A stretch of 64,000 bases of DNA from Methylopila jiangsuensis. GTDB taxonomy: Bacteria; Pseudomonadota; Alphaproteobacteria; Rhizobiales; Methylopilaceae. Each line of letters opens with the position of its first letter. Within the stretch, counting starts at the first letter, position 1. The notes below the pieces were generated by a model that ran no database searches, was not told where the DNA came from, and saw only the letters and a list, made by a program, of their open reading frames with translations. Below, piece after piece: positions 1-64,000 of this stretch. The stretch spans positions 124,001 to 188,000 of the forward strand of contig NZ_BSFK01000016.1 of the NCBI RefSeq assembly GCF_027922305.1. Direction: 5' to 3'. Both the position numbers and the translations under genes were made by a program.

Positions 1-480
1 GCCACCGTCGCCGACTGGTCCAACCATCTGACCACCATCTTTCCCGAGGTCCGGCTCAAGCGCTATCTGGAGATGCGCGGCGCGGACTCCGGCCCCACGG
101 GCCGCATCTGCGCGCTGCCGTCCTACTGGGTCGGCCTGCTCTACGACGCGGCCAATCTGGACGCGGCCTGGGAGATCGTGAAGGGCTGGAGCGCGGAGGA
201 GCGGCAGCGCCTGCGCGACGACGTTCCGCGCCTCGGCCTGAAGGCGGAGATCGCCGGCCGCAGCGTGCTGGATCTCGCCCGCGAGACGGTGGCGCTCGCC
301 TCCGACGGCCTCGCCCGCCGCGGCCGCGCCAACCTCATGGGCGACGACGAGCGCATCCACATCGCGCCGCTGCTGCGGGTGGTGGAGGAGGAGCGCACGC
401 TGGCCGAGACCCTGCTCGGCAAGTACCACGGCGCCTGGGGCGAAAGCGTCGATCCGGCGTTCCGGGAGATGGCGTACTGA
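1..480 (+). CDS. gshA: Glutamate-cysteine ligase, C-terminal part (5' end outside window)
   Basis: The reading frame is open from base 1 and ends in TGA at 478-480, leaving about 159 C-terminal residues. The stretch TIFPEVRLKRYLEMRGAD and the following GRICALPSYWVGLLYD match the plant/alphaproteobacterial class of glutamate-cysteine ligase, which makes gamma-glutamylcysteine, the first step of glutathione synthesis in the cytosol. The RGAD segment lies in the substrate-binding part of that family. The gene is complete at its 3' end and converges on the siderophore-reductase gene on the other strand with a gap of about 54 bp. The family call is confident; the start and catalytic N-terminal half cannot be judged here. 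Confidence 0.9.
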   Translation, partial: ATVADWSNHLTTIFPEVRLKRYLEMRGADSGPTGRICALPSYWVGLLYDAANLDAAWEIVKGWSAEERQRLRDDVPRLGLKAEIAGRSVLDLARETVALASDGLARRGRANLMGDDERIHIAPLLRVVEEERTLAETLLGKYHGAWGESVDPAFREMAY

Positions 481-534
481 AACGCCCCAGGTTTCGAAAG
501 GCCGAAGATTAGCCGGCTTCTCGCGTTCAGGCGG

Positions 535-1635
535 TCAGCCCGCGATCGCCCGGAGCAGGGAGCCGAGAGCGCCGTCCTCCTCCCCCGCCACGCCGCGGCG
601 CCAGTAGGAGACGATCAGGCGCTCGGCCTTGCCCCAGCCGTCCCGCCGCGCCTGAGCGAGCATCGCCCTGAACACGGCATGCTCGGCGGCCGCCCAGAAG
701 AAGCGCGAGCTTCCGGCCGGCGGCGGGACGACGTCGCGCACGGCTTGCGCGAGCGGCGCGTCGCGGCCGCGGGTGAGCCAGCGCAGCTCCACGCCGGCGG
801 GTTTCGCGATCTCCTGCCGGTCGGCGGCGTCGGCGAGTTCGATCACGGCGACGCCCCGCGTCCCGGAACGGGCGTTTTCCAGAATGCGGGCGATGGCGGG
901 CAGCGCGGTCTCGTCCCCCGCCAGCAGCAGCCAGTCCGCCGGGGGCGCCGCGCGTCCGCCGGGACCGACGAGTCCCACCTGGTCGCCGACCTGCGCCTCG
1001 GCGCCCCAGCGCGCGCCGGGCCCCGGATCGCCATGCAGCGCGAAGTCCACGTCCAGCGTTCCAGCGCCAAGATCGTAGCTCCGGACCGTGTATTTGCGCA
1101 CCTCCGGCCGGCCCGGTCCGCTGGGCCAGCGGAAGCCGCCGTCGGGTCCGAAGGCGGGCCATTCCGGTGGCCTTCCTGCGGGCGGGACCAGCAGCTTCAC
1201 ATGAAGGTCGTTGGGGCTGGTGAACCGCAGCGGATTGGGACAGCGCAGCGTGACCCGGCGGAATCCGGGCGACAGGAGGCATGCGCCGACCACGGTGGCC
1301 AGCCGGAAATTCGGCGGCCTCTCCGGCCTGGGCGCCGCGTCGCCGGTCCAGACCAGAGGACCGGCCGCCCGGCCCGCAAACTCCTCCACATGCTCCTCGA
1401 TCTCCTGCTGAAGCTCGAACAGCAGGTCGGCGTCCTCGGCCTCGGCCGTGATCCGCAGATGGTCGCCGGTCGCCTCGAACCGGCCGCGGGCGAACGGAAA
1501 GGCGATCTCCTCCGCGCCTCCCTCGCGCCGGCGGCGGGCGCCGTGGCCCTCCAGATGGGCGCAGATCGGCTCCACGTAACGCCCGGCGTCCGGCAGGCGG
1601 ATCGCCGCCTCCGCGCGCAGCCGGCCGGGGCTCAC
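535..1635 (-). CDS. DUF2218-SIP fusion, siderophore-interacting FAD reductase (366 aa)
   Basis: This is a cytosolic flavin reductase expected to release iron from imported ferric siderophore using NAD(P)H. Residues about 1-90 look like a DUF2218 domain. Residues about 105-366 are a SIP/ViuB ferredoxin-reductase-like module with the flavin-binding RKYTVRSYD motif, GPGARW, LAGDETALPAIARIL and the C-terminal YWRRG. The open frame runs much further upstream, but the GTG at 1635 is chosen because it overlaps the stop of the upstream binding-protein gene in a GTGA junction, and because the protein then starts directly at DUF2218. It is the last gene of the fecI-fecR-receptor-binding protein-SIP operon. 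A close relative lies at 8924-10006. Confidence 0.87.
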   Translation of the reverse strand: MSPGRLRAEAAIRLPDAGRYVEPICAHLEGHGARRRREGGAEEIAFPFARGRFEATGDHLRITAEAEDADLLFELQQEIEEHVEEFAGRAAGPLVWTGDAAPRPERPPNFRLATVVGACLLSPGFRRVTLRCPNPLRFTSPNDLHVKLLVPPAGRPPEWPAFGPDGGFRWPSGPGRPEVRKYTVRSYDLGAGTLDVDFALHGDPGPGARWGAEAQVGDQVGLVGPGGRAAPPADWLLLAGDETALPAIARILENARSGTRGVAVIELADAADRQEIAKPAGVELRWLTRGRDAPLAQAVRDVVPPPAGSSRFFWAAAEHAVFRAMLAQARRDGWGKAERLIVSYWRRGVAGEEDGALGSLLRAIAG

Positions 1636-2729
1636 GGCCGCGCCTCCACCCACAGCGCGCCGGTGACGGGGAAGGCGGAGAACTCGGCGTTGATGCGGTC
1701 GAGCATGGCCTGCGGGGAGAGGTCGCCGAACAGGTCCGGGCGGATCCAGCGGGCGAGCGCCTCCAGCGCCACCAGATTGAGCGCGGAGCGGGCGAGATCG
1801 TGCCACAGGCCATAGGCGCGGCCGTGGCGGATGGCGGGGATTTCGGACAGGCCCGGCCGGGCGAGCGCCCTGGCGAGCGAGGCCCGCGCCTCGTCCACGG
1901 TGCGGCGGGGGCCCAGCACCAGCCCGCCGCGGGCCGCGAGATAGGCGCCGCCGGTGCCCACATAGATCTGCGGCTCGGCGGCGAGCACATGTTCCAGCGA
2001 GAGCTGTCCGGCCATGCCGGCGATGACGTCCTCGCCGATGTTGCGGCCTCCGGCCGCGTCCACCAGATCGCCGATGCTCTGGCCGCGGCCGGGCGACATA
2101 CAGCACGGGCCTGCGCCCGCATGGGCCTCCAGCAGCACCGGCGGACGCGGGCCGCCGGCCTTGGCCAGCCGGTCGCGGATCGCCCCGCTGCGCGCCCGGA
2201 AGAAGGAGAGGTAGGCGTCGGCCTGCGCGTCCCGGCCGATGAGCCGGCCGAGCAGCGCGAGCCCCTGCGCGCCGTCGCGTAAGGACGGCGAGGGCTGCAG
2301 CACCGCCACCGCGATCCCCGCCCGCTCCAGCGCCGCGACGCCGGCGGCGTGGGAGGCGAAATAGGGGCTGAGCACCACCAGATCGGGGGAGAGCGCGATC
2401 AGCTTCTCGATCGGCAGCGCGTCCGGGGAGGACGCGCCGAGCTTCGGGACCGCGGCGAGGCGGGGGTCCGCGGCCTCGAGCGTCGCCAGCGTGTCGGCGT
2501 CGAGCCAGGTGGCGTTCCAGCCGGCGAGCAGCTCCACCGGCCGGTCGTGGATCAGCCCCAGCGCGATCAGGTCGATCCCGTCCGAGAGGACGAGGCGGCG
2601 GGCCGGCCGGTCCAGCGTCACCGTCCGGCCCGCCTGATCCACCACGGAGATCGCCGCCGCCCGCGCCCGCGCCGGAACCCCGAGGGCGCCAAGCGCGAGC
2701 GAACCGAGCAGGACCTCCCGCCGCCTCAC
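1632..2729 (-). CDS. Iron-siderophore ABC transporter substrate-binding protein, Tat signal (365 aa)
   Basis: Periplasmic binding protein of the FepB/BtuF type that passes ferric siderophore from the outer-membrane receptor to an inner-membrane permease. The N-terminus has a triple-arginine Tat-like motif (RRREVLLG) and an Ala-rich cleavage region near residue 25. VVDQAGRTVTLDRPARRLVLSDG is the usual start of the mature domain; NIGEDVIAG and QLSLEHVLAAEPQIYVGTGG follow in the C-lobe. It overlaps the receptor stop by 4 bp (ATGA) and the SIP start by 4 bp, so the three genes look translationally coupled. No permease or ATPase belongs to this operon; the nearest pair is at 6977-8829, just upstream of fecI. 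Confidence 0.88.
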   Translation of the reverse strand: MRRREVLLGSLALGALGVPARARAAAISVVDQAGRTVTLDRPARRLVLSDGIDLIALGLIHDRPVELLAGWNATWLDADTLATLEAADPRLAAVPKLGASSPDALPIEKLIALSPDLVVLSPYFASHAAGVAALERAGIAVAVLQPSPSLRDGAQGLALLGRLIGRDAQADAYLSFFRARSGAIRDRLAKAGGPRPPVLLEAHAGAGPCCMSPGRGQSIGDLVDAAGGRNIGEDVIAGMAGQLSLEHVLAAEPQIYVGTGGAYLAARGGLVLGPRRTVDEARASLARALARPGLSEIPAIRHGRAYGLWHDLARSALNLVALEALARWIRPDLFGDLSPQAMLDRINAEFSAFPVTGALWVEARP

Positions 2730-5242
2730 CAGCGGTAGCGGGCCGTGGCCAGCACCATGCGGCCCTCGCCGAAGGTGCAGGAGCCGAAGCCGTTGCAGGC
2801 GGCGATGTAGTCCTTGTCGAACAGGTTCTTGGCGTTGACCGTCACGCTGAAGCCGTCAAGCCGCGGATTGCGCTTGCCGAAGTCGTAGGTGACGGCGGCG
2901 TCCACGAGGGTGAAGCCGGGCACCTTTGAGGGCTTGCGGATATAGCCAGGTTCGTTCCACACGTTCGACGCCGTGCCGAAGGTTGAACTGATGTATCGGA
3001 CGCCGCCGCCAACGGTCAGGCCGTTGAGCGCGTTCGACGGCTGGAAGGCGTAGTCGGCCCAGATCGTCGCCGTGTGCTCGGGCACGGCGACAGGACGCTT
3101 GCCCTTGTGCGAGATTACATCATCGTCCTTTAGCGTGGTGCTTTCGGAGGTCTCAAGCACCTTCATGTCGGTGTAGGCGTAGCTTGCAGTCAGATTGAGC
3201 CCTTCGGCGAGGCTTGCCTTACCCTCGACCTCGAAACCCCGTGATCGCACTTCACCGTCAACCCGATACACGGTGTCCGTTCCCACCAGGGCCGAGCTCA
3301 CGACATTCTCCTTGTGAATGTCGAACGCGGCCACCGTGATGAAGGCGTTGTAGCCAGTCGGCTGATACTTGAAGCCTGCTTCCCACTGGTTGCCCGTGGT
3401 CGGCTTGTAGGGACCCTGATCCGAGGCTGTAGCGAGCGTCGGCTCGAACGAGGTCGAATAGCTGACGTAAGGCGACAGACCGTTGTCGAACAGATAGACG
3501 AGGCCCGCCCGGCCGGTCCATGCCGCGTCCTTCGCCCGAATGTCGCTACGGACGAAGTCCGTCGCGATGATCGTTTGCTTCGTGTGGATATTGGACCAGT
3601 CGCGCCGGCCCGACAGCCACAGCCGCCACTTGTCGAAGGCGATCTGGTCCTGCGCGTAGACGCCGACCTGCTCGATCTCGTTGGTGTTGCGAACGATCGG
3701 CTTCGGCTTGACGAACGACATATTGTTGTTGGGGTCAAAGATATCGATAGGATCTATGGACGACCAACCGTAATCCCAAGGTCCATCCATCCACTGGTAA
3801 TCGAGGCCGACCAGCGTCGTGTGCGAGAACGGACCGGTCTCGAACTTCGTTTCGAGCTGATTGTCGATCGCGAAATTGTCTACGTCATGTTTCGAGATCG
3901 TGGGGGTGCGATAGAGTGTCTTATTGTCATCCGCGAGCTGGAAGAAATCGACGCTCTTGAACGTGTCCTTGATCTTGCCGTAGCGGGCGTTGGAGCGGAA
4001 GGTCAGGCTGTCGTTGAACTCATGCTCGAACTGGGCGCTGACCCAGGCTTCGGTGCGGTCGAAGCGGTTCCAGTTCTTGTCGCCCTGGAAGAAGCTGTTG
4101 GACAGCTTGCCGTGGCCGGGGACGCCCAGGATCGTGCCGCGGGGGGAGACGAAGCCGGCGTCGGAGGTGTGCGGGTCGTGCTGGTAGGCCGCCTGCACGG
4201 TGAGCGTGGTCTGGTCGTCCGGCCGCCAGGTGAAGGACGGCGCCAGCAGGATGCGCTGGTCCTTCTGGTAGTCGATCTGGGTCTCGGCCAGCCGGCCGAG
4301 CGCGATCATGCGGTAGGTGAGCGTCCCGGCGTCGTCGACCTTGCCGCCCACGTCCACGCCGGTCTCCAGATAGGCGTGCTCGCCGACGCGGGCGAAGACC
4401 TCGTTCACCGGCGTGTCGGTGGGGCGCTTGCTGACCAGGTTGACGAAGCCGCCGGGCTGGGCGCGGCCGTAGAGCACCGAGGACGGGCCGCGGAACACCT
4501 CCACGCGCTCCAGCAGGAACGGGTCGATCTGCACCGCGGTGCGGGCGGGGAAGTTCCAGCGCAGGCCGTCGTGATAGGAGGCGTAGCTGGCGTCGGCGGA
4601 GAAGCCGCCGAAGCCGCGCAGGAACACCGGGTCGAACCGCCGGCTCTGCAGGCCCGCGGTGCCGGCCACCACGCCCGCGGTGTAGCGCAGCGCCTCGCCC
4701 ACCGTGGTGGCGCCTTGGGCGTCCATCTGGTCGCGGGGGATGACGGAGATCGACTGCGGCGTCTCGATCAGCGCCGCGTCGGTCTTGGAGGCGGTGGCGG
4801 AGCGCTTCGCCACGAAGCCGTTCACCGGGCCGGTGGCGGTCTCGCCCTCGCCGGCGACCGAGAGCGGCGGCAGCTCCACCGTCTCCTCCAGCGCCACCGG
4901 CGCGGCGTCCGCCGCCGGGTTGAAGATCGAGACCGTGCCCTCGTTCACGAAGCGGTAGGCGTAGCCGGTGCCGGAGAGCATGCGTCCCAGCGCCTCGCGC
5001 GCGGTCATCTCGCCCTTGACCGGCTTGGTGCTGGCGGTGATGGGGCGGTTCTCGCGGAACACCACTGCGAGGCCCATGGCCCGGCCGAGTTCGTTCAGCG
5101 CCTGCGGGGCGGCTTTCGCGGCGATGTCGATCCGCACCCGCCGCGCGTCCGCCGGATCGGCCCCCGCCGTCCCCACCGCCGCCGCCAGCGCACCGGCTGC
5201 AAGGCCCGCGCGCCACACGCTCTTCATCGCCATTTTGAACAT
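2726..5242 (-). CDS. TonB-dependent siderophore receptor with STN signalling domain (838 aa)
   Basis: Outer-membrane ferric-siderophore receptor of the FpvA/FecA class. After a signal peptide (about 1-28) there is a secretin/TonB N-terminal (STN) domain at about 36-108 (IDIAAKAAPQALNELGRAMG, later KGEMTAREALGRMLSGTGY). This domain contacts the anti-sigma factor in the periplasm. The plug follows (ETPQSISVIPRD, VEVFRGPSSVLYGRAQPGG) and then a beta-barrel ending in the terminal aromatic signature ARYRW. The STN domain, with fecR and fecI directly upstream, makes a complete cell-surface signalling circuit. The central part of the gene (about 3100-3950) is visibly less GC-rich than its ends, possibly reflecting variable barrel loops or recombination. 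Confidence 0.93.
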   Translation of the reverse strand: MFKMAMKSVWRAGLAAGALAAAVGTAGADPADARRVRIDIAAKAAPQALNELGRAMGLAVVFRENRPITASTKPVKGEMTAREALGRMLSGTGYAYRFVNEGTVSIFNPAADAAPVALEETVELPPLSVAGEGETATGPVNGFVAKRSATASKTDAALIETPQSISVIPRDQMDAQGATTVGEALRYTAGVVAGTAGLQSRRFDPVFLRGFGGFSADASYASYHDGLRWNFPARTAVQIDPFLLERVEVFRGPSSVLYGRAQPGGFVNLVSKRPTDTPVNEVFARVGEHAYLETGVDVGGKVDDAGTLTYRMIALGRLAETQIDYQKDQRILLAPSFTWRPDDQTTLTVQAAYQHDPHTSDAGFVSPRGTILGVPGHGKLSNSFFQGDKNWNRFDRTEAWVSAQFEHEFNDSLTFRSNARYGKIKDTFKSVDFFQLADDNKTLYRTPTISKHDVDNFAIDNQLETKFETGPFSHTTLVGLDYQWMDGPWDYGWSSIDPIDIFDPNNNMSFVKPKPIVRNTNEIEQVGVYAQDQIAFDKWRLWLSGRRDWSNIHTKQTIIATDFVRSDIRAKDAAWTGRAGLVYLFDNGLSPYVSYSTSFEPTLATASDQGPYKPTTGNQWEAGFKYQPTGYNAFITVAAFDIHKENVVSSALVGTDTVYRVDGEVRSRGFEVEGKASLAEGLNLTASYAYTDMKVLETSESTTLKDDDVISHKGKRPVAVPEHTATIWADYAFQPSNALNGLTVGGGVRYISSTFGTASNVWNEPGYIRKPSKVPGFTLVDAAVTYDFGKRNPRLDGFSVTVNAKNLFDKDYIAACNGFGSCTFGEGRMVLATARYRW

Positions 5243-5331
5243 CCCCGTAACGCGCCCGCCGGCGTCTGGCGGGTCTCATGGGGATGACGGCCGCCACGCG
5301 CGTTCACTGAACCGCCGCGGACGGATTTTTT

Positions 5332-6309
5332 TCAGCGCCGGAGAACGACCAGCCGTCCGGCGAGGGCGGTGACGCGGAAGCCCACGCTCGCCCGCAGCGA
5401 TTCCAGCGCGGCGTCGGGCTTAGCGAGGTCGAGCGTGCCGGTGATGCGCTCGTCGGCGAGGTCGGCGGAGGCCACCACCACCCGGCCGGGCCGGTAGCGC
5501 TCGATCTCCCGCGCCACGTCGGCGAGCCGCATGCGGTAGAACACGAAGCGCCCGCCGCGCCAGGCGAGCGCGCCGTCCACATCCGCCGGCGCCGCGCGGC
5601 CGACGCCTGCGGGACCGAAGGCGACCGCCTCGCCGGGCGCGAGCCGCGCTTCGCCGCCGGCGCGCCCGCGCACCGCCACCGCGCCGTGGGCCAGAGTCAC
5701 TGTCCCGCCCGTCTCCAGCAGCCGCACCTCGAAGCCGGTGCCGAGCACCCGCGTCTCGGCACCGTCCGCCTCCACCACGAAGGGCGCGGCGGCGGGCTTC
5801 ACCTCGAAATAGGCGGCGCCCCGCAGCAGCCGCACCCGGCGCCCGGCGCCGAAGTCCTCGTCCAGCGCGCTGTCGGCGTCGAGCAGCGCGCTGGAGCCGT
5901 CGGCGAGCGTCACCAGCCGCCGCTCGCCCCGGGGCGCCACATGATCCGCGACGAGGTCCTGCATCAGATGCGGCCGCTCCAGCCACAGCCCGCCCGCAAG
6001 CGCCGCGCCAAGCGCGAGGCAGGCGACGACGAGGCCTTTGGGCGGCCTGGCCCCCTTGGCCGCGTCGATGCGCCGGAGCGCGTCGCGCACATCCGCCTCG
6101 TCCCTGGCGGCGAGCCGCGCCGCGGGCCCCTGCGCGTCGCGCCAGGCCCCCTCCACCGCCAGCCACGCCGCCTCATGCTCCGGACTTTGGCTGCGGAAGC
6201 TCTCGGCCGCGCGCCGGCGGCGGGGCGTCTCGCGATCCTTGAGGCGCACGAACAGCGCGCGCGCCGCGTCGCGCAGGGTGAGGTCGGAATCGTCGGCGGA
6301 AGAGGTCAT
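5332..6309 (-). CDS. fecR: FecR-type anti-sigma factor / sigma regulator (about 325 aa)
   Basis: Inner-membrane regulator that relays siderophore occupancy of the STN receptor to the ECF sigma factor. The cytoplasmic N-terminus (AARALFVRLKDRETPRRRRAAESFRSQSPEHEAAWLAVEGAWRD) matches the DUF4880 sigma-binding part. One hydrophobic helix (KGLVVACLALGAALAGGLWL) lies around residue 90. The periplasmic FecR domain has RLVTLADGSSALLDADSALDEDF and VRLLRGAAYFEV, and a C-terminal STN-like segment ends the protein. The ATG at 6309 gives the usual family start. An in-frame ATG at 6354, 24 bp after the fecI stop, would add 15 atypical residues, and neither has a strong ribosome-binding site. Confidence 0.88.
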   Translation of the reverse strand: MTSSADDSDLTLRDAARALFVRLKDRETPRRRRAAESFRSQSPEHEAAWLAVEGAWRDAQGPAARLAARDEADVRDALRRIDAAKGARPPKGLVVACLALGAALAGGLWLERPHLMQDLVADHVAPRGERRLVTLADGSSALLDADSALDEDFGAGRRVRLLRGAAYFEVKPAAAPFVVEADGAETRVLGTGFEVRLLETGGTVTLAHGAVAVRGRAGGEARLAPGEAVAFGPAGVGRAAPADVDGALAWRGGRFVFYRMRLADVAREIERYRPGRVVVASADLADERITGTLDLAKPDAALESLRASVGFRVTALAGRLVVLRR

Positions 6310-6378
6310 GGGCGGTCGGGTCGCGAAAGGCGGCGCGCCCAAGACGTGCGCCATGGGAGACGTTTCGGCAAGGGCCGT

Positions 6379-6906
6379 TCAGTCGCGCGGCAGCGCGCGC
6401 TCGCAGACGGAGAGCGCCCTGGCCATGTGCTTGGCCACCGCGCGCTCGGACAGGCCGAGGCCGCCCGCGATCTCCACGAAGGTGCGGCCATGAATGCGGT
6501 TGAGCAGGAAGATCAGCCGGGTGCGCGACGGCAGCGCCTCCAGCGCGCGCTCCACCGTCTCCAGCGCCTCGCGCGAGGCCATGGCGTCGTATGGCGTCGG
6601 CGGCGACGTCGGGATCGCAAGCTCGGCGAGGTCGCGCACCGCGTCCCGCCGCACCGTCTTGGCCCGCGCATGGTCGATGGCGGCGTTGCGGGCGACCTTG
6701 TGCAGATAGGCGGGCGTGAGCCGGGCGGCGTCGATCGCCTTCTCCCACAGCTTCAGGAACGCCTCCTGCACCACGTCGCGGGCGCCCGCGCCATGGCCCA
6801 GCCGGCGGCGCACCGCCCGCTCCAACTGGTCGCTGTGTTCGGCGTAGAGCTGGCCGAACGCTTCGGCCCGCCCGGAGAGGTCGGAACCCATTCTGCGAGG
6901 CGCCAT
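6379..6906 (-). CDS. fecI: FecI-like ECF RNA polymerase sigma factor (175 aa)
   Basis: ECF sigma factor of the iron-starvation group. Sigma region 2 is seen as FGQLYAEHSDQLERAVRRRLG and ARDVVQEAFLKLWE. Region 4 is LEALPSRTRLIFLLNRIHGRTFVEIAGGLGLSERAVAKHMARAL. It heads the minus-strand operon fecI-fecR-receptor-binding protein-SIP and should drive the receptor promoter when FecR releases it. The leader upstream is short and AT-rich and shares a 9-mer with the promoter of the second receptor at 13352. The start at 6906 is the first ATG; an alternative ATG at 6891 cannot be excluded because neither has a clear Shine-Dalgarno. Confidence 0.92.
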   Translation of the reverse strand: MAPRRMGSDLSGRAEAFGQLYAEHSDQLERAVRRRLGHGAGARDVVQEAFLKLWEKAIDAARLTPAYLHKVARNAAIDHARAKTVRRDAVRDLAELAIPTSPPTPYDAMASREALETVERALEALPSRTRLIFLLNRIHGRTFVEIAGGLGLSERAVAKHMARALSVCERALPRD

Positions 6907-6985
6907 GTCACGAGGAGGAGAACCTCACTATGCCGTGACAAGAAATATCGTGCAATATCAATATTTTATAGTCATTCTAAGCTGC
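6907..6985 (-). promoter_or_regulatory. AT-rich fecI promoter with candidate iron-responsive sites
   Basis: Between fecI and the 3' end of the ATPase gene lies a short AT-rich block in a GC-rich setting. On the minus strand it contains TTAGAATGACTATAA. The first half (TTAGAAT) resembles one arm of the ICE/Irr-type element known from rhizobia; the second arm matches only in part. The + strand reading TGCAATATC at 6951-6959 recurs at 13401-13409, in front of the second receptor, at nearly the same distance from the start codon (about 45-49 bp). The regulator is not identified; Fur, Irr or RirA are all possible. Similarity to known boxes is partial. Confidence 0.4.
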
Positions 6986-7768
6986 GCCGCCGATCAGGCC
7001 GTCCACGATCACCTGCAGCCGTCCGCGGGAGCAGCGCTCTACCCGCGCCTCCACGCCATAGACCGTGGCGAGCGTCCCGGGCGTCAGGGCCTCGTCCGGG
7101 CGGCCGAAGGCGTGCAGCCGCCCCTCGGACAGCACCACCATGCGGTCGGCCCATGAGGCCGCGAGCGCGAGGTCGTGCAGCACCGCCACCACGATGCGGC
7201 CTTCGCGGGCGTAAGCGCGCGCCAGCGCCATGACCTGATGCTGGCGCGCCAGATCGAGCGCGCTGGTGGGCTCGTCCAGCAGCAGCAGGCGCGGCCTCCG
7301 CGCCACCGCCTGGGCGAGGCTCGCGATCTGCCGCTGGCCGCCGGAGAGCTCGGCGAAGGTCTTCAGCGCCAGCGGCCCCACCTCGAGGCTGTCGAGCGCC
7401 GCCACCGCCCGCTCCTCCAGCGCGCCGTGTCCCGCCGGCGCGGCGCCGGCGCGCAGCGCCGCCATCATGCCCTCCAGCACGGTCAGGTCGCTGGAGGAGG
7501 GCAGCGTCTGCGGCATGAATCCGACCAGCTCCGCGCGCTTTCCCCGCGACAGCGCCCGCAGGTCCACGTCGCCGAGGCGGATGCTTCCCTCGGCCGGAAC
7601 CAGCCCCGCCAGCGCCTTGAGGATGGTGGATTTGCCGGCGGCGTTGGGGCCGACCAGCGCCGTCACCTCGCCGGGCGCGAGCGGCGGCAGGGTGAGGTCG
7701 CGGGCGACCATGCGCCGGCCGTAGCCGACGGCGAGGCCGGAGACGAGAAGCGCGCCCGCCTCCGTCAT
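6977..7768 (-). CDS. Iron-siderophore ABC transporter ATPase, FecE/FepC type (263 aa)
   Basis: Cytoplasmic ATPase of the siderophore importer. It has Walker A GPNAAGKST, Q-loop VGFMPQ, ABC signature LSGGQRQ, Walker B RLLLLDEPTSALD and the H-loop VLHDLALAASWADR. FecE-type ATPases normally have about 255-265 residues, so the gene is full length. The ATG at 7768 overlaps the permease stop (ATGA) and fits the family start (LLVSGLAVGYGRR). It is the last gene of the distal iron operon and the only siderophore-type ATPase in the window, so it probably serves both binding proteins. Confidence 0.93.
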   Translation of the reverse strand: MTEAGALLVSGLAVGYGRRMVARDLTLPPLAPGEVTALVGPNAAGKSTILKALAGLVPAEGSIRLGDVDLRALSRGKRAELVGFMPQTLPSSSDLTVLEGMMAALRAGAAPAGHGALEERAVAALDSLEVGPLALKTFAELSGGQRQIASLAQAVARRPRLLLLDEPTSALDLARQHQVMALARAYAREGRIVVAVLHDLALAASWADRMVVLSEGRLHAFGRPDEALTPGTLATVYGVEARVERCSRGRLQVIVDGLIGGAA

Positions 7769-8829
7769 CGCCGGCCCCGGCGGAGGATCAGCGCCACGAA
7801 CACCGGCAGCCCCACCAGCGCCGTCACCAGACCGATGGGCAGGATGACGCCCGGCACGACCATCTTGCTGAGCACGGAGGCCAGCGACATGGCGAGCGCG
7901 CCGCACAGGGCGCTTGCGGGCAGCAGGTAGCGGTGGTCCTCGCCCACCAGCATGCGGGCCACATGCGGCCCCACCAGCCCCACGAAGCCGACGACGCCCA
8001 CGAAGGCCACGGCGCAGGCCGCGAGCAGGCTGACCCGCGCCAGCGCCGCGAAGCGGAGCCGGGCCACGTCCACGCCGAAGCTGCGGGCGCGCTCGTCGCC
8101 GAGCCTGAGCGCCGTCAGCCGCCAGGAGGCGGCGAAGGAGAACGGCGCCACCAGCGCCAGCGCCGCCGCCAGCAGGCCGACGGTGGTCATGCTGGCGCGG
8201 GACAGGCTGCCCATGCTCCAGAACACCAGCTGCTGCAGGCTGTCGGCGGTGGCGACGAACTGCACCAGCGCCAGCAGGGACTGGGCCGCGAAGCCGAGCG
8301 CGATGCCGAACAGCACCAGCGTGTCCGGCCCCGCGCCGCTGACCCGCGACAGCAGCAGGAGCAGCAGCAGCGAGCCGAGCGCGAACAGGAAGGCGTTCGC
8401 GGGCACGGCGAATTCCGCCGGAACGCCGAAGGCCGAGATCCCCAGCACGATGGCGAGCGCCGCGCCCAGCGCCGCCGCCGCCGACACGCCGAGCGTGAAC
8501 GGCTCCGCCAGCGGGTTGCCCAGCACGGTCTGCATCTCGGCGCCGGCGAGCGCCAGCGCCGCGCCCACCAGCAGCGCCATCAGGGCCGCGGGCAGCCGCA
8601 CCTGCCAGACGATGACCTCGAGCGAACGCGAAACCTCGCCCCAGCCGACCAGCGCCCGGAACGCGTCCGGCGCCGTCACGCTGGACGCGCCCGACCCGAT
8701 GTCGAGCAGCAGCGCCCCGAAAGCCGCCAGCGCCAGCGCCGCCGCCAGCGCCGCGCGACGCCGGGTCAGCCGGCGATAGGCGTCGAGCGTCCGGTCGCGG
8801 GCGTAAGCCGCGGCGGTTTCCTCCGGCAT
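7765..8829 (-). CDS. Iron-siderophore ABC transporter permease, FecCD family (354 aa)
   Basis: Inner-membrane permease with about ten hydrophobic segments. Family motifs include RLPAALMALLVGAALALAGAEMQTVLGNPLAEPFTLGVS (about 78-117), the typical GxxLGxxGxxxQxxxxNPLAxPxxLG-type helix, and FVGLVGPHVARMLVGEDHRYLLP near 285-310. Although the frame is open far upstream, the ATG at 8829 is preceded by GAGGGAGACGG and gives the usual length. It follows the SIP reductase gene by about 94 bp on the same strand and overlaps the ATPase by 4 bp. A single FecCD permease can form a homodimer, so one gene is enough for a complete transporter. Confidence 0.92.
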   Translation of the reverse strand: MPEETAAAYARDRTLDAYRRLTRRRAALAAALALAAFGALLLDIGSGASSVTAPDAFRALVGWGEVSRSLEVIVWQVRLPAALMALLVGAALALAGAEMQTVLGNPLAEPFTLGVSAAAALGAALAIVLGISAFGVPAEFAVPANAFLFALGSLLLLLLLSRVSGAGPDTLVLFGIALGFAAQSLLALVQFVATADSLQQLVFWSMGSLSRASMTTVGLLAAALALVAPFSFAASWRLTALRLGDERARSFGVDVARLRFAALARVSLLAACAVAFVGVVGFVGLVGPHVARMLVGEDHRYLLPASALCGALAMSLASVLSKMVVPGVILPIGLVTALVGLPVFVALILRRGRR

Positions 8830-8923
8830 GGCCGATCCGTCTCCCTCGATCCCGCATGAGCGCAGGCCGGCGCCGCCGATAGCACATCGCGCGGGGGGAC
8901 GTCCCGGCTGCACGGCGCGGGGA

Positions 8924-10006
8924 TCATTCCTCCCGGGCGCTCTCGCTGCGGCCCCGGCGCCAGTAGGCTGCGACCAGATGCCGGGCTTTCGGAAGGCCGA
9001 GCGTCTTGCGGGCGTGGGCCCGGATGGCCCGGAAATCCTCGAACTCGCAGCCCGCCCACAGGAAAACATCGTCCTGCGGGCGCGCCGGCGCGGCCCGCGC
9101 CACTGCGTCCGCGAGGGTTTCGCCTGCGGGCGCCTGCGGCGCGGAACGATCGCGCCATACGAGTTCGACGCCGTCGGGCGCGGCGATGGGCTGGATTTCG
9201 TCCACGTCGGCGACCTCCACGATCGCCCTGCCGCGAGCCGCGCGGGGAAGCGCCTCAAGGATGCGCGCGATCGCCGGCAGGGCGGTCTCGTCGCCGGCGA
9301 TCAGCAGCTCCGCCGCCTGCGGAATCCCGCCGCCGCCCGGCCCCATGACGCCGATCTCGTCGCCCGCACGGGCGGACAGCGCCCAGCGCGCGCCCGGTCC
9401 CGGCGCGTCATGGGCGACCACGTCGATGTCGAGCGTCTGCCGCGCGCGGTCGAAGCGCCGCACGGTGTAGGTGCGGCGGGCCGGAGCGCCCTCGCCCTGC
9501 GGCCAGACCACCACGCCGTCCCGCCCGATCGTCGGGACGCCCGCCGGCCGCCCCGGGACCGTTGGCGCCAGCAGCTTCACATGCAGGGCGTCGTCGGTCA
9601 TGAAGCGGGCGAGATCGTCGCCGGTCAGCGTCACCCGGCGCATGTTCGGCGTGATCTGCGTGACGCCGGCCACGCGCGCGAGCCGGAAGTTGGGCGGCGT
9701 CAGGATGTCGTTTCCGTCGCCGGACCAGAGGATGGTCGGGGCGGCTGCGCCCGCGAACTCGGCCACATGGGACGCGAGGCCGAGCCGCAGCCAGTACAGC
9801 GCCTCGAAGTCTTCCGCCTCGGCGTGGATCCGCAGTCTTCCCGCCGCCGCGCTCATCCGGGCGGTCGCCCTGGGCCAGGTCAGCGTCCAGCCTTCGGCGT
9901 CCCGGCCGGCCGTCGCGCCGTGCTCGGTCAGATGAGCGCAGACCAGCTCTGCGATCCTCTCCGGCTCCGCGAGGGCGATCTCGGCCTCAGTCAGCAGTTT
10001 CGTCAT
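8924..10006 (-). CDS. DUF2218-SIP fusion, siderophore-interacting FAD reductase (360 aa)
   Basis: Second copy of the fusion seen at 535-1635. DUF2218 occupies about residues 1-95 (ELVCAHLTEHGA, LRIHAEAEDFEALYWLRLGLASHVAEFAG). The reductase part carries ITPNMRRVTLTGDDLARF, RTYTVRRFDRA for flavin binding, GPGARW, LIAGDETALPAIARIL and the C-terminal YWRRG. The ATG at 10006 overlaps the binding-protein stop in an ATGA junction, although the frame stays open for another 1.4 kb. Expected role: reductive iron release from the imported siderophore in the cytosol. The two SIP proteins share gene order and layout, so they are probably an old duplication of a binding protein-SIP pair. Confidence 0.87.
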   Translation of the reverse strand: MTKLLTEAEIALAEPERIAELVCAHLTEHGATAGRDAEGWTLTWPRATARMSAAAGRLRIHAEAEDFEALYWLRLGLASHVAEFAGAAAPTILWSGDGNDILTPPNFRLARVAGVTQITPNMRRVTLTGDDLARFMTDDALHVKLLAPTVPGRPAGVPTIGRDGVVVWPQGEGAPARRTYTVRRFDRARQTLDIDVVAHDAPGPGARWALSARAGDEIGVMGPGGGGIPQAAELLIAGDETALPAIARILEALPRAARGRAIVEVADVDEIQPIAAPDGVELVWRDRSAPQAPAGETLADAVARAAPARPQDDVFLWAGCEFEDFRAIRAHARKTLGLPKARHLVAAYWRRGRSESAREE

Positions 10007-11151
10007 GAAGGACCCGTTTCCACCCAGAGCGCGCCCGTGAGAGGCAGGGCGGCGAAGCGCGCGTTGATCTCGTCCAGCGTCGCTTTCGGGTCGATGTCCG
10101 AGAACAGCTCCGGCTGGAACCAGCGCGCCAGAAGCTCGATCGCGACCACGTGGGCCGGGGAATGAGCGAAGGAGTGCCACAGCCCGTAGGCCCGCCCGGA
10201 CGCGACGGCCCTCAGCCCCGACAGCCCGGGACGCGCCGTCACGGACGCGAACCCTGCCCGCGCCCGCTCGTCCGACACGCCGCGGCCGAGGGTGAAACGT
10301 CCCGGCTCGGCCTGATAGCCGCCGGTGGCCACATAGACGTCCGGATCGCGGGAGAGGACATATTCGAGGCTGAGCTGGCCGGTGGCGCCCGGCAGCGCGT
10401 CGGCGCCGATGTTGTGGCCGCCGGCGAGCCGGATGAACGCGTTCAGCGTGGCGTGGCCCGGCGAGTAGCAGCAGTCGGGCGAGGCCGCATGCACGTGCAT
10501 GAAGACCGCGGGACGCGCGCCGTCCCCGACCTTCGCCGCGACGGTCCGCGTCACGCGCTCCCGCCGTCCGCGATAGAAGGCGTTGTAGGCGGCCGCCGCC
10601 TCCTCGCGCCCTATGGCGCGCCCGAGCGCCAGCAGGCTCTCCTCCGAGCGGCCCAGAGGATCGAGGAAGAAATCGACGATCAGCACCGGCACGCCCGCGG
10701 CTTCGAAGGCGGCGATCTGCGGATTGGTCGCGCCGCCCCCCATGCCGAACGCGTCGAACATGCTGAGCACGAGCAGGTCCGGCTCGAGGCCGAGCACGGT
10801 CTCCACCGCGCCGCCGTCCAGCGAGAACCGCCCGATGGCGGGCAGCGCCCGCGCTTCGGGAAAGCGACGGAGCACCGCCTCGTAGAAGCCTTCGTCCAGC
10901 ACCGCGCCCGGCGCGCCCTGCCATCCGGCGAGCAGCGACACGGGCTCGGGATGCAGCAGGGCCAGCGCGTCGAGGCTGACCCAGGAGCTCAGGACGATGC
11001 GGCGGGCCGGGCGGTCGAGCCGGACCGTCCGGCCCGCCACGTCGCGGATCTCGATCGCCTCCGCGGCGCGGCCGAGCGCAGGCGCCGCCAGCAGGCCCGC
11101 CCCGGCGAGCAGCGCCGCGCGGCGCGTCAGGGCCGGCGCCGTGGGCGTCAC
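10003..11151 (-). CDS. Iron-siderophore ABC transporter substrate-binding protein, Tat-like signal (382 aa)
   Basis: Periplasmic ferric-siderophore binding protein similar to the one at 1632-2729. It has a twin-arginine leader (LTRRAALLAGAGLL), EIRDVAGRTVRLDRPARRIVLSS at the start of the mature part, HNIGADALPGATGQLSLEYVLSRDPDVYVATGG in the C-lobe, and a shared C-terminus (LPLTGALWVE versus FPVTGALWVE). It overlaps the receptor stop and the SIP start by 4 bp each. A CC pair (SPDCCYSPGH), also present as GPCCMSPGR in the other copy, is a shared feature that may be structural. Confidence 0.88.
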   Translation of the reverse strand: MTPTAPALTRRAALLAGAGLLAAPALGRAAEAIEIRDVAGRTVRLDRPARRIVLSSWVSLDALALLHPEPVSLLAGWQGAPGAVLDEGFYEAVLRRFPEARALPAIGRFSLDGGAVETVLGLEPDLLVLSMFDAFGMGGGATNPQIAAFEAAGVPVLIVDFFLDPLGRSEESLLALGRAIGREEAAAAYNAFYRGRRERVTRTVAAKVGDGARPAVFMHVHAASPDCCYSPGHATLNAFIRLAGGHNIGADALPGATGQLSLEYVLSRDPDVYVATGGYQAEPGRFTLGRGVSDERARAGFASVTARPGLSGLRAVASGRAYGLWHSFAHSPAHVVAIELLARWFQPELFSDIDPKATLDEINARFAALPLTGALWVETGPS

Positions 11152-13352
11152 CAGCGGTAGGACAGCGTGCCGATGACGGTGCGCGCCGCGCCCCAGTAGC
11201 AGCTGTTCCTGTCGACGCAGCTCGACACATAGGTCTTGTCGAACAGGTTTGTGGCGGTGATCGTCGCGGAAACCCCCTTGAGCTGCGGGTTGCGCGCGCC
11301 GAAGTCGTAACGCGCCATGGCGTCGAACAGCGTGTTGGACGGAATGCGCAGGGCGTTGAGCTGGTCGCCGTAGTGGGCGCCGAAATAACGCACGCCGCCG
11401 CCAAGGGTCAGTCCCTGCAGGGGCGCGGACTGAAGGGCGTAGGTGACGAAGCCCGACGCCTGATACTTCGGCGTCTGCGGGAAGCGGTTGCCCGCCACGC
11501 CCGCGACCGAGGCGCGGGAAATTTCCGAGTCCGCATAGGTGAAGGCGCCGACCGCGTCCCAGCCCTCGGCGAGGCCGATCTTCGCCTCGGCCTCGAAGCC
11601 CTTCATCCGCACCTCGCCGACCTGAGCCTGCGGGCCGCCCAGGGCGTTCGCCACCAGCACGTTCTTCTGGGTGATGTCGTAGACCGCCGCGGTCAGCAGG
11701 CTGCGCGTGCCGGGGATTTCATACTTCACGCCGACCTCGATCTGGTCGCCGGTGGTCGGCGCGTAGGGCTTTCCGTCCGGACCCGCCCCGGTGCCGATCG
11801 ATCCCGCCGCCGAGCTGAAGCCCGCGGCCGGCTGGAACATGGTCGAGTAGCTGACGTAAGGCGCAATCCCGTTGTCGAACGCGTAGAGCAGACCCGCGCG
11901 CCAAGTGAATTTCTCGTCGTCGCGATCGAGCGACGTGTGGTTCAGGCGGTTGCGGGTGTCGTTCGACACCCAGTCGTAGCGCCCGCTCAACAGCAGAACG
12001 AAGCGGTCGAACCTGATCTGATCCTGGGCGTAGAGGCCGGATTGCTTCAGCGTCTGGCGGAACGATCCCTGCGGCCCGAGCGCCGGGACGGGCGTTCCGT
12101 ACGTGGGATCGGTGACGTCGAACCCCGGATAGCCGGCCGGCCGGCCGAAAAGCGCGCTCTTGCCCACATAATCCAGGTCGAAGTCGCGGTAGTCGAAGCC
12201 CGCGAGCAGGCTGTGGCTCACCGGACCGGTCCGCAGATCGTAGGAAAGCTGATTGTCGACGGTCACGCCCGTCGCCTTGTCGTCGAAGCGCACCGCGAGC
12301 CGGTCCACATAGCGCGGGTCGGCGCTGACGGCGAAGCCGTTGCGCACGACCGGCATGTCGATGTCGACGCTCATGTAGCGCGCCTTCTGGCGGAAGGTGA
12401 CGTCGTTCTGGAACCGATGCTCGAATTCGTAGCCGATCGCCCATTCGCGGCGCTTGAAATCGTCATAGTCCGGCTCGCCGATGAAGCGGCTGCGCGGCAG
12501 CTTGCCGTAGCCCGGAATGTCGTAGAGCACGCCATTGGCGGGCAGGAACTGCACCGCCTTGCTCTCGTCGCGGATGTAGTGGGCGAGAACGGTCAGCTTG
12601 GTGTCGTCGGAAGGCTTGAAGCTCACGCTCGGCGCCAGGAAGACGCGATCGTTGTCGGTGTAGTCGACGATCGTGTCCGAGAGCCGCCCGAGACCGACCA
12701 TGCGGTAAAGCACGCTTCCGTCCGCATTGGCCGGGCCGGTGACGTCGAAAGCGCCCTGCAGGCGGCCGTAGCTGCCGGTGGACAGCCGCGCCTCGCCCTG
12801 AGCCTCATCCAGCGGCTTCTTGGAGACGAAGTTCAGCAGGCCGCCGGGCGGCGTCTGGCCGTAGAGCACCGAGGCCGGGCCCTTGAGCACCTCGAGCCTC
12901 TCGATCCCGAACGGCTCGTAGCGGGGCCACGAGTAGAGGCCCTTCGGCATCTGCATGCCGTCGAGGTATTCCGGCGCGTCGAAGCCGCGGATCTTGATCC
13001 AGTCGTAGCGGGCGTCGGACGCGTAGCGCTCCGCCTGCACGCCGGCCACGTAGCGCAGCGCCTCGCTCGGCGTCTGGGCGCCTGTCGCCCGAAGCTGGTC
13101 CTGCGTCACCACGCTGATGGACTGGGGCGTCTCCTTCAGCGGCAGGTCGGTCTTGGCGCCGGTGGCGCTGCGGGTCGCGACGAAACCGTTCACCGGCCCG
13201 TCGGCCCGCTCGGCCGCCGCGCCCTGTCCCTGGACGGAAATTTCCTCAAGCGGAATGGCGTCGCCGGGCGACTGCGCCCAGGCCGCGCCGACCGCAGTCA
13301 CCGTCAGAACCGCGAGGGAGGAACCGGCGAGAAGAGCAGACCTGCGCCGCAT
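11148..13352 (-). CDS. TonB-dependent siderophore receptor without STN domain (734 aa)
   Basis: Outer-membrane receptor with a signal peptide (about 1-26), a TonB-box-like segment (LEEISVQGQG), a plug with LKETPQSISVVTQDQL, LEVLKGPASVLYGQTPPGGLLNFVSK, and a 22-strand-type barrel ending in GTLSYRW. The lack of an STN domain means it cannot signal through FecR, unlike the receptor at 2726-5242. Control is more likely through the AraC-type regulator encoded 113 bp upstream. It starts the operon receptor, binding protein, SIP, permease, ATPase. The substrate is likely a siderophore but cannot be named from sequence. Confidence 0.93.
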   Translation of the reverse strand: MRRRSALLAGSSLAVLTVTAVGAAWAQSPGDAIPLEEISVQGQGAAAERADGPVNGFVATRSATGAKTDLPLKETPQSISVVTQDQLRATGAQTPSEALRYVAGVQAERYASDARYDWIKIRGFDAPEYLDGMQMPKGLYSWPRYEPFGIERLEVLKGPASVLYGQTPPGGLLNFVSKKPLDEAQGEARLSTGSYGRLQGAFDVTGPANADGSVLYRMVGLGRLSDTIVDYTDNDRVFLAPSVSFKPSDDTKLTVLAHYIRDESKAVQFLPANGVLYDIPGYGKLPRSRFIGEPDYDDFKRREWAIGYEFEHRFQNDVTFRQKARYMSVDIDMPVVRNGFAVSADPRYVDRLAVRFDDKATGVTVDNQLSYDLRTGPVSHSLLAGFDYRDFDLDYVGKSALFGRPAGYPGFDVTDPTYGTPVPALGPQGSFRQTLKQSGLYAQDQIRFDRFVLLLSGRYDWVSNDTRNRLNHTSLDRDDEKFTWRAGLLYAFDNGIAPYVSYSTMFQPAAGFSSAAGSIGTGAGPDGKPYAPTTGDQIEVGVKYEIPGTRSLLTAAVYDITQKNVLVANALGGPQAQVGEVRMKGFEAEAKIGLAEGWDAVGAFTYADSEISRASVAGVAGNRFPQTPKYQASGFVTYALQSAPLQGLTLGGGVRYFGAHYGDQLNALRIPSNTLFDAMARYDFGARNPQLKGVSATITATNLFDKTYVSSCVDRNSCYWGAARTVIGTLSYRW

Positions 13353-13464
13353 GGCGTCGCCCCTTTGCGAAAAGCGTCAAGCACAAGGGTCGAGGTACAA
13401 TGCAATATCTTTTCTGGACAATAACTTAGGCTTTCGCGCGAGCGGCTGATGCTTGCGATCGCGC
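13353..13464 (-). promoter_or_regulatory. Promoter region of receptor operon, shared 9-mer and AAGTTAT site
   Basis: Intergenic AT-rich patch between araC (stop at 13465) and the receptor. On the + strand, TGCAATATC at 13401-13409 repeats the element in front of fecI (6951-6959). ATAACTT at 13421-13427 is also present upstream of the AraC gene at 14411-14417, in both cases next to a T-rich run (13410-13414 and 14394-14397). This would fit a common site for the AraC protein at its own promoter and at the receptor promoter, plus a common iron-responsive site with fecI. These are short matches and need a wider comparison. Confidence 0.4.
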
Positions 13465-14355
13465 TTAGGCGCGTTCCAAACTGCCGGTCGTCCGCAGGGC
13501 GCCTGCGCGCCGGGTCAGGGCGCTCGGAGGCATGCCGAAGCGCTTCCGGAACAGGGTGGCGAAGTGGGCCGGAGTGTAGCCCACGAGATAGGCGCATTCG
13601 GCGGCGCCGCGCGCGCCGCTGGACAGGGCGCGGTAGGCGGTCTGGAGCCGGTGCTCCTGCAGATAGGCGTAAGGGGTCGAGCCGAAACGGGCGCGGAAGG
13701 CGTCGTTCAGCCGGCGGGGCGTGAAGCCCACCTGCGCCGCCAGGGCGTCGATGTCGGGGGGGCGCTGCATCACCGCGATCAGCGCTTCGCGCGCCGCTTC
13801 CACCCTCGTGATGTCCGCGGCGGTCAGCCGGCTGATCGAAGGCCGGCGCTCCGCCGGCCGCAGCGCGTCGATGGACAGCGCCAGCAGCTCCATGGCCTTG
13901 GCGGAGCGGTACAGGTTGTGCTGCGGGCCTTCCGGGCAGGCGATGATCTGCCCCGCCACCGCCTGCAGCCCGGCGTCCGCCGGCTGCGCCGCGAGCGCCA
14001 GGGCGCCGCCCGACGAGGAGCGCCCCACTGTGGCGAACAGCGCCGTGGGCGGGGCCCCAAGCTCCTGGGCGATCAGGTCGGAGTCGAGCCACACCAGCAC
14101 GTAGCGGAAGGTGAGGTCGGGCGCGAACCGCTGGTCGCGGGCGCTCTCGCCCTCGCTGAACACGGCGAACACCGTGGGGCGGTCGACGACGAGTTCCGGC
14201 TGGTCGCCCACGGAGAGCGTCATGGCGCCGTCCAGCACCACGATCACCCGCAGCCCGTCGCGCACCGGCTCCGTCACATGCGCGCCGTCTGAAAACGTCT
14301 CCGCGCCGGACACCAACTGCATGCGTCCATCGAGATGTTCCGACTTCAACCTCAT
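13465..14355 (-). CDS. AraC family regulator, PchR-like, of siderophore uptake (296 aa)
   Basis: The N-terminal part (about 1-180) is a ligand-binding domain of the PchR type (VTEPVRDGLRVIVVLDGAMTLSVGDQPELVV). The C-terminal AraC HTH pair covers about 195-290: DIDALAAQVGFTPRRLNDAFRARFGSTPYAYLQEHRLQTAYRAL and AECAYLVGYTPAHFATLFRKRFGMPPS. PchR-like proteins bind the ferric siderophore in the cytosol and activate the receptor gene. That fits its place immediately upstream of, and on the same strand as, the receptor operon. The first ATG (14355) is used. Confidence 0.85.
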   Translation of the reverse strand: MRLKSEHLDGRMQLVSGAETFSDGAHVTEPVRDGLRVIVVLDGAMTLSVGDQPELVVDRPTVFAVFSEGESARDQRFAPDLTFRYVLVWLDSDLIAQELGAPPTALFATVGRSSSGGALALAAQPADAGLQAVAGQIIACPEGPQHNLYRSAKAMELLALSIDALRPAERRPSISRLTAADITRVEAAREALIAVMQRPPDIDALAAQVGFTPRRLNDAFRARFGSTPYAYLQEHRLQTAYRALSSGARGAAECAYLVGYTPAHFATLFRKRFGMPPSALTRRAGALRTTGSLERA

Positions 14356-14466
14356 CGAATGGCGCCTGCCGTCAAATATTGGAACCGCTCCATTTTTCAG
14401 GGGGAGAAATATAACTTGGAAAAGGAAATCCCCGAAGGACTCTCTTTTCGCCGTGCGCCGCGCGCG

Positions 14467-15210
14467 TCATGCCGGGTCCGTCGCGCCCGCCGTGATCACA
14501 TGGGTCTCAACCGGGCGGCCGCCCACGAAATGCTCGCGCACGATGCGGTCGATCGCCTGCGGGTCCAGATCGCCATACCACAGACCGTCCGGGTAAACCG
14601 TCATCAGCGGGCCGCGGTTGCACGGAAACTGGCACGAGGTGCGGGCGCACAGCACGCGCTTCGGGCCCTTGGCGAGCGCCCGCTCGCGCTTCATGGCGTC
14701 GCGCAGGCGCTGGTAGAGCGCGTCCGCGCCGCGATGGAGGCAGCGGGCGCCGACGCAGAAGAACGCCTGCCGGCCATGCTCGGGAATCTCGCTCCAGCCG
14801 GGCTTGCCCATGGAGGGCGCGGCCCCGGCCACGTCGCGGGCCTCGTCGCCTGCGGCGAGCGCGGCGCGGACCAGCGCGGCCAGATCGGCGAAGGCCTCGA
14901 TCGCCGGCGCGATCCGGACCTCGGGGGCGGAGGCGCGGCCGCTGCGCCACGCGCTCAGCGCGCCGGGCAGCCAGACCGACAGGCTCGGATCGGTCGGGAT
15001 CATGCAGGGCGCGACGGTCACATGGGTGACGCCCTCGTCCGCCAGGCGCGAGAGCACGTCCGGCAGCGACGGGCCGGAGAGATCGGCGAAGGCGATCTCG
15101 ATCCGGGTCGCCGCGCCTTGCGCCAGCAGCGCGTCGCGGACGGCGGAGAGAGACTGGCGGCGGTCGAACGCGGCGCGGCCGTAGAGCGCCACGGCGGTGG
15201 TCGGTGTCAT
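14467..15210 (-). CDS. CbiX-domain plus 2Fe-2S thioredoxin-like ferredoxin fusion (247 aa)
   Basis: The N-terminal half (about 1-130) resembles a CbiX/SirB chelatase fold: VALYGRAAFDRRQSLSAVRDALLAQGA, then ADEGVTHVTVAPCMIPTD. The C-terminal half resembles the thioredoxin-like [2Fe-2S] ferredoxin family, with cysteines in FFCVGARCLHRGAD and VLCARTSCQFPCNRGPLMTVYPDGLWYGDL. The chelatase histidine pair of SirB/CbiX is not obvious, so enzymatic activity is uncertain. Related fusions occur next to cobalamin or iron genes; here it sits between the siderophore block and scfR. The ATG at 15210 starts the CbiX-like part, while the frame is open further upstream. Confidence 0.7.
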   Translation of the reverse strand: MTPTTAVALYGRAAFDRRQSLSAVRDALLAQGAATRIEIAFADLSGPSLPDVLSRLADEGVTHVTVAPCMIPTDPSLSVWLPGALSAWRSGRASAPEVRIAPAIEAFADLAALVRAALAAGDEARDVAGAAPSMGKPGWSEIPEHGRQAFFCVGARCLHRGADALYQRLRDAMKRERALAKGPKRVLCARTSCQFPCNRGPLMTVYPDGLWYGDLDPQAIDRIVREHFVGGRPVETHVITAGATDPA

Positions 15211-15239
15211 GCGGGGTCGTCGTCCTGTTGGCGGGGCGA

Positions 15240-16646
15240 TCAGGCTGCGGAATAGGGCGCGAAGGCCCGGCTGGTCTCGTCGATGGTGAGTTTCCGGCCC
15301 ACGGGCGGAAAGGCCCGCTGGGGGCAGGCCGGCCGTTCGCAGACCTTGCAGCCGGCGCCGATGGGGGTGGCGGCGTCCGGATCGGCGAGGTCGAGGCCCT
15401 TGGCGTAGACCAACCGGTCGGCGTGACGCAGGTCGCAGCCGAGCGCGATGGCGAAGGTCTTGGGAATCGCGCCATAGGCGCCGGCGGGGCGGCTGACCGT
15501 GCGCGCCACCCAGAGATAGGCGCGGCCGTCCGGCATGCGGGCGATCTGGGTGAGGATGCGCGACGGCTGGGCGAAGGCCTCGTACACGTTCCACAACGGG
15601 CAGGCGCCGCCGACGCGGGAGAAATGGAAGTCGGTCGCCGACTGGCGCTTGGAGATGTTGCCCGCCCGGTCCACCCGCACGAACACGAACGGCACGCCGC
15701 GGGCGTTCGGACGCTGCAGGGTGGAGAGCCGGTGGCAGATGGTCTCGAAGCCGAGGCCGTAGAGCTGGCCCAGCCGCTCGATGTCGTAGCGCCGGTCTTC
15801 GGCGTTCTGGAGAAAGCCGGCGTAGGGCATCAGAAGCGCGCCGGCGAAGTGATGCGCGAGGCCGATGCGGGCCAGAGCGTGCGTCTCCCGGTCGCCCTTG
15901 GCCGCCTCGTCCGCGAGGCGCTCGAGGCTGTCGCCCGCCTCCAGAAAGGCGAGCTGCGTCGCCATCTGGAACGCCTGCTGCCCCGGCCGCATGCGGGGCG
16001 AGAGCCGCAGCGCGTCGCCCGAGCGGCGGTAGAGCCGGTCCGCCTCGCCGTCCACCGTCACCCGCACCCCGTGGGCGCTTTCGAGCCGCGCGGCGAAGGC
16101 GGGCGCCGCCGCGGCGCCCGGACCGCCGCCGAGCCGGGCCGCCAGCCGCTCCGCAGCCGCGTCGAGCTCATGGAAGTAATTGTGGTTGGCGTAGAAGAAA
16201 TCGCGCACCTGCTCGTAGGGCAGCAGCGGCAGCACGCCCGCCGCCTCCGCGCCGGGCGCGAGCCGCGCGGTCAGCGCCTCGGCCCGCTCCGCCGCCTGCC
16301 GGTAGCGCCGGTGCAGGGTGACGATGGCGCGCCCGACGGCGGGCATGGCGCTCGCGATCTCCCGCAGTTCGCTGGTGGCGATCGGGTCGGACACCGCCGG
16401 ATCGGACAGCGCGTCCTTCAGCTCGCCGATCAGCCGCGCCTCGTCGTCCTCGGCGAACAGCTGCACGTCGACGCCGAACGCCGCGTTGAGCCGCAGCAGC
16501 ACGGCCACCGTGAGCGGCCGCTGGTTGTTCTCGATCTGGTTCAGGTAGCTTGGAGAAAGGTCTAACGCCTTGGCCAGAGCGGCCTGCGTCATGCCCCGCT
16601 CCTCGCGCAGGCGTTTCAGCCGGACTCCCGAGAAGGTCTTGCGCAT
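15240..16646 (-). CDS. ScfR/RamB family XRE regulator of short-chain fatty acid metabolism (468 aa)
   Basis: The N-terminal XRE helix-turn-helix ([37 protein letters not shown], about 8-45) is followed by an IrrE/ImmA-like middle region. A C-terminal short-chain fatty acid regulator domain ([35 protein letters not shown], then [16 protein letters not shown] near the end) completes it. The cysteines CKVCERPAC fit a metal or Fe-S site typical of the family. RamB and ScfR control glyoxylate and propionate genes, and this gene is divergent from aceA with a repeated octamer between them. The ATG at 16646 begins the HTH domain; an upstream in-frame ATG would add about 10 residues. Confidence 0.88.
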
Positions 16647-16810
16647 GCCGCGTCGTGCCCCGATCCTTCGCATTCGCAAACTTCGCAAACTGTGCCTGCT
16701 TCGCTTGCAAAACTTCGCATTTTCAGTGGTTTTCCGCAGAAATCCGATTGCGAATATTGCGTCCGTCACCCGACGGCGCAAGCGCGCCCTTCGCTGGAAG
16801 GAAGGATTTC
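16647..16810. promoter_or_regulatory. scfR-aceA intergenic region with array of TTCGCAAA octamers
   Basis: The divergent promoter region holds several copies of a TTCGCAAA-like octamer: CTTCGCAT at 16666, ATTCGCAAA at 16672-16680, CTTCGCAAA at 16681-16689, an inverted composite around 16699-16723 (CTTCGCTTGCAAAACTTCGC), and ATTGCGAATATTGCG at 16748-16762. Known RamB sites in actinobacteria contain AACTTTGCAAA, so these are good candidate operators for the ScfR-like protein controlling itself and aceA. Which copies overlap the two promoters is not determined. Confidence 0.65.
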
Positions 16811-18109
16811 ATGGCCACGTTCGAACAGCTCGTCCCCAACACCCCGGAAGGTCGTTTCGAGGGGGTCGAGCGTCCCTATGCGGCGGAGGAGGTGGAGCGC
16901 CTGCGCGGTTCGCTCGACATCCGCCACACCGTCGCGACCCATGGCGCGAACCGCCTGTGGCGCCTGCTCAAGACCCGCCCCTACGTGCATTCGCTCGGCG
17001 CGGTCACCGGCAACCAGGCCATGCAGATGGTCCGCGCCGGGCTTGAGGCGATCTACCTCTCCGGCTGGCAGGTGGCGGCCGACGCCAACGCCGCCGGCGC
17101 CATGTATCCGGACCAGAGCCTCTATCCGGCCAATTCCGGCCCCGAGCTCTGCCGCCGCATCAACCGCACCCTGCAGCGCGCCGACCAGATCGAGCATTCC
17201 GAGGGCAAGCGCTCGGTGGAAAACTGGTTCGCCCCGATCGTCGCCGACGCCGAAGCCGGTTTCGGCGGCCCGCTCAACGCCTTCGAGATCATGAAGTCCT
17301 ACATCGAGGCGGGCGCGGCCGGCGTCCACTTCGAGGACCAGCTCGCCTCGGAGAAGAAGTGCGGCCATCTGGGCGGCAAGGTGCTGATCCCGACTCAGGC
17401 GCACATCCGCAACCTGGTCGCGGCGCGGCTCGCGGCCGACGTCATGGGCGTGCCGACGCTGGTCATGGCCCGCACCGACGCGGAATCCGCCAAGCTGATC
17501 ACCTCCGACATCGACGAGCGCGACCGCCCGTTCATCGAGGAGGGCGAGCGCACGCCGGAGGGCTTCTTCCGCTACAGGTGCGGCGTCGAGGCCTGCATCC
17601 AGCGCGGTCTCGCCTACGCGCCCTACGCCGACCTGCTGTGGTGGGAGACCTCCAAGCCGAACCTCGAGGAGGCCCGGCGCTTCGCCGAGGCCATCCACGC
17701 CAGGTTCCCCGGCAAGCTGCTGTCCTACAACTGCTCGCCGTCGTTCAACTGGGAGAAGAACCTCGACCGCGAGACCATCGCGAAGTTCCAGCGTGAGCTC
17801 GGCGCCATGGGCTACAAGTACCAGTTCGTGACGCTGGCGGGCTTCCACCAGCTCAACCACAGCATGTTCGAGCTGGCGCGCGGCTACAAGGACCGCGGCA
17901 TGGCGGCGTACTCCGAGCTGCAGCAGGCGGAGTTCGCCTCCGAGGCCAACGGCTACACCGCCACCCGCCACCAGCGCGAGGTCGGCACCGGCTACTTCGA
18001 CGCCATCTCGCTCGCCATCACCGGCGGCCTGTCCTCCACCACGGCGCTGGGCGAATCCACCGAGGCGGACCAGTTCGACGCGCCCTCCCACGCGGAGGCG
18101 GCGGAATGA
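16811..18109 (+). CDS. aceA: Isocitrate lyase (432 aa)
   Basis: Cleaves isocitrate to glyoxylate and succinate, the first glyoxylate-bypass reaction, allowing growth on acetate or fatty acids. Visible signatures are [26 protein letters not shown], the catalytic loop [11 protein letters not shown] with Cys near 184, metal-binding [19 protein letters not shown] and the substrate motif [11 protein letters not shown]. The length is that of the short bacterial isocitrate lyase. The ATG at 16811 follows AAGGAAGGA and opens the family N-terminus. It overlaps the next small gene by 4 bp. Isocitrate lyases of this size can also act on 2-methylisocitrate in some bacteria, which matters because prpC is next and no prpB is in sight. 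Confidence 0.97.
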
Positions 18110-18381
18110 GCCTCGACGTCGAAGATTTCATGGCCCCCAGCGCCGTGGAGCCCACCCCGCCCGGCGAGTTCCGCCGCGTCCGCCCCACGGACGAGACCGA
18201 ACAGGACAAGGCGCTGCGCCGCGTGGCCGACGCCGTCCACCGCCTGAACCAGACCGTCATCCGGGCGGTCGAAGCCGGCCTGTCGGTCGAGATGGTGCGG
18301 GTGTCCCGCTACCATAACGGCTCGGGAAGCTGGGGCGACCAGATGGTCCCCACCGTGCGCGACGCGCCCGGCAAACGCTGA
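18106..18381 (+). CDS. Small uncharacterised protein coupled to aceA (91 aa)
   Basis: The ATG overlaps the aceA stop (ATGA), so it is probably co-translated. The N-terminal 40 residues are acidic and Pro-rich; the rest ([36 protein letters not shown], then GSWGDQMVP) looks like a helical pair followed by a short extended tail. There is no signal peptide or membrane segment. I do not recognise a named family. Its fixed position between isocitrate lyase and methylcitrate synthase suggests a role in the same carbon pathway, but that is inference from position only. Confidence 0.7.
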
Positions 18382-18464
18382 CGCGCCAGGGCGGCGCGGG
18401 ATTCTCCCGACCCGCGCCGCCTGTCTCGCCCTTTTTCCTCATCCCCAGAACCTGGAGACGTGTG

Positions 18465-19655
18465 ATGGCCCTCGCCCTGACCGATGTCGCCGCCTCTCCG
18501 CGCCTCGCGCCCAAGAAGTCCGTCGCCCTGTCCGGCGTCGTCGCCGGCCGCACCGCGCTGTCCAGCGTCGGCGGCGCCGAACTCCGCTACCGGGGCTACG
18601 ACGTCGTGGATCTCGCCACCTCCTGCGCCTTCGAGGAGGTCGCCTACCTTCTGGTCTATGGCGACCTGCCCAGCGCCTCCGAACTCGCCGCCTACACGGC
18701 GCGGCTGAAGGCGTCGCGGGGGCTGCCGGACGCGGTGCGCCGCGCGCTCGAGGCGCTGCCCGCCTCCGCCCATCCCATGGACGTGCTGCGCAGCGGCGTG
18801 TCGGCGCTGGGCTGCGTGCTGCCGGAGCCGCCCCGCAGCCAGCCCCGCGGCGCCGCCGACGTGGCCGACAAGCTGATCGCCAGCATGGGCTCCATGCTGG
18901 CCTACTGGCGCCATTACGCCCATGGCGGCCGCCGCATCGAGGTGGAGACCGACGACGACAGCGTGGGCGGGCACCTGCTGCATCTCATGCGCCGCACGCC
19001 GCCCTCGGAGGCGGAGGTCGCGGCCATGCACGCCTCGTTCGTGATCTACGCCGAGCACGAGTTCAACGCCTCCACCTTCACCGCACGCTCGGTGGCGGGC
19101 ACGGGCGCCGACCTGTACTCCTGCGTGGTGGCGGCCATCGGCGCGCTGAGCGGCGCCAAGCATGGCGGCGCCAACGAGCAGGCCTTCATCGAGATGTGCC
19201 GCTATGTGGACGAGGCCGAAGCCGAGGCCGCCGTGCGCGAACGCGTCGCCCGCAAGGAGGTGGTGATGGGCTTCGGCCATCCGGTCTATGTGTCGGGCGA
19301 TCCGCGCAACCGGGTGATCAAGGCGGTCGCCGCCCGGCTGGTGGCCGAGGGCGCCCCCTCCCGCCTGTTCGACGTGGCCCAGCGCATCGAAAGCGTGATG
19401 GCCGACGCCAAGGGCATGTTCCCGAACGTCGACTGGTACAGCGCGCTGGTCTATCACCTGCTGGGCGTTCCCCAGTCGATGTTCACCGCCCTGTTCGCCA
19501 TGGCGCGCACGGCCGGCTGGTGCGCCCATGTCATCGAGCAGCGCTCCGATGGCAAGATCATCCGCCCGACCGCCGAATACATCGGCCCGGAAGGGCGCGC
19601 GCTTCCGCCGATCGCGGCCCGCGCCGTCGCCCCCGAGGCGATCCGCGCCGCGTGA
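18465..19655 (+). CDS. prpC: 2-methylcitrate synthase (396 aa)
   Basis: Condenses propionyl-CoA with oxaloacetate to 2-methylcitrate. The N-terminal [21 protein letters not shown] and [13 protein letters not shown] are typical of PrpC rather than ordinary GltA. The active-site regions are [36 protein letters not shown] (His) and the C-terminal [14 protein letters not shown] with [12 protein letters not shown] at 18462 is possible, but ATG at 18465 has GGAG at 18454-18457 and is preferred. Neither prpB nor prpD is in the window, so the cycle would need enzymes encoded elsewhere or a bifunctional AceA. Control by the ScfR-like protein is likely. Confidence 0.92.
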
Positions 19656-19678
19656 CGGCCCGACCCGACGAGGACGCC

Positions 19679-20104
19679 ATGACCGTGACCGCCCGCTCCC
19701 TGAAGCTCACCCACGCCGGCGCGCTGAAGGCGCTGGCGGCCGCGGCCGCCAAGGCGGAGGAGATCGGCGTGCCCCAGAACGTCTCCATCGTGGACGAGGG
19801 CGGCAACCTGCTCGCCTTCGTGCGCACCGACGGCGCCAGGCTGCTGTCGCGGGAGACCTCGCTGTCCAAGGCGATCTCCGCCGCCTCCCACCGCCAGCCC
19901 ACCGGCCGGCTCGACGGCGCGGCCGAGATGAAGCTGGCGGTCGCCTCCGGCGGCCGGCTGACCAACCTGCCGGGCGGCCTGCCGATCGTGATCGACGGCG
20001 TCTGCGTCGGCGGCGTCGGGGTCGGCTCCGGCACGGGCGCGGAGGACGTGATCGTCGCCCGCGCCGCGCTCGCCGCCATCGGCGCCGACGACCAGACGCC
20101 CTGA
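19679..20104 (+). CDS. GlcG/HbpS family heme-binding-like protein (141 aa)
   Basis: Small one-domain protein of the GlcG/HbpS family: LKLTHAGALKALAAAAAKAEEIGVPQNVSIVDEGGNLLAFVRTDGARLLS, then SKAISAA and GGLPIVIDGVCVGGVGVGSGTGAEDVIVARAAL. Members are often found beside glycolate or C2/C3 metabolism genes, and some bind heme or degraded heme; the biochemical role here is unknown. It starts 23 bp after prpC on the same strand and probably belongs to its transcript. The ATG at 19679 is the family start. There is no secretion signal. Confidence 0.85.
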   Translation: MTVTARSLKLTHAGALKALAAAAAKAEEIGVPQNVSIVDEGGNLLAFVRTDGARLLSRETSLSKAISAASHRQPTGRLDGAAEMKLAVASGGRLTNLPGGLPIVIDGVCVGGVGVGSGTGAEDVIVARAALAAIGADDQTP

Positions 20105-20124
20105 CGAGCGGGCCTTGCGGAGAC

Positions 20125-20160
20125 CGCTGACGCGAGCGCTGCGGCGCCGTCGCGTCAGCG
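20125..20160. terminator. Hairpin between convergent GlcG-like gene and rhomboid gene
   Basis: A perfect 11-bp inverted repeat (CGCTGACGCGA at 20125-20135 and its complement at 20150-20160) with a GC-rich 14-nt loop sits between two convergent genes and overlaps the stop of the rhomboid gene. There is no strong T-run on either side, so it may be a weak bidirectional terminator or transcript-end stabiliser rather than a classic intrinsic terminator. Confidence 0.55.
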
Positions 20161-21702
20161 CCGTTTCCGGCCGCCGAGCAGCAGGCCGACCGCCGCGCCG
20201 ATGGCGAAGCCGAAGGCGTGGGCGGCGAAGCTGACCTGGGGCACGATCAGGTCGAACGCGACCTGCGCCACAACGATGCCCGAGAGCAGGGTCAGCCCTC
20301 GCCGCGCTTCCGGCGCGCCCCGCGCCGCGTCCCGCAGCAGCAGGCCGCCGAAGGCGCCGACCACGCCGAAAATGGCGCCGGACGCGCCCACCAGCAGCGT
20401 CGGCTCGGCGGCGAAGGCGGTTTCCAGCGCCAGCACGCCGGCCATGGAGCCGAGGCCGGAGACCGCGTAGATGGCGATCATGCCGAGCCGGCCGGCGCGC
20501 GCCTCCACCATGCGGCCGAAGGCCAGCAGCCCCAGCATGTTGAGCGCGAGATGCAGGCCGCCGAAATGCAGGAACAGCGCGGTGAACAGCCGGCTCCATT
20601 CGCCGCCCTGAAGCACCGCTGGCGGCCACAGCGCGCCGAGCTCGTACAGCGTCTCCAGATCGGTCGGGCCGCCCCAGCCGCCGGTCCAGAGCTCCAGCCC
20701 GAACGCGGCGACATTGGCCGCGATCAGCGCCAGCGTGACGACCGGCCGGGGCGCGGGCGGCTCCGCGGCGGGCAGGCGCCCCTCCGCCTTCGCCTCCAGC
20801 ACGGCGCGGGCCACATGGTCGATCACCCCGCGCCGCTCCGGCGACAGCGCCTGGGGCGAACCGAGCCCGTCGGCGCTCCCCACCCGAAGACGGCGCGCGA
20901 TCAGCGCCTCGCGCTGCGGCCCCTCGGCGCCGGCCATGACCGCCTCCCGCGCCTCCCGGTTGGAGGGATCGCGCACGAGCGCGGCGGTCGCCAGCCAGAA
21001 CCGCCGGGCGTTGGGGGTGAGCGCGGCGAAGGGCGCCGCATCGAGCAGCGCGGCCACGGCGTCGGCCCGGCCGCCGAAGGCGAGCAGCATCAGGTCCGAG
21101 GCGGGATCGACCGGCGCCGCCCGGTAGGCGTCGACCAGTTCGGCCAGCCGGCCCTGCTCGCCCAGCGCCCGAAGACGCACGCTGTCGCCGCCCGGCGGCA
21201 TGGAGCCTGAGACCACGCCGCGCCAGTCGCCGGTCTGCCGGGCGAGTTCGGCGATGGCGCAGGCGCGCGAAGACGGCAGCAGGCCGGGCTCCGCGAGCGT
21301 CCGCCGCACCTCCGCAATCGCCGCGCCGTCGCCTGCGCGGACCCGCGCCAGAGCGGCCATCAGGCCCGGCTCGCGGCGCCAGCCGCCGAAGGGGTGCAGC
21401 AGCCGGACCACGGCCGCGAAGCGCCGCGCCCTGGCGTAGTCCTGCGCGGTCAGCGCACGGGCATGGGCGTTGGCCGCGAAGGACGGCGCCACCAGCAGCA
21501 GCCCCCAGGCCGCGGCGACCGCATAGACCGCGGCCTCCCACTCCAGCGCGACGGCGACGCCGACCGCGACCAGTGCCAGCGCCGCCTTCGCGACCCAGGC
21601 GGCGGCGCCGACGCCGAGCCTGCGGCTCGCCGGGATCACCTGCGCCAGAAACGCGACGCTCCACACCAGCATGATCGCCGGAAGAACGAGAAGAGGCTCC
21701 AT
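20155..21702 (-). CDS. Rhomboid family intramembrane serine protease with N-terminal helical domain (515 aa)
   Basis: The C-terminal third (about 315-515) is a six-helix rhomboid core: LFTALFLHFGGLHLALNMLGLLAFGRMVE, the GxSG serine motif GASGAIFG (Ser near 439) and the catalytic His in VSFAAHAFGFAIG (near 493). The N-terminus has three or four membrane segments (about 1-80) followed by a soluble Ala/Arg-rich stretch resembling tetratricopeptide-like repeats. Rhomboids cut membrane proteins within the lipid bilayer; the substrate is unknown. The long N-terminal extension is unusual compared with GlpG and may handle substrate choice. Confidence 0.9.
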   Translation of the reverse strand: MEPLLVLPAIMLVWSVAFLAQVIPASRRLGVGAAAWVAKAALALVAVGVAVALEWEAAVYAVAAAWGLLLVAPSFAANAHARALTAQDYARARRFAAVVRLLHPFGGWRREPGLMAALARVRAGDGAAIAEVRRTLAEPGLLPSSRACAIAELARQTGDWRGVVSGSMPPGGDSVRLRALGEQGRLAELVDAYRAAPVDPASDLMLLAFGGRADAVAALLDAAPFAALTPNARRFWLATAALVRDPSNREAREAVMAGAEGPQREALIARRLRVGSADGLGSPQALSPERRGVIDHVARAVLEAKAEGRLPAAEPPAPRPVVTLALIAANVAAFGLELWTGGWGGPTDLETLYELGALWPPAVLQGGEWSRLFTALFLHFGGLHLALNMLGLLAFGRMVEARAGRLGMIAIYAVSGLGSMAGVLALETAFAAEPTLLVGASGAIFGVVGAFGGLLLRDAARGAPEARRGLTLLSGIVVAQVAFDLIVPQVSFAAHAFGFAIGAAVGLLLGGRKRR

Positions 21703-21706
21703 CGGA

Positions 21707-21847
21707 TCAGCGCGCGCTTAGGGACGACGCGGCGACCCGCGCCTGCTCGTCGACACGCGAAACGGCGGCGCAGTTGAAACGAAGGACCACGGCCCCGAAC
21801 TCCCGGCGCAAACGTTCCGAAACGACCGCCGGAACCTCACCGCTCAT
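21707..21847 (-). CDS. Possible small protein directly upstream of rhomboid (46 aa)
   Basis: A short frame (MSGEVPAVVSERLRREFGAV onwards) ends in TGA 4 bp before the rhomboid ATG, the spacing of a translationally coupled pair. No Shine-Dalgarno is evident before its ATG, and no family is recognised. The peptide reads like a plausible helical soluble protein with a single Cys. It may equally be leader sequence of the rhomboid gene. Confidence 0.3.
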   Translation of the reverse strand: MSGEVPAVVSERLRREFGAVVLRFNCAAVSRVDEQARVAASSLSAR

Positions 21848-21941
21848 CAGGTAAGCCGCGGCGCGCGCTTCGCAACCATCCGCCGCCGCCCGCCCCGCGC
21901 CGCCGCGTCCCACGCGGGCCCGAACCCCTTGGACCGTGGGA

Positions 21942-22538
21942 CTACGCGCGGGGCGTTCCGGACTTTTCCGCCTGCTCCTTGGCGCGATGCTCGTCCGTGT
22001 CCTCGCCCTCGGGATTGGGGGCGTGGCTGTCGCCCTCCTTGCCGTGGGCGTCGTCGGTCAGCCAGTCGGTCAGCGCCAGGAACACGCCGGACAGCACGAA
22101 CACCGCATGAACCACCGTCATCCAGTAGATGTCGCGGTCGCTGACCGCGCCGAGGTCCATGAAGGACTTCAGCAGCTGGATCGCCGAGATCGCCACGATG
22201 GAGGCGATCAGCTTCAGCTTCAGGCCCGAGAAGTCGATCTTGCCCATCCATTCGGGCCGCACGCTCTGGTCCTTCAGGTCCATGCGCGAGATGAAGTTCT
22301 CGTAGCCGGAGAAGATCACCAGCAGCACCAGATTGGCGGTCAGCGACAGGTCGATCAGCGACAGCGCGCCCAGGATGACCTGACTCTCGGTGGCGTGCAG
22401 CACGCCTTCCGCGAAATGAACGAGCTCCTGCAGGAACTTGATCAGAATGACCACCAGCCCGAGCACGAGGCCCACATAGAACGGCGCCATCAGCCAGCGG
22501 CTGGCGAACAAAGCGCGCTCGAGCGTGCGTGAGATCAT
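21942..22538 (-). CDS. UPF0114 (YqhA, TIGR00645) family membrane protein (198 aa)
   Basis: The N-terminus ERALFASRWLMAPFYVGLVLGLVVILIKFLQELVHF and the later SLIDLSLTANLVLLVIFSGYENFISRMD and KLKLIASIVAISAIQLLKSFMDL match the UPF0114/TIGR00645 family of four-helix inner-membrane proteins of unknown function. The C-terminal 40 residues are a charged, disordered extension (KEGDSHAPNPEGEDTDEHRAK). The ATG at 22538 begins the conserved part; the frame extends upstream without similarity to the family. Confidence 0.88.
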   Translation of the reverse strand: MISRTLERALFASRWLMAPFYVGLVLGLVVILIKFLQELVHFAEGVLHATESQVILGALSLIDLSLTANLVLLVIFSGYENFISRMDLKDQSVRPEWMGKIDFSGLKLKLIASIVAISAIQLLKSFMDLGAVSDRDIYWMTVVHAVFVLSGVFLALTDWLTDDAHGKEGDSHAPNPEGEDTDEHRAKEQAEKSGTPRA

Positions 22539-22647
22539 GGTCAGCAATCCCCGGCCGCGAACCTGAGCGGCGAAACCGGCGGAGGCCATGGCACGGCGCC
22601 GGGACCGGGGCAAGTCCCGGCGCCAGGACACAGGACCGTGCGGCCGA

Positions 22648-23316
<669 letters not shown>

Positions 23317-23379
23317 CGGTTCGCGTTTCACGAAAAACGCCCCCGACCCGATCCCCCTCGGGCCTTCAGCGCGGTCGGT

Positions 23380-23697
23380 TCAGGGTGCGACGCCCACGCG
23401 CGGCCGCGGCCGCCGCCCGACGATCATCAGCAGCAGGCCGATCACGATCAGCGCCGCGCAGGCGGGCGTCGCCAGCGTCCAGGCGAAGGCCGGATCCGCG
23501 ACGCCCGGCGAGCCAAGCCCCGCGATCGCGGTCTTCGCGCTTGCGAGCCCGTCCGCGGACGCCAGCGCCCAGGCCTGCTCGGTGGAGGTGAGGCGCAGCG
23601 CGCCGGCGGCGATCGAACGGGCGCCGTCCGCGACCAGCGCGACGAAGCCCGCCGCGAGCACCAGGAAGCCGAGCAGGCGGAACAGGAAGCGAATCAT
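23380..23697 (-). CDS. Hypothetical two-helix membrane protein (105 aa)
   Basis: The protein starts directly with a membrane helix (MIRFLFRLLGFLVLAAGFVALVADG), has a short loop (SLRLTSTEQAWALAS-like region) and a second helix (TPACAALIVIGLLLMIVGRR) followed by an Arg-rich cytoplasmic tail. No family is recognised. It is a single gene between msrA and tRNA-Ser on the minus strand. The ATG at 23697 is chosen because the longer open frame upstream lacks hydrophobic or conserved character. Confidence 0.65.
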   Translation of the reverse strand: MIRFLFRLLGFLVLAAGFVALVADGARSIAAGALRLTSTEQAWALASADGLASAKTAIAGLGSPGVADPAFAWTLATPACAALIVIGLLLMIVGRRPRPRVGVAP

Positions 23698-23879
23698 GAG
23701 GGTCGTCGGCCTCTCAAGGACGGCGGAAGGGCATGGCGCGCGGGCGAAAACCGCGTTCGCCGCCGAAAGATGGGCTCCCGGAGGCCATCCGGCAATGCGC
23801 AAAGCAGGTTATCGTGCGCTGATCCCCATCCCGCGCTTGTCACCGCCGTCGCGGCTTGATAATCCCTGCGGCCTCCGAC

Positions 23880-23969
23880 GGAGGGGTGGCCGAGTGGTTG
23901 AAGGCGCACGCCTGGAAAGTGTGTATGCGGGCAACCGTATCGCGGGTTCGAATCCCGCCCCCTCCGCCA
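23880..23969 (+). tRNA. tRNA-Ser (anticodon GGA)
   Basis: The sequence folds as a class II tRNA: acceptor GGAGGGG pairs with CCCCTCC, the D-arm is GTGGCCGAGTGGTTGAAGGC, the anticodon loop is CTGGAAA with GGA at 23914-23916, there is a long variable arm, and the T-arm is CGGGTTCGAATCCCG. CCA is encoded at 23967-23969. It reads serine UCC/UCU codons. Its 3' end coincides with the start of the accessory region and with a 22-bp direct repeat, so it was probably the integration site of a genomic island. Confidence 0.97.
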
Positions 23970-23987
23970 CCGAGATCAGGGCCGCCA
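23966..23987 (+). repeat. 22-bp direct repeat, copy 1, overlapping tRNA-Ser 3' end (att-like)
   Basis: A 22-bp word starting at the terminal GCCA of tRNA-Ser recurs exactly at 28722-28743. Homology continues for about 80 bp more with mismatches (shared TCATTTTT, AGCAAAT, GATGT and ACC blocks). The placement at a tRNA 3' end next to an integrase remnant is typical of an attachment-site duplication. Confidence 0.7.
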
Positions 23988-24012
23988 GTCAGCCCCCTCA
24001 TTTTTCAGCAAA

Positions 24013-24246
24013 TTGACTTGTTTGCGCCGCGGTGATGTTACCCGCAGCCGGCAGCGGCGGGCCGCTCGGAATACCCGCATCACCCTAACTCTCGCCGCGC
24101 TGCTGGCGCCCGCAAGCCCGGCCGTTGCGGAACAGGGTAATGACCGACCCGGAATTACCGTGATCGACGGCGACACTCTGCGTTCGGATGGCGAGCGCAT
24201 CCGCCTGCGCTCGGAAGCCGGCCCGATCGACGCGCCAGAGCTGCGC
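24013..24246 (+). pseudogene. N-terminal fragment of a secreted thermonuclease-like (SNase) gene
   Basis: The frame encodes a hydrophobic signal-like stretch (ITLTLAALLAPASPAVAEQ) followed by ITVIDGDTLRSDGERIRLRS and IDAPEL, the opening motif of staphylococcal-nuclease-like proteins (IDGDT...IRLxGIDAPEL). A few extra residues interrupt the motif, and similarity stops right after it. The frame then runs into sequence that, read in another frame, is an integrase. So this is a truncated fragment fused to the integrase remnant. Confidence 0.55.
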
Positions 24247-24580
24247 CGGCCGCAGCCCATTCCTGTTCCCGAACGATCGGCACGTCTCGAAACCGATGTC
24301 GGAGAACGCGCTCGGCTACCTGCTCAACCGCGCCGGATACCACCGCCGGCACGTCCCGCACGGCTGGCGGACGGCCTTCAGCACCATCATGAACGAGCGC
24401 TTCCGTCCCGACCGGGAGGTGATCGACATGATGCTGAGCCACGGGCCGAAGGACGAGGTCGAAGCCTCCTATAACGGGCGCTGCACGCCGCCCGCCGGTG
24501 CGAGCTGGCGCAGCTCTGGGCAGACCTGCTGATGGTGGCCGCTGGAGGACGTCGTTCGCGGGCGAAGGAGCGGAAGGTGA
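24245..24580 (+). pseudogene. Phage/P4-type tyrosine integrase, C-terminal remnant with frameshift
   Basis: Translation in the frame of 24188 gives PMSENALGYLLNRAGYHRRHVPHGWRTAFSTIMNERF and DREVIDMMLSHGPKDEVEASYNGR, the end of the catalytic domain of P4-like integrases with the HxxR-type HGWR (about 24359-24370) and the Tyr region. About 24480-24495 a frameshift moves the continuation (ELAQLWADLL) to another frame. The N-terminal and central parts, including the first catalytic Arg, are missing. It follows tRNA-Ser by about 280 bp, so it is probably the broken integrase of the island inserted there. Confidence 0.75.
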
Positions 24581-24857
24581 CCTTCGTCAAGCGCCTGCCC
24601 CGGCGCCGCCATGGCCCGATGAGCCCCGCGCGCGGGACGACTTCAGTGTTCCCGCCGGCGAGAAGGTACAGCTTTGGCTAACCATCAGCCGAAATAACTG
24701 AACCAAAATGCATTATGTTATCGATATTTGGGTCGAAACCCCACGATCTCGACTCTAGATCAGTAATCGCTCGATGAATTTATGCGAGCCGAGCGGCGCC
24801 CTTTGGCCCCCTCGCGAATAAGGACCAGAACCGACACCTAGAACCGTGGAGTTTCAC
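24581..24857. other. Non-coding stretch after integrase remnant
   Basis: The first half continues decaying integrase-flank sequence. The region 24690-24790 is AT-rich (AACTGAACCAAAATGCATTATGTTATCG and following) and probably contains the promoter of the small acidic protein gene at 24858. I see no RNA gene or further ORF with support. Confidence 0.4.
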
Positions 24858-25205
24858 ATGCCCGCTTTAGACTTCCTCCTGAACGATGACGACGGCCTGA
24901 TCCCCAATTTGCTCGGCGAACAGGGCGGACGCAGCGGAGTCGTTCACGGCGTCACCGAATTCCTGCTTACAGGATCTGTGCACGGCGGCGATTTCGTGGT
25001 GGAGCAGTTGTTAGACGGGCTTCAGACCGACGGGCTCAGCGCGCTGACCGGCTTTCTGGAAAACACACTCGAAGGTGGCGACGGAGACGGCGACCTGCTG
25101 GTCGAGGAGCTTGTCGACGACATCACCGGCGGCAAGCTTGACGCGCACGACCTCGGCAATCTCGGCGGCCTGCTGAACGACACGACGGATCTTCTGTTCG
25201 GCTGA
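24858..25205 (+). CDS. Small acidic Gly/Leu/Asp-rich protein of unknown function (115 aa)
   Basis: The ATG at 24858 is preceded by GGAG at 24848-24851 with a 6-nt spacer, a good ribosome-binding site. The protein is very acidic with almost no basic residues. It is built from loosely repeated Leu/Gly/Asp segments (LLNDDDGLIPNLLG, GGDGDGDLLVEELVDD, NLGGLLNDTTDLLFG) and ends in a hydrophobic tail. There is no Sec signal peptide or membrane helix. The composition resembles small type I secretion substrates or cell-surface peptides, but no calcium-binding nonapeptide fits exactly. No family is recognised and no secretion genes are adjacent. Confidence 0.6.
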   Translation: MPALDFLLNDDDGLIPNLLGEQGGRSGVVHGVTEFLLTGSVHGGDFVVEQLLDGLQTDGLSALTGFLENTLEGGDGDGDLLVEELVDDITGGKLDAHDLGNLGGLLNDTTDLLFG

Positions 25206-25403
25206 CGCGCCTCACCGTTCAGGAGCGTTACGGCTCGCCCGGCCCGTCCGGGCGGGCCTGCGCTCATTATGAGCGTCACCCCAAACCCCGCCACACCGGC
25301 CACGCGTGATCCGACCGCCGCGGGCAGGCGCGCCAGTTGCTCGCAGCTCGCCAAAAAAAGCCGCCGAAGTCGAGATGCAGGCGCTCGACCTGTTCCGGGC
25401 GCC

Positions 25404-25637
25404 TCACGCCGGCCGCTCCGGCTGCAGCCCGCGCCGGAAGCCCAGGGAGGCCGCGCGATCGGCCTCCGCGCGCGCCCGCTCGATCTCAGCGAGCTGGACC
25501 AGCAGCGCGCCGATCGCCGCTCGCGGATCGCCGTGAGCGCGGGCGATCAGGTCCTCGATCTCCGCCGCCTCCGCGGCCAGCCGCTCGTCAAGAAACAGAT
25601 CATCGGCCGGCTCGGCGGCCTCCGCCAGTCGTGTCAT
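25404..25637 (-). CDS. Small helical hypothetical protein (77 aa)
   Basis: The frame is open further upstream, but ATG at 25637 has GGGAG eight bases before it. The protein is highly charged and likely an all-helical coiled coil (FLDERLAAEAAEIEDLIARAHGDPRAAIGALLVQLAEIERARAEADRAASLGFRRG). No family name can be given. It is located in the accessory region between the acidic protein and the low-GC acetyltransferase and may be cargo of the island. Confidence 0.5.
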   Translation of the reverse strand: MTRLAEAAEPADDLFLDERLAAEAAEIEDLIARAHGDPRAAIGALLVQLAEIERARAEADRAASLGFRRGLQPERPA

Positions 25638-25857
25638 GGTCCCGTCTCCCGGTCTGATTGGGATCATGGATTCCATGAGAACGAAAAAAGAACAGGCGTC
25701 ATGAGGAAGGGCGGCTGCGGCCATTGGGCGATGATGAGCGGACCCGCGATGGCCCAGTTGGGGGGCCGTGCTTCTCGCCGCCGCGATCCATTGCAATTGA
25801 AATTGCATAAAGGCTATATGAATATAGATTATCAGATTGAAGAATGGTTTTGGATCT

Positions 25858-26574
25858 ATGCCAATTTACACAAAAGACGAGGCGTTAAAGCAATTATTGG
25901 ACAATGGCATGTCCTGCGCCAAATCGTTCAATGTTCCTGATTCGCTTCAGGTAGAACTACCTTGCAGGCTATCAGACTTAGCGAGCAAGCACCTCACTGT
26001 TGGCGCATTTTCGTATTTTGGACCTTATTGCGACATTCGCCGAGGTGAAATAGGCCGATACTGCTCTTTCGGGCGCCGTGTGCGCGGCGCTCAAGTTGAA
26101 CACCCGACGGACTACGTCACTACCCATCCAATAGCGTATAACCCGCGCTCATTATTCATTAATAACCAGTTTTTTCAGATCGCTGTGCGGGAGCGTGAGG
26201 TCAAAAATAGACCGCGCCTTTACGTGGGCCATGACGTCTGGGTGGGTGATGGCGCTTTTATTCGCAGCGGCGTGACCATTGGCACGGGCGCGATTGTCGG
26301 CGCAAACTCTGTAGTTGTGCATGATGTGCCGCCATACGCTGTCGTAGCCGGATCTCCGGCTACAATAAAGAGAATGCGATTTGACGAACATACTGTTGAA
26401 AGGCTAATTTCGAGCCGTTGGTGGGAAAAGGATATTCGCATCCTAGCTGACGATATTGGTAATGTTTCCATGTTTTTGGATGCAATTGAAGCTCAGGACG
26501 TTCCAGAGTACGCGCATCCTAAAGCCATATGCAAGCGCGCTGGAAAAGACTCCTACGAATTAAAATTTTCTTAG
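25858..26574 (+). CDS. Hexapeptide-repeat (CatB/Vat-like) acyltransferase, low GC (238 aa)
   Basis: Left-handed beta-helix acetyltransferase. Hexapeptide coils are visible in YFGPYCDIRRGEIGRYCSFGRRV and RLYVGHDVWVGDGAFIRSGVTIGTGAIVGANSVVVHDVPPYAVVAGSPA, the latter including the HDVWVG and AGSPA motifs of the CatB/LbH-XAT group. Such enzymes acetylate sugars, antibiotics or polysaccharide units; the substrate is not clear. The gene is markedly AT-richer than its neighbours, with codon use unlike the core, so recent transfer is likely. ATG 25858 is used; a TTG at 25837 is possible. It is alone, without polysaccharide genes nearby. Confidence 0.85.
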   Translation: MPIYTKDEALKQLLDNGMSCAKSFNVPDSLQVELPCRLSDLASKHLTVGAFSYFGPYCDIRRGEIGRYCSFGRRVRGAQVEHPTDYVTTHPIAYNPRSLFINNQFFQIAVREREVKNRPRLYVGHDVWVGDGAFIRSGVTIGTGAIVGANSVVVHDVPPYAVVAGSPATIKRMRFDEHTVERLISSRWWEKDIRILADDIGNVSMFLDAIEAQDVPEYAHPKAICKRAGKDSYELKFS

Positions 26575-26595
26575 TATTGTAGGCCTGACTATCAT

Positions 26596-27241
26596 TCAGA
26601 TACCAAAGTGGAAACTTACTGCGATGTCGCCGGCGCCCTGGCGCCCTGGCGCCGAGCGCCCGCCGCGTCGACGCGCCACGAGCCGCTCCTCCCGGCAGAG
26701 GCGGTAGACCTTCCTCAGGTTCATCCTCAATCCCTCCCGCCTCAGCAGGATCGCCAGCCGCCGGTAGCCGAACCGGCGGCGCTCATCGGCAAGCTCCCGC
26801 AGGCGCGTGCGGACGGCGGCATCGCCATCCGCCTCGCGCCGGCGCTGGAAGCTCGACCGATCCACTCCGATCAGCCTGCAGGCCCGGCGCTCCGAGTAGC
26901 CGTGATCGTCGATCACGCGCTTCACCGTCGCGAACCGCGCCGCAGGCGAGATCAGTTTTTCCCAGCAGATCCTTCAGCGCCGCATTGTCGAGCATCTGCT
27001 CGGCCAGAAGCTTCTTCAGCCGCCGGTTCTCCTCCTCGAGCGTGCGCAGCCGCGCCGTCTCGGAGGCCGTCATGCCGCCGTACCGAGCCTTCCCCTTGTA
27101 GAGCGTGGCGTCCGAGATCCCGTGCTTGCGGCGCACGTCGGCGGTCTTCATCCCCGCCTCGTGCTCCTTCAGCACCGAGATGACCTGCTCCTCGGTGAAA
27201 CGGCTCCGCCGCATGATCCTTCTCCTGATCGAAGGACCCAA
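26596..27241 (-). mobile_element. IS3-family insertion sequence remnant (orfA complete, orfB truncated)
   Basis: OrfA (ATG 27214) encodes an HTH plus leucine-zipper protein (RRSRFTEEQVISVLKEHEAGMKTADVRRKHGISDATLYKGKARYGG). A GAAAAAC run near 26957 is a candidate programmed -1 slippage site leading into orfB (SPAARFATVKRVIDDHGYSERRACRLIGVDRSSFQRRR). OrfB stops after the HTH_21 region (KVYRLCREERLVARRRGGR), so the DDE integrase core is gone. The layout resembles the IS407/IS1222 side of IS3. The cut end at about 26600-26660 carries a short GGCGCCCTGGCGCC repetition. Not capable of transposing by itself. Confidence 0.85.
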
Positions 27242-27332
27242 CTTATCCGTGGCGGGAACTCAGGGGAGCACGTCACGTCCCACGGCGTTCAGCTTTAAAG
27301 CGTAGTCTGTAATCGCCCGTCAGCAGCGCTGC

Positions 27333-27749
27333 CTATCGAACTGCGCCGTCGAAATTTTCTCGTGCGGTCTCGACCCTGTCGAGGTTTTGCTCGGCCCATA
27401 TCCACACGCTGCAGAACGCCGCACCCAAGCTTTTTCCAAGATCTGTCAGGCGATAGTCGACCCTTGGCGGAACCACCGCATGCACGGTGCGGGTCAACAT
27501 GCCATCGCGTTCCATCTGCCTGAGGGTCTGTGTCAGCATCTTCTGGCTGATGCCGGGCACATTTCGCGCGAGCTGGGTGAAGCGCAACTCCTCATGATCG
27601 TTCAGGACTTCGAGAACGATCATTGTCCATTTATCGGCCACGCGTCCGATCAGGTCGTTCACCAATGCCTCGACCTTCGGATCGGTTTCTCCGTCAACGT
27701 CCCCGCCGGCGTTGTGGGTTGCGGCCTGAACGGTCTGAGGGCTGCGCAT
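27333..27749 (-). CDS. HxlR family winged-helix regulator (138 aa)
   Basis: Small DNA-binding protein: LIGRVADKWTMIVLEVLNDHEELRFTQLARNVPGISQKMLTQTLRQMERDGMLTRTVHAVVPPRVDYRLTDLGKSL is a full HxlR domain. Such regulators often respond to electrophiles or oxidants and control a divergent reductase. The SDR gene at 27854 is divergent, with a palindromic site between the two genes. The ATG at 27749 gives the usual family length, while the open frame extends 84 bp further. HxlR proteins often use a cysteine for sensing; the only Cys here is in AAFCSVWIWAEQ near the C-terminus. Confidence 0.9.
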   Translation of the reverse strand: MRSPQTVQAATHNAGGDVDGETDPKVEALVNDLIGRVADKWTMIVLEVLNDHEELRFTQLARNVPGISQKMLTQTLRQMERDGMLTRTVHAVVPPRVDYRLTDLGKSLGAAFCSVWIWAEQNLDRVETARENFDGAVR

Positions 27750-27755
27750 TTTCCA

Positions 27756-27777
27756 ATACTCTCTTTTCGGTAAGTAT
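27756..27777. promoter_or_regulatory. Candidate HxlR operator (ATACT-N12-AGTAT)
   Basis: An inverted repeat ATACT (27756-27760) and AGTAT (27773-27777) lies directly upstream of hxlR and inside the 100-bp divergent promoter region. HxlR-family operators are often spaced TACT/AGTA palindromes, so this fits a shared operator for the regulator and the SDR gene. Confidence 0.5.
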
Positions 27778-27853
27778 AAATCTTTTGAGCGCCTACTTTC
27801 TATCACGCCTGCGCCGGCCCAGTTGAGACCCATAACAAATTATGGAGCTCCCG

Positions 27854-28618
27854 ATGAAACTCTCCGGCAACGCCATCCTCATCACCGGCGGCGGCTCCGG
27901 CATCGGCGCGGCGCTTGCGCAGCGCTTCCACGATCTGGGCAACACCATCATCGTCGCCGGCCGGCGGCAGGACGCGCTGGATCGCACCTGCGAAGGGCGG
28001 GCGAACATGCATGCTCTCAGGCTCGACATCGAAAGCGCGGCGGCAATCGACCAATTCGCCAAAGATATCGTCGCCAGATTTCCGGCGCTGAACATCGTGA
28101 TCAACAATGCCGGCATCATGCGTTCGGAGCGTCTGGAAACTCGCCGTGACCTTGCCGACGCCGAGGCGACAATCACCACCAATCTGCTTGGCCCGATCCG
28201 GATGACCAACGCGCTGATTGATCACCTCGTCGCCCGGCCCGATGCGGCGATCGTAAATGTCAGTTCCGGTCTGGCTTTCGTGCCGCTGTACACCAGCCCC
28301 ACCTATAACGCGACCAAGGCCGCGATCCATTCTTACAGCCTCTCGCTGCGCGAGGCCCTGAAGGGCGAGGTTGAGGTCATTGAGCTTGCGCCGCCCGCCG
28401 TGCAGACAGGTTTGACGCCCGGACAGGAAACCCGCGCGGGCTACCAGCCGCTCGGTGAGTTCATTGACGAGGTGATGGCCCTGTTTGCCCAGCAGCCGAC
28501 GCCAGCAGAAATCATCGTCACCCGCGCCCGTTTCCAGCGTTTCGCCGAGGCGGAAGGGCGTTTCGATGCGACCATCGCGACGCTCAGCGACATGGCCCGC
28601 AAAGCGCGCGGCGATTAA
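27854..28618 (+). CDS. SDR family oxidoreductase, DltE-like (254 aa)
   Basis: Classical short-chain dehydrogenase: cofactor motif TGGGSGIG (about 15-22), NNAG (about 85-88), catalytic Ser in NVSSGLAFVP and YxxxK in YNATKAAIHSYS. The arginine in VAGRR after the second strand suggests NADPH preference. It resembles the DltE/YqhD-neighbour type oxidoreductases often paired with HxlR or TetR regulators. An ATG at 27842 also exists, but 27854 has GGAG at 27845-27848. The substrate is unknown; the context implies induction through the divergent HxlR protein. Confidence 0.9.
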   Translation: MKLSGNAILITGGGSGIGAALAQRFHDLGNTIIVAGRRQDALDRTCEGRANMHALRLDIESAAAIDQFAKDIVARFPALNIVINNAGIMRSERLETRRDLADAEATITTNLLGPIRMTNALIDHLVARPDAAIVNVSSGLAFVPLYTSPTYNATKAAIHSYSLSLREALKGEVEVIELAPPAVQTGLTPGQETRAGYQPLGEFIDEVMALFAQQPTPAEIIVTRARFQRFAEAEGRFDATIATLSDMARKARGD

Positions 28619-28954
28619 TCTGAACAACGCCTTGGCGGCTCAACATTGGGTCGACCAATTCAGTCGTGATTATGGAGGGCTATGGCGTAGACGTAGCGCT
28701 CCGTTTCATCCTCTCCGGCCCGCCACCGAGATCAGGGCCGCCATATCGGCCCATCATTTTTGAGCAAATGGGCTCATGGGCGCAGCGGCGATGTCACCTG
28801 TTGTTGCCCGGGTCCGGACGCCGTTGGGCCGTTCGGAGTTCTCGCCGCCATCTTGGGCTCCGGCGGATAAGTCAATGTCACTCGCGCATGCCGCCGAAGC
28901 AGGATCGGGTCGCCGGCCATCAACGAGCCGCCGCGCTGGTCGATCGACGCCCGG
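28619..28954. other. Region between SDR and TetR genes, carries second direct-repeat copy
   Basis: About 336 bp with no supported gene. It holds the second 22-bp repeat (28722-28743) followed by sequence related to that downstream of tRNA-Ser, plus short fragments without recognisable coding potential. It probably marks an old recombination or integration junction. Confidence 0.4.
28722..28743 (+). repeat. 22-bp direct repeat, copy 2 (att-like)
   Basis: Exact copy of the 22 bp at 23966-23987 that overlap the tRNA-Ser 3' end, in the same orientation. The two copies bracket a 4.7-kb segment with the integrase remnant, the acidic protein, the acetyltransferase, the IS3 remnant and the HxlR/SDR pair. 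Confidence 0.7.
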
Positions 28955-29620
28955 TCAGGTGCGCGGCAGCACGCCCAGCAGCATCGAGGTGAACGAGGCC
29001 CGCAGCGCATCGCGCAGGTCCATGTGAAGCGCGCCAAGAGCGGGCTCGTCCGCATAGGCGGCGAGGAGGCTGGGCGGCGGCGGGGCGTAGGCCGACAGGG
29101 CGCCCGCCGACAGGAGGCTCATCAGGCAGAACAGTTGGGCGCCGTCGCCAAGTTCCGGCACATGCTGTCGCATGAGTTCAGTCATGTTCGCGAGCCGGTC
29201 GAGCGAGGACCGCTTGCACCGCTTTATCGTCTCGATCGAGACATTGCGCTCCAGGACGCCGCCCTGCGCGCCGAAGAGGTCGCATAGCGCCGGTCGGCGC
29301 GCCAGCGAGCGGCTGAGGATCTCCGCTAGTTCAGCGGTTCGTTGATCCGGCGTCGCCCGCGCGTCGATGCCGTCGGCCAGTTCGGCCGCCAGATCGGCAA
29401 GCCAGCGTCCAAGAAAGTCGTCCAGCAGTTCGAGCAGCACGGCCTCGCGCGATTCGAAATAGCGCAGGACGTTCGACTTGGCCAAGCCGACCCGCCGGCT
29501 GAGCTCGTTGAGACTGACCTCGGCCAAAGGCATCTCGCCGAGCATCGCAGCCGCCGTATCCAGGATCGCCCTGCGCCGGGCCTCACGTTGCTCCTCGTTT
29601 CGCGCACGCTGAAAAGTCAC
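28955..29620 (-). CDS. TetR family transcriptional repressor (221 aa)
   Basis: The N-terminal TetR HTH is AILDTAAAMLGEMPLAEVSLNELSRRVGLAKSNVLRYFESREAVLLELLDDFL; the C-terminal helical domain is of the type seen in TetR proteins beside oxidoreductases. GTG at 29620 is chosen: it has GGGAG upstream and starts right at the conserved N-terminus (TFQRARNEEQREARRRAIL). The next upstream candidate start would read through the operator region. It is divergent from the SDR gene at 29717, with three operator-like palindromes between them, so it very likely represses that gene and itself. Confidence 0.9.
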   Translation of the reverse strand: MTFQRARNEEQREARRRAILDTAAAMLGEMPLAEVSLNELSRRVGLAKSNVLRYFESREAVLLELLDDFLGRWLADLAAELADGIDARATPDQRTAELAEILSRSLARRPALCDLFGAQGGVLERNVSIETIKRCKRSSLDRLANMTELMRQHVPELGDGAQLFCLMSLLSAGALSAYAPPPPSLLAAYADEPALGALHMDLRDALRASFTSMLLGVLPRT

Positions 29621-29630
29621 GCTCTCGCTC
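28979..29630 (-). other. Note: GTG start decides TetR reading frame
   Basis: The minus-strand frame of the TetR gene is open up to 29686, across two of the three operator palindromes. The GTG at 29618-29620 with a GGGAG ribosome-binding site some 9 bases upstream leaves all three palindromes in the intergenic region, which fits their role as operators. Confidence 0.4.
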
Positions 29631-29637
29631 CCGCTAA

Positions 29638-29702
29638 AGACCAATGGTCTCTTGACGTAAGACCGCCGGTCTCTAATGTGCAGCATTACAGACCGATGGT
29701 TC
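29638..29702. promoter_or_regulatory. Triple TetR operator, AGACCNNYGGTCT repeats
   Basis: Three copies of a 13-bp palindrome lie in the divergent promoter: AGACCAATGGTCT (29638-29650), AGACCGCCGGTCT (29660-29672) and AGACCGATGGTTC (29690-29702, one arm imperfect). Their spacing (22 and 30 bp between centres) covers both promoters. They are most simply explained as binding sites for the TetR repressor encoded at 28955. Confidence 0.8.
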
Positions 29703-29716
29703 TATAGGGGCGTTCC

Positions 29717-30619
29717 GTGAGTGGCAATTGGACCGAGCACAGCATCCCCGACCAGCGCGGACGGATCGCGATCGTCACCGGCGGCAACACCGGGCTGGGT
29801 TTTGAGACGGCGCGGATGCTTGCCGCGCATGGAGCGAAAGTGGTTCTGGCGGTCCGCGACGTGGCGAAGGGCGCGCAGGCGGCGGCCCGCATCGCCGGCG
29901 AGGTCGCCGTCCAGGCGCTCGACCTGGCCTCGCTCAATTCGATCCGCTCGGCGGCGGCCGACCTGCGGGCCGCCTATCCGCGCATCGATCTTCTGATCAA
30001 CAACGCCGGGGTGATGTACACGCCGAGGCAGACCACCTCGGACGGTTTCGAACTGCAGTTCGGCGTCAACCACCTCGGCCACTTCGCGCTGACGGGTCTC
30101 CTGCTCGACGGCCTTCTCCCGGTTCCCGGCTCCCGCGTCGTGACGGTCAGCAGCACCGGCCACCGCATTCAGGCCGCCATCCATTTCGACGACCTGCAGG
30201 GGCAGCGTTCGTACAGCCGCGCTGGCGCCTACGGCCAGTCCAAACTGGCCAACCTGATGTTCACCTATGAACTTCAGCGCCGCCTCGCCCGGCATGGCGC
30301 GACGGTCGCGGTGGCGGCCCATCCCGGTGTGTCCAACACTGAACTGATCCGAAACCTGCCGTCCGCGTTTCGTGGTCCCATAAGCTGGCTTGCGCCATTG
30401 CTGACCCAAAAGCCTGAAATGGGCGCCTTGCCGACGCTGCGCGCCGCCACCGATCCGGCGGTTCTCGGCGGGCAATATTACGGCCCCGGCGGGTGGGGTG
30501 AAGTGCGCGGATATCCAAAACTGGTCACCTCCAGCGCCGACTCCTACGACCTTGCCGTGCAGCGGCGACTGTGGACCGTCTCCGAGGAACTCACCGGCGT
30601 GATGTTTCCGGTGAGGTGA
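29717..30619 (+). CDS. SDR family oxidoreductase, retinol-dehydrogenase-like (300 aa)
   Basis: Short-chain dehydrogenase with cofactor motif TGGNTGLG (about 22-29), NNAGVMYTP, the catalytic region VVTVSSTGHRI and YGQSKLANLMFTYELQRRLA with Tyr/Lys. The C-terminal half (VAAHPGVSNTELIRNLP, GGQYYGPGGWGEVRGYPK) is typical of the WWOX/retinol-dehydrogenase-like bacterial SDRs. Start GTG 29717 lies 15 bp after the third operator and is preceded by TAGGGGCG. Expected to be induced when the TetR protein binds its ligand. The substrate is unknown. Confidence 0.9.
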   Translation: MSGNWTEHSIPDQRGRIAIVTGGNTGLGFETARMLAAHGAKVVLAVRDVAKGAQAAARIAGEVAVQALDLASLNSIRSAAADLRAAYPRIDLLINNAGVMYTPRQTTSDGFELQFGVNHLGHFALTGLLLDGLLPVPGSRVVTVSSTGHRIQAAIHFDDLQGQRSYSRAGAYGQSKLANLMFTYELQRRLARHGATVAVAAHPGVSNTELIRNLPSAFRGPISWLAPLLTQKPEMGALPTLRAATDPAVLGGQYYGPGGWGEVRGYPKLVTSSADSYDLAVQRRLWTVSEELTGVMFPVR

Positions 30620-30730
30620 GGCGGCGCGCCATGTGTGAAGAGGATAGATGTCGCGCGGGCGTCCGCCGAATAGGCTCCCATCGTAATTAACGAACCCATT
30701 CCAATCCCACTTCGTGGAACGAAAATAAAT
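30620..30730. other. Intergenic AT-rich sequence left of the IS1595 element
   Basis: AT-rich non-coding DNA downstream of the SDR gene. The last 8 bases (AAATAAAT, 30723-30730) are the left copy of the target-site duplication of the element that follows. No gene or RNA is seen. Confidence 0.5.
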
Positions 30731-30853
30731 AAGGCTTATCCCGTTGATTAAGGTTGGCCTATATGTTGATATGTACTATAATAAATACGTACCCTGATTA
30801 GGGGCAAAGCCTATAAATGTCGTCTCTTTTTTTTAAAGGATGATTGGGAAAAC

Positions 30854-30887
30854 AAAAAAAGCGGGGATCGCCTTAAGCGATCCCCGC
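30854..30887 (-). terminator. Strong intrinsic terminator for minus-strand peptide gene
   Basis: An 11-bp perfect stem, GCGGGGATCGC (30861-30871) with its complement at 30877-30887 and a 5-nt loop, is followed on the minus strand by a run of seven T (30854-30860). It lies 5 bp beyond the stop of the 31-codon gene, so that gene has its own transcript end. Confidence 0.88.
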
Positions 30888-30892
30888 CCGAG

Positions 30893-30988
30893 CTACAGTA
30901 AAATTAAGACGGCTACCAAGAGTGTGTTTAGTACTTTGGCGACGTCAAGTTTCACTGTAACATCGACACGGATGCTTGTCCGATTCAT
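30893..30988 (-). CDS. Tiny peptide with hydrophobic C-terminus inside IS1595 element (31 aa)
   Basis: A short frame with an excellent ribosome-binding site: GGAGG (complement of 30997-31001) lies 8 bases before the ATG at 30988; another ATG at 30994 is too close to it. The peptide begins MNRTSIRVDVTVKLDV and ends in a hydrophobic stretch (LLVAVLILL). A strong terminator follows at once. Hydrophobic peptides of this size occur as type I toxins or small membrane regulators; no family is recognised here. The SD, compact frame and terminator together support a real gene. Confidence 0.6.
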   Translation of the reverse strand: MNRTSIRVDVTVKLDVAKVLNTLLVAVLILL

Positions 30989-31042
30989 GGACATGACCTC
31001 CGGGTCAGGCGCGCCTCGACCCAAAAGGTTGAGGTTACGGCC

Positions 31043-31247
31043 CCCATCGAACGGTTTTGCCGCCGTTCATGGGTGCATCGGCCCGCTTCCGGTGTTCATG
31101 ACCACCGTTAGCGGTCCCACGTGCTTCCCTCTAGAAGCCGCAGTGACTCCGTCACCGTGGCTTCGTGTGAACACAGTTCAATCGAGGCCGTGGGTTGCCG
31201 CTGAGTCCCTGCGAGAAGCGCGATGAAGCTTATCGGCTCTCGCAGGG
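31043..31247. other. Hairpin-rich non-coding stretch, possible structured RNA
   Basis: In about 205 bp there are three strong inverted repeats: 31043-31073 (11 pairs, one bulged C, 8-nt loop, arms CCCAT.GAACGG), 31134-31164 (arms GAAGCC and GTGAC, 3-nt loop) and 31207-31247 (CCCTGCGAGA arms, 21-nt loop). The stretch lies between the transposase stop and the tiny peptide gene. On the minus strand it would be the leader of the peptide; on the plus strand it could be an antisense or independent RNA. No known RNA family is recognised. Confidence 0.5.
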
Positions 31248-31266
31248 GCGACAGTGGCTCAATGCC

Positions 31267-32235
31267 CTAAGGCTGCTGCCGAGGCAATGGGTTTTTGTAA
31301 GCTTCCCTCAACGCCTTCAACGACATCGGCCCCACCGCCATCCCGATCCCAAGCAGGACGTCGAACGCCTCGGCGTAACGGCGTCGGAAGTTCCAGCGGA
31401 ACGCGAACTCGTCAAGATAGGCTTGCAGGTAGCAGCGGCGTAAACCGTGATAGACGCCCATGCCCCAGCGCTTGAGGTTCGAAAACACGCGGTGAATCCA
31501 GGGCATGAAGACGTGCGCGGGCATCATGCCAATGACCCGCTCCTTGTGCTCCCGGTCCTTCAGCCCGCGATAGCCGGTGTTGCCATCCGTTGAGATGGTC
31601 GATTTTGGAACGGTAACGCTCTCCACGAAGGCGCGCAGCGTCGCGCCCTGGAAATCGCTGGCGGCTTTCAGGCGAATGCGTCCCGGACCCTTGCCGCCAT
31701 CCTTGAGTTCGACCGCGCCAAGGACGATCAGCTTGCCGACCGGGCTTCGCCCTTGCGTCCCGAAGCGTCGGGAGTCGCTCTTGGCGTGATAGGGCATGGA
31801 CGACTCGTCCACCTCCACGACGCCTTCCAGCGCGCCGCGATCGGGATCGACCATGGCCTTGCGCAGGCGATGCAGTAGGAACCACGCGGTCTTGTATGAA
31901 CCGATCCCGAGCTTGGCCTGAAGCTGGAGCGCTGAGATGCCGTTGGAATGCGTCGCCACAAGGTGTGCGGCGAGGAACCACGTTCGCAGCGGCAGATGCG
32001 TACGGTGCATGATGGTGCCCGCCGTAGCGGACGTCTGCTTGCCGCAGCCAGCGCACTCATAGGTCCACGGCTTCGTGGCGAGCCGCCATCCCTTGACGCA
32101 AGCGCATGCAGGGCAGCGGAAGCCATCAGGCCAGCGCTTCCGGATCAGATGCTCGGCGCAAGCCGCGTCATCCGGGAACAGAGCCATAAAGGCTTGTAGT
32201 GAAATGGGACGATCATGGGTCCAGCGCGCGCTCAT
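31267..32235 (-). CDS. IS1595 family (ISXO2-like) transposase (322 aa)
   Basis: The N-terminal zinc ribbon (CPACACVKGWRL to YECAGCGKQTS, about 38-75) is followed by the ISXO2-like DDE domain: VVEVDESSMPY with the first Asp, TISTDGNTGYRGL with the second Asp, and the HRVFSNLKRWGMGVYHGLR...YLDEFAFRWNFRRRY block at about 255-300. The protein is full length without frameshifts, so the enzyme may be active. The nearby element ends and target duplication agree with recent transposition. It is transcribed toward the tiny peptide gene. Confidence 0.92.
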   Translation of the reverse strand: MSARWTHDRPISLQAFMALFPDDAACAEHLIRKRWPDGFRCPACACVKGWRLATKPWTYECAGCGKQTSATAGTIMHRTHLPLRTWFLAAHLVATHSNGISALQLQAKLGIGSYKTAWFLLHRLRKAMVDPDRGALEGVVEVDESSMPYHAKSDSRRFGTQGRSPVGKLIVLGAVELKDGGKGPGRIRLKAASDFQGATLRAFVESVTVPKSTISTDGNTGYRGLKDREHKERVIGMMPAHVFMPWIHRVFSNLKRWGMGVYHGLRRCYLQAYLDEFAFRWNFRRRYAEAFDVLLGIGMAVGPMSLKALREAYKNPLPRQQP

Positions 32236-32264
32236 GCCGGCTCACGAGCAAATGCCGCGCCATT

Positions 32265-32477
32265 TCATCCACTGTCAGAAAGTAAATGTAAGGGAGATAC
32301 TTTTAGGACAGAGGCGATCTTTTCAACCACATCGAGAGTCGGATTCTTCGAACCACGCTCGATGCCGCCAACGTAGCTGTAAGCCAAGCCGACCTCGTGC
32401 GCCAGGCCTTCCAAGGTCATGCCCTTGTCGAGGCGGGCTTTCCGCACGTTCTTACCGAAGGTCTCAGCCAAGCGCAT
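32265..32477 (-). CDS. Small XRE-type helix-turn-helix regulator, passenger of IS1595 element (70 aa)
   Basis: A single Cro/CI-like HTH: FGKNVRKARLDKGMTLEGLAHEVGLAYSYVGGIERGSKNPTLDVVEKIASVLKVSPLHLL. The ATG at 32477 is used; the frame goes on to a TTG at 32492. The last four residues and stop lie in the inner inverted repeat of the transposase unit, so the natural C-terminus may have been replaced. It is divergent from the membrane peptide at 32561. It could regulate that gene or the transposase. Confidence 0.85.
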   Translation of the reverse strand: MRLAETFGKNVRKARLDKGMTLEGLAHEVGLAYSYVGGIERGSKNPTLDVVEKIASVLKVSPLHLLSDSG

Positions 32478-32560
32478 GCGCGCATGACGCAAGCGATCGT
32501 TAACCCGTTCCAGTCACTATAGTGACCGTCGCCGCTCTCGCGACGCGGTGGAGAATTGTG

Positions 32561-32734
32561 ATGCTGACGACTCTGTCCGTTTTTGTCCTTTGCAGTGTGA
32601 CCGGCGTCACTGTCGCCGTAGCCCTATGGCTTTATCGACTGGTCACTGAGCTTCGAAATGAGGTTCAAAATCTACGCTTCGAACTTCAACGCGTTCGCTT
32701 GGTTACGACAAAACAGGACAGACACCACATCTAG
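32561..32734 (+). CDS. Small membrane peptide with coiled-coil tail (57 aa)
   Basis: ATG 32561 follows GGAG (32550-32553) with a 7-nt spacer. The protein has one membrane helix (LSVFVLCSVTGVTVAVALWLYRLV, about 4-28) and a charged amphipathic tail (ELRNEVQNLRFELQRVRLV) typical of a short coiled coil. There is no named family. It lies between the XRE gene and the right end of the IS1595 element, divergent from XRE, and is probably a passenger gene. Confidence 0.6.
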   Translation: MLTTLSVFVLCSVTGVTVAVALWLYRLVTELRNEVQNLRFELQRVRLVTTKQDRHHI

Positions 32735-32794
32735 GGGGACCTGAGCCAAGGGGATAAGCCTTAAATAAATAGCGCATTGACCCAAATTGGCGGG

Positions 32795-33538
32795 TCATGA
32801 TCCTGTATGTATTTGAAGTATGCGCTTATCCAGCCAGATGAGGTTGGGGGCATTGCTTCGGACTGATCCTGCGATGGCGAGAAAATGGTCGGGCGTTGGG
32901 CGGAAACGCCAGAAACGCCATCGCGCCGGATCGTCGGGACATCTTTCGCTGAAGCGGATGGAGGGCGACGGGCCTGACACCTCGAAAGCGAAGCTGTCGA
33001 GGTCGAGCGAGAACCCAAGGCCGCGAGCCTTGATGTAGGCCTCCTTCAACGTCCAGAGCGCAAAGAACAGGTCCCGCCGTTCCGCCTCGTCTGGCCCAGC
33101 CGAGAAGGCCGCCAGTTCGTGCCCCGAGAACACGGAGCGGGCGAGGCCTTCCAGGTCCTTGGCGCGCCTCATGCTCTCGACGTCCACGCCGATCAGCGGA
33201 TCGGCGGCGACGGCGACGGCGACCAGACCGTCCGTGTGGCTGAGATTGAAATGAAGCCCCAGGCCGGCCGTCGTCTCCACATGCGGCCGGCCGAACGCGT
33301 TCGCGCCGAAGGTCCAGTCCTCGGGTAGGACATCCGCATAGCGCGACAGGGTCAGGCGCAGCAGGGCGTGGGCGGCCAGATACTGCAGCCGCGCGCCGGA
33401 CGCCACGAAACGGTCGCAACGCCCTCGTTCCTCCTCGCTCAGGAGCGCGAGGCAGGATCGCTCCTGCGCCGCGTCGAGATCGTCGGGCCGGGCGAGCCAG
33501 ACGTCGATCCGTCCCGGCGGAAGCGTCAGGCGTTCCAT
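32795..33538 (-). CDS. 4'-phosphopantetheinyl transferase, Sfp type (247 aa)
   Basis: Transfers the phosphopantetheine arm of CoA to carrier domains of NRPS/PKS or related proteins. Signatures: LHFNLSHTDGLVAVAVA (about 95-110), IGVDVE (Asp and Glu for Mg) and FFALWTLKEAYIKARGLGFSL (WxxKEA). Length and two-lobed layout are those of the broad-specificity Sfp group. It lies just downstream of a TonB receptor, the position of the YbtD-like gene in siderophore loci, but no NRPS gene is present in the window. Its carrier protein is thus encoded elsewhere or lost. Confidence 0.92.
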   Translation of the reverse strand: MERLTLPPGRIDVWLARPDDLDAAQERSCLALLSEEERGRCDRFVASGARLQYLAAHALLRLTLSRYADVLPEDWTFGANAFGRPHVETTAGLGLHFNLSHTDGLVAVAVAADPLIGVDVESMRRAKDLEGLARSVFSGHELAAFSAGPDEAERRDLFFALWTLKEAYIKARGLGFSLDLDSFAFEVSGPSPSIRFSERCPDDPARWRFWRFRPTPDHFLAIAGSVRSNAPNLIWLDKRILQIHTGS

Positions 33539-33581
33539 GAACCGCAGGGCCGCCTGCGCTGCTTCTCCGCCGCGGCCCTCG

Positions 33582-35744
33582 TCACCACGTGTAACTCGCT
33601 CCGACGCCGAGAAGGCGTCCGCGCCCGATGATCAGTCCATGGGTGTTGGGCGCGTAGGTCGAGCCGAAGTACTGGGGCCGCTTGTCGAGGATGTTCCGTG
33701 CGAAACCGTACACTTTCGTCTTGTCGTCGCCCCAACCCAGCTGCGCGTTCAGGAACGTGTAGGGATCGAGCTTGTAGGAGTTTCCGGTGTCGGCCTGGCG
33801 TGAGCCCATATATTGCACCTCGCCGGTGGCCGTGAACGCGCCCTGCACGCCGACCGCCTCGCCCGGAAGAACATAGGTCATCGCGAAATTGGCGGTGTAT
33901 TCCGGCACGTTGGGAACGCGGGCTCCGTTGAACGTGGATTGCAGCGCGGAGGCGTTGCCCCCGACGTTGACGATCTTGCTCTTCGTATAGCCGAAGCCGC
34001 CGCGCGCGGAGAGACGGTCGCTGATCTTGACGGTCGACTCAACCTCGAAGCCATAGGACTTGTAGTCCTGATTGTCGTACTCGACATAGAAGGTCAGCGG
34101 GTCGAAGGTCGTAAGCTGACCGTCCTTGATGTCGTTGTAGAACGCCGCGGCGTTCAGCGTGACGCGATCGTCAAGGAAGCGGCTCTTCAGCCCGGCTTCG
34201 TAGGTCCAGCCCTTGGACGGCCGATACGGGCTGGTGGGAATGCCGAAAACGGCGTCGATCGAGTAGCGCTCGAACCCGCCCGAAACGTAGCCATGCGCGA
34301 CGGAGGCGTAAGTGGAGACGCCGTCCGTCCAGCGCCAGGAGGCCGCGGCGCGGCCGGTCAGATAGGTGTCGGAGTAGTTCCGCCTCTGGCCGAACCGGTC
34401 GACGGCGCGGGGATCGAGCAGCGGCGCATTGCCGTTGCCCACATAGAGACTGGTGAATTTCTGGTCGTCGTTGGCCAGACGCAGGCCGCCGGAGAGCGTC
34501 AGCCGATCCGTCACCGGGACTGAAACGTCGCCGAACGCCGCCCAGGTCTGGCTGACGATCTGGGTGTCGTTGATCCCGTTGGTGTAGGCGCTGACGGTGC
34601 TGGTCTGGTCGCGCACCGTGTCGTACTCGGACCGGAAGTAGCTGGCGCCCGCCACCCATGAAATGTTGGCGCCTTCAAGCGAGCTGACGCGGAGCTCCTG
34701 CGAATAGATGCGCTCCCGCTCCACCTGCCGGCTCTTGTCGTTGAGAGTATCGTTGTAATCTCCGACCGATCCCCCATAAATCCTGCTGAACAGGAAGGCG
34801 TCGGTGTCGTCGAACCTCTGACGGATCTTGATGTTCTGGACGCTGGAGATGGAGGTGAACTTGAAGCTGTCGAAGCTCTTGTTCACCTCGACGCCCAGGT
34901 TCTCCATGTCGCGCTTGCCCGAGGGATGCTCGTCGAGCCCGCTGCGCGGGAAGTCCGGATGCTCGGCGAGCAGCAGCATGGGATTGTCGCGGTGGTCGCG
35001 GTCGAAGCCGCCGCGCACGGTCACGTCCAGCGTGTCGTTGGGCGTGAAGGTGAGGGTGGTCTTGCCGGAGGCGAGCTCGGCGCCGCCTTCCCGGCCGCCG
35101 ATCACCGAGTTGCGGATGTCGCCGTCCACATGGGAATAACGCAGCGCAAGCCGCCCGGCGATCTTGTCCTGGACCAGCCATCCGCCGGCGACCATCTGGG
35201 CGACGCGATGCCCGTCCGAACCGATCTCGCCCGAGGTGGTGAACTCGCGCCGGCCGTCGGCGGGCGTCGAGATCACGTTCACCGCGCCGCCGAGGGCGTT
35301 GCGGCCGAACAGCGTGCCCTGCGGGCCGCGCAGAACCTCCACCCGCTCCACGTCGAGCAGGCTGGAGAAGGAGCCGAAGGCGCTGGTCGGCACGCCGTCC
35401 TGCGAATAGCCGACGGTGTTGTCGAGCGAGTTGAACGGGCTGCCGAGCGGCGCGATGCCGCGCATCTGGCTGAAGTTCTGACCGGGCACCGAAAAATCGG
35501 TGAAGTTGAAGTTCGGCGTCGACCGCGCGATGTCCGCGCCGGGATCGGCGGAGAAGGACGGCACGGCCTCCCGGTTGATCACCGTGAGGCTCATGGGGAT
35601 GTCCTGAGCGTTTTCGGGCCGTTTGCGCGCGGTGACGGTGATCTCCTCGAGCATGACGGCGCCGTCGGGACCGTCCTGAGCAAGTCCTGCGCCGCTGAAG
35701 CCGAACATCGCCGCGCCCAGCGCAACCGCACCCCGTCGAACCAT
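33582..35744 (-). CDS. TonB-dependent receptor, FyuA-like (720 aa)
   Basis: Outer-membrane receptor: signal peptide (about 1-24), TonB box LEEITVTARKR, plug with VERVEVLRGPQGTLFGRNALGGAVNVIS, barrel repeats and terminal GVGASYTW. The plug motif RGPQGTLFGRN and the overall form are those of the IRPD-unlike FyuA/Fiu-distant group, distinct from the two siderophore receptors at 2726 and 11148. ATG 35744 has GGGGGAG just upstream; the open frame begins at a TTG four codons earlier. Together with AraC, PPTase, fused ABC and MFS genes nearby it suggests import of a yersiniabactin-like metallophore. The ligand is inferred from context. Confidence 0.88.
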   Translation of the reverse strand: MVRRGAVALGAAMFGFSGAGLAQDGPDGAVMLEEITVTARKRPENAQDIPMSLTVINREAVPSFSADPGADIARSTPNFNFTDFSVPGQNFSQMRGIAPLGSPFNSLDNTVGYSQDGVPTSAFGSFSSLLDVERVEVLRGPQGTLFGRNALGGAVNVISTPADGRREFTTSGEIGSDGHRVAQMVAGGWLVQDKIAGRLALRYSHVDGDIRNSVIGGREGGAELASGKTTLTFTPNDTLDVTVRGGFDRDHRDNPMLLLAEHPDFPRSGLDEHPSGKRDMENLGVEVNKSFDSFKFTSISSVQNIKIRQRFDDTDAFLFSRIYGGSVGDYNDTLNDKSRQVERERIYSQELRVSSLEGANISWVAGASYFRSEYDTVRDQTSTVSAYTNGINDTQIVSQTWAAFGDVSVPVTDRLTLSGGLRLANDDQKFTSLYVGNGNAPLLDPRAVDRFGQRRNYSDTYLTGRAAASWRWTDGVSTYASVAHGYVSGGFERYSIDAVFGIPTSPYRPSKGWTYEAGLKSRFLDDRVTLNAAAFYNDIKDGQLTTFDPLTFYVEYDNQDYKSYGFEVESTVKISDRLSARGGFGYTKSKIVNVGGNASALQSTFNGARVPNVPEYTANFAMTYVLPGEAVGVQGAFTATGEVQYMGSRQADTGNSYKLDPYTFLNAQLGWGDDKTKVYGFARNILDKRPQYFGSTYAPNTHGLIIGRGRLLGVGASYTW

Positions 35745-35845
35745 CGTCTCCCCCAAAGTCAGAGATAGAGCAGGGCCTTATCGCATCTCTGCGATCCCCT
35801 GGATTTTGTAGAACGCCAAAGCTTTTGTGTTTTCCGCCGATTGCG

Positions 35846-36823
35846 TCAGGCGCGGTTCGCCTCGCGGCTCGGGGGATACCCGAACCTGCGGCGATAGGCG
35901 GTGGCGAAGGCGGCCTGATCGGTGAACCCGACGCGATAGGCCACCTCCGCGACGGACAGCTCCCGGTTGCGCAGCAGCCCCTGCGCCAGTTCGAGCCGGC
36001 GCGTCCGGACGTAATCGAACGGGGCGATTCCGAACGCCTTGCGGTAGTGCGAGCGCAGGGTGCTGGCGCTGACGCCCGCGCGCCGCGCCAGCGCCGCCAT
36101 GGTCGGCACGGCGAAGGCGTCCGCGTCGATGGCGCGTTTCACTTCGACCATCCGCTCGTATTGGCGGGCGCTGAGCGCGTGGGGCTCTGCGGTCGATCGC
36201 CCGGCGAGGCGCGCGGCCTCGGTGACGAAGGCCAGGGTGGCGCTTTCGAGATGGAGGCGCGCCAGGCGCCCGTCATAGCGGTCTGCGAGCGTTTCGGCGG
36301 CGAGATGGGACAGGCGCCACGACGCGCCCAGTTCACGGACCCGCGCGCCGCCCTCGACCATGGCCTGCAACGGATCGAGGCCGTCGTCGCCATCGTCCTC
36401 GTCGAAACGATCGAAGAACTCGGGCGAGACGGCTGCGGCCACCGTGGCGCAGCGCTGGCCGGCCCGGCAGGAGCCAAGGCACTCCGCTCCCTCGCCCGTC
36501 GCCACCGCCACGACGAGGCCGGGACGGAACATGGCCGCTTCCGCGCCTTCGACGCGCATCGGCTCCGCCTCGCCCGAGACCTGAATGGCGAGCAGCAGCG
36601 TGCGGCCGCAGCGCTGTCGCATCTTCATGTCCGACAGATAGGCGACGTCGTAGGCCACGCAGTCGAGGCCGCGCTGGACCGGGGCCGAGAGGATGCGCCC
36701 GCTCAGGACCGGTCCGTTCGCCCCGACGGGCCGCGAGGCCGACAGGTCGAGATCGATGTTGCGGGCCGCGGACAGCCGGTAGAGATCGGTGGGGTGATAG
36801 TCGCCGAGGCTCTCAACGGACAT
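35846..36823 (-). CDS. AraC family regulator of the receptor locus, YbtA/PchR-like (325 aa)
   Basis: C-terminal AraC HTH pair at about 220-315: MAALARRAGVSASTLRSHYRKAFGIAPFDYVRTRRLELAQGLL and VAEVAYRVGFTDQAAFATAYRRRFGYPPS. The N-terminal part is a ligand-binding region with several cysteines (GLDCVAYD, RQRCGRT, AECLGSCRAGQRCATV) that could hold a metal. It is located 102 bp upstream of the TonB receptor on the same strand, as PchR/YbtA-type regulators often are, and probably activates it. Confidence 0.86.
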   Translation of the reverse strand: MSVESLGDYHPTDLYRLSAARNIDLDLSASRPVGANGPVLSGRILSAPVQRGLDCVAYDVAYLSDMKMRQRCGRTLLLAIQVSGEAEPMRVEGAEAAMFRPGLVVAVATGEGAECLGSCRAGQRCATVAAAVSPEFFDRFDEDDGDDGLDPLQAMVEGGARVRELGASWRLSHLAAETLADRYDGRLARLHLESATLAFVTEAARLAGRSTAEPHALSARQYERMVEVKRAIDADAFAVPTMAALARRAGVSASTLRSHYRKAFGIAPFDYVRTRRLELAQGLLRNRELSVAEVAYRVGFTDQAAFATAYRRRFGYPPSREANRA

Positions 36824-36865
36824 GGCTGCGAGGCCCCACGGGGATGTCTGTCCCCAATCCGGTCG

Positions 36866-37948
36866 TCATGATCGCGCGCCGAGAACGTTCAGAACGATGT
36901 CCAGATTCTCGAACTCCTCCTCATGGGAGGGCATGTCGAGAATGAACCATCGAACCCCTTGCGTCACATGCGATGACAGCATTTCCGCGACCTCGTCGTG
37001 GGATCCGACGAAATAGGGGCAGTCGGCCTGAAACTGGCCGAAGGGCTCGAGCCAGAACCCGTCATGGGCCGGCTGGCGCTGCCTGAGCTGATCGTAGAGC
37101 TTGCGCTTCCAGGCCGAGTCCGAGGTCTCCATCGTCATCTCGAGGACGCCTTCGCCGTCCGGCTCCGGAGGGAAGTGGGTCCTCGCCGCGGTCCAGGCCT
37201 CAGCCGCGGTCTTGCGGGTCACGACGCCGAGGTGCACGCCCTTGCGATGCGGGCCTGCGGGCGTGGCGTCGGCGAGGTCCGGAGCCAGCATTCTCATCCT
37301 CACGGCGTCGACCGCGGCGGCGGTGCGTTCCGCCGCCGCGGAATGGCCTGCCACCATGAACGTCGGCAGAAGGTGCGCCGGCGGATGCGGAAGTATCTTC
37401 GCCGCGGAAACATTGTAGAAATCGCCGGAAAAGCTCGTCAGCGAGGCGTTCCAGAGAAGAGAGCGCATCAGTTCGGCGTATTCCGTCAGCCGGACATAAC
37501 GATCGTCATGCGCAACGTCGTCGTGAAGAACCTCGCGGTCGCGCGCGGCCGCGCCGGTGATCAGGTTCAGGGCCACCTGGCGACCGTACATATAGGCCAA
37601 AGACGACACCATCTTGGCTGATGTAATCGGGTGCTGATAGACCGGATTCACCGCGATGATCGGGGTCAGGCGGCGTGAGCTGGCAAGAACATGTTGCGCG
37701 GTCAGCCAGGGGTCCACAAGCGTGTCGTTCGACGAAAAACAAAGAATTCCGTCGAGATCGAAACGATCGGACAGCGCAGTGATATTTTTGACGTCTGGCC
37801 AATAGCTGTCCGGTTCAGGGTTTCTGGTGTTGATGACGTAAAATTCTACCGCCTGTCCGCCTACAAGAGTCGCCATCTGAATACTCGTTCCTTGCGGGAG
37901 TGAACGGATTTCTGGGCCAAGAGGCCGGCGAAATTCAGTCGCATCCAT
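36866..37948 (-). CDS. LLM-class flavin-dependent monooxygenase, SsuD-like (360 aa)
   Basis: Luciferase-like FMNH2-dependent monooxygenase: FYVINTRNPEPDSYWPDVKNITALSDRFDLDGILCFSSNDTLVDPWLTAQHVLASSRRLTPIIAVNPVYQHPITSAKMVSSLAYMYGRQVALNLITGAA is the typical family scaffold of the alkanesulfonate/nitrilotriacetate group. The first 24 residues look unconserved, so ATG 37876 (MATLVGG) may be the true start. Products of this class often desulfonate alkanesulfonates or hydroxylate small metabolites. It shares strand with AraC (42-bp gap) and may belong to the siderophore locus or to the neighbouring sulfonate-like remnant (39860-40522). Confidence 0.82.
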   Translation of the reverse strand: MDATEFRRPLGPEIRSLPQGTSIQMATLVGGQAVEFYVINTRNPEPDSYWPDVKNITALSDRFDLDGILCFSSNDTLVDPWLTAQHVLASSRRLTPIIAVNPVYQHPITSAKMVSSLAYMYGRQVALNLITGAAARDREVLHDDVAHDDRYVRLTEYAELMRSLLWNASLTSFSGDFYNVSAAKILPHPPAHLLPTFMVAGHSAAAERTAAAVDAVRMRMLAPDLADATPAGPHRKGVHLGVVTRKTAAEAWTAARTHFPPEPDGEGVLEMTMETSDSAWKRKLYDQLRQRQPAHDGFWLEPFGQFQADCPYFVGSHDEVAEMLSSHVTQGVRWFILDMPSHEEEFENLDIVLNVLGARS

Positions 37949-38570
37949 TCAGCGCCGGGTCCCACAACAATATCTTCTGCGTGAGGGTCAAGGGATTTCA
38001 GAGTCACTAGTCCGTGACAAAAATGGAATTGTTATTTAAATAAAGGCTTCGTGGTGGTGTAGACCATAGTACGATGAATTTTTGTTTTCGACGTATAATT
38101 TGCTGGTAGATCGATCATTTTTCGCTTTTCGTTAAAATGATACAGTCTGAAAAACAACCGACATATTTTGAGACGAGGCCGTTGAGGAACGGGGCGGTTC
38201 GAAGATTTAATGGAATGAATCAAATATTTTCTCTCAGTAACGAGATGTGTTGACGATTTTCATGGCGCGCCAATAACTCAATCCCGAGCTGGCGATGCGT
38301 CGATATTTTCCGTCTCAGCGCCGCGCAATAAGGGCCGGAACCGTTGTTCGACGGCCGGATTATTATGCGCTTATAGCGGGATGTGCTCGTATCATGGACG
38401 ACAGTCTGTTTTTCTCACGAGGTTTGCCTGCTGGAATGCGGGCGGACGCCTGGTGGGCGGCGATCGCGCTGCAGGCCATCGAGATCGGCGGCGAAGAGGA
38501 TCCCGTCTGCCTTGTGCTCTCGAAAGGCGCGGCTCGCGGCGTTCGTCGCAGGGTTGATCTTGATAAGACC
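37949..38570. other. AT-rich intergenic region, no supported gene
   Basis: About 620 bp between the monooxygenase and the IS630 wreck. 37990-38280 is strongly AT-rich (ATTTAAATAAAGG, TTTTTGTTTTCGACG and similar) and likely includes the promoter of the monooxygenase gene. Short frames on both strands lack ribosome-binding sites and family features. The GC-rich part from 38400 onward may be remnant coding sequence, but I cannot assign it. Confidence 0.4.
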
Positions 38571-39605
38571 TTATCTGATCTCGCCGGCGATGTTGAAGCT
38601 CAGCTTCGCGGCCCGGCGTCCGAGGAGCGGCGCGGACGCGTTCCAGGCGTCGTCGTCAAGGGCCCCGACGTGGATCAGGGGCTTCGCGTCGGGGACGGCG
38701 GTCTCCTGATCCTCGCCGATGGAGCCGGGGCGCGCCTCGACGCGAGCGGCGTTCCGGAGGCGCGCCGGCCGGAGGCGTTGCGGCTCGCCGGACGGATCGC
38801 CGCCATCGCACGCAGGCATGGGGACCCCGCGACGGTCCGGCCGATCTCCTCGAGATGGGTCTGCATGGCGTGGCTGTCGGCGAGCGGCATGGCGATAGCC
38901 GCGCCGACGCCGCGCGCGGGGCGCAGATCGCGCCGAACAGATAGGCGCTCCGGTAGCGTTGGTCGGCCGGCTGGCGTGGCCTCGTCCCGCGCTTCGCCCA
39001 TTGCCGCACGACGCCGTTCTTCTGGCCGATGCGAGCCTCGTCCTGGAACCAGATCTCGATCGGCTTGCCCTTGGGCAGGTGGCCGACATGCGCCCTCAGC
39101 GTCGCCGGGAAGTTTTTTTGAACGCCGCGATGACTTCGGCCTTCTGGCCGGGATGGCGCGGCCGGGCGCTGACGTGCGAGAAGCCGATCTGCTTCAGGAG
39201 CTTGCCGATCGTGCGCTCGTGATAGGCGACGCCGAAGCGCTCCTCGATCACCCGCTTCAGGTCGATCCGCCGCCAGCGCACGACGCCGTCAACGGCCCGG
39301 TCCGGGCCCGTCTCGACGATCGTGGCGAGTTCCGCGAGTGGCGCCGAAAACAGTCGCGGGACGGAGCCGTTGGCCCAACTGTCCTTCAGCCCGTCCGGGC
39401 CGTGTTCGTTGAAGCGATGGACCCAGTCGCGCGGCGTCTGACGGTCCATGCCGCCGATACGGGCCGCCTCGGTCCGGTTCATGCCGTCGAAGACAGCGGC
39501 CAGCGACAGCAGGCGGCGGCTCCGGTTGGCATGGCGGCTCGACGCAGCAAGCCGCTGAAGCTCGGCGGCGGAATAGTCCCCGCGAAGCGAAATCGCTGAC
39601 GCCAT
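38571..39605 (-). pseudogene. IS630-family transposase, broken by several frameshifts
   Basis: The N-terminal HTH part is intact in one frame at 39096-39605 (AARIGGMDRQTPRDWVHRFNEHGPDGLKDSW; RFGVAYHERTIGKLLKQIGFSHVSARPRHPGQKAE). From about 39100 the continuation jumps frames: IEIWFQDEARIG, then GVVRQWAKRGTRPRQPADQRYRSAYLFGAICAP, then GVGAAIAMPLADSHAMQTHLEEIGRTVAG. At least three shifts separate the pieces, and the DDE catalytic end is unreadable. It lies inside the yersiniabactin-like locus, between the minus-strand and plus-strand halves. Confidence 0.82.
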
Positions 39606-39771
39606 GGCGCGAATCCTCCCAGATGTAGAGGGTCATCACCCCCGACGTTGTGGAAATCCCACGCGCGTCACAGCCGCAGGCCGTGGGTATTATCTCCTTA
39701 AAGACCGAACGACTTGGGTGACGAGCTGGCGCGTCGATCAGAATTTGGAAAAAGGACTGAGCCTTGAAGGG

Positions 39772-39858
39772 TCACGTCACCGGCCACAACGCGACCTCGG
39801 GCGCGGGCGGCCTGTAACCGAGCGCCGAGTGTAGACGGACGGCGTTGTCGTGCCGCCG
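39772..39858 (-). pseudogene. C-terminal fragment of an IS3/IS481-type transposase
   Basis: The last about 28 codons of an integrase core remain (RHDNAVRLHSALGYRPPAPE), the usual C-terminal signature NxxRPHSALGYxxPxxF. It abuts the aldehyde-dehydrogenase fragment on the other strand; the insertion or a later deletion probably removed the 5' half of that gene. It may be part of the same kind of IS as the remnant at 26596-27241, but the overlap is too short to tell. Confidence 0.7.
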
Positions 39859-39859
39859 C

Positions 39860-40522
39860 ACGTCGTGCTCGTCCGAAAGCTGCGTGGTGGCGGTGGAAAG
39901 CCTGCGGGACAGCCTGCGCCGCGAACTGCAGCGCCGCGGCGCGCATTTCTGCACCGCCGAAGAGGGGCGTCGTCTGCGGGCGGCGGTGTGGCCCGGCGGC
40001 GTCCTGGCGCGTTCGGTCGTCGGGCGCAGCGCCACGGAGATCGCCGAACAGGCCGGCGTCGACGTCAAGCCGGGCACGCGCCTTCTCGTCTGCTCGGTCC
40101 TCGCCGCGTCGGAGCAGGATCCGCTGTGCCGGGAAAAGCTCTCGCCGATCCTTGGAATGGCGCATGTGCGGGATTTCGAGGATGCGGTGAAGATGGTGTG
40201 CCGCCTCACCGGGCAGTTCGGACGGGGCCATAGCTGCGGCATTCACACCAACCGACCCGAGCAGATTTGCCATCTTGCGCGAGCCGTCAAGACCAGCAGA
40301 TTGATGGTGAATCAATCGACAGGAGCTGGAAACAGCGGAAGCTTCTCCAATGGCATGCCGTTCACGACGACGCTATCCTGCGGAACATGGGGTGGAAGCC
40401 TGGTTGGCGAGAATGTCAACTGGCGGAATTTCCTCAACTACACATGGGTGTCGCGCCCCATCGATCGTCCGAAGACCGATTGGAGCCAACTGGTCGCGCC
40501 TTACGTCGGGGCGCGAGCCTAA
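39860..40522 (+). pseudogene. Acylating aldehyde dehydrogenase (SauS/EutE-like), C-terminal half only
   Basis: The frame begins at the catalytic-cysteine region (TSCSSESCVVAVESLRD, cf. the CSSEQ motif) and continues with FGRGHSCGIHTNRPEQICHLARAVKTSRLMVNQSTGAGNSGSFSNGMPFTTTLSCGTWGGSLVGENVNWRNFLNYTWVSRPI. This is the C-terminal half of a CoA-acylating aldehyde dehydrogenase of the sulfoacetaldehyde or acetaldehyde type. The NAD-binding N-terminal half is absent and replaced by an IS fragment. No start codon or RBS fits. It points to a lost C2/sulfonate degradation function at this site. Confidence 0.78.
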
Positions 40523-40573
40523 GCGGCGGGGCCTGATCCGGACCTGCGAAGCAAAGCCGTGGTGGGAAAACGA

Positions 40574-43500
40574 ATGTCCGCACATCTGACCGTTCTGCAG
40601 TTGATCCGCCGTCGCGCCGGCTTGCTTGGCGTCGGCGCGGCGCTCTCCGTCGCGGCGGCGTTGCTCGGCCTCGTTCCGGCGCTGGTGATCTATCAGATGA
40701 CCGCCACGATGCTCGCGGGGGGCGCGGCGGCCGCCGCCGACGGCCTGGGGTGGCTGCTCGCCGGCGCCGTCCTGGCGGTGATCGCCAAGGCGGCGCTGCA
40801 GTCGGTCAGCGCGCATGTGGCGCATGTGGCGGCCTACGACATCCTCTACGACATCCGCGTCGCGCTTGGGCGGCATCTGTCGTCACTGCCGCTCGGAGCC
40901 CTCGGCGGTCGGACCACCGGCGCGACCAAGAAGGTCCTGCACGACGATGTGGAGCAGATCGAAAGCGCTCTCTCCCACGCCGTTCCCGACATCGCGAGCG
41001 CTCTGGTCGCGCCGCTGGCGGCGCTCGCGCTTCTCGCTTTCGTGGACGTCCGGCTGGCCCTGGCCCTGTTCGCTCCGATGCCGCTGATCGGTCTCGCTTA
41101 CTGGGTGACGCTGCGGGCGAGCAAGAGCGAGCGCATGAGCCACATGATGAGCCACGTGGCGCTGAACAGCGTGGTCGTGCAGTATGTCGCGGGCATGAAG
41201 GTCATCAAGGCCTTCACGCGCGCGAACAGCTCCTTCGCCGAACTGACCGATGCGATCGACGCCTACGCCAGGTCGTCGGAGGCTTACGCGGTCGCGGCGC
41301 TCAAGCCCTTCGCGGTGATGCTGGTCCTGCTGCGCAGCACGCTTCTCACCGTGTTGCCGACGGGCGCGCTGCTCCTCGCTATGGGGTGGACCACGCCTGA
41401 GGCGGTCATCCTCGCGCTGCTGCTCGGCATCGGCGTCACGCCGCCCCTGGCGAAGCTCACCTATTCGGCCGGGCATGCGTTCTGGAAGATCAAGATCGCC
41501 AGCGCCGAGATCGAGCGGCTCCTCGCCATCCCGCCGCTTGCGGAGCCCGCCGCGCCGCAGACCCCGCGCGACAACGGCGTCCGGTTCGAGGATGTGCGTC
41601 TGGAAATCGACGGCCATGTCATCCTGAACGGCGTCAGCTTCGAGGCGCGGCCCGGCGAGGTGACGGCGCTGGTCGGGCCCTCGGGCGCGGGCAAGTCCAC
41701 GATCGCCAAGCTCGTGCCGCGCTTCTTCGAGGTTTCGTCGGGAGCGGTGTCGGTCGGAGGCGTCGACGTCCGCCGGATCGCCACGGACGATCTGATGAGC
41801 CGGGTCGCCTTCGTGTTCCAGGAGACCTTCCTGTTCGACGACACCGTCCGCAACAACATCCGCGTCGGCAGGCCTGAGGCCTCAGACGCCGAGATCGAGG
41901 CGGCGGCGCGCCGCGCCTGCGTGACGGACTTTCTCGACGAACTGAGCGACGGGCTGGACTCCCGCATCGGCGAAGATGGCGCGCTTCTCTCCGGCGGTCA
42001 GCGGCAGCGCATCGCGATCGCGCGGGCGATCTTGAAGGACGCGCCGATCGTCGTGCTGGACGAGGCTACGGCCTCGCTCGACGCCGAGAGCGAGGAGCGG
42101 GTGCATGCGGCCCTGTCCGAGCTCGCCGCCGGGCGCACGGTGATCGTCATCGCCCACCGGCTCGCCACCATCCGCGGCGCGGACCAGATCCTCGTCATCG
42201 CCGACGGCAGGATCGAGGCCGCCGGAGCGCACGCCGAACTCCATCAGAGCTCGATCACCTATCGGCAGCAGTGGCAAGCCTACGAACGCAGCCAGACGTG
42301 GCGGTTCGAGGGCCGGGGCGAGGCTCGAACGGAGGCCCCTGCGCCGGCCGTGGAGGACGACGCGGGCGGACAGCCGGACCTCGCCTATGAAAATCTTGCC
42401 GGCGGCTCGTTCTTCCGGATGTTCTTCCGGCTTCTCGGGCCGGAGCGGGCGCGCTTCCTGCGGGTGGCGTTGCCGCTGCAATTCGCCGAGGGCTTCGTGC
42501 ACGGCGCGCCGATCCTGCTGGCGGCGCTCAGCGTGATCGACCTGCTGCACGACCGGCTGACGGTTGAGCGGGCGGCGATCTACTCCGCGATCCTCGTCGT
42601 CTGCTTCGCGGTCGAGATCGTGATGCAGCACGCGGCGCTTCGCGCGCTCTGGCGCGTCCAGCCGCGCGCGATCGCGGCGCTTCAGAAGGCGGTCGGCTAT
42701 CGCCTGAGGCGGCTTCCGCTCAGCTTCTTCCATGGCGCGGACGCGGGCCGGCTCACCGGCCTGCTCGTCGCCCATCCGGCGCAGATCGACTTCATCTCCG
42801 CGCCCGGTCAGTTCCTGCGCGCGGTCATCGGCCCCGCGATGGCGGCGCTCGTGCTTGTGTGGTTCGACTGGCGGCTGACCCTGTGCCTGTTCGCCACCCT
42901 GCCGCTCTACCTTGTCGTCCTGCACTGGACAGATCGCATCTACTGCGCGGTCTGGGATCGGCTGATCGAGGCGCGGGCGCAGGCGGACCGCAGCATGCTG
43001 GAGTTTCTCCGCGGCCTGCCGGTCATCCGCGCGTTCGGCATGTCGGTGACGACCGCGGCCGGCTTCGACGACGCCATGAAGGGCTATCGCGACGCCAGCC
43101 TGCACACGGTCAGCAAGGTGACGCCGACGTTCGGCGTCGGCGTCGGCGTGCTCGAACTCGGTTTCGTCGTGTTGGCCTGCGGCGGCGGGCTCATGGCGGC
43201 TTCCGGGCTGGTCCCGGTCGAGACCTTCGTGCTGTTCGCGCTGTTCTCGCTCGCCTTCTACATCCCGATCCTCGACGCCGCCGAACTCACGAGCTACCGC
43301 CGTCTGATCGAGCGGTCGATGGAGGCGATCGGCAAGGCGTTCGACGCGCCGATCCTGCCCGACCCCGCGCCCGGAACGGCCCGGATCCCCGAGCGCTTCG
43401 ACGTGCGGCTCGAGAAGGTCCGCTTCGCCTATGGCGAGCGACGGGTGCTCGACGACGTCAGCGTCACCCTGCCGGACGGCAAGCTGACGGCCATCGTGGG

Positions 43501-44176
43501 GCCGTCCGGAGCGGGCAAGTCGACGCTGGTGAACCTCATCGCCCGGTTCTGGGACGTGGATTCCGGCAGCGTGGAGATCGGCGGGGTGGACGTGCGCTCC
43601 ATGCCCCAGGCCCGGCTCTACGGGAGCCTCGCCATGGTGTTCCAGAACGACTTCCTGTTCGACGACACCGTCGAGGCCAATCTGAGGATCGGCCGGCCGG
43701 ACGCGACCATGGAGCAGATCGAGCGGGCGACCCGCGCGGCCCGCATCCACGGGCGGATCATGCAGCTGCCGGACGGCTACGCCACCCGCATCGGGGAGAG
43801 CGGCGTCCATCTGTCCGGCGGCGAGAAGCAGCGTCTCGTCATCGCCCGCGCGCTGCTGAAGGACGCGCCCATCGTCCTGCTCGACGAGGCGACGGCCGCG
43901 ATCGATCCGGAGAACGAGCTGGCGATCCGAGAGGCGCTCGGCGCTCTGACGCAGGGGCGCACCGCCATGGTGATCGCCCACCGCCTCGCCTCCGTCACCA
44001 CCGCGGACCAGATCGTGGTTCTCGCCCGGGGCGCAGGGGTCGCGGGCGTCGGGAGCCACCAGCATCTGCTCGCCACATGCCCGCTTTACCGCGACCTCTG
44101 GCGCGCCCAGAACGCCACGGATCGCTGGTCGGGCGAGGCTCGCGACGGACATCAGCACGTTCCGGCAGGAGCCTGA
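40574..44176 (+). CDS. Fused double ABC exporter-type protein, YbtP-YbtQ/IrtAB-like importer (1200 aa)
   Basis: One polypeptide with two complete TMD-NBD halves. TMD1 (about 1-310), NBD1 (about 335-560) with Walker A GPSGAGKST, signature LSGGQRQR and Walker B VVLDEATASLD; TMD2 (about 615-930), NBD2 (about 950-1190) with GPSGAGKST, LSGGEKQR and VLLDEATAAID. All ATPase motifs are intact. YbtPQ and IrtAB have exporter folds but import ferric siderophores. There is no N-terminal SID domain as in IrtA. Start ATG 40574 follows GGGAAAA; a GTG at 40559 is possible. Gene order with YbtX-like MFS downstream supports the siderophore role. Fusion into one gene is unusual, since YbtP and YbtQ are normally separate. 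Confidence 0.88.
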   Translation: MSAHLTVLQLIRRRAGLLGVGAALSVAAALLGLVPALVIYQMTATMLAGGAAAAADGLGWLLAGAVLAVIAKAALQSVSAHVAHVAAYDILYDIRVALGRHLSSLPLGALGGRTTGATKKVLHDDVEQIESALSHAVPDIASALVAPLAALALLAFVDVRLALALFAPMPLIGLAYWVTLRASKSERMSHMMSHVALNSVVVQYVAGMKVIKAFTRANSSFAELTDAIDAYARSSEAYAVAALKPFAVMLVLLRSTLLTVLPTGALLLAMGWTTPEAVILALLLGIGVTPPLAKLTYSAGHAFWKIKIASAEIERLLAIPPLAEPAAPQTPRDNGVRFEDVRLEIDGHVILNGVSFEARPGEVTALVGPSGAGKSTIAKLVPRFFEVSSGAVSVGGVDVRRIATDDLMSRVAFVFQETFLFDDTVRNNIRVGRPEASDAEIEAAARRACVTDFLDELSDGLDSRIGEDGALLSGGQRQRIAIARAILKDAPIVVLDEATASLDAESEERVHAALSELAAGRTVIVIAHRLATIRGADQILVIADGRIEAAGAHAELHQSSITYRQQWQAYERSQTWRFEGRGEARTEAPAPAVEDDAGGQPDLAYENLAGGSFFRMFFRLLGPERARFLRVALPLQFAEGFVHGAPILLAALSVIDLLHDRLTVERAAIYSAILVVCFAVEIVMQHAALRALWRVQPRAIAALQKAVGYRLRRLPLSFFHGADAGRLTGLLVAHPAQIDFISAPGQFLRAVIGPAMAALVLVWFDWRLTLCLFATLPLYLVVLHWTDRIYCAVWDRLIEARAQADRSMLEFLRGLPVIRAFGMSVTTAAGFDDAMKGYRDASLHTVSKVTPTFGVGVGVLELGFVVLACGGGLMAASGLVPVETFVLFALFSLAFYIPILDAAELTSYRRLIERSMEAIGKAFDAPILPDPAPGTARIPERFDVRLEKVRFAYGERRVLDDVSVTLPDGKLTAIVGPSGAGKSTLVNLIARFWDVDSGSVEIGGVDVRSMPQARLYGSLAMVFQNDFLFDDTVEANLRIGRPDATMEQIERATRAARIHGRIMQLPDGYATRIGESGVHLSGGEKQRLVIARALLKDAPIVLLDEATAAIDPENELAIREALGALTQGRTAMVIAHRLASVTTADQIVVLARGAGVAGVGSHQHLLATCPLYRDLWRAQNATDRWSGEARDGHQHVPAGA

Positions 44177-44203
44177 GCCGCGCGGTGAAATGAAAGTCGT
44201 TCC

Positions 44204-45445
44204 ATGCTCCGTCAGCTGCGCATCGCCCTGCTCTTCCTGCCCGACAGCCTGCTCCTGGGCTTCCTGGTGGTGGCCGGACCGTTTCTTCTTCGTGAGGAAG
44301 GCGCTGGCGCGGCGATGGCGACAGCCGTCGGCTACGTCACGCTTCCCTTCGCGGTCGCGTTCCTGTGGGCCCCGTTCGTAGACCGCCACCCCATCGGCTG
44401 GCTCGGCCGGCGCGCGGGGTGGGCGGGACTGTCGCAACTGCTCGCCGCAGGCGTTCTGGCCGCGGGCGCGCTGTGGCTGGCGTCCGTCCCCGACGGTGCG
44501 GGCGGCGTCCCGGTCCTGCTGGTGTGCCTCGCGGCGGGCGTGGCGCTGGCCACCCGGAACATCGCGCTCGGAGCCTGGATGCGCGAAGGGCTCCACGAGT
44601 CCGAGATGGCGACGGCCGTGGGGGCCCGTTTCGCCGGCGCTTCGATCGGCAACTGGCTGGGCTCCGGCGTCCTGGCGTCGCAGTTCCCGGATTACGGCTG
44701 GCCCGGCGCGCTCGCCTTCGCGGCCCTCGCGCTGCTCGTGACATGGCCGGCGATTCTGGCGCTTCCCGGCGACCGGAGCGCCGCGGCCGAAGCCTCGACC
44801 GACTCGCTCGTCGCCGTCGCCGGGGCGATGTTCCGACGACCCGGCCTCGTCGGGGCGGTGGCCATGCTGTTCGTCCTCTCGGCGGTGATGGCGCCGCCCT
44901 TCGGGCTCGGTCTGGTGCTTCTGAGCGACAGGGGCTTCACCGCCGAGCAGATCGGCTGGAGCGCCGGCTATGGCGGGTCGATCCTCTGCGCCGCGGCGGC
45001 GCTCGCATGCGGCGGCCTCGCCTCCCGGTTCGGCCTGACGGCGATGATCGGCGCCGGCGTCGTCCTCCAGATCGGCCTCAGCCTCGCCTGGGCCGGAGTG
45101 GCCTTGGGACCGGACGCGGCGTCCTGGCTCATCGGCGGCGCCGTCATGGTGGCCCAGATGGGCGTCTACGCCATGATGTCGGCCATGTGGATGCTGGCGA
45201 CGCTGCGGCTGGTGTCGCTGCGCCACGCCGCCAGCGAGATCGCTCTCGTCAACGCCTTTCTGCTGCTGGGCGGCATCGTCGCGCCGAACGTCGCCGGGCT
45301 CGCGATCGACGCCTATCCCGGTTGGGCGAGATTCTTCGTCGTGCACGCCGCGGTCACGGCGCTCGCGGGGATCGCTGTGATGATGGTGTTTTCGCGTGTC
45401 GGCTTGAATCGGAAGCCCGTGGAGTCTGTGGCGCCGGGCGGCTGA
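44204..45445 (+). CDS. MFS transporter, YbtX-like (413 aa)
   Basis: About twelve membrane segments of the major facilitator type, for example RIALLFLPDSLLLGFLVVAGPFLL, FAVAFLWAPFVDRHPIGWLGRR (loop 2-3 motif) and AMFRRPGLVGAVAMLFVLSAVMAPPFGLGLVLL. Length and half-symmetry are complete. It follows the double ABC gene by 27 bp, so it should be on the same transcript. That is the order of ybtP-ybtQ-ybtX in yersiniabactin loci, where the MFS protein aids metallophore handling, in some organisms for zinc. AmpG-like functions cannot be excluded from sequence alone. Confidence 0.85.
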   Translation: MLRQLRIALLFLPDSLLLGFLVVAGPFLLREEGAGAAMATAVGYVTLPFAVAFLWAPFVDRHPIGWLGRRAGWAGLSQLLAAGVLAAGALWLASVPDGAGGVPVLLVCLAAGVALATRNIALGAWMREGLHESEMATAVGARFAGASIGNWLGSGVLASQFPDYGWPGALAFAALALLVTWPAILALPGDRSAAAEASTDSLVAVAGAMFRRPGLVGAVAMLFVLSAVMAPPFGLGLVLLSDRGFTAEQIGWSAGYGGSILCAAAALACGGLASRFGLTAMIGAGVVLQIGLSLAWAGVALGPDAASWLIGGAVMVAQMGVYAMMSAMWMLATLRLVSLRHAASEIALVNAFLLLGGIVAPNVAGLAIDAYPGWARFFVVHAAVTALAGIAVMMVFSRVGLNRKPVESVAPGG

Positions 45446-45699
45446 CGGTTCTTGGCGCGCGAGCTCTGGTCCCGCCACGAATCTTGGCTCCGACGACTTG
45501 CTTTCGATGACGTTGGCGCGCGGCTTGAGCCCCGGATCCCGGAAGAGACGCGCTGTGGCGCCCGCCTGTGTCCGGTCGAACTCTCGCGCTCCGGCCGGCT
45601 GGAGCGTCGATCGGACGCCGATCCGCTTGGAGGGCGCCAAGGCCTTGGGAGGGCCATGGCTTTTGAGCGGGACGCGCCCGGTTTGCGCGTCGCGGAAGC
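45446..45699. other. Spacer with decayed sequence after MFS gene
   Basis: About 250 bp of GC-rich sequence without a supported gene. On the minus strand it continues the decayed integrase reading frame in fragments. No terminator with a T-run is visible behind the MFS gene. Confidence 0.4.
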
Positions 45700-45890
45700 G
45701 TGGACCAACGACGAGAGACCTCATCAGCCATTGCGGCGTGACGTCGGCGCGCCTCTTCGGGGTTCCTCGTGTTGACCGTCGTGGTCGGCGGCGAGCGGCC
45801 CTCATAGGCCGCCTTCAGGTCCGCCGGAACGCGCCTCCGGTGCCAGTACACGCCTGTCTTTGGGGGAGCCTGAAAGGTCGGGACGTCGGG
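45700..45890 (-). pseudogene. Tyrosine integrase N-terminal remnant next to tRNA-Thr
   Basis: The frame PKTGVYWHRRRVPADLKAAYEGRSPPTTTVNTRNPEEARRRHAAMADEVSRRW matches the N-terminal domain (DUF6538-like) of phage-type integrases. Sense ends after this region and the catalytic domain is missing. It lies about 90-280 bp from the 3' end of tRNA-Thr on the same strand, the classic position of an island integrase. So the right end of the accessory region also carries an integration scar. Confidence 0.7.
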
Positions 45891-45976
45891 AGAACCATGC
45901 GTGACGCCCGTGCATGCCGCCGGGCGCGCTGGAGCCCCAAGGGTTTCAACACATGTTCATTCTTCAGGGAAAAATC

Positions 45977-46051
45977 TGGTGCCGCAGGGGAGGATTGAAC
46001 TCCCGACCTCACCATTACCAATGGTGTGCTCTACCACTGAGCTACTGCGGC
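45977..46051 (-). tRNA. tRNA-Thr (anticodon GGT)
   Basis: The complement folds as GCCGCAG acceptor pairing CTGCGGC, D-arm TAGCTCAGTGGTAGAGC, anticodon stem-loop ACCATTGGTAATGGT with anticodon GGT, T-arm GGGAGTTCAATCCTCCC, and encoded CCA. It reads threonine ACC/ACU. The 3' end faces the accessory region, with an integrase N-terminal remnant just beyond it. It separates the island from the dapF side. Confidence 0.97.
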
Positions 46052-46157
46052 GTCGGCCTCCGTCCCGAAGGGGCGTGGCGAAGCGCGCGGAAACTGCCAC
46101 AGGGGAGGCGGCGGCGCAAGCGGGGCGGGGCGGACTTTTTCAGGCCGCCCGAAAGGC

Positions 46158-47021
46158 TCACGCGCCCGCCAGAAGCGCGGCGTCGATGCGGCCGTCGTGC
46201 TCGAAGGTGGCGGGGCCGGTCATCAGGATGTGGTCGTCGCCCTCGCGCCACTGAATCCTGAGCGATCCGCCGGGCAGGGTCACCGTCACGTCGCGCCCCG
46301 TGCGGCGGGTGCGGGCGGCGGAGACGGCGGCGGCGCAGGCGGCGGTGCCGCAGGCGAGCGTCAGGCCCGCGCCGCGCTCCCACACCTTCAGCGTCAGGGC
46401 TTCCCGCGAATCGATCCGGGCGAGCGAGATGTTGGCCCGCTCCGGGAACAGCGGGTGATTCTCCAGCAGCGGCCCGACGCGGCCGAGATCCACCACGTCG
46501 AGGTCGGAGACCCAGAAGATCGCGTGCGGGTTGCCCACATTGGCGACCGAGGGCGAATGGATCAGCGGCGCGTCGATGGGGCCCACCTGCAGCTCGATGG
46601 CGCGGGTGTCGGCGAAGGCCTCGGACAGCGGAATGTCGGCCCAGCCGAACTTCGGCGCGCCCATGTCCACCGTCACCTGGTCGGGCTCGGCGCCCGCCGA
46701 GCAGACCAGCGGCCCGGCGGAGGTCTCCAGCAGCGCCCCGTCCCGCCCGCTTTCGCGCATCAGGGCCCAGGCCACGCAGCGCGTGCCGTTGCCGCAGGCG
46801 GCGGCCTCCGAGCCGTCGGCGTTGTAGATGCGCATGAAGGCGTCCACGTCGCCCCGGCCCGGATGCAGCGCCATCAGCTGGTCGAAGCGGGTGGCGTCCC
46901 GGGCGGCCAGCGCCCGCGCCTCGTCGGGCGCGACGGCGCCGCCCTCGCGCAGGTCGAGCACGAGGATCTCGTTGCCGAGGCCGTTCATCTTCAGGAAGGG
47001 GCGACCGATCAGGGAGCTCAT
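46158..47021 (-). CDS. dapF: Diaminopimelate epimerase (287 aa)
   Basis: Converts LL- to meso-diaminopimelate for lysine and peptidoglycan. Both catalytic cysteines are present: ACGNGTRC (Cys76) and LACGTAAC (Cys224). The N-terminal [15 protein letters not shown], the paired [17 protein letters not shown] and the [12 protein letters not shown] motif are typical. The start at 47021 fits the family; the alternative longer frame lacks support. Monocistronic or first of a short operon with unknown partner; the small gene at 47145-47318 is upstream on the same strand. Confidence 0.96.
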
Positions 47022-47144
47022 GGCGCGACACCAGCTGTTCGGCGGCCGCGAGGGGGCCGTCGTCGAGCCTTCATATCGCGCGCGCCTTCGCGAAACGCCA
47101 GGGTTTCGCCGCGACGGAGCGTGCTGAAACGGTGAGGGGCGCTC

Positions 47145-47318
47145 TTAACCCACGCCGGTCGGCGTCTGTTCGGCCACGGCGGCGGGCGCGGGGCCGCCGG
47201 CGTAGGCGTCGGCCCCCAGGCTTACGCCGAGGGTGATCAGCGCGATCGCGCCGATTCGGGAGGGCCAGCAAGCGAACGCCTTGAAAACGGCGCCGTCGCG
47301 CGGTGCGATGAGGGTCAT
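47145..47318 (-). CDS. Small membrane or secreted peptide, uncharacterised (57 aa)
   Basis: Not annotated as a longer gene, but the frame has a clear Shine-Dalgarno (GGAGAG, 6-nt spacer) before ATG 47318. The peptide contains one hydrophobic stretch (PSRIGAIALITLGVSLGADAYAG) of helix length followed by an Ala/Pro-rich tail ending in QTPTGVG. It could be a single-pass membrane peptide or an exported one. No family is recognised. Confidence 0.5.
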   Translation of the reverse strand: MTLIAPRDGAVFKAFACWPSRIGAIALITLGVSLGADAYAGGPAPAAVAEQTPTGVG

Positions 47319-47710
47319 TTCGTCTCTCCGACGGGCTTATGCCTTGCGCTGCGGACGAGAGCCTGACTTCCGCGACGCCTCGGATAATGGACGTTCATCA
47401 AGACCCGTCCCGACGGCGCGGTATGCGCCGCCATCGGACGAGCCATGTGTGCTCTACGAGGGGCAACCTAACGCGGGAATCGCTCGGCGGCGAGAGATGT
47501 GACGAAGGCGCGACGCTCCGTCGCGGCGCGGTTGACGGCTACCTCCGCGGCCTGTAAGGAGCGCCCACGTCTTGAAAGACCAGACGCCAGCCAAGCCGCC
47601 CGTCCCATGAGTTCGGGGGGTCAACGTCCGCCGACGATCACGTCCGCGGGCGCGTTTTGCGTTGCGCGCCGACGGCTCCGTTTAAGACCAACCACGAGGC
47701 GCTGGCCTTC
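47319..47710. other. Intergenic region upstream of ffh
   Basis: About 390 bp between divergent small gene and ffh. No supported gene or RNA; short frames lack ribosome-binding sites. It must contain the ffh-rpsP-rimM promoter, but I cannot assign -35/-10 boxes with confidence. Confidence 0.4.
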
Positions 47711-49249
47711 ATGTTCGAGACCCTGACCGACCGCCTCGGCGGCATTCTGGACCGGCTGACCCGCCGCGGCGCGCTGACCGAGGCGGACGTGGCCGAGGCC
47801 ATGCGCGAGGTGCGGCGCGCGCTGCTGGAGGCGGACGTCGCGCTGGAGGTGGTGCGGTCCTTCATCGACCGGGTGAAGGAGCGCGCGGTCGGCGTCGAGG
47901 TGGTGAAGTCGGTCACCCCCGGCCAGATGGTGGTCAAGATCGTCCATGACGAGCTCGCCGCCATGCTGGGGCCGGACGCCCAGCCGATCAGCCTCGCGGC
48001 CGCGGCCCCGGTGCCGATCCTGATGGTCGGCCTGCAGGGCTCGGGCAAGACCACCTCCACCGCCAAGATCGCCCGCCGCCTCTCCACGCGCGACCGGCGC
48101 AAGGTGCTGATGGCCTCGCTGGACACCCGCCGCCCGGCGGCGATGGAGCAGCTCGCCACGCTGGGCCGCCAGACCGAGGTCGCCACCCTGCCGATCGTGC
48201 CGGGGCAGACCGCGCTGCAGATCGCCCGCCGGGCGATGGAGGCGGGCCGGCTCGGCGGCTACGACGTGGTGCTGCTCGACACCGCCGGCCGCACCACGCT
48301 CGACGACGCGCTGATGGCGGAGGTGGTCGAGGTCAGACAAGCCACCAACCCGCACGAGGTGCTGCTGGTGGCCGACGCCCTCACCGGCCAGGACGCGGTG
48401 ACCACCGCCCGCGCCTTCGACCAGGCGGTCGGCGTCACCGGCATCGTGCTGACCCGCATGGACGGCGACGGCCGCGGCGGCGCGGCGCTCTCCATGCGCG
48501 CCGTCACCGGCAAGCCGATCAAGCTGGTGGGCGTGGGCGAGAAGTTCGACGCGGTGGAGGAGTTCGATCCCTCCCGCATCGCCAACCGCATCCTCGGCAT
48601 GGGCGACGTGGTCTCGCTGGTGGAGAAGGCCGCGGCCACCATCGACGCCGAGAAGGCGGCCAAGACCGCCGAGCGCATGCGCAAGGGCCAGTTCGACCTG
48701 AACGACCTGCGCGACCAGCTTCAGCAGATGCAGCGCATGGGCGGCATGTCTGGTCTGATGGGCCTGATGCCGGGCGTGGCCAATCTCAAGAAGCAGATGG
48801 CCGGCGCCAATCTCGACGAGGGCATGTTCCGGCGCCAGGCCGCGATCATCGACAGCATGACCCGCGAGGAGCGCCGCAACCCGGACATCCTCAAGGCCTC
48901 GCGCAAGAAGCGGGTGGCGGCGGGCTCCGGCGCGAAGGTCGAGGACGTCAACAAGCTGCTGAAGATGCACCGCCAGATGGCGGACATGATGAAGCTGATG
49001 GGCAAGGGCGCGAAGTCCGGCCGCGGCCCGCTCGCCGGCCTCGGCGCGGCGCTGGGCTTCGGCGGCGGCGCCCCGCAGATCCCGCCGGAGGCGCTGGAGG
49101 AGCTGAAGAAGGGCAAGCTGCCGGACGGCCTGCCGCCCGGCTTCCCCGGCGGCGGCGGGCTTCCGGGCGGAATGCCCGGGCTTCCCGGCCTCGGCGGGCC
49201 GAAACTGCCGGGCCTCGGCGGCTTCCCCGGTCTCGGGAAGAAGAAGTGA
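47711..49249 (+). CDS. ffh: Signal recognition particle protein (512 aa)
   Basis: SRP54-type GTPase: N domain (about 1-90), G domain with GLQGSGKTTSTAKIA, LDTRRPAAMEQL, LLDTAGRT and LTRMDGDGRGGAALS, and the Met-rich M domain (QQMQRMGGMSGLMGLMPG; KLLKMHRQMADMMKLMGKG). The C-terminus is an extended Gly/Pro/Leu-rich tail (GFPGGGGLPGGMPGLPG) common in alphaproteobacteria. It binds 4.5S RNA and signal sequences for delivery to FtsY and SecYEG. ATG 47711 is the family start. Followed by rpsP and rimM. Confidence 0.97.
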   Translation: MFETLTDRLGGILDRLTRRGALTEADVAEAMREVRRALLEADVALEVVRSFIDRVKERAVGVEVVKSVTPGQMVVKIVHDELAAMLGPDAQPISLAAAAPVPILMVGLQGSGKTTSTAKIARRLSTRDRRKVLMASLDTRRPAAMEQLATLGRQTEVATLPIVPGQTALQIARRAMEAGRLGGYDVVLLDTAGRTTLDDALMAEVVEVRQATNPHEVLLVADALTGQDAVTTARAFDQAVGVTGIVLTRMDGDGRGGAALSMRAVTGKPIKLVGVGEKFDAVEEFDPSRIANRILGMGDVVSLVEKAAATIDAEKAAKTAERMRKGQFDLNDLRDQLQQMQRMGGMSGLMGLMPGVANLKKQMAGANLDEGMFRRQAAIIDSMTREERRNPDILKASRKKRVAAGSGAKVEDVNKLLKMHRQMADMMKLMGKGAKSGRGPLAGLGAALGFGGGAPQIPPEALEELKKGKLPDGLPPGFPGGGGLPGGMPGLPGLGGPKLPGLGGFPGLGKKK

Positions 49250-49382
49250 GCCTTTGAAATTCAGGCGGAGATTGCGGCGGACGCGCGAGCGCGACGCCCG
49301 AAGCCTCCGCCGGATGGACCGAACGACCCTGAACCGCTCCCGGCCCGAGGCCGGGGCCACGACCTGACTGGAAGGAAAGAAA

Positions 49383-49730
49383 ATGTCCCTGAAGATCCGT
49401 CTCGCCCGCGGCGGCGCCAAGAAGCGTCCGTTCTACCGCATCGTCGTCGCCGACTCGCGCTATCCCCGCGACGGCCGCTTCATCGAGCGCATCGGCACCT
49501 ACAACCCGGTGCTGCCGAAGGACGCCGAGCGCGTCGTTCTCGACGTGGAGAAGGCCAAGGAGTGGCTGGCCAAGGGCGCGACCCCGACCGACCGCGTTCA
49601 CCGCTTCCTGGACCAGGCCGGCCTGCTGAAGCGCCCGGCCCGCAACAACCCCACCAAGGCCGAGCCGGGCAAGAAGGCGCAGGAGCGCGCCGCCGAGGCC
49701 GCCGCCAAGAGCGCCGACGCCGCGGAGTGA
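49383..49730 (+). CDS. rpsP: 30S ribosomal protein S16 (115 aa)
   Basis: Starts [39 protein letters not shown], the complete S16 domain; the C-terminal tail after about residue 85 is Ala/Lys-rich and variable, as in other alphaproteobacteria. A strong RBS (GGAAGGAAAG) precedes ATG 49383. Part of the ffh-rpsP-rimM transcription unit. Confidence 0.97.
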
Positions 49731-49795
49731 TCCGCCTCCGGGCCGCATGACCGCGGCCCGGATTTCGGACGCCGTACGGAACGTCACGCGCAGCC

Positions 49796-49832
49796 GCCAC
49801 GCCCGAGCCTGTCCCGGGCATGACGGGAGTGG
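49796..49832. repeat. Dispersed palindromic (REP-like) element between rpsP and rimM
   Basis: CCCGAGCCTGTCCCGGGCATGACGGGAG belongs to the same family as the palindromes at 58254, 61826 and 63810 (shared GGGCATGACG core). It lies in the rpsP-rimM gap, so it could affect transcript stability within the operon. Confidence 0.5.
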
Positions 49833-49971
49833 GCGTCACGCGCCGCGGCGCGGTCCAGACAGGCCTTGAGCGCCGCGAGGCGCTCCCCGATCTGCGTGGT
49901 CCCGGCGCGGCGTCCGTCCGCTCCGGGGCTTCGCGTTCCGCCTTCGGCCTTCGAGCGAGACGACACCGCCC

Positions 49972-50511
49972 ATGACCTCTTCCCGACGGGTTCAGATCGG
50001 CGTCATCGGCGCCGCCCACGGCGTCCGGGGCGAGGTGCGGGTGAAGTCCTTCACCGCCAACCCGATCGATCTCGCGGCCTACGCCCCCATCACCGCCGAG
50101 GACGGCGTGCGCGCCTTCGCGGTGGCCGGCCTGCGCCACCTCAAGGACGACATGCTGGTGGTGCGCTTCAAGGGCGTGGACAGCCGCGACAAGGCCGAAG
50201 CCCTGAACGGCGTCGGCCTGTTCGTGCCGCGCGAGGCGCTGCCCGACGAGGACGAGGACGAGTTCTACTGGACCGACCTGATCGGCCTGCGCGTCGAGAC
50301 CGCGGACGGCGCGGCGGTCGGCGAGGTGGTGACGGTGACCAATTTCGGCGCCGACGATCTTCTGGAGGTGCGGCTCAGGGGCGAGCGGCGCACGGTCTAC
50401 CTGCCCTTCACCAGGGCGGTGATTCCGGTGGTGGACATGGCGGGCGGCCGCCTGGTGGCCGCCATTCCCGACGGGCTGCTGGACCCGCCCTCGGACGGCC
50501 CCGAGGGCTGA
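49972..50511 (+). CDS. rimM: Ribosome maturation factor RimM (179 aa)
   Basis: RimM N domain (VQIGVIGAAHGVRGEVRVKSFTANPIDLAAYAP; VVRFKGVDSRDKAEALNGVGLFVPREALP) and PRC-barrel (FYWTDLIGLRVETADGAAVGEVVTVTNFGADDLLEV; YLPFTRAVIPVVDM). It assists 16S processing of the 30S head. The usual next genes trmD and rplS are not here: convergent TPM-domain genes follow instead. Confidence 0.96.
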   Translation: MTSSRRVQIGVIGAAHGVRGEVRVKSFTANPIDLAAYAPITAEDGVRAFAVAGLRHLKDDMLVVRFKGVDSRDKAEALNGVGLFVPREALPDEDEDEFYWTDLIGLRVETADGAAVGEVVTVTNFGADDLLEVRLRGERRTVYLPFTRAVIPVVDMAGGRLVAAIPDGLLDPPSDGPEG

Positions 50512-50524
50512 GCGTCTTCGAACG

Positions 50525-51157
50525 TCAGCGGATCACCGGCTCGTCCGGCAGTTCGTCCCGCCGGCCGGGCTCCGGCGGCAGGGCGTCGGCCAAGGCCTCG
50601 CCGCAGCGCGCCACCGCGGCGACGACGCCCTCGATCAGCCGGCCCTCGCGGGCGGCGTCCACGATCAGCGCCACCTCCTCCCGCCAGGTCGCCGGGTCGA
50701 CCGCCTCGTGCACGCCCACGTCGGCGATCACCTCGGCGCGCCGGTCCGCCACGGCCACATGGATCAGCACGCCGATGCGGTTTCTCGTGCCCGAGACGCC
50801 AAGCTCGTCGAAGGCCGAAAGCGCCGCGCGGTGGGCGGACGCCGGCGCCGCCAGCCGGTCCAGCCGGAGCGCCCGCCGCACCCGCGACGAGGCGGCGAGC
50901 CCGGCGAGCGCAAGGAACAGCGCGGCCTGAAGCGCCGCCAGCAGCAGGATCGACAGGTTGAGGTGAGACAGCGGCAGCGCGACGCCGATGGCGATCAGCC
51001 CGGCCGCCACCAGCGCCAGCGTGGCGTCGGTCTCCTCGCAGGTCTCGGTCTCGATCACCACCACGATCTCGGCCGCGGTGCGCGCCTCCGCGGCGCGGAC
51101 CGCCTCGGCGATGCGGCCGCGGTCGGCGGGCGTGAGGACGGTCGCCGCGCTCACCAT
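50525..51157 (-). CDS. TPM-domain membrane protein, uncharacterised (210 aa)
   Basis: The N-terminal part reads RIAEAVRAAEARTAAEIVVVIETETC, a short TPM-like motif, followed by two membrane segments (TLALVAAGLIAIGVALPLSHLNLSILLLAALQAALFLALAGL) and a second TPM-like half (IGVLIHVAVADRRAEVIADVGVHEAVD...WREEVALIVDAAREGRLIEGVVAAV). It overlaps the upstream TPM protein gene by 7 bp and belongs to its operon. Related pairs (YgcG-like and TPM) are common but poorly understood; they may act in membrane stress or PSII-like repair. Confidence 0.82.
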   Translation of the reverse strand: MVSAATVLTPADRGRIAEAVRAAEARTAAEIVVVIETETCEETDATLALVAAGLIAIGVALPLSHLNLSILLLAALQAALFLALAGLAASSRVRRALRLDRLAAPASAHRAALSAFDELGVSGTRNRIGVLIHVAVADRRAEVIADVGVHEAVDPATWREEVALIVDAAREGRLIEGVVAAVARCGEALADALPPEPGRRDELPDEPVIR

Positions 51158-51942
51158 CCGCCCGAGGCTCCGCCGCCGCCGGACGAGCCGCCGCCTCCGC
51201 CGCCGAAGCCGCCCCCGCCTCCGCCGGACCATCCGCCGCCGAAACCGCCGCCCATGCCGGGGCCGCCGATGATCCACGGCGCGGCGCGCCGGCGGCGTCC
51301 GTTGAGCGGGGCGGAGCGGAGCGAGCGCCAGAACACATAGAGGAAGAACAGCACGAAGGCGGCCATGAACAGGGTTGCGAACAGCGGGGGCTCCTCGCGC
51401 CGCTCCGCCGCACGGGCCTTGAAGTCCTCCGCATGGCCGGAGAACACCGCCATCACGTCGTCCGCGCCCCGGGCGACGCCGCCCGGAATGTCGCCGGCCC
51501 GGAAGCGGGGCAGGATGGCGTTCTCGATGATCAGGCGGGACACCGCGTCGGTAAGGTCGCCCTCGAGCCCGTAGCCGACCTCGATCCGCACCTTGCGCTC
51601 GTTGGGGGCCACCAGCAGCAGCGCGCCGTCGTTGCGGGTCGCGTCGCCGAGCTTCCAGGTCCGGAACAGCCGGTTGCCGTAATCCTCCGCCGAGGTCCCC
51701 TGCAGCGAGGGCACGGTGGCGACGGCGAACTGGTGGCCGGTGGTCCGCTGGAAGGCGGCGAGCTTGTCGGTCAGCGCCCGCTCGGCGTCGGGCGGGAGCG
51801 CGTCCGCCTGATCGACCACATAGCCGGTGAAGGCCGGGAACGTCAGCTCTTGCGCCCAGGCCGCCGCCGGCGCGAGCGCAAGCCACAGGCCGGCGAGGCC
51901 TGCGCGGACGGCGATTGCGAGGGGGCGGCGGACGGCGATCAT
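51151..51942 (-). CDS. TPM-domain secreted/membrane protein, YgcG-like with Gly-rich tail (263 aa)
   Basis: Signal peptide (about 1-30), TPM domain (TGYVVDQADALPPDAERALTDKLAAFQRTTGHQFAVATVPSLQGTSAEDYGNRLFRTWKLGDATRNDGALLLVAPNERKVRIEVGYGLEGDLTDAVSRLIIENAILPRFRAGD), a membrane helix near 200 (LFATLFMAAFVLFFLYVFW), and a C-terminal Gly/Ser-rich tail (about 225-263). This is the typical YgcG/TPM_phosphatase arrangement. Function unknown, possibly in envelope quality control with the downstream partner. Confidence 0.9.
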   Translation of the reverse strand: MIAVRRPLAIAVRAGLAGLWLALAPAAAWAQELTFPAFTGYVVDQADALPPDAERALTDKLAAFQRTTGHQFAVATVPSLQGTSAEDYGNRLFRTWKLGDATRNDGALLLVAPNERKVRIEVGYGLEGDLTDAVSRLIIENAILPRFRAGDIPGGVARGADDVMAVFSGHAEDFKARAAERREEPPLFATLFMAAFVLFFLYVFWRSLRSAPLNGRRRRAAPWIIGGPGMGGGFGGGWSGGGGGGFGGGGGGSSGGGGASGGW

Positions 51943-52057
51943 GTTCGCGCCTTAAGCTAGATGCGCCGTGGGCGGCGGCAAGCGGGGCAGGGCCCCGGAA
52001 AGCCCGTCTGGAGAGCGAAACCCGCCATTCTCCTCCCCGCGAGGCGGGCGCCGGACG

Positions 52058-52942
52058 TCAGCGCGTCCCGGCCTGCGCCTTCGGTTCGATCACCACGGTG
52101 GCGGTGAGCCCCGCCGTGAGGCGGAGGTCGGCGGGCGCGCCGTCGAGCCGCACGCGCACCGGCACCCGCTGGGCGAGCCGGACCCAGGCGAAGCTCGGAT
52201 TGATGTTGGCGATCAGGTCGTCGCCGGCGACGTTGTCGCGGTCGGCGATGGCGCGGGCGACGCTCTCCACATGGCCCGTCAGGTCCTCCGGGTGGCCCAT
52301 GAGACGCACCACGGCCCGGTCGCCCTCCCGGATCAGCCGCAGCTTGGTCTCCTCGAAGTAGCCGGCCACGTAGAAGCTGTCGCTGTCCACCAGCGCGATC
52401 ACCGGCTTGCCGGCCGTGACGTAGTCGCCGGGCCGCAGCAGAAGGTTGGAGACGTAGCCGTTCACCGGCGCGCGCACCTCGGTGCGGGCGAGGTTGAGCT
52501 CCGCCGTCTTGCGCTCCGCCACCGCCTGGCCGAGGGCGGCGTCGGCGGCTGCGACGGCGGCGCGGGCCTGCTCGCGGGTCTCCTCGGACACGGCGCTGGA
52601 GGTCAGCCGGTCGCGCCGGTCGGACTCGCGGCGGCGCTGCTCCAGATCGCTGGCGCGGCCGGCCTCCACCGCGCGGGCGAGCTCCAGCGCCAGCGCGTAG
52701 CGCTCCCGGTCCACCACGAACAGCACGTCGCCGCGCTTGACCTGCTGGTTGTCGCGCACCTTCAGCTCCGAGACCTGTCCCGCCACGTCCGGCGCCAGCC
52801 GCACGATGTCGGCGCGCACGCGCCCGTCCCGCGTCCACGGCTCGTAGACGTAGGAGCGCCACAGCCACACGCCCGCGGCCACGGCGGCGGCGAGCGCGAG
52901 CAGCGTGACGGCGATCCGGAGCCCGCTCTTCAGCGACGGCAT
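52058..52942 (-). CDS. HlyD-family membrane fusion protein of AaeA type (294 aa)
   Basis: N-terminal membrane anchor (ITLLALAAAVAAGVWLWR), biotinyl-lipoyl-like part (VRADIVRLAPDVAGQVSELKVRDNQQVKRGDVLFVVDRERYALAL), alpha-helical hairpin (about 75-135) and beta-barrel (ARTEVRAPVNGYVSNLLLRPGDYVTAGKPVIALVDSDSFYVAGYFEETKL). It links the inner-membrane FUSC pump to the outer membrane, as AaeA does with AaeB for aromatic carboxylic acids. No outer-membrane channel gene is adjacent. Last gene of the marR-FUSC-DUF1656-HlyD operon. Confidence 0.92.
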   Translation of the reverse strand: MPSLKSGLRIAVTLLALAAAVAAGVWLWRSYVYEPWTRDGRVRADIVRLAPDVAGQVSELKVRDNQQVKRGDVLFVVDRERYALALELARAVEAGRASDLEQRRRESDRRDRLTSSAVSEETREQARAAVAAADAALGQAVAERKTAELNLARTEVRAPVNGYVSNLLLRPGDYVTAGKPVIALVDSDSFYVAGYFEETKLRLIREGDRAVVRLMGHPEDLTGHVESVARAIADRDNVAGDDLIANINPSFAWVRLAQRVPVRVRLDGAPADLRLTAGLTATVVIEPKAQAGTR

Positions 52943-52955
52943 GACGGCGCACTCC

Positions 52956-53153
52956 TCATGACAGCACGGCCCACACGCCCGCGAGCGTGATCACATAGAC
53001 CGCCAGATTGAACAGGGCCGGCCGCCAGACCAGCCGGTAGAAGCCGACGCGCTCCAGAACCATCCGCAGCGGCTGCCAGAGCAGGGCGGCGACGGCGAGA
53101 TAGAGCAGCAGCGGCGGCGCGAACACGCCGAACAGATCGAGCTCCTTGATCAT
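52956..53153 (-). CDS. DUF1656 (AaeX-like) small membrane protein (65 aa)
   Basis: Two membrane helices (LFGVFAPPLLLYLAVAALLW and PALFNLAVYVITLAGVWAVL) around a short positively charged loop (RMVLERVGFYRLVW). This pattern, and the position between FUSC pump and fusion protein, match DUF1656/AaeX. The start overlaps the FUSC stop by 4 bp. Its role in the pump is not known. Confidence 0.9.
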   Translation of the reverse strand: MIKELDLFGVFAPPLLLYLAVAALLWQPLRMVLERVGFYRLVWRPALFNLAVYVITLAGVWAVLS

Positions 53154-55180
53154 GCGGCGCCTCCCTCCGGCGCGGGCGCGCCGAACAGCTTCGGGTGCCG
53201 GGCCAGCGCGCCGCGCAGCGCGGCGATCCAGATCGGCAGGTCGTCGGCGTCCTCGCGGGCGCCGAGCCGCGGGTCGAGCGCGGCGTCGAGCGCCGCGTCG
53301 AGCCGGTCGAGCGGGACGGCCGAGGCTTCGCCCCGCGCCAGCCGGCGGAAATGGCGCGTCAGCGCCGCCAGCGCGTCGGACACCGCCTGATCCGCGGGCG
53401 CGGGCAGGGTTCGCGCCACCCGCCGCAGCGCCAGCGCGTTCAGGCCCACCCGCACGCCGGCGAGCGCGCCCTGCTCCAGCGCGAGCTGGTCCGGGTCCGA
53501 CAGGTCGAGCCGGGCCATCAGCCCGTCGATGCGGTCGAACATGCGAGCCTCGAACGCGAGGCGGCCCACGTCGCGGCCCGCCATGGCGCCCGCCAGGTCT
53601 TCATGCAGGCCCCGGACGAGACGCGCGATCGGCCAGGACGCGCCGATGGGACGCAGAGTGCCGAGCAGGGCGGCGGCGACGCCGATGCCCACGAGCTGCG
53701 CCAGCGCGTTGTTGGCGAAGGCCGCGAAGTCGTGGGTCGCCACATTGGTGAGGTTGATCAGGTTCAGCGCGCCCAGCGCCACCGCGAGGCCGAGCAGGGC
53801 GAAGCGCGGAAAGGTCATGGCGTAGCCGGCGCCGATCAGCAGCGGCGCGAACGAGATCGCGAGCGTCTCGAAGCCCTCGATGCGCGGCAGCACCGCAAAG
53901 GCGTAGACCGCGGCGATGGCGGTGGCGGCGACGGTGGCCTTGAAGAAGGCCCCGGCGGCGGCGGCCGGGTCGTCCTGCTGGGCGAACAGGCTGGTCATCA
54001 CCGCCACCATCACCGCCGCGCCGGCGCCGGCGTTCCAGCCCGACGCGCTCCAGAACACCGAGATCACGATCAGGGCGATCGCCGCCACCCCTCCGGAGAC
54101 CAGCGCGAGCCGGGGGTCGCGGTAGCGCGCCAGCGCCACGTCGTCCGCGCTCTCGTCCTTCAGCGCCTGCGCGGGGCCGCGCGCCTCGCCCAGACGCTCC
54201 ACGTCGGCGGCGAAGTCGAGCAGGTCCATGGCGCGGACCAGCAGAACGCGCTCCACCACCAGCCCGCGGTCGCCGCGCATGGCCTCCGTGTCGGGCAGGG
54301 CCGAGGCGAGTCTGGCGCGGGCGGCGGCGAGCGCCTGCGGGTCGCCGCGATGTTCGAGCGCGTCGGCCGCCTGACGCAGCCGCGGCCTCAGCGCCTCCAC
54401 CTTGTCCGGGAACTGCTCGCGCAGGATCTCCATCCGGTCATGGATCGAGACCACCAGCGCCAGAAGGTTCATCAGCCGCCCGTGCAGCAGCCGCAGGCGG
54501 CGGTTGGAGAGCCGCACGCCGGCGTCGTCGAAGGCGGCGTGGACCCGGAGCCCGTCGAGCTTCAGCACGGCGGAGATCATGGCGCGGCGGTCGCGCATGG
54601 CCTGCGTCCGGTCAGGCCGGCCGCGCAGGGTGTCGGCCGCGAAGGCCGCGACGGAGGCGACCGCGGCCCCGGTGGCGCGCTTCAGCGCTTCGGCGGCGGT
54701 CTGCGGAAACAGCGTCTGGCTGAGGACGGTTGCGGCGACGATGCCGACGCAGATCTCCGCGCCCCGGTCGAGCGCGGACAGGAACACCGCCTGCGGCGCG
54801 TCCACATTGGGAAAGGCGATGATCGCCACCGTGTAGCCGGAGAGCAGCGCGCCATAGGCGGCCGGGGCGTCGCGCAGCAGCACCGAGACCGCGACGCAGG
54901 CCCCGATCCACAGCGAGGCGGCGCCCACCATCAGCTCCGGCGTCTGGGCGAACAGGGCGGCGAACAGCACCGCGGCGCTCGCGCCGATCACGGTGCCGAC
55001 GACGCGGAACAGCGACTTGGACAGCACCATGCCGGCGAGCGGCTGGGAGACGATGAACACCGTCATCATCGAGGTGGCGGCCTGGGGCAGGTTGATCACG
55101 AACGCCGCATAGGCCGCCAGCAGCGCGGCCGCCGTGGTGCGCAGCGCGAAGATCAGCTTGGCGGAGGACAGGGCGTTCAC
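53150..55180 (-). CDS. FUSC family efflux protein, AaeB-like (676 aa)
   Basis: Two sets of membrane helices (about 10-165 and 360-520) separated by cytoplasmic helical stretches, the AaeB/FUSC layout. Conserved segments include FALRTTAAALLAAYAAFVINLPQAATSMMTVFIVSQPLAGMVLSKSLFRVVGTVIGASAAVLFAALFAQ at the N-terminus and ATHDFAAFANNALAQLVGIGVAAALLGTLRP later. Likely substrates are aromatic carboxylates or related stress compounds. Start GTG 55180 is inferred: it forms a GTGA overlap with the MarR stop and begins right at the family N-terminus; the open frame extends further without similarity. Confidence 0.9.
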   Translation of the reverse strand: MNALSSAKLIFALRTTAAALLAAYAAFVINLPQAATSMMTVFIVSQPLAGMVLSKSLFRVVGTVIGASAAVLFAALFAQTPELMVGAASLWIGACVAVSVLLRDAPAAYGALLSGYTVAIIAFPNVDAPQAVFLSALDRGAEICVGIVAATVLSQTLFPQTAAEALKRATGAAVASVAAFAADTLRGRPDRTQAMRDRRAMISAVLKLDGLRVHAAFDDAGVRLSNRRLRLLHGRLMNLLALVVSIHDRMEILREQFPDKVEALRPRLRQAADALEHRGDPQALAAARARLASALPDTEAMRGDRGLVVERVLLVRAMDLLDFAADVERLGEARGPAQALKDESADDVALARYRDPRLALVSGGVAAIALIVISVFWSASGWNAGAGAAVMVAVMTSLFAQQDDPAAAAGAFFKATVAATAIAAVYAFAVLPRIEGFETLAISFAPLLIGAGYAMTFPRFALLGLAVALGALNLINLTNVATHDFAAFANNALAQLVGIGVAAALLGTLRPIGASWPIARLVRGLHEDLAGAMAGRDVGRLAFEARMFDRIDGLMARLDLSDPDQLALEQGALAGVRVGLNALALRRVARTLPAPADQAVSDALAALTRHFRRLARGEASAVPLDRLDAALDAALDPRLGAREDADDLPIWIAALRGALARHPKLFGAPAPEGGAA

Positions 55181-55632
55181 GGCCGTCCCCGGCGGTCGGC
55201 GCGCTCGGCCATGCGCGCGAACACCGACAGGCAGGCCTCCAGCTCCGCCGGCGACACGCCCTCGGTCAGTTCGGCGCAGACGGCGCGCACCGTGGTCTGC
55301 AGCCGGTCGGTCAGCGCCGCGCCTTCGGGCGTCAGGCGCAGCGCCTTGGCGCGGCGATCGGTCGGGTCCTCGCTGCGGGCGACGAGACCCGCCGCCTCCA
55401 GCCGGTCCAGCAGCCGCACCAGCGACGGCCCCTCGATGCCGAGCGAGCGGGCGAGGTCGTTCTGCCGGGCGCCGTCGCCGAGCCGGGCGAGATGCACCAG
55501 CGGCCGCCACATGGCCTCGGTCAGGTCCTCCGAGGCCAGCGCCTCGTCGAGCGCCCGCCGCCAGCGCCGGGCGGCGTGGCCGAGCTGGTAGCCGAACTCG
55601 GCGGCGAGCGGTGGGAGCGGGGCGATGGACAT
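55177..55632 (-). CDS. MarR family repressor of the efflux operon (151 aa)
   Basis: Winged-helix MarR protein: LGDGARQNDLARSLGIEGPSLVRLLDRLEAAGLVARSEDPTDRRAKALRLTPEGAALTDRLQ includes the recognition helix and the DxRxxxLxLT wing. It is the first gene of the marR-FUSC-DUF1656-HlyD operon and overlaps FUSC by 4 bp. An operator-like palindrome lies 2 bp upstream of its start. The MarR protein thus probably represses its own operon until a phenolic or aromatic ligand binds. Confidence 0.94.
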   Translation of the reverse strand: MSIAPLPPLAAEFGYQLGHAARRWRRALDEALASEDLTEAMWRPLVHLARLGDGARQNDLARSLGIEGPSLVRLLDRLEAAGLVARSEDPTDRRAKALRLTPEGAALTDRLQTTVRAVCAELTEGVSPAELEACLSVFARMAERADRRGRP

Positions 55633-55633
55633 G

Positions 55634-55661
55634 GCTATTAAATAGGGCGCTATCTAATAGC
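55634..55661. promoter_or_regulatory. MarR operator palindrome
   Basis: GCTATTAAATAG (55634-55645) and CTATCTAATAGC (55650-55661) are inverted with 11 of 12 matching positions and a 4-bp spacer. The site ends 2 bp before the marR ATG, so bound protein would block the start region. This is the AT-rich palindrome expected for MarR-family autorepression. Confidence 0.8.
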
Positions 55662-55729
55662 TGTCGAGCGATCTCCGGCGCGGCAGTCCCGCGCCCATGG
55701 CGGGGCTGCTGAGCCGGGAGGGGCGGGCG

Positions 55730-58147
55730 TCAGCCGCGCAGGGCGGCGCCCGTCGCCTTGGTCACCTGCGCCACGATGCGGGCCGCGACCTCCTCGATCT
55801 CGGCGTCGGTGAGGGTCTTCTCCCGGGGCTGCAGCGTCACGGCCAGCGCCAGCGACACCTTGCCCTCGGGCACGCCCGGCCCCTCGTAGCGGTCGAACAG
55901 GTCGACGCGTGCGACGAGCTTGCGGTCGGCCGCCAGCGCGGCGCGGATCAGCTCGCCCGCCGGCGTGTCGCGGTCGGTCACGAAGGCGAAGTCGCGGCTG
56001 AGCGGCTGGAAGGCCGAGCCCTCGAACGGCGGCTTGGCGCGGGTCGGCTTGGCCTTGGGCTGGGGCAGGGCGTCGAGGATCAGCTCGAAGCCCACCAGCG
56101 GCCCGGAGACGCCGAGCGCCTGCAGCGTGCGCGGGTGCAGCTCGCCGAAGGCGCCAAGCACGACCTTGGGGCCGAGCTGCAGCGCGGCCGAACGGCCGGG
56201 GTGGAACCAGCCCGGCGCCGCCCCTTGCGCGATCTGCACCGCCGAGGGCTGCAGGCCGAGGCCCGCCAGGGCCGCGAGCGCATCGCCCTTGACGTCGAAA
56301 GCGTCCACCGTCGCGGCGGCCTCGCCCCAGTGGCGCCCCGCGCCCCGCGCCTTGGCGGTTCCGCGGCGCAGGCCCGCGGCCGCGATCTTCTGGTCCTCGG
56401 GGCGGTCGCCCCAGAACACCTGCCCCGCCTCGAACAGCGCGGTGTCGGCCAAGCCCCGGTCCGCGTTGCGCTGGGCGGCCGCGATCAGGCCCGGCAGCAG
56501 GCTCGGCCGCATGTCGGACAGGTCGGCGGCGATGGGATTGGCGAGCGCAAGCTCCGGCTTTCCGCCGCCGAAGGCTTCGGCCTGGGTCTTCGACACGAAG
56601 GACCACGTCACCGCCTCCACCATGCCGCGGGCGGCCAGCGTGCGGCGGGCGACGCGGGCGCGGCGCTGGACGGGCGACAGCTTCGGCCCGGAGCCGAAGG
56701 CGGCCGGCAGCGGCGTCGCCACCAGCCGGTCGAGGCCGACGATGCGCACCACCTCCTCGACCAGATCGGCCTTGCCGGAGACGTCGGGGCGCCAGCTCGG
56801 CACGGCGGCTTTCAGGGTCTCGCCCTGGCCGGTGACCCAGAAGCCCAGCAGCGCCAGCGGCGCCTTCACCTCGGCCGGGGTGAGCGCGAGGCCGGTGAGC
56901 CGCTTCACCTCGGAGACGGGGAAGTCGATGATCAGGTCGCGCTCGGGGACCTCGCCCGCGGTCGCGATGCCGGAGGCTTCGCCGCCGCAGATGTCGAGCA
57001 CGAGCTGGGTGGCGAGCTCCAGCCCCGGCAGGGCGAAGGCGGGATCGACGCCGCGCTCGAAGCGGTGGCGGGCGTCGGAGTTCAGGTTCAGCGCGCGCCC
57101 CGTGCGGGCCACGGAGAGCGGGTCCCACAGCGCGCTCTCGATCAGCACGTCGGTGGTGGTCGCGTCGCAGCCGGTGGCGAGGCCGCCCATGACGCCGGCG
57201 ATGGCCTGCGGGCCGGCGTCGTCGGCGATCACGCACATGGTCGCGTCGAGCGCGTAGGTCTTGCCGTCGAGCGCCACCAGCGTCTCGCCGGCGCGGGCGC
57301 GGCGCACCACGAGGTCGCCGGTCACCTTGGCGGCGTCGAACACGTGCAGCGGCCGCCCGCGGTCGAAGCTCAGATAGTTGGTGACGTCCACCAGCGCGTT
57401 GATGGGCTTGGAGCCGACGCTGGTCAGGCGCCGCCGCATCCACTCCGGCGAGGCGCCGTTCGTGACGCCGCGCACGAGGCGAAGCGCGAAGAACGAGGCC
57501 AAGGGCTCCGTGTCGCCGAAGTCGAACGTCACCTTGACCGGGCAGGGGAAGGCGCCGGCGACCGCGCGGATCGACGGATCGCGCAGCTCGCCGATCTCGG
57601 CGGCGGCGAGGTCGCGCGCCACGCCGTGGACGCCGAGGCAGTCCGGCCGGTTCGGCGTCACCGCGATCTCGATCACCGGATCGTCGAGCCCGACCAGCGG
57701 GGCGAAGGGGCGGCCGACCGGCGAATCCGCAGGGAGCTCAAGGATGCCCTCGCTCTCGTCCGACAGGCCGAGCTCCTTCGCCGAGCACAGCATGCCGCCC
57801 GACGCCACGCCGCGGATCTCGGAGGCGCCGAGCTTCACGCCCGACGACGGCACCACCGTGCCGGGGGCCGCGAACACCACCTTGAGGCCGGCGCGCGCGT
57901 TCGGGGCGCCGCACACCACCTGCAACGGCGCGCCTTTTCCGACGTCCACCGAACAGACCTGAAGCTTGTCGGCGTTGGGGTGGCGCTTGGCGTCCAGGAT
58001 GTGGCCGACGACGAAGGCGGAGAGCTCGCCCGCCTTGTCCTCCACGTCCTCCACCTCCAGCCCGACGCGGGTCAGCGTGTCGGTCACGAGGGCGAGGTCG
58101 GCGTCGCCGCCGAGGTGCTCTTTCAGCCAGGAGAGGGAGAATTTCAT
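55730..58147 (-). CDS. pheT: Phenylalanyl-tRNA synthetase beta subunit (805 aa)
   Basis: Full-length beta subunit: N-terminal tRNA-binding OB fold (SAFVVGHILDAKRHPNADKLQVCSVDVGKGAPLQVVCGAPNARAGLKV, about 40-105), B3/B4 editing region (about 210-390: NALVDVTNYLSFDRGRPLHVFDA), B5 domain (LIIDFPVSEVKRLTGLALTPAEVKAPLALLGFWV), catalytic-like core and C-terminal FDX-ACB anticodon-binding domain (KPPFEGSAFQPLSRDFAFVTDRDTPAGELIRAAL). Works with PheS in an alpha2-beta2 enzyme. It follows pheS on the minus strand. Confidence 0.97.
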   Translation of the reverse strand: MKFSLSWLKEHLGGDADLALVTDTLTRVGLEVEDVEDKAGELSAFVVGHILDAKRHPNADKLQVCSVDVGKGAPLQVVCGAPNARAGLKVVFAAPGTVVPSSGVKLGASEIRGVASGGMLCSAKELGLSDESEGILELPADSPVGRPFAPLVGLDDPVIEIAVTPNRPDCLGVHGVARDLAAAEIGELRDPSIRAVAGAFPCPVKVTFDFGDTEPLASFFALRLVRGVTNGASPEWMRRRLTSVGSKPINALVDVTNYLSFDRGRPLHVFDAAKVTGDLVVRRARAGETLVALDGKTYALDATMCVIADDAGPQAIAGVMGGLATGCDATTTDVLIESALWDPLSVARTGRALNLNSDARHRFERGVDPAFALPGLELATQLVLDICGGEASGIATAGEVPERDLIIDFPVSEVKRLTGLALTPAEVKAPLALLGFWVTGQGETLKAAVPSWRPDVSGKADLVEEVVRIVGLDRLVATPLPAAFGSGPKLSPVQRRARVARRTLAARGMVEAVTWSFVSKTQAEAFGGGKPELALANPIAADLSDMRPSLLPGLIAAAQRNADRGLADTALFEAGQVFWGDRPEDQKIAAAGLRRGTAKARGAGRHWGEAAATVDAFDVKGDALAALAGLGLQPSAVQIAQGAAPGWFHPGRSAALQLGPKVVLGAFGELHPRTLQALGVSGPLVGFELILDALPQPKAKPTRAKPPFEGSAFQPLSRDFAFVTDRDTPAGELIRAALAADRKLVARVDLFDRYEGPGVPEGKVSLALAVTLQPREKTLTDAEIEEVAARIVAQVTKATGAALRG

Positions 58148-58253
58148 CAGCTTTGGCCCTCAGGGCGTCGGCGCGGCCGCGCAGGGGGCGGCGAGCCGGG
58201 GATCATCAGGACGGTCGGCCTGGGTTCAGAGCCGGCTCGGTCGTTCAACGCTC

Positions 58254-58286
58254 GACGTCATGCCCGCCTTTGGCGGGCATGACGTC
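58254..58286. repeat. Perfect palindrome, REP-like, between pheT and pheS
   Basis: GACGTCATGCCCGCC (58254-58268), loop TTT, and the exact complement (58272-58286): a 15-bp perfect hairpin in the pheS-pheT gap. Related palindromes lie at 49796, 61826 and 63810. It could modulate the stoichiometry of pheS and pheT by protecting or ending transcripts. Confidence 0.75.
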
Positions 58287-58321
58287 AGTTTCAGGCGCGC
58301 TCCGGCCTCTCCATCGGCGTT

Positions 58322-59413
58322 TCAGGACGACAGGCCGGCGGCGAGCGTCGGGAAATCGAGCGGGCGGAAGCCGTAATGCGCGAGCCAGCGGGCGTCGGCG
58401 GCGAACAGGTCGCGCAGGTCCGGCATGCCGTATTTCAGCATGGCGATGCGGTCGATGCCCATGCCCCAGGCGAAGCCCTGATGCCTGTCCGGATCGAGCC
58501 CGCAGTTGCGCAGCACGTTCGGATGCACCATGCCGCAGCCGAGAATCTCCAGCCAGTCGTCGCCCTCGCCGATGCGCACCTCGTTGGGCAGCTTGCGGCA
58601 GCGCACGTCCACCTCCATCGACGGTTCGGTGAAGGGGAAGAAGGACGGGCGGAAGCGCAGCTCCACCGAGGGCACCTCGAAGAAGGTCTTCAGGAACTCC
58701 TCCAGCACCCATTTCAGGTGGCCCATATGGGCGGTCTCGTCGATGACGAGGCCCTCCACCTGGTGGAACATGGGGGTGTGGGTCTGGTCCATGTCGAAGC
58801 GGTAGGTGCGCCCCGGACAGATGACGCGGATCGGCGGCGTGCCCGCGCGCATGGTGCGCACCTGCACCGGGCTGGTGTGGGTGCGCAGCAGCAGGCGCTC
58901 GCCGTTCGCCTTCTCGGGCAGGAAGAAGGTGTCGTGCATCTCCCGCGCGGGGTGGCCCACGGGGAAGTTCAGCGCGGTGAAGTTCAGCTCGTCGGTCTCG
59001 ATGTCCGGCCCTTCGGCGATCGAGAAGCCCATGGCGGAGAAGATCGCCGCGATCTCCTCCATCACCTGGCTGACCGGGTGGATGCGGCCGGTCTCGAGCC
59101 CGCTCTCGCGCACGGGCAGCGAGACGTCGAGCCGCTCCGAGGCCAGCCGGGCCTCGAGCGCCGCGTCGGCGAGCGCGGCCTTGCGGTCGGCGAGGGCGCC
59201 GGCCACCCGGTCGCGCAGCGCGTTCAGCGCCGGGCCGAAGGTCTTGCGCTCGTCCGGGGACATGGTCCCGAGCGTCTTCAGCTTTTCGGAGACGGAGCCC
59301 TTCTTGCCGAGGGCGGCCACGCGCACGGCTTCAAGCGCGGCCTCGTCGGCGGCGCCGGCGACGGCGGCCAGAACGTCGGCTTCGAGGGCGGAAAGGCTTG
59401 CAAGGTCGGTCAT
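58322..59413 (-). CDS. pheS: Phenylalanyl-tRNA synthetase alpha subunit (363 aa)
   Basis: N-terminal coiled-coil (about 1-95), then the class II core: motif 2-like region [74 protein letters not shown] and motif 3 [18 protein letters not shown]. Catalytic subunit charging tRNA-Phe with phenylalanine. ATG 59413 begins the coiled coil; the open frame extends beyond without similarity. Separated by 175 bp from pheT. Confidence 0.97.
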
Positions 59414-59637
59414 CGGCGGCGCGGTCTTCTGCGAAGGCCGCCGGAACGACAGGGAAGCGCGGGGAATATCCCGCGCCGGGCGCCACCGCGGCCGCTGCGC
59501 CGCGATCCATGTCCCCCGCGTCTTCGACGAGCTCCGGCGGCGGAGGGGGAGAGGGGCCCCGGCGCTCGGGCCGGGGCGACGTCGCGTGGCTGATCGTGGT
59601 CCGGGCCGGCGCCTCGAAGGGCGCGGCCCGGAAGGCC

Positions 59638-59997
59638 TCACGCCGTGAGCGCGGCCTTGGCCTTGGCGGCCAGGGCGCCGAAGGCGGCCGGCTCGGCGAT
59701 GGCGAGCTCGGACAGCACCTTGCGGTCCACCTCGATGCCGGCCTTGGCGAGGCCGTCGATGAAGCGGGAGTAGGTCAGCTCGTGCTCGCGGACCGCGGCG
59801 TTGATGCGCTGGATCCAGAGCGCGCGGAAGGTGCGCTTCTTGTTCTTGCGGTCGCGGTAGGCGTACTGCATCGACCGATCGACGGCGGCCTTGGCGGCGC
59901 GGATCGTGTTCTTGCGGCGGCCGTAGAAGCCCTTCGCGGCGGCGAGCGTCTTCTTGTGCTTGGCGTGGGACGTGACGCCCCGTTTAACGCGAGCCAT
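59638..59997 (-). CDS. rplT: 50S ribosomal protein L20 (119 aa)
   Basis: Basic protein with [88 protein letters not shown]20 binds 23S rRNA early in assembly and in many bacteria also represses the rpmI-rplT transcript. Between rpmI (61 bp upstream) and pheS, same strand. Confidence 0.98.
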
Positions 59998-60059
59998 GGG
60001 TCAAATCTCTCGTGATCTCAGGTGTTCGGGAAAAGCGCTTGGGAAAAGCAGAGCGGGCG

Positions 60060-60257
60060 TCAGCCGTAGGGCAGGAACGTCCGGACGATCCGCGCGTCCT
60101 GCGGCGTCAGGATGGTCGTGCCGCGCTGGTTGCGGATCTGCTTGTTGGTGCGCTTGATCATCCCGTGGCGCTTGCCGGCCTGGGCGGAGATGACCTTGCC
60201 GGTCGCGGTGAAGCGGAAGCGCTTCTTCGCCGCCGACTTGGACTTGATCTTGGGCAT
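60060..60257 (-). CDS. rpmI: 50S ribosomal protein L35 (65 aa)
   Basis: Small basic protein: [37 protein letters not shown] is L35. First gene of the rpmI-rplT-pheS-pheT unit; infC is not in the window, unlike in the enterobacterial order. The gap of 62 bp to rplT is short. Confidence 0.97.
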
Positions 60258-60431
60258 TTCGCTCTCCGAAAAGAAGGAGAAGCCCCCGGCGTGCGGTCGC
60301 CGATCCCCGAGACGGAGAGGCGGCCAGGCCCGAGGCTTCGAGCAGGATTGGGCGCGCCACGGCAGCCCATAACCGGCCGGGCGCGCGCGGAAGCCGGGCT
60401 TATACGCGCCGCGGCCCCGGTTTGCAACGGG

Positions 60432-61211
60432 TCAGGCGCGCCGCCTGATGGTGGCGGAGATGGCCCGGGCGATGCGGTCGTAGTCGCCGTCGAAATGGTG
60501 GCCGCCGGGCGTCTCGATCAGGGTGACGCGGGCGGGGTCGAAGCTCGGGCAGGGCGTGCGCCCCACCGCCTGCTCCTCGGCGCCATAGACGCAGATCAGC
60601 GTCGGCCGTTCCGGGGCCTCTTCCGCCCGCACCACTTCCGGGACGGTGGGCTTCGGATAGCCCTCGAACCGGGCCGCCACCTTGGCGACGCCCATGGCGA
60701 GATCTGCGGTGTTCGACAGGCCGAGCATGGCGACCGAGCGCACCAGCGCCCGGTCCGGCTCGGGCAGCCGGTTGTAGGCCACGGGGACGGTGTCCGCCCC
60801 GAAGGAGTAGCCCACCAGCGCCACGTCCTGGACGCCCCAGAGCCGCCGGGCGGTCTCGATGATGCGGCCCACGTCCGCGCCCACCTCGTCGGGGGAGTGG
60901 GGGGTGAGGAAGTAGCGCAGGCTGTCGAGGCCGATGGTGGCGACGCCGTCATCCGCGAAGCCTTTCGCGAGCCTGCGGTCGATGGTGGCCCAGCCGCCGC
61001 CGCCGGTGACGATCACCGCCAGCGCCCGCGGCGGCCCCTTGGGCGCCACCGCCACCACCGGCAGGTCGGCGAGTTCGGGCAGGGTCTCGCCCGGCGGCAG
61101 ATGCGCCTGCTTCAGGCCGGGGAACCAGTGGGTGAAGGTCTTGTGCGCGGCCGGATAGGCCACGACGGCGAAGGTGGCGAGAGCGGCGAGGACGGCGCGG
61201 CGATAGGTCAT
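60432..61211 (-). CDS. AcvB/VirJ-type alpha/beta-hydrolase (259 aa)
   Basis: Signal peptide or anchor (about 1-22), then a serine-hydrolase fold: VIVTGGGGWATIDRRLAKGFADDGVATIGLDSLRYF near 70-110, nucleophile motif GYSFGADTVP (Ser near 145) and the C-terminal TPGGHHFDGDY with catalytic His. AcvB/VirJ proteins are periplasmic and some hydrolyse lysyl-phosphatidylglycerol; others are linked to conjugation. No virB or lysyl-PG synthase gene lies nearby, so the lipid role is the more likely one. Confidence 0.85.
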   Translation of the reverse strand: MTYRRAVLAALATFAVVAYPAAHKTFTHWFPGLKQAHLPPGETLPELADLPVVAVAPKGPPRALAVIVTGGGGWATIDRRLAKGFADDGVATIGLDSLRYFLTPHSPDEVGADVGRIIETARRLWGVQDVALVGYSFGADTVPVAYNRLPEPDRALVRSVAMLGLSNTADLAMGVAKVAARFEGYPKPTVPEVVRAEEAPERPTLICVYGAEEQAVGRTPCPSFDPARVTLIETPGGHHFDGDYDRIARAISATIRRRA

Positions 61212-61292
61212 GGCGAGGCGGCCCGGAGCGCGGCCCGCCGCGCGATCACGGCACCACGCGCGCGGATTTGGGCGGCGTGAAGGCGGTTCGCC

Positions 61293-61787
61293 TCAGGGCG
61301 TCTCGGCGGTCACCGCCACGCCCACGGTGCGGCTCGGCGCGCCGCTGACCTGCAGCGTCGCCGGGCCGTCCTTGAGCGTGAAGCGCATGGATTTGCGCGC
61401 GCCTTCGCAGATGGGATCGCCGGTGAAGCCCAGCGGCGTCGCAGGGGATCCGTCCTGAACCACGTCGAACCAGACCCGCTCCGTGGTCGTCACCCGCCAC
61501 GCGCCCGCTCGGGCCTCGAATCGCAGCGTCCCCGCCAGCGCGGCGGGGGCCTGCGCCTGCTCCGGCGGCAGCGCGAGGCCGGCCTTGTCCGCGTCCGTCA
61601 TCAGCAGCCGCACGGCCACGGCGGGGGCGGGAAGGATCGTCGAGCCGCTCGGAACCATCTCCGCCGTCGCGAGCGCCGCCACATCCGCGCTCACGTCCCA
61701 GGCGAAGGCGGAGCAGGGCTTCGCGTCCACCGCGACGGCGGGGGTCGCCGCGAGGCTCACAAGGGCGCTTAGGGCGAGACGACGCAT
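61293..61787 (-). CDS. Hypothetical secreted protein (164 aa)
   Basis: The ATG at 61787 has a strong GAGGAGG Shine-Dalgarno and opens with a signal peptide (RRLALSALVSLAATPAVAVDA). The mature protein is one small domain with two cysteines (PCSAFAW near 25 and DPICEGARKS near 125), which may form a disulfide. No family is recognised; the pattern FEARAGAWRVTTTERVWFDVVQDG suggests a beta-rich fold. It is an orphan gene between the VirJ-like gene and the TSUP gene. Confidence 0.7.
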   Translation of the reverse strand: MRRLALSALVSLAATPAVAVDAKPCSAFAWDVSADVAALATAEMVPSGSTILPAPAVAVRLLMTDADKAGLALPPEQAQAPAALAGTLRFEARAGAWRVTTTERVWFDVVQDGSPATPLGFTGDPICEGARKSMRFTLKDGPATLQVSGAPSRTVGVAVTAETP

Positions 61788-61825
61788 GTGGTCCTCCTCA
61801 GGGCCTGTCGGGGCGTTCAGGCAAC

Positions 61826-61922
61826 CGTCATGCCCGAGCTTGTCTCGGGCATCCACGACTTGGACGCTCAAGCATCCACGCCGCGAGAAGTCGTGGATGC
61901 CCGCCATGCGGCGGGCATGACG
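61826..61922. repeat. Composite 97-bp palindromic element, REP-like
   Basis: The outer arms CGTCATGCCCG (61826-61836) and CGGGCATGACG (61912-61922) enclose inner arms GGGCATCCACGACTT and AAGTCGTGGATGCCC, so the element is a long nested inverted repeat with a short centre (about 61863-61886). Its words (GTCATGCCCG, GGGCATGACG) recur at 49796, 58254 and 63810. The type is common in alphaproteobacterial genomes. Confidence 0.75.
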
Positions 61923-61964
61923 GGAGCTTGGATCGCGCGCTTCGGCAAGTCTCAAACAGGCGTT

Positions 61965-62768
61965 TCAGCCTCCGGCCATGGCCGCCCAGAACGCGGCGCC
62001 GACCGGGTGGCCGGCATCGAGCATCAGCCGCAGGCTGAGCGCAAGCGCAACCACGATCACCAGCGGGCGCACCAGCTTCACGCCGTGCTTGAGGGCGAGT
62101 CCCGCGCCGAGCCGCGCGCCGATCAGCGCGCCGCAGCCCATGACGGCGCCCACCGTCCACACCACATGGCCGCCGATCACGAAGACGATCAGGCTGGCCA
62201 GATTGGACGACAGGTTGAGCAGCTTGGTGCGCGCCACCGCCTTCACCGCGCCGAAGCCCGCGAGCCCCACCAGCGCGATCATGAAGAACGAGCCGGTGCC
62301 GGGGCCGAACACGCCGTCATAGGCCCCGATCGGCATCGCCACTCCGAGCGAGAAGGCGACGGGCGACAGCCGGGGGCGGCCGTCCACGTCCGACAGCCTC
62401 GGCCCGAAGATGAAATAGAGCGCCACCGCGATCAGCAGGAAGGGCAGGCCGACGCGCATGGCCTCCACCGGCGCCACGGTCACCAGCGCCGCGCCGACGG
62501 CGGCGCCGCCGAAGGAACTGGCGGCGAGCCGCCAGGTCTCCCGGCTGCGGAAGTCCAGCATGCCGGCCTGGGTGAAGCGGAAGGTGGCGGTGGCGGTTCC
62601 GACCGAGCCCTGCAGCTTGTTGGTGGCGAGCGCCGATACCGGATCGAGCCCGCCCAGCAGCAGCGTCGGCAGGGTGATCAGGCCGCCGCCGCCGGCGATG
62701 GCGTCGACGACGCCGGCGAACAGGCCTGCGCCGAAGAACAGGGCCAGCGTTTCAAGCGAGAAGGACAC
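61965..62768 (-). CDS. TSUP family (TauE/SafE) anion permease (267 aa)
   Basis: About eight membrane helices: LALFFGAGLFAGVVDAIAGGGGLITLPTLLLGGLDPVSALATNKLQGSVGT is the conserved TSUP N-terminus; LSLGVAMPIGAYDGVFGPGTGSFFMIALVGLAGFGAVKAVARTKLLNLSSNLASLIVFVIGGHV is its repeat. Such proteins move sulfite, sulfoacetate or other small anions across the inner membrane. No sulfur genes are adjacent. Confidence 0.9.
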   Translation of the reverse strand: MSFSLETLALFFGAGLFAGVVDAIAGGGGLITLPTLLLGGLDPVSALATNKLQGSVGTATATFRFTQAGMLDFRSRETWRLAASSFGGAAVGAALVTVAPVEAMRVGLPFLLIAVALYFIFGPRLSDVDGRPRLSPVAFSLGVAMPIGAYDGVFGPGTGSFFMIALVGLAGFGAVKAVARTKLLNLSSNLASLIVFVIGGHVVWTVGAVMGCGALIGARLGAGLALKHGVKLVRPLVIVVALALSLRLMLDAGHPVGAAFWAAMAGG

Positions 62769-62964
62769 GGGGGCAGGGCTCCAGCCTCCGCCTTCGGGCG
62801 TGACGCCTTACGCGGAGCGCCGGGAGGCATAGCCGCCATGCGCCCGAAAGGCGAGCCGCGCGCGCCGCAGGGCGGACCCGCGCCGCCGTTTCGCGCGTTG
62901 CGGAGCGGGCGCGCGTTTGCGACTGATGGGACGGGCAGCCCAAGCCGCCCTGAGGGAGGACAGC

Positions 62965-63747
62965 ATGCTGAAGACCAAGACCGCGCTCGTCACCGGCTCC
63001 ACCAGCGGCATCGGCCTCGCGGTCGCCCGCGCGCTCGCCCGCGAAGGCGCCGACGTGGTGATCAACGGGCTCGGCGACGCCGGCGAGATCGAGAAGGCGC
63101 GGGTCGCGATCGAAGCCGAGTTCGGCGTTCAGGCGCTCTATAATCCGGCGGACATGACCAAGCCCGAGCAGATCGCCGCCATGGTGAAGGCGGCGGAGGA
63201 CCGCTTCGGGGCGGTGGACATCCTGGTCAACAACGCCGGCATCCAGCATGTGGCGCCGGTGGACGAGTTCCCGGACGCCGCCTGGGACCGCATCATCGCC
63301 ATCAACCTCAACGCGGTGTTCCACGCCGCCAAGGCGGCGCTGCCGGGCATGAAGAGGAAGGGCTGGGGCCGGGTGATCAACACCGGCTCGGCCCATGCGC
63401 TGGTGGCCTCGCCCTACAAGTCGGCCTATGTGGCGGCCAAGCACGGCGTGGCCGGCTTCACCAAGTCGCTGGCGCTGGAGGTGGCCCAGGCCGGCATCAC
63501 CGCCAACACCATCTGCCCCGGCTACGTATGGACGCCGCTGGTGGAGGCGCAGATCCCCGACACCATGAAGGCCCGCGGCCTGACCGAGGAGCAGGTGAAG
63601 AAGGACGTGCTGCTGGCGGCCCAGCCCACCAAGCAGTTCGTGACGGTGGATCAGGTCGCCGCCTTCGTGACGTTCCTGTGCTCGGACGCCGCGGCCAACA
63701 TCACCGGCGCGTCGCTGCCCATCGACGGCGGCTGGACGGCGGCGTGA
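62965..63747 (+). CDS. bdhA: 3-hydroxybutyrate dehydrogenase (260 aa)
   Basis: SDR enzyme oxidising D-3-hydroxybutyrate to acetoacetate with NAD. TGSTSGIGLAVARALAREGADVVINGLGDAGEIEKAR, NNAGIQHVAPVDEFPDAAWDRIIAINLNAVFHAAK, the catalytic SAHALVASPYKSAYVAAKHGVAGFTK and PGYVWTPLVEAQIPD are all typical of this enzyme. The ATG at 62965 follows GGGAGGA. It is used in polyhydroxybutyrate turnover; no phb genes are in the window. Confidence 0.95.
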   Translation: MLKTKTALVTGSTSGIGLAVARALAREGADVVINGLGDAGEIEKARVAIEAEFGVQALYNPADMTKPEQIAAMVKAAEDRFGAVDILVNNAGIQHVAPVDEFPDAAWDRIIAINLNAVFHAAKAALPGMKRKGWGRVINTGSAHALVASPYKSAYVAAKHGVAGFTKSLALEVAQAGITANTICPGYVWTPLVEAQIPDTMKARGLTEEQVKKDVLLAAQPTKQFVTVDQVAAFVTFLCSDAAANITGASLPIDGGWTAA

Positions 63748-63809
63748 ACGGCGGCGTCCGGACCGCGGGCGTCGCCGCCTGATCCCCGCGATCCGCCGTC
63801 CAGAGACCC

Positions 63810-63837
63810 GTCATGTCCGGCGTTCGCCGGGCGTGAC
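63810..63837. repeat. Palindromic REP-like element downstream of bdhA
   Basis: GTCATGTCCGGCG and CGCCGGGCGTGAC form an imperfect hairpin (11 of 13 pairs, TT loop) related to the elements at 49796, 58254 and 61826. It lies between bdhA and the convergent gene end at 63856 and may end transcription on both strands. Confidence 0.6.
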
Positions 63838-63855
63838 GCCCGTGTTTCCCAGGCC

Positions 63856-64000
63856 TCAGGCGGCGTGGCGGCTGGCGTCAGCGCCGTAATAGGCCACGTA
63901 GCGCGGGTTGATGACGGCGCGCGGCAGCACGATCAGCACGTCGGTGGTGCCGAACTGGCGGTCGATCACCGCGCCGTCGCCCACGAAGGCGCCGAGCCTC
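63856..64000 (-). CDS. 3' end of an unidentified protein gene (5' part outside window)
   Basis: Minus-strand frame open to the window edge with TGA at 63856-63858. The last 47 or so residues read RLGAFVGDGAVIDRQFGTTDVLIVLPRAVINPRYVAYYGADASRHAA. No named domain is recognised; codon pattern and frame length agree with a real gene. It converges with bdhA. Confidence 0.55.
   Translation of the reverse strand, partial: RLGAFVGDGAVIDRQFGTTDVLIVLPRAVINPRYVAYYGADASRHAA

Follow-up and report, generated by a model that had tools for sequence, protein, structure and literature searches.

A passenger-carrying IS1595-family insertion sequence with a candidate regulator-transposase operon and a putative operator

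To our knowledge, the means by which small insertion sequences restrain their own transposase once they have arrived are understood in few families only. An element of the IS1595 family in Methylopila jiangsuensis, in which a regulator gene, two very short reading frames and a strongly folded stretch lie between the same pair of ends as the transposase, raises the question of whether such passengers are maintained together with the transposase, control it or are simply carried along. Here, we have analyzed this element within a stretch of 64 kb (the window), together with its closest relatives (Table 1).

Table 1. Features of the element (window positions) and of its five closest relatives
Feature	Position	Strand	Basis or remark
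Left 8-bp target-site duplication AAATAAAT	30723..30730		Repeat comparison
Left terminal inverted repeat AAGGCTTATCCC, 12 bp	30731..30742	+	Perfect; relatives have the same end sequence
Sigma-70-like promoter TTGGCC-17-TATAAT, putative, into structured block	30754..30782	+	Weak match
Intrinsic-terminator-like stem, 14 pairs, then T run	30859..30889	-	Terminator scan
Strongly structured block directly 3' of transposase gene	30859..31265		Folding z-scores; coding direction undecided
31-aa hydrophobic ORF (33 aa from ATG 30994)	30893..30988	-	Preceded by GGAGG; no homologue found
IS1595-family transposase, 322 aa, zinc ribbon and DDE_Tnp_IS1595	31267..32235	-	Domain matches, alignment
XRE/Cro-type regulator, 70 aa, like restriction-modification controllers	32265..32477	-	Ends 29 nt before transposase start
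Perfect 14-bp palindrome GTCACTATAGTGAC, proposed operator	32513..32526		TATAGT on both strands; overlooked in the earlier note
57-aa single-helix membrane ORF, divergent from XRE	32561..32734	+	ORF list; no homologue found
Right terminal inverted repeat, reverse complement of AAGGCTTATCCC	32751..32762	-	Perfect
Right 8-bp target-site duplication AAATAAAT	32763..32770		Perfect copy of left
Relative 1, Indioceanicola profundi			1915 bp, two identical copies; target duplications AAATATTT and GTTATTTT
Relative 2, strain NT-25 (ISRhtr1-like)	L036 3888-6011		2124 bp; duplication TTTGGGCA
Relative 3, Octadecabacter arcticus			1202 bp; interrupted transposase frame, cargo absent
Relative 4, Rhizobium leguminosarum			2197 bp
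Relative 5, Sinorhizobium fredii			2158 bp; two records, 3/2158 positions differ

The element is intact and extends from 30731 to 32762. An earlier note on this DNA, made from the sequence alone, had described precise ends in 8-bp repeats, a length of about 2.03 kb and an intact transposase, called ISXO2-like there. The ends, the length and the intact state of the transposase held: the perfect 12-bp ends lie inside two copies of AAATAAAT, the length is 2032 bp and the 322-aa transposase has both IS1595 domains. Perfect 12-bp inverted repeats combined with perfect 8-bp direct repeats, 700-3500 bp apart, occur at this place only in the window, and 100 mononucleotide shuffles gave one such combination in total. 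The terminal inverted repeat continues imperfectly to 37 nt (78%). As the family is defined in one account, its members have a DDE_Tnp_IS1595 domain, a zinc ribbon in all of the seven groups but IS1016, and an 8-bp duplication (PMC8101967). The transposase examined here has the C-terminal domain (PF12762, 8.7e-29; NF033547, 3.2e-55) and the N-terminal zinc ribbon (PF12760, 6.9e-11), and the duplication is present on both sides. D143, D217 and E276 are invariant across five aligned transposases, and we take them to be the catalytic residues. The XRE regulator, the single-helix peptide, the 31-aa hydrophobic ORF with its own terminator and the hairpin-rich stretch listed in the earlier note are all present between the ends. 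Insertion sequences with non-transposition genes inside one pair of ends have been termed 'transporter' IS (PMC3129680, citing Siguier et al. 2009), and relatives of this element transpose without the passengers found here, that of Octadecabacter without any. The element is thus a real, intact, passenger-carrying IS1595 insertion sequence, of a kind already known. The 3.7-Mb genome has one copy of it, on a contig 188 kb or more in length, between convergent genes for a short-chain dehydrogenase (29717-30619, +) and a 4'-phosphopantetheinyl transferase (32795-33538, -). When the flanks and the element were used as query against 18 genomes of the family, an empty target site with both flanks joined was found in none of them; one genome (G016) had part of the right-flank gene (68%) apart from its left-flank gene matches.

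It had been proposed that the passengers form a maintained unit with the transposase, and whether they travel with it elsewhere was checked. Transposase relatives occurred in 77 plasmid records; among the matches listed, the seven at about 50% identity or more were examined and represented five distinct elements (transposase identity 50-62%). No relative above 47% identity was found in the other 384 genomes of the class. The end sequence GGCTTATCCC was present at 9 of the 10 ends of these five elements and GCTTATCCC at all 10. The ends of relatives 3-5 were placed by the end motif, a search requiring a target duplication having given none for them, and their flank repeats are 9 nt in shifted register (relative 3) or 7 nt (relatives 4 and 5). 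Beyond the terminal repeats, no likeness to XRE, the 57-aa ORF, the 31-aa ORF or the 3' block was observed in any of the five relatives, nor did tblastn detect XRE or either short ORF at 26 other transposase loci (best chance match E 0.06). For the loci examined, joint travel of the passengers with the transposase was rejected. The cargo slot 3' of the transposase differs from relative to relative. In strain NT-25, in whose record the transposase is labelled ISRhtr1, it holds a toxin-antitoxin-like pair of RHH_1 (7.7e-6) and ParE (3.9e-5); in I. profundi, an RHH-like protein (sub-threshold matches only) and an orphan protein with no family match; in R. leguminosarum, DUF805; in S. fredii, a GNAT acetyltransferase; and in O. 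arcticus it is empty. A toxin-antitoxin-like pair is thus found in one, perhaps two, of the five. Because the relatives share the ends and carry different cargo or none, the passengers are, judging from these comparisons, exchangeable cargo and not a fixed unit. The counterexample named in the earlier note, transposase and flanks in place without the passengers, was nearly found: the passengers are absent in all five relatives, although the flanks differ.

The passenger-carrying elements of NT-25 and I. profundi resemble the present one in their transposase domains, GGCTTATCCC ends, AT-rich or 8-bp target duplications and unrelated genes between the ends. In contrast with these relatives, the transposase here has passengers on either side: a regulator in line with it on the 5' side and a folded block with a micro-ORF on the 3' side. 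Two planctomycete MAG loci (L015, 2106-3998; L018, 2133-3900) were also IS1595-like, with imperfect ends and perfect 8-bp repeats; each has one ORF (253 or 236 aa) before the transposase with no Pfam match at E up to 0.01.

The regulator has an XRE domain (HTH_3, 1.4e-14), and its start is more likely ATG 32477, since homologues align from there. Its best match among solved structures was C.AhdI (1y7y, 1.5e-9), followed by other restriction-modification (R-M) controllers (C.BclI, 8.4e-7) and SinR (2.4e-8); as SinR also matches, the likeness to C-proteins is not specific. No R-M genes lie inside the element, and its outside neighbors are the two genes named above. The xre gene and the transposase gene are on one strand with a 29-nt gap and no terminator-like site between them. 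For comparison of upstream regions, 13 XRE homologues were examined, from 9 of 36 plasmid records, from three of 385 genomes apart from its own and from one viral contig; a further Shinella record (H92), of the same identity as the other Shinella loci, was left out.

A palindrome upstream of xre bears on what this regulator may do. The 14-mer GTCACTATAGTGAC is found once in the 3.7-Mb genome, 35 nt ahead of the XRE start codon and, on the other side, 34 nt ahead of the divergent 57-aa ORF; with up to three mismatches, it has one match in the window versus 0.46 expected. The longer 16-mer AGTCACTATAGTGACT (at most one mismatch) precedes the XRE start by 34-36 nt both in this element and in all three homologues examined at 61-66% identity, two of them in Shinella (L041 and L042) and one in genome G337 (L076). 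For each of these four loci, none of 500 shuffles matched the operator as well. Pairwise identity among the four was 88-94% in the operator and 12-35% upstream of it, whereas that of the leader was 24-44% when counted back from the start codon and 26-74% when counted forward from the operator, the highest value being that of the two Shinella loci (74%). It should be noted that these two have common upstream neighbors (a PAS protein, a response regulator and a hybrid kinase), so the four loci amount to about three independent contexts. In all 10 homologues examined at 45-51% identity the 16-mer was absent (at least five mismatches), and four of them had a classical C-box (at most one mismatch) instead. 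The best match to the C-box GACTtatAGTC upstream of XRE here had four mismatches, and 97% of shuffles were as good. The 16-mer pattern AGTCAYTATARTGACT was found in none of 76 genomes of the class; in viral contigs it occurred at 14 places, and tblastn (E up to 1) detected no XRE relative in the stretches retrieved for them, so that we take these occurrences as chance in a very large collection. The -35 hexamers on either side of the palindrome appeared poor by eye, and the region was not called a promoter. Because the palindrome recurs at the same distance in close homologues while the flanking bases have diverged, XRE probably autoregulates the xre-transposase operon. In L041 (Shinella sp. 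WSC3-e plasmid; 3001-3216), the XRE gene probably starts upstream of the annotated position (3058): both homology and the distance to the operator point to 3001.

On this basis, we consider it moderately probable that XRE binds the palindrome and represses both the xre-transposase operon and the divergent 57-aa gene, with a burst of transposition on entry followed by shut-down, and with the 3' block as cargo. The xre and transposase genes, which follow each other on one strand, would be read as one operon. XRE on the palindrome, with its -10-like TATAGT in both directions, would repress its own operon and the membrane gene; bound there, it would block both divergent promoters, because TATAGT is on both strands at 34-35 nt from both starts. 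On entering a new host that lacks XRE, the element would at first produce transposase and then cease to do so as XRE builds up, and the resulting burst would limit later transposition, much as C-proteins time restriction genes. The folded block with the 31-aa ORF and the terminator would fill the cargo slot, perhaps as a gene of its own for a small RNA or a small peptide. Binding, promoters and co-transcription of the xre-transposase unit are what we infer from the sequence.

The C-proteins of type II R-M systems, such as C.AhdI and C.BclI, are among the closest known counterparts. According to one description, the C gene of these systems is as a rule placed ahead of res within a single operon, and the C-box lies at its promoter (PMC6237814). 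The present locus is similar in having a small XRE protein, a controller directly upstream of an effector gene and an upstream palindrome; unlike in R-M systems, the gene downstream of the controller is a transposase, and a single AGTCACTATAGTGACT palindrome is present versus the double GACTtatAGTC C-box reported for R-M C-proteins (PMC3115060). Thus, a branch of regulators related to R-M controllers is found outside R-M systems.

Alternatively, XRE might itself be mere cargo that regulates its own gene and perhaps the 57-aa ORF, the transposase having its own promoter or being reached by incidental read-through. Passengers in this clade are exchangeable and for the most part have no relation to transposition (for example, DUF805 and GNAT); XRE homologues with the same operator lie outside any IS1595 element in Shinella and G337; and no second element with xre adjoining the transposase was found among the five relatives or the 26 other transposase loci. 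However, xre shares the strand of the transposase across a short gap that has no terminator-like site, and xre and the operator occupy the 5' side here, whereas the transposase of the relatives begins about 70-100 bp from the end. This alternative seems unlikely to us. Under the preferred reading, in which XRE controls the operon, the conserved operator before the xre-transposase operon would offer a concrete and testable case of transposase self-limitation in IS1595. A limited search of the literature, covering titles, abstracts and selected passages, yielded no account of an IS1595 element in which XRE and the transposase form an operon, and this counts only weakly as a sign of absence; as far as such limited searches show, the regulator-transposase operon with its conserved operator is an undescribed variant. 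A bolder version, that the transposon has captured a C-protein-type timing switch (autorepressor and operator giving a one-time burst) and that an undescribed structured RNA or micropeptide gene aids its persistence, appears rather unlikely.

By z-score, the 3' block holds the most strongly folded 200-nt segment of the window, out of 638 segments scanned (319 positions, both strands, 25 shuffles each). For longer stretches of the region, z was -8.1 on the minus strand (31268-30850) and -10.5 on the plus strand (30790-31265). Which strand would be transcribed is indicated in both directions: the terminator and the 31-aa ORF with its GGAGG favor the minus strand, and the TATAAT at 30777-30782 favors a plus-strand RNA. 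G-U pairs are more frequent on the plus strand in the upper part (8 versus 3) and on the minus strand in the lower part (7 versus 4). Promoter-like sites in the region (2 versus 0.9 +/- 0.9 in shuffles) were not above chance, and neither were terminator-like sites (3; shuffle mean 2.1, s.d. 1.3). It is doubtful, though a possibility to be taken seriously, that the block is not an expressed RNA at all and represents clustered DNA palindromes, such as sites of protein binding or recombination, or the remnant of another small element. Consistent with this, both strands fold about equally (whole-block minimum free energies -203.7 and -197.9; 11 G-U pairs each). No Rfam family passed its threshold: L20_leader, which alone matched at E up to 1, had 25.2 bits versus a gathering score of 58.7. 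A covariance model of 133 nt of the block, which has small reach as it was built from one sequence given twice, matched only its own genome (1 of 190 at E up to 0.1) and, in a set of 15 sources, gave matches below E 1 in the 64-kb window only, weak ones besides the block itself. On the other hand, the block, which adjoins the 3' end of the transposase gene, finishes with a good minus-strand terminator, and its z-scores (-8 to -10.5) are well beyond the background of the window. No homologues of the block were found in plasmids; blastn gave matches in 9 of 385 genomes including its own, and the other eight, 23-37 nt long, were taken as chance (three of the eight inspected). CATGAA occurs three times in the block (30987-31105, minus), by eye at hairpin loops or the 31-aa start, possibly by chance.

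The earlier note had also suggested an addiction-type module. Type I toxin-antitoxin loci have a short hydrophobic peptide in a folded RNA, and the block with the 31-aa ORF bears a likeness to them. In such a module, the 31-aa ORF would act as a type I-like toxin with a plus-strand RNA as antitoxin, or XRE and the membrane peptide would form a pair. The ORF is indeed short and hydrophobic, its hydropathy peaking at 2.39 in a span of 15 residues. It has a good ribosome site, would lie in a long folded RNA and is accompanied by a terminator and by a promoter-like site antisense to it, and the NT-25 relative has RHH and ParE in the same slot. Toxin-antitoxin pairs in Tn3 transposons have been proposed to aid invasion (PMC7157771), and where such genes lie by the Tn3 transposase promoter, small regulatory passengers could, as discussed there, affect transposase expression, as they could here; unlike in that case, the transposase is of another family here and a recognised toxin is absent. 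No passenger matched a toxin in Pfam, NCBIfam or PHROGs, and no partner from a known toxin family was found in one operon with XRE, the 57-aa ORF being divergent. The 57-aa ORF, for which ATG 32561 (GGAG 7 nt before) is a likelier start than GTG 32522 (70 aa), had no match in plasmids or viral contigs; the 31-aa ORF was found in its own genome only (1 of 385). In addition, the ribosome site of the 31-aa ORF is only partly paired (unpaired probability 0.23-0.55). Its start codon is open for the most part: of the five transcript ends tried, four gave an unpaired probability of 0.92-0.99 and one gave 0.17. A locked type I message would differ from this, and a type I toxin with a hidden start codon was not supported. 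In contrast with type I loci, a family match is absent and antisense RNA is represented by a promoter-like site only, of a kind whose count was not above chance. Furthermore, a toxin held off by XRE repression alone would not kill after loss of the element, and the element is single-copy on its long contig. An addiction role is improbable in our view. The interpretation in the earlier note is upheld in part: this is an intact IS1595 element with passengers, whereas a unit maintained with the transposase was not supported. No toxin family was found here, and XRE is better explained as a putative operon controller.

By z-score, the stretch 26596-27241 ranks second in the window for structure; it has two overlapping minus-strand ORFs, the second of them short, which presumably correspond to both frames of an IS3-type transposase.
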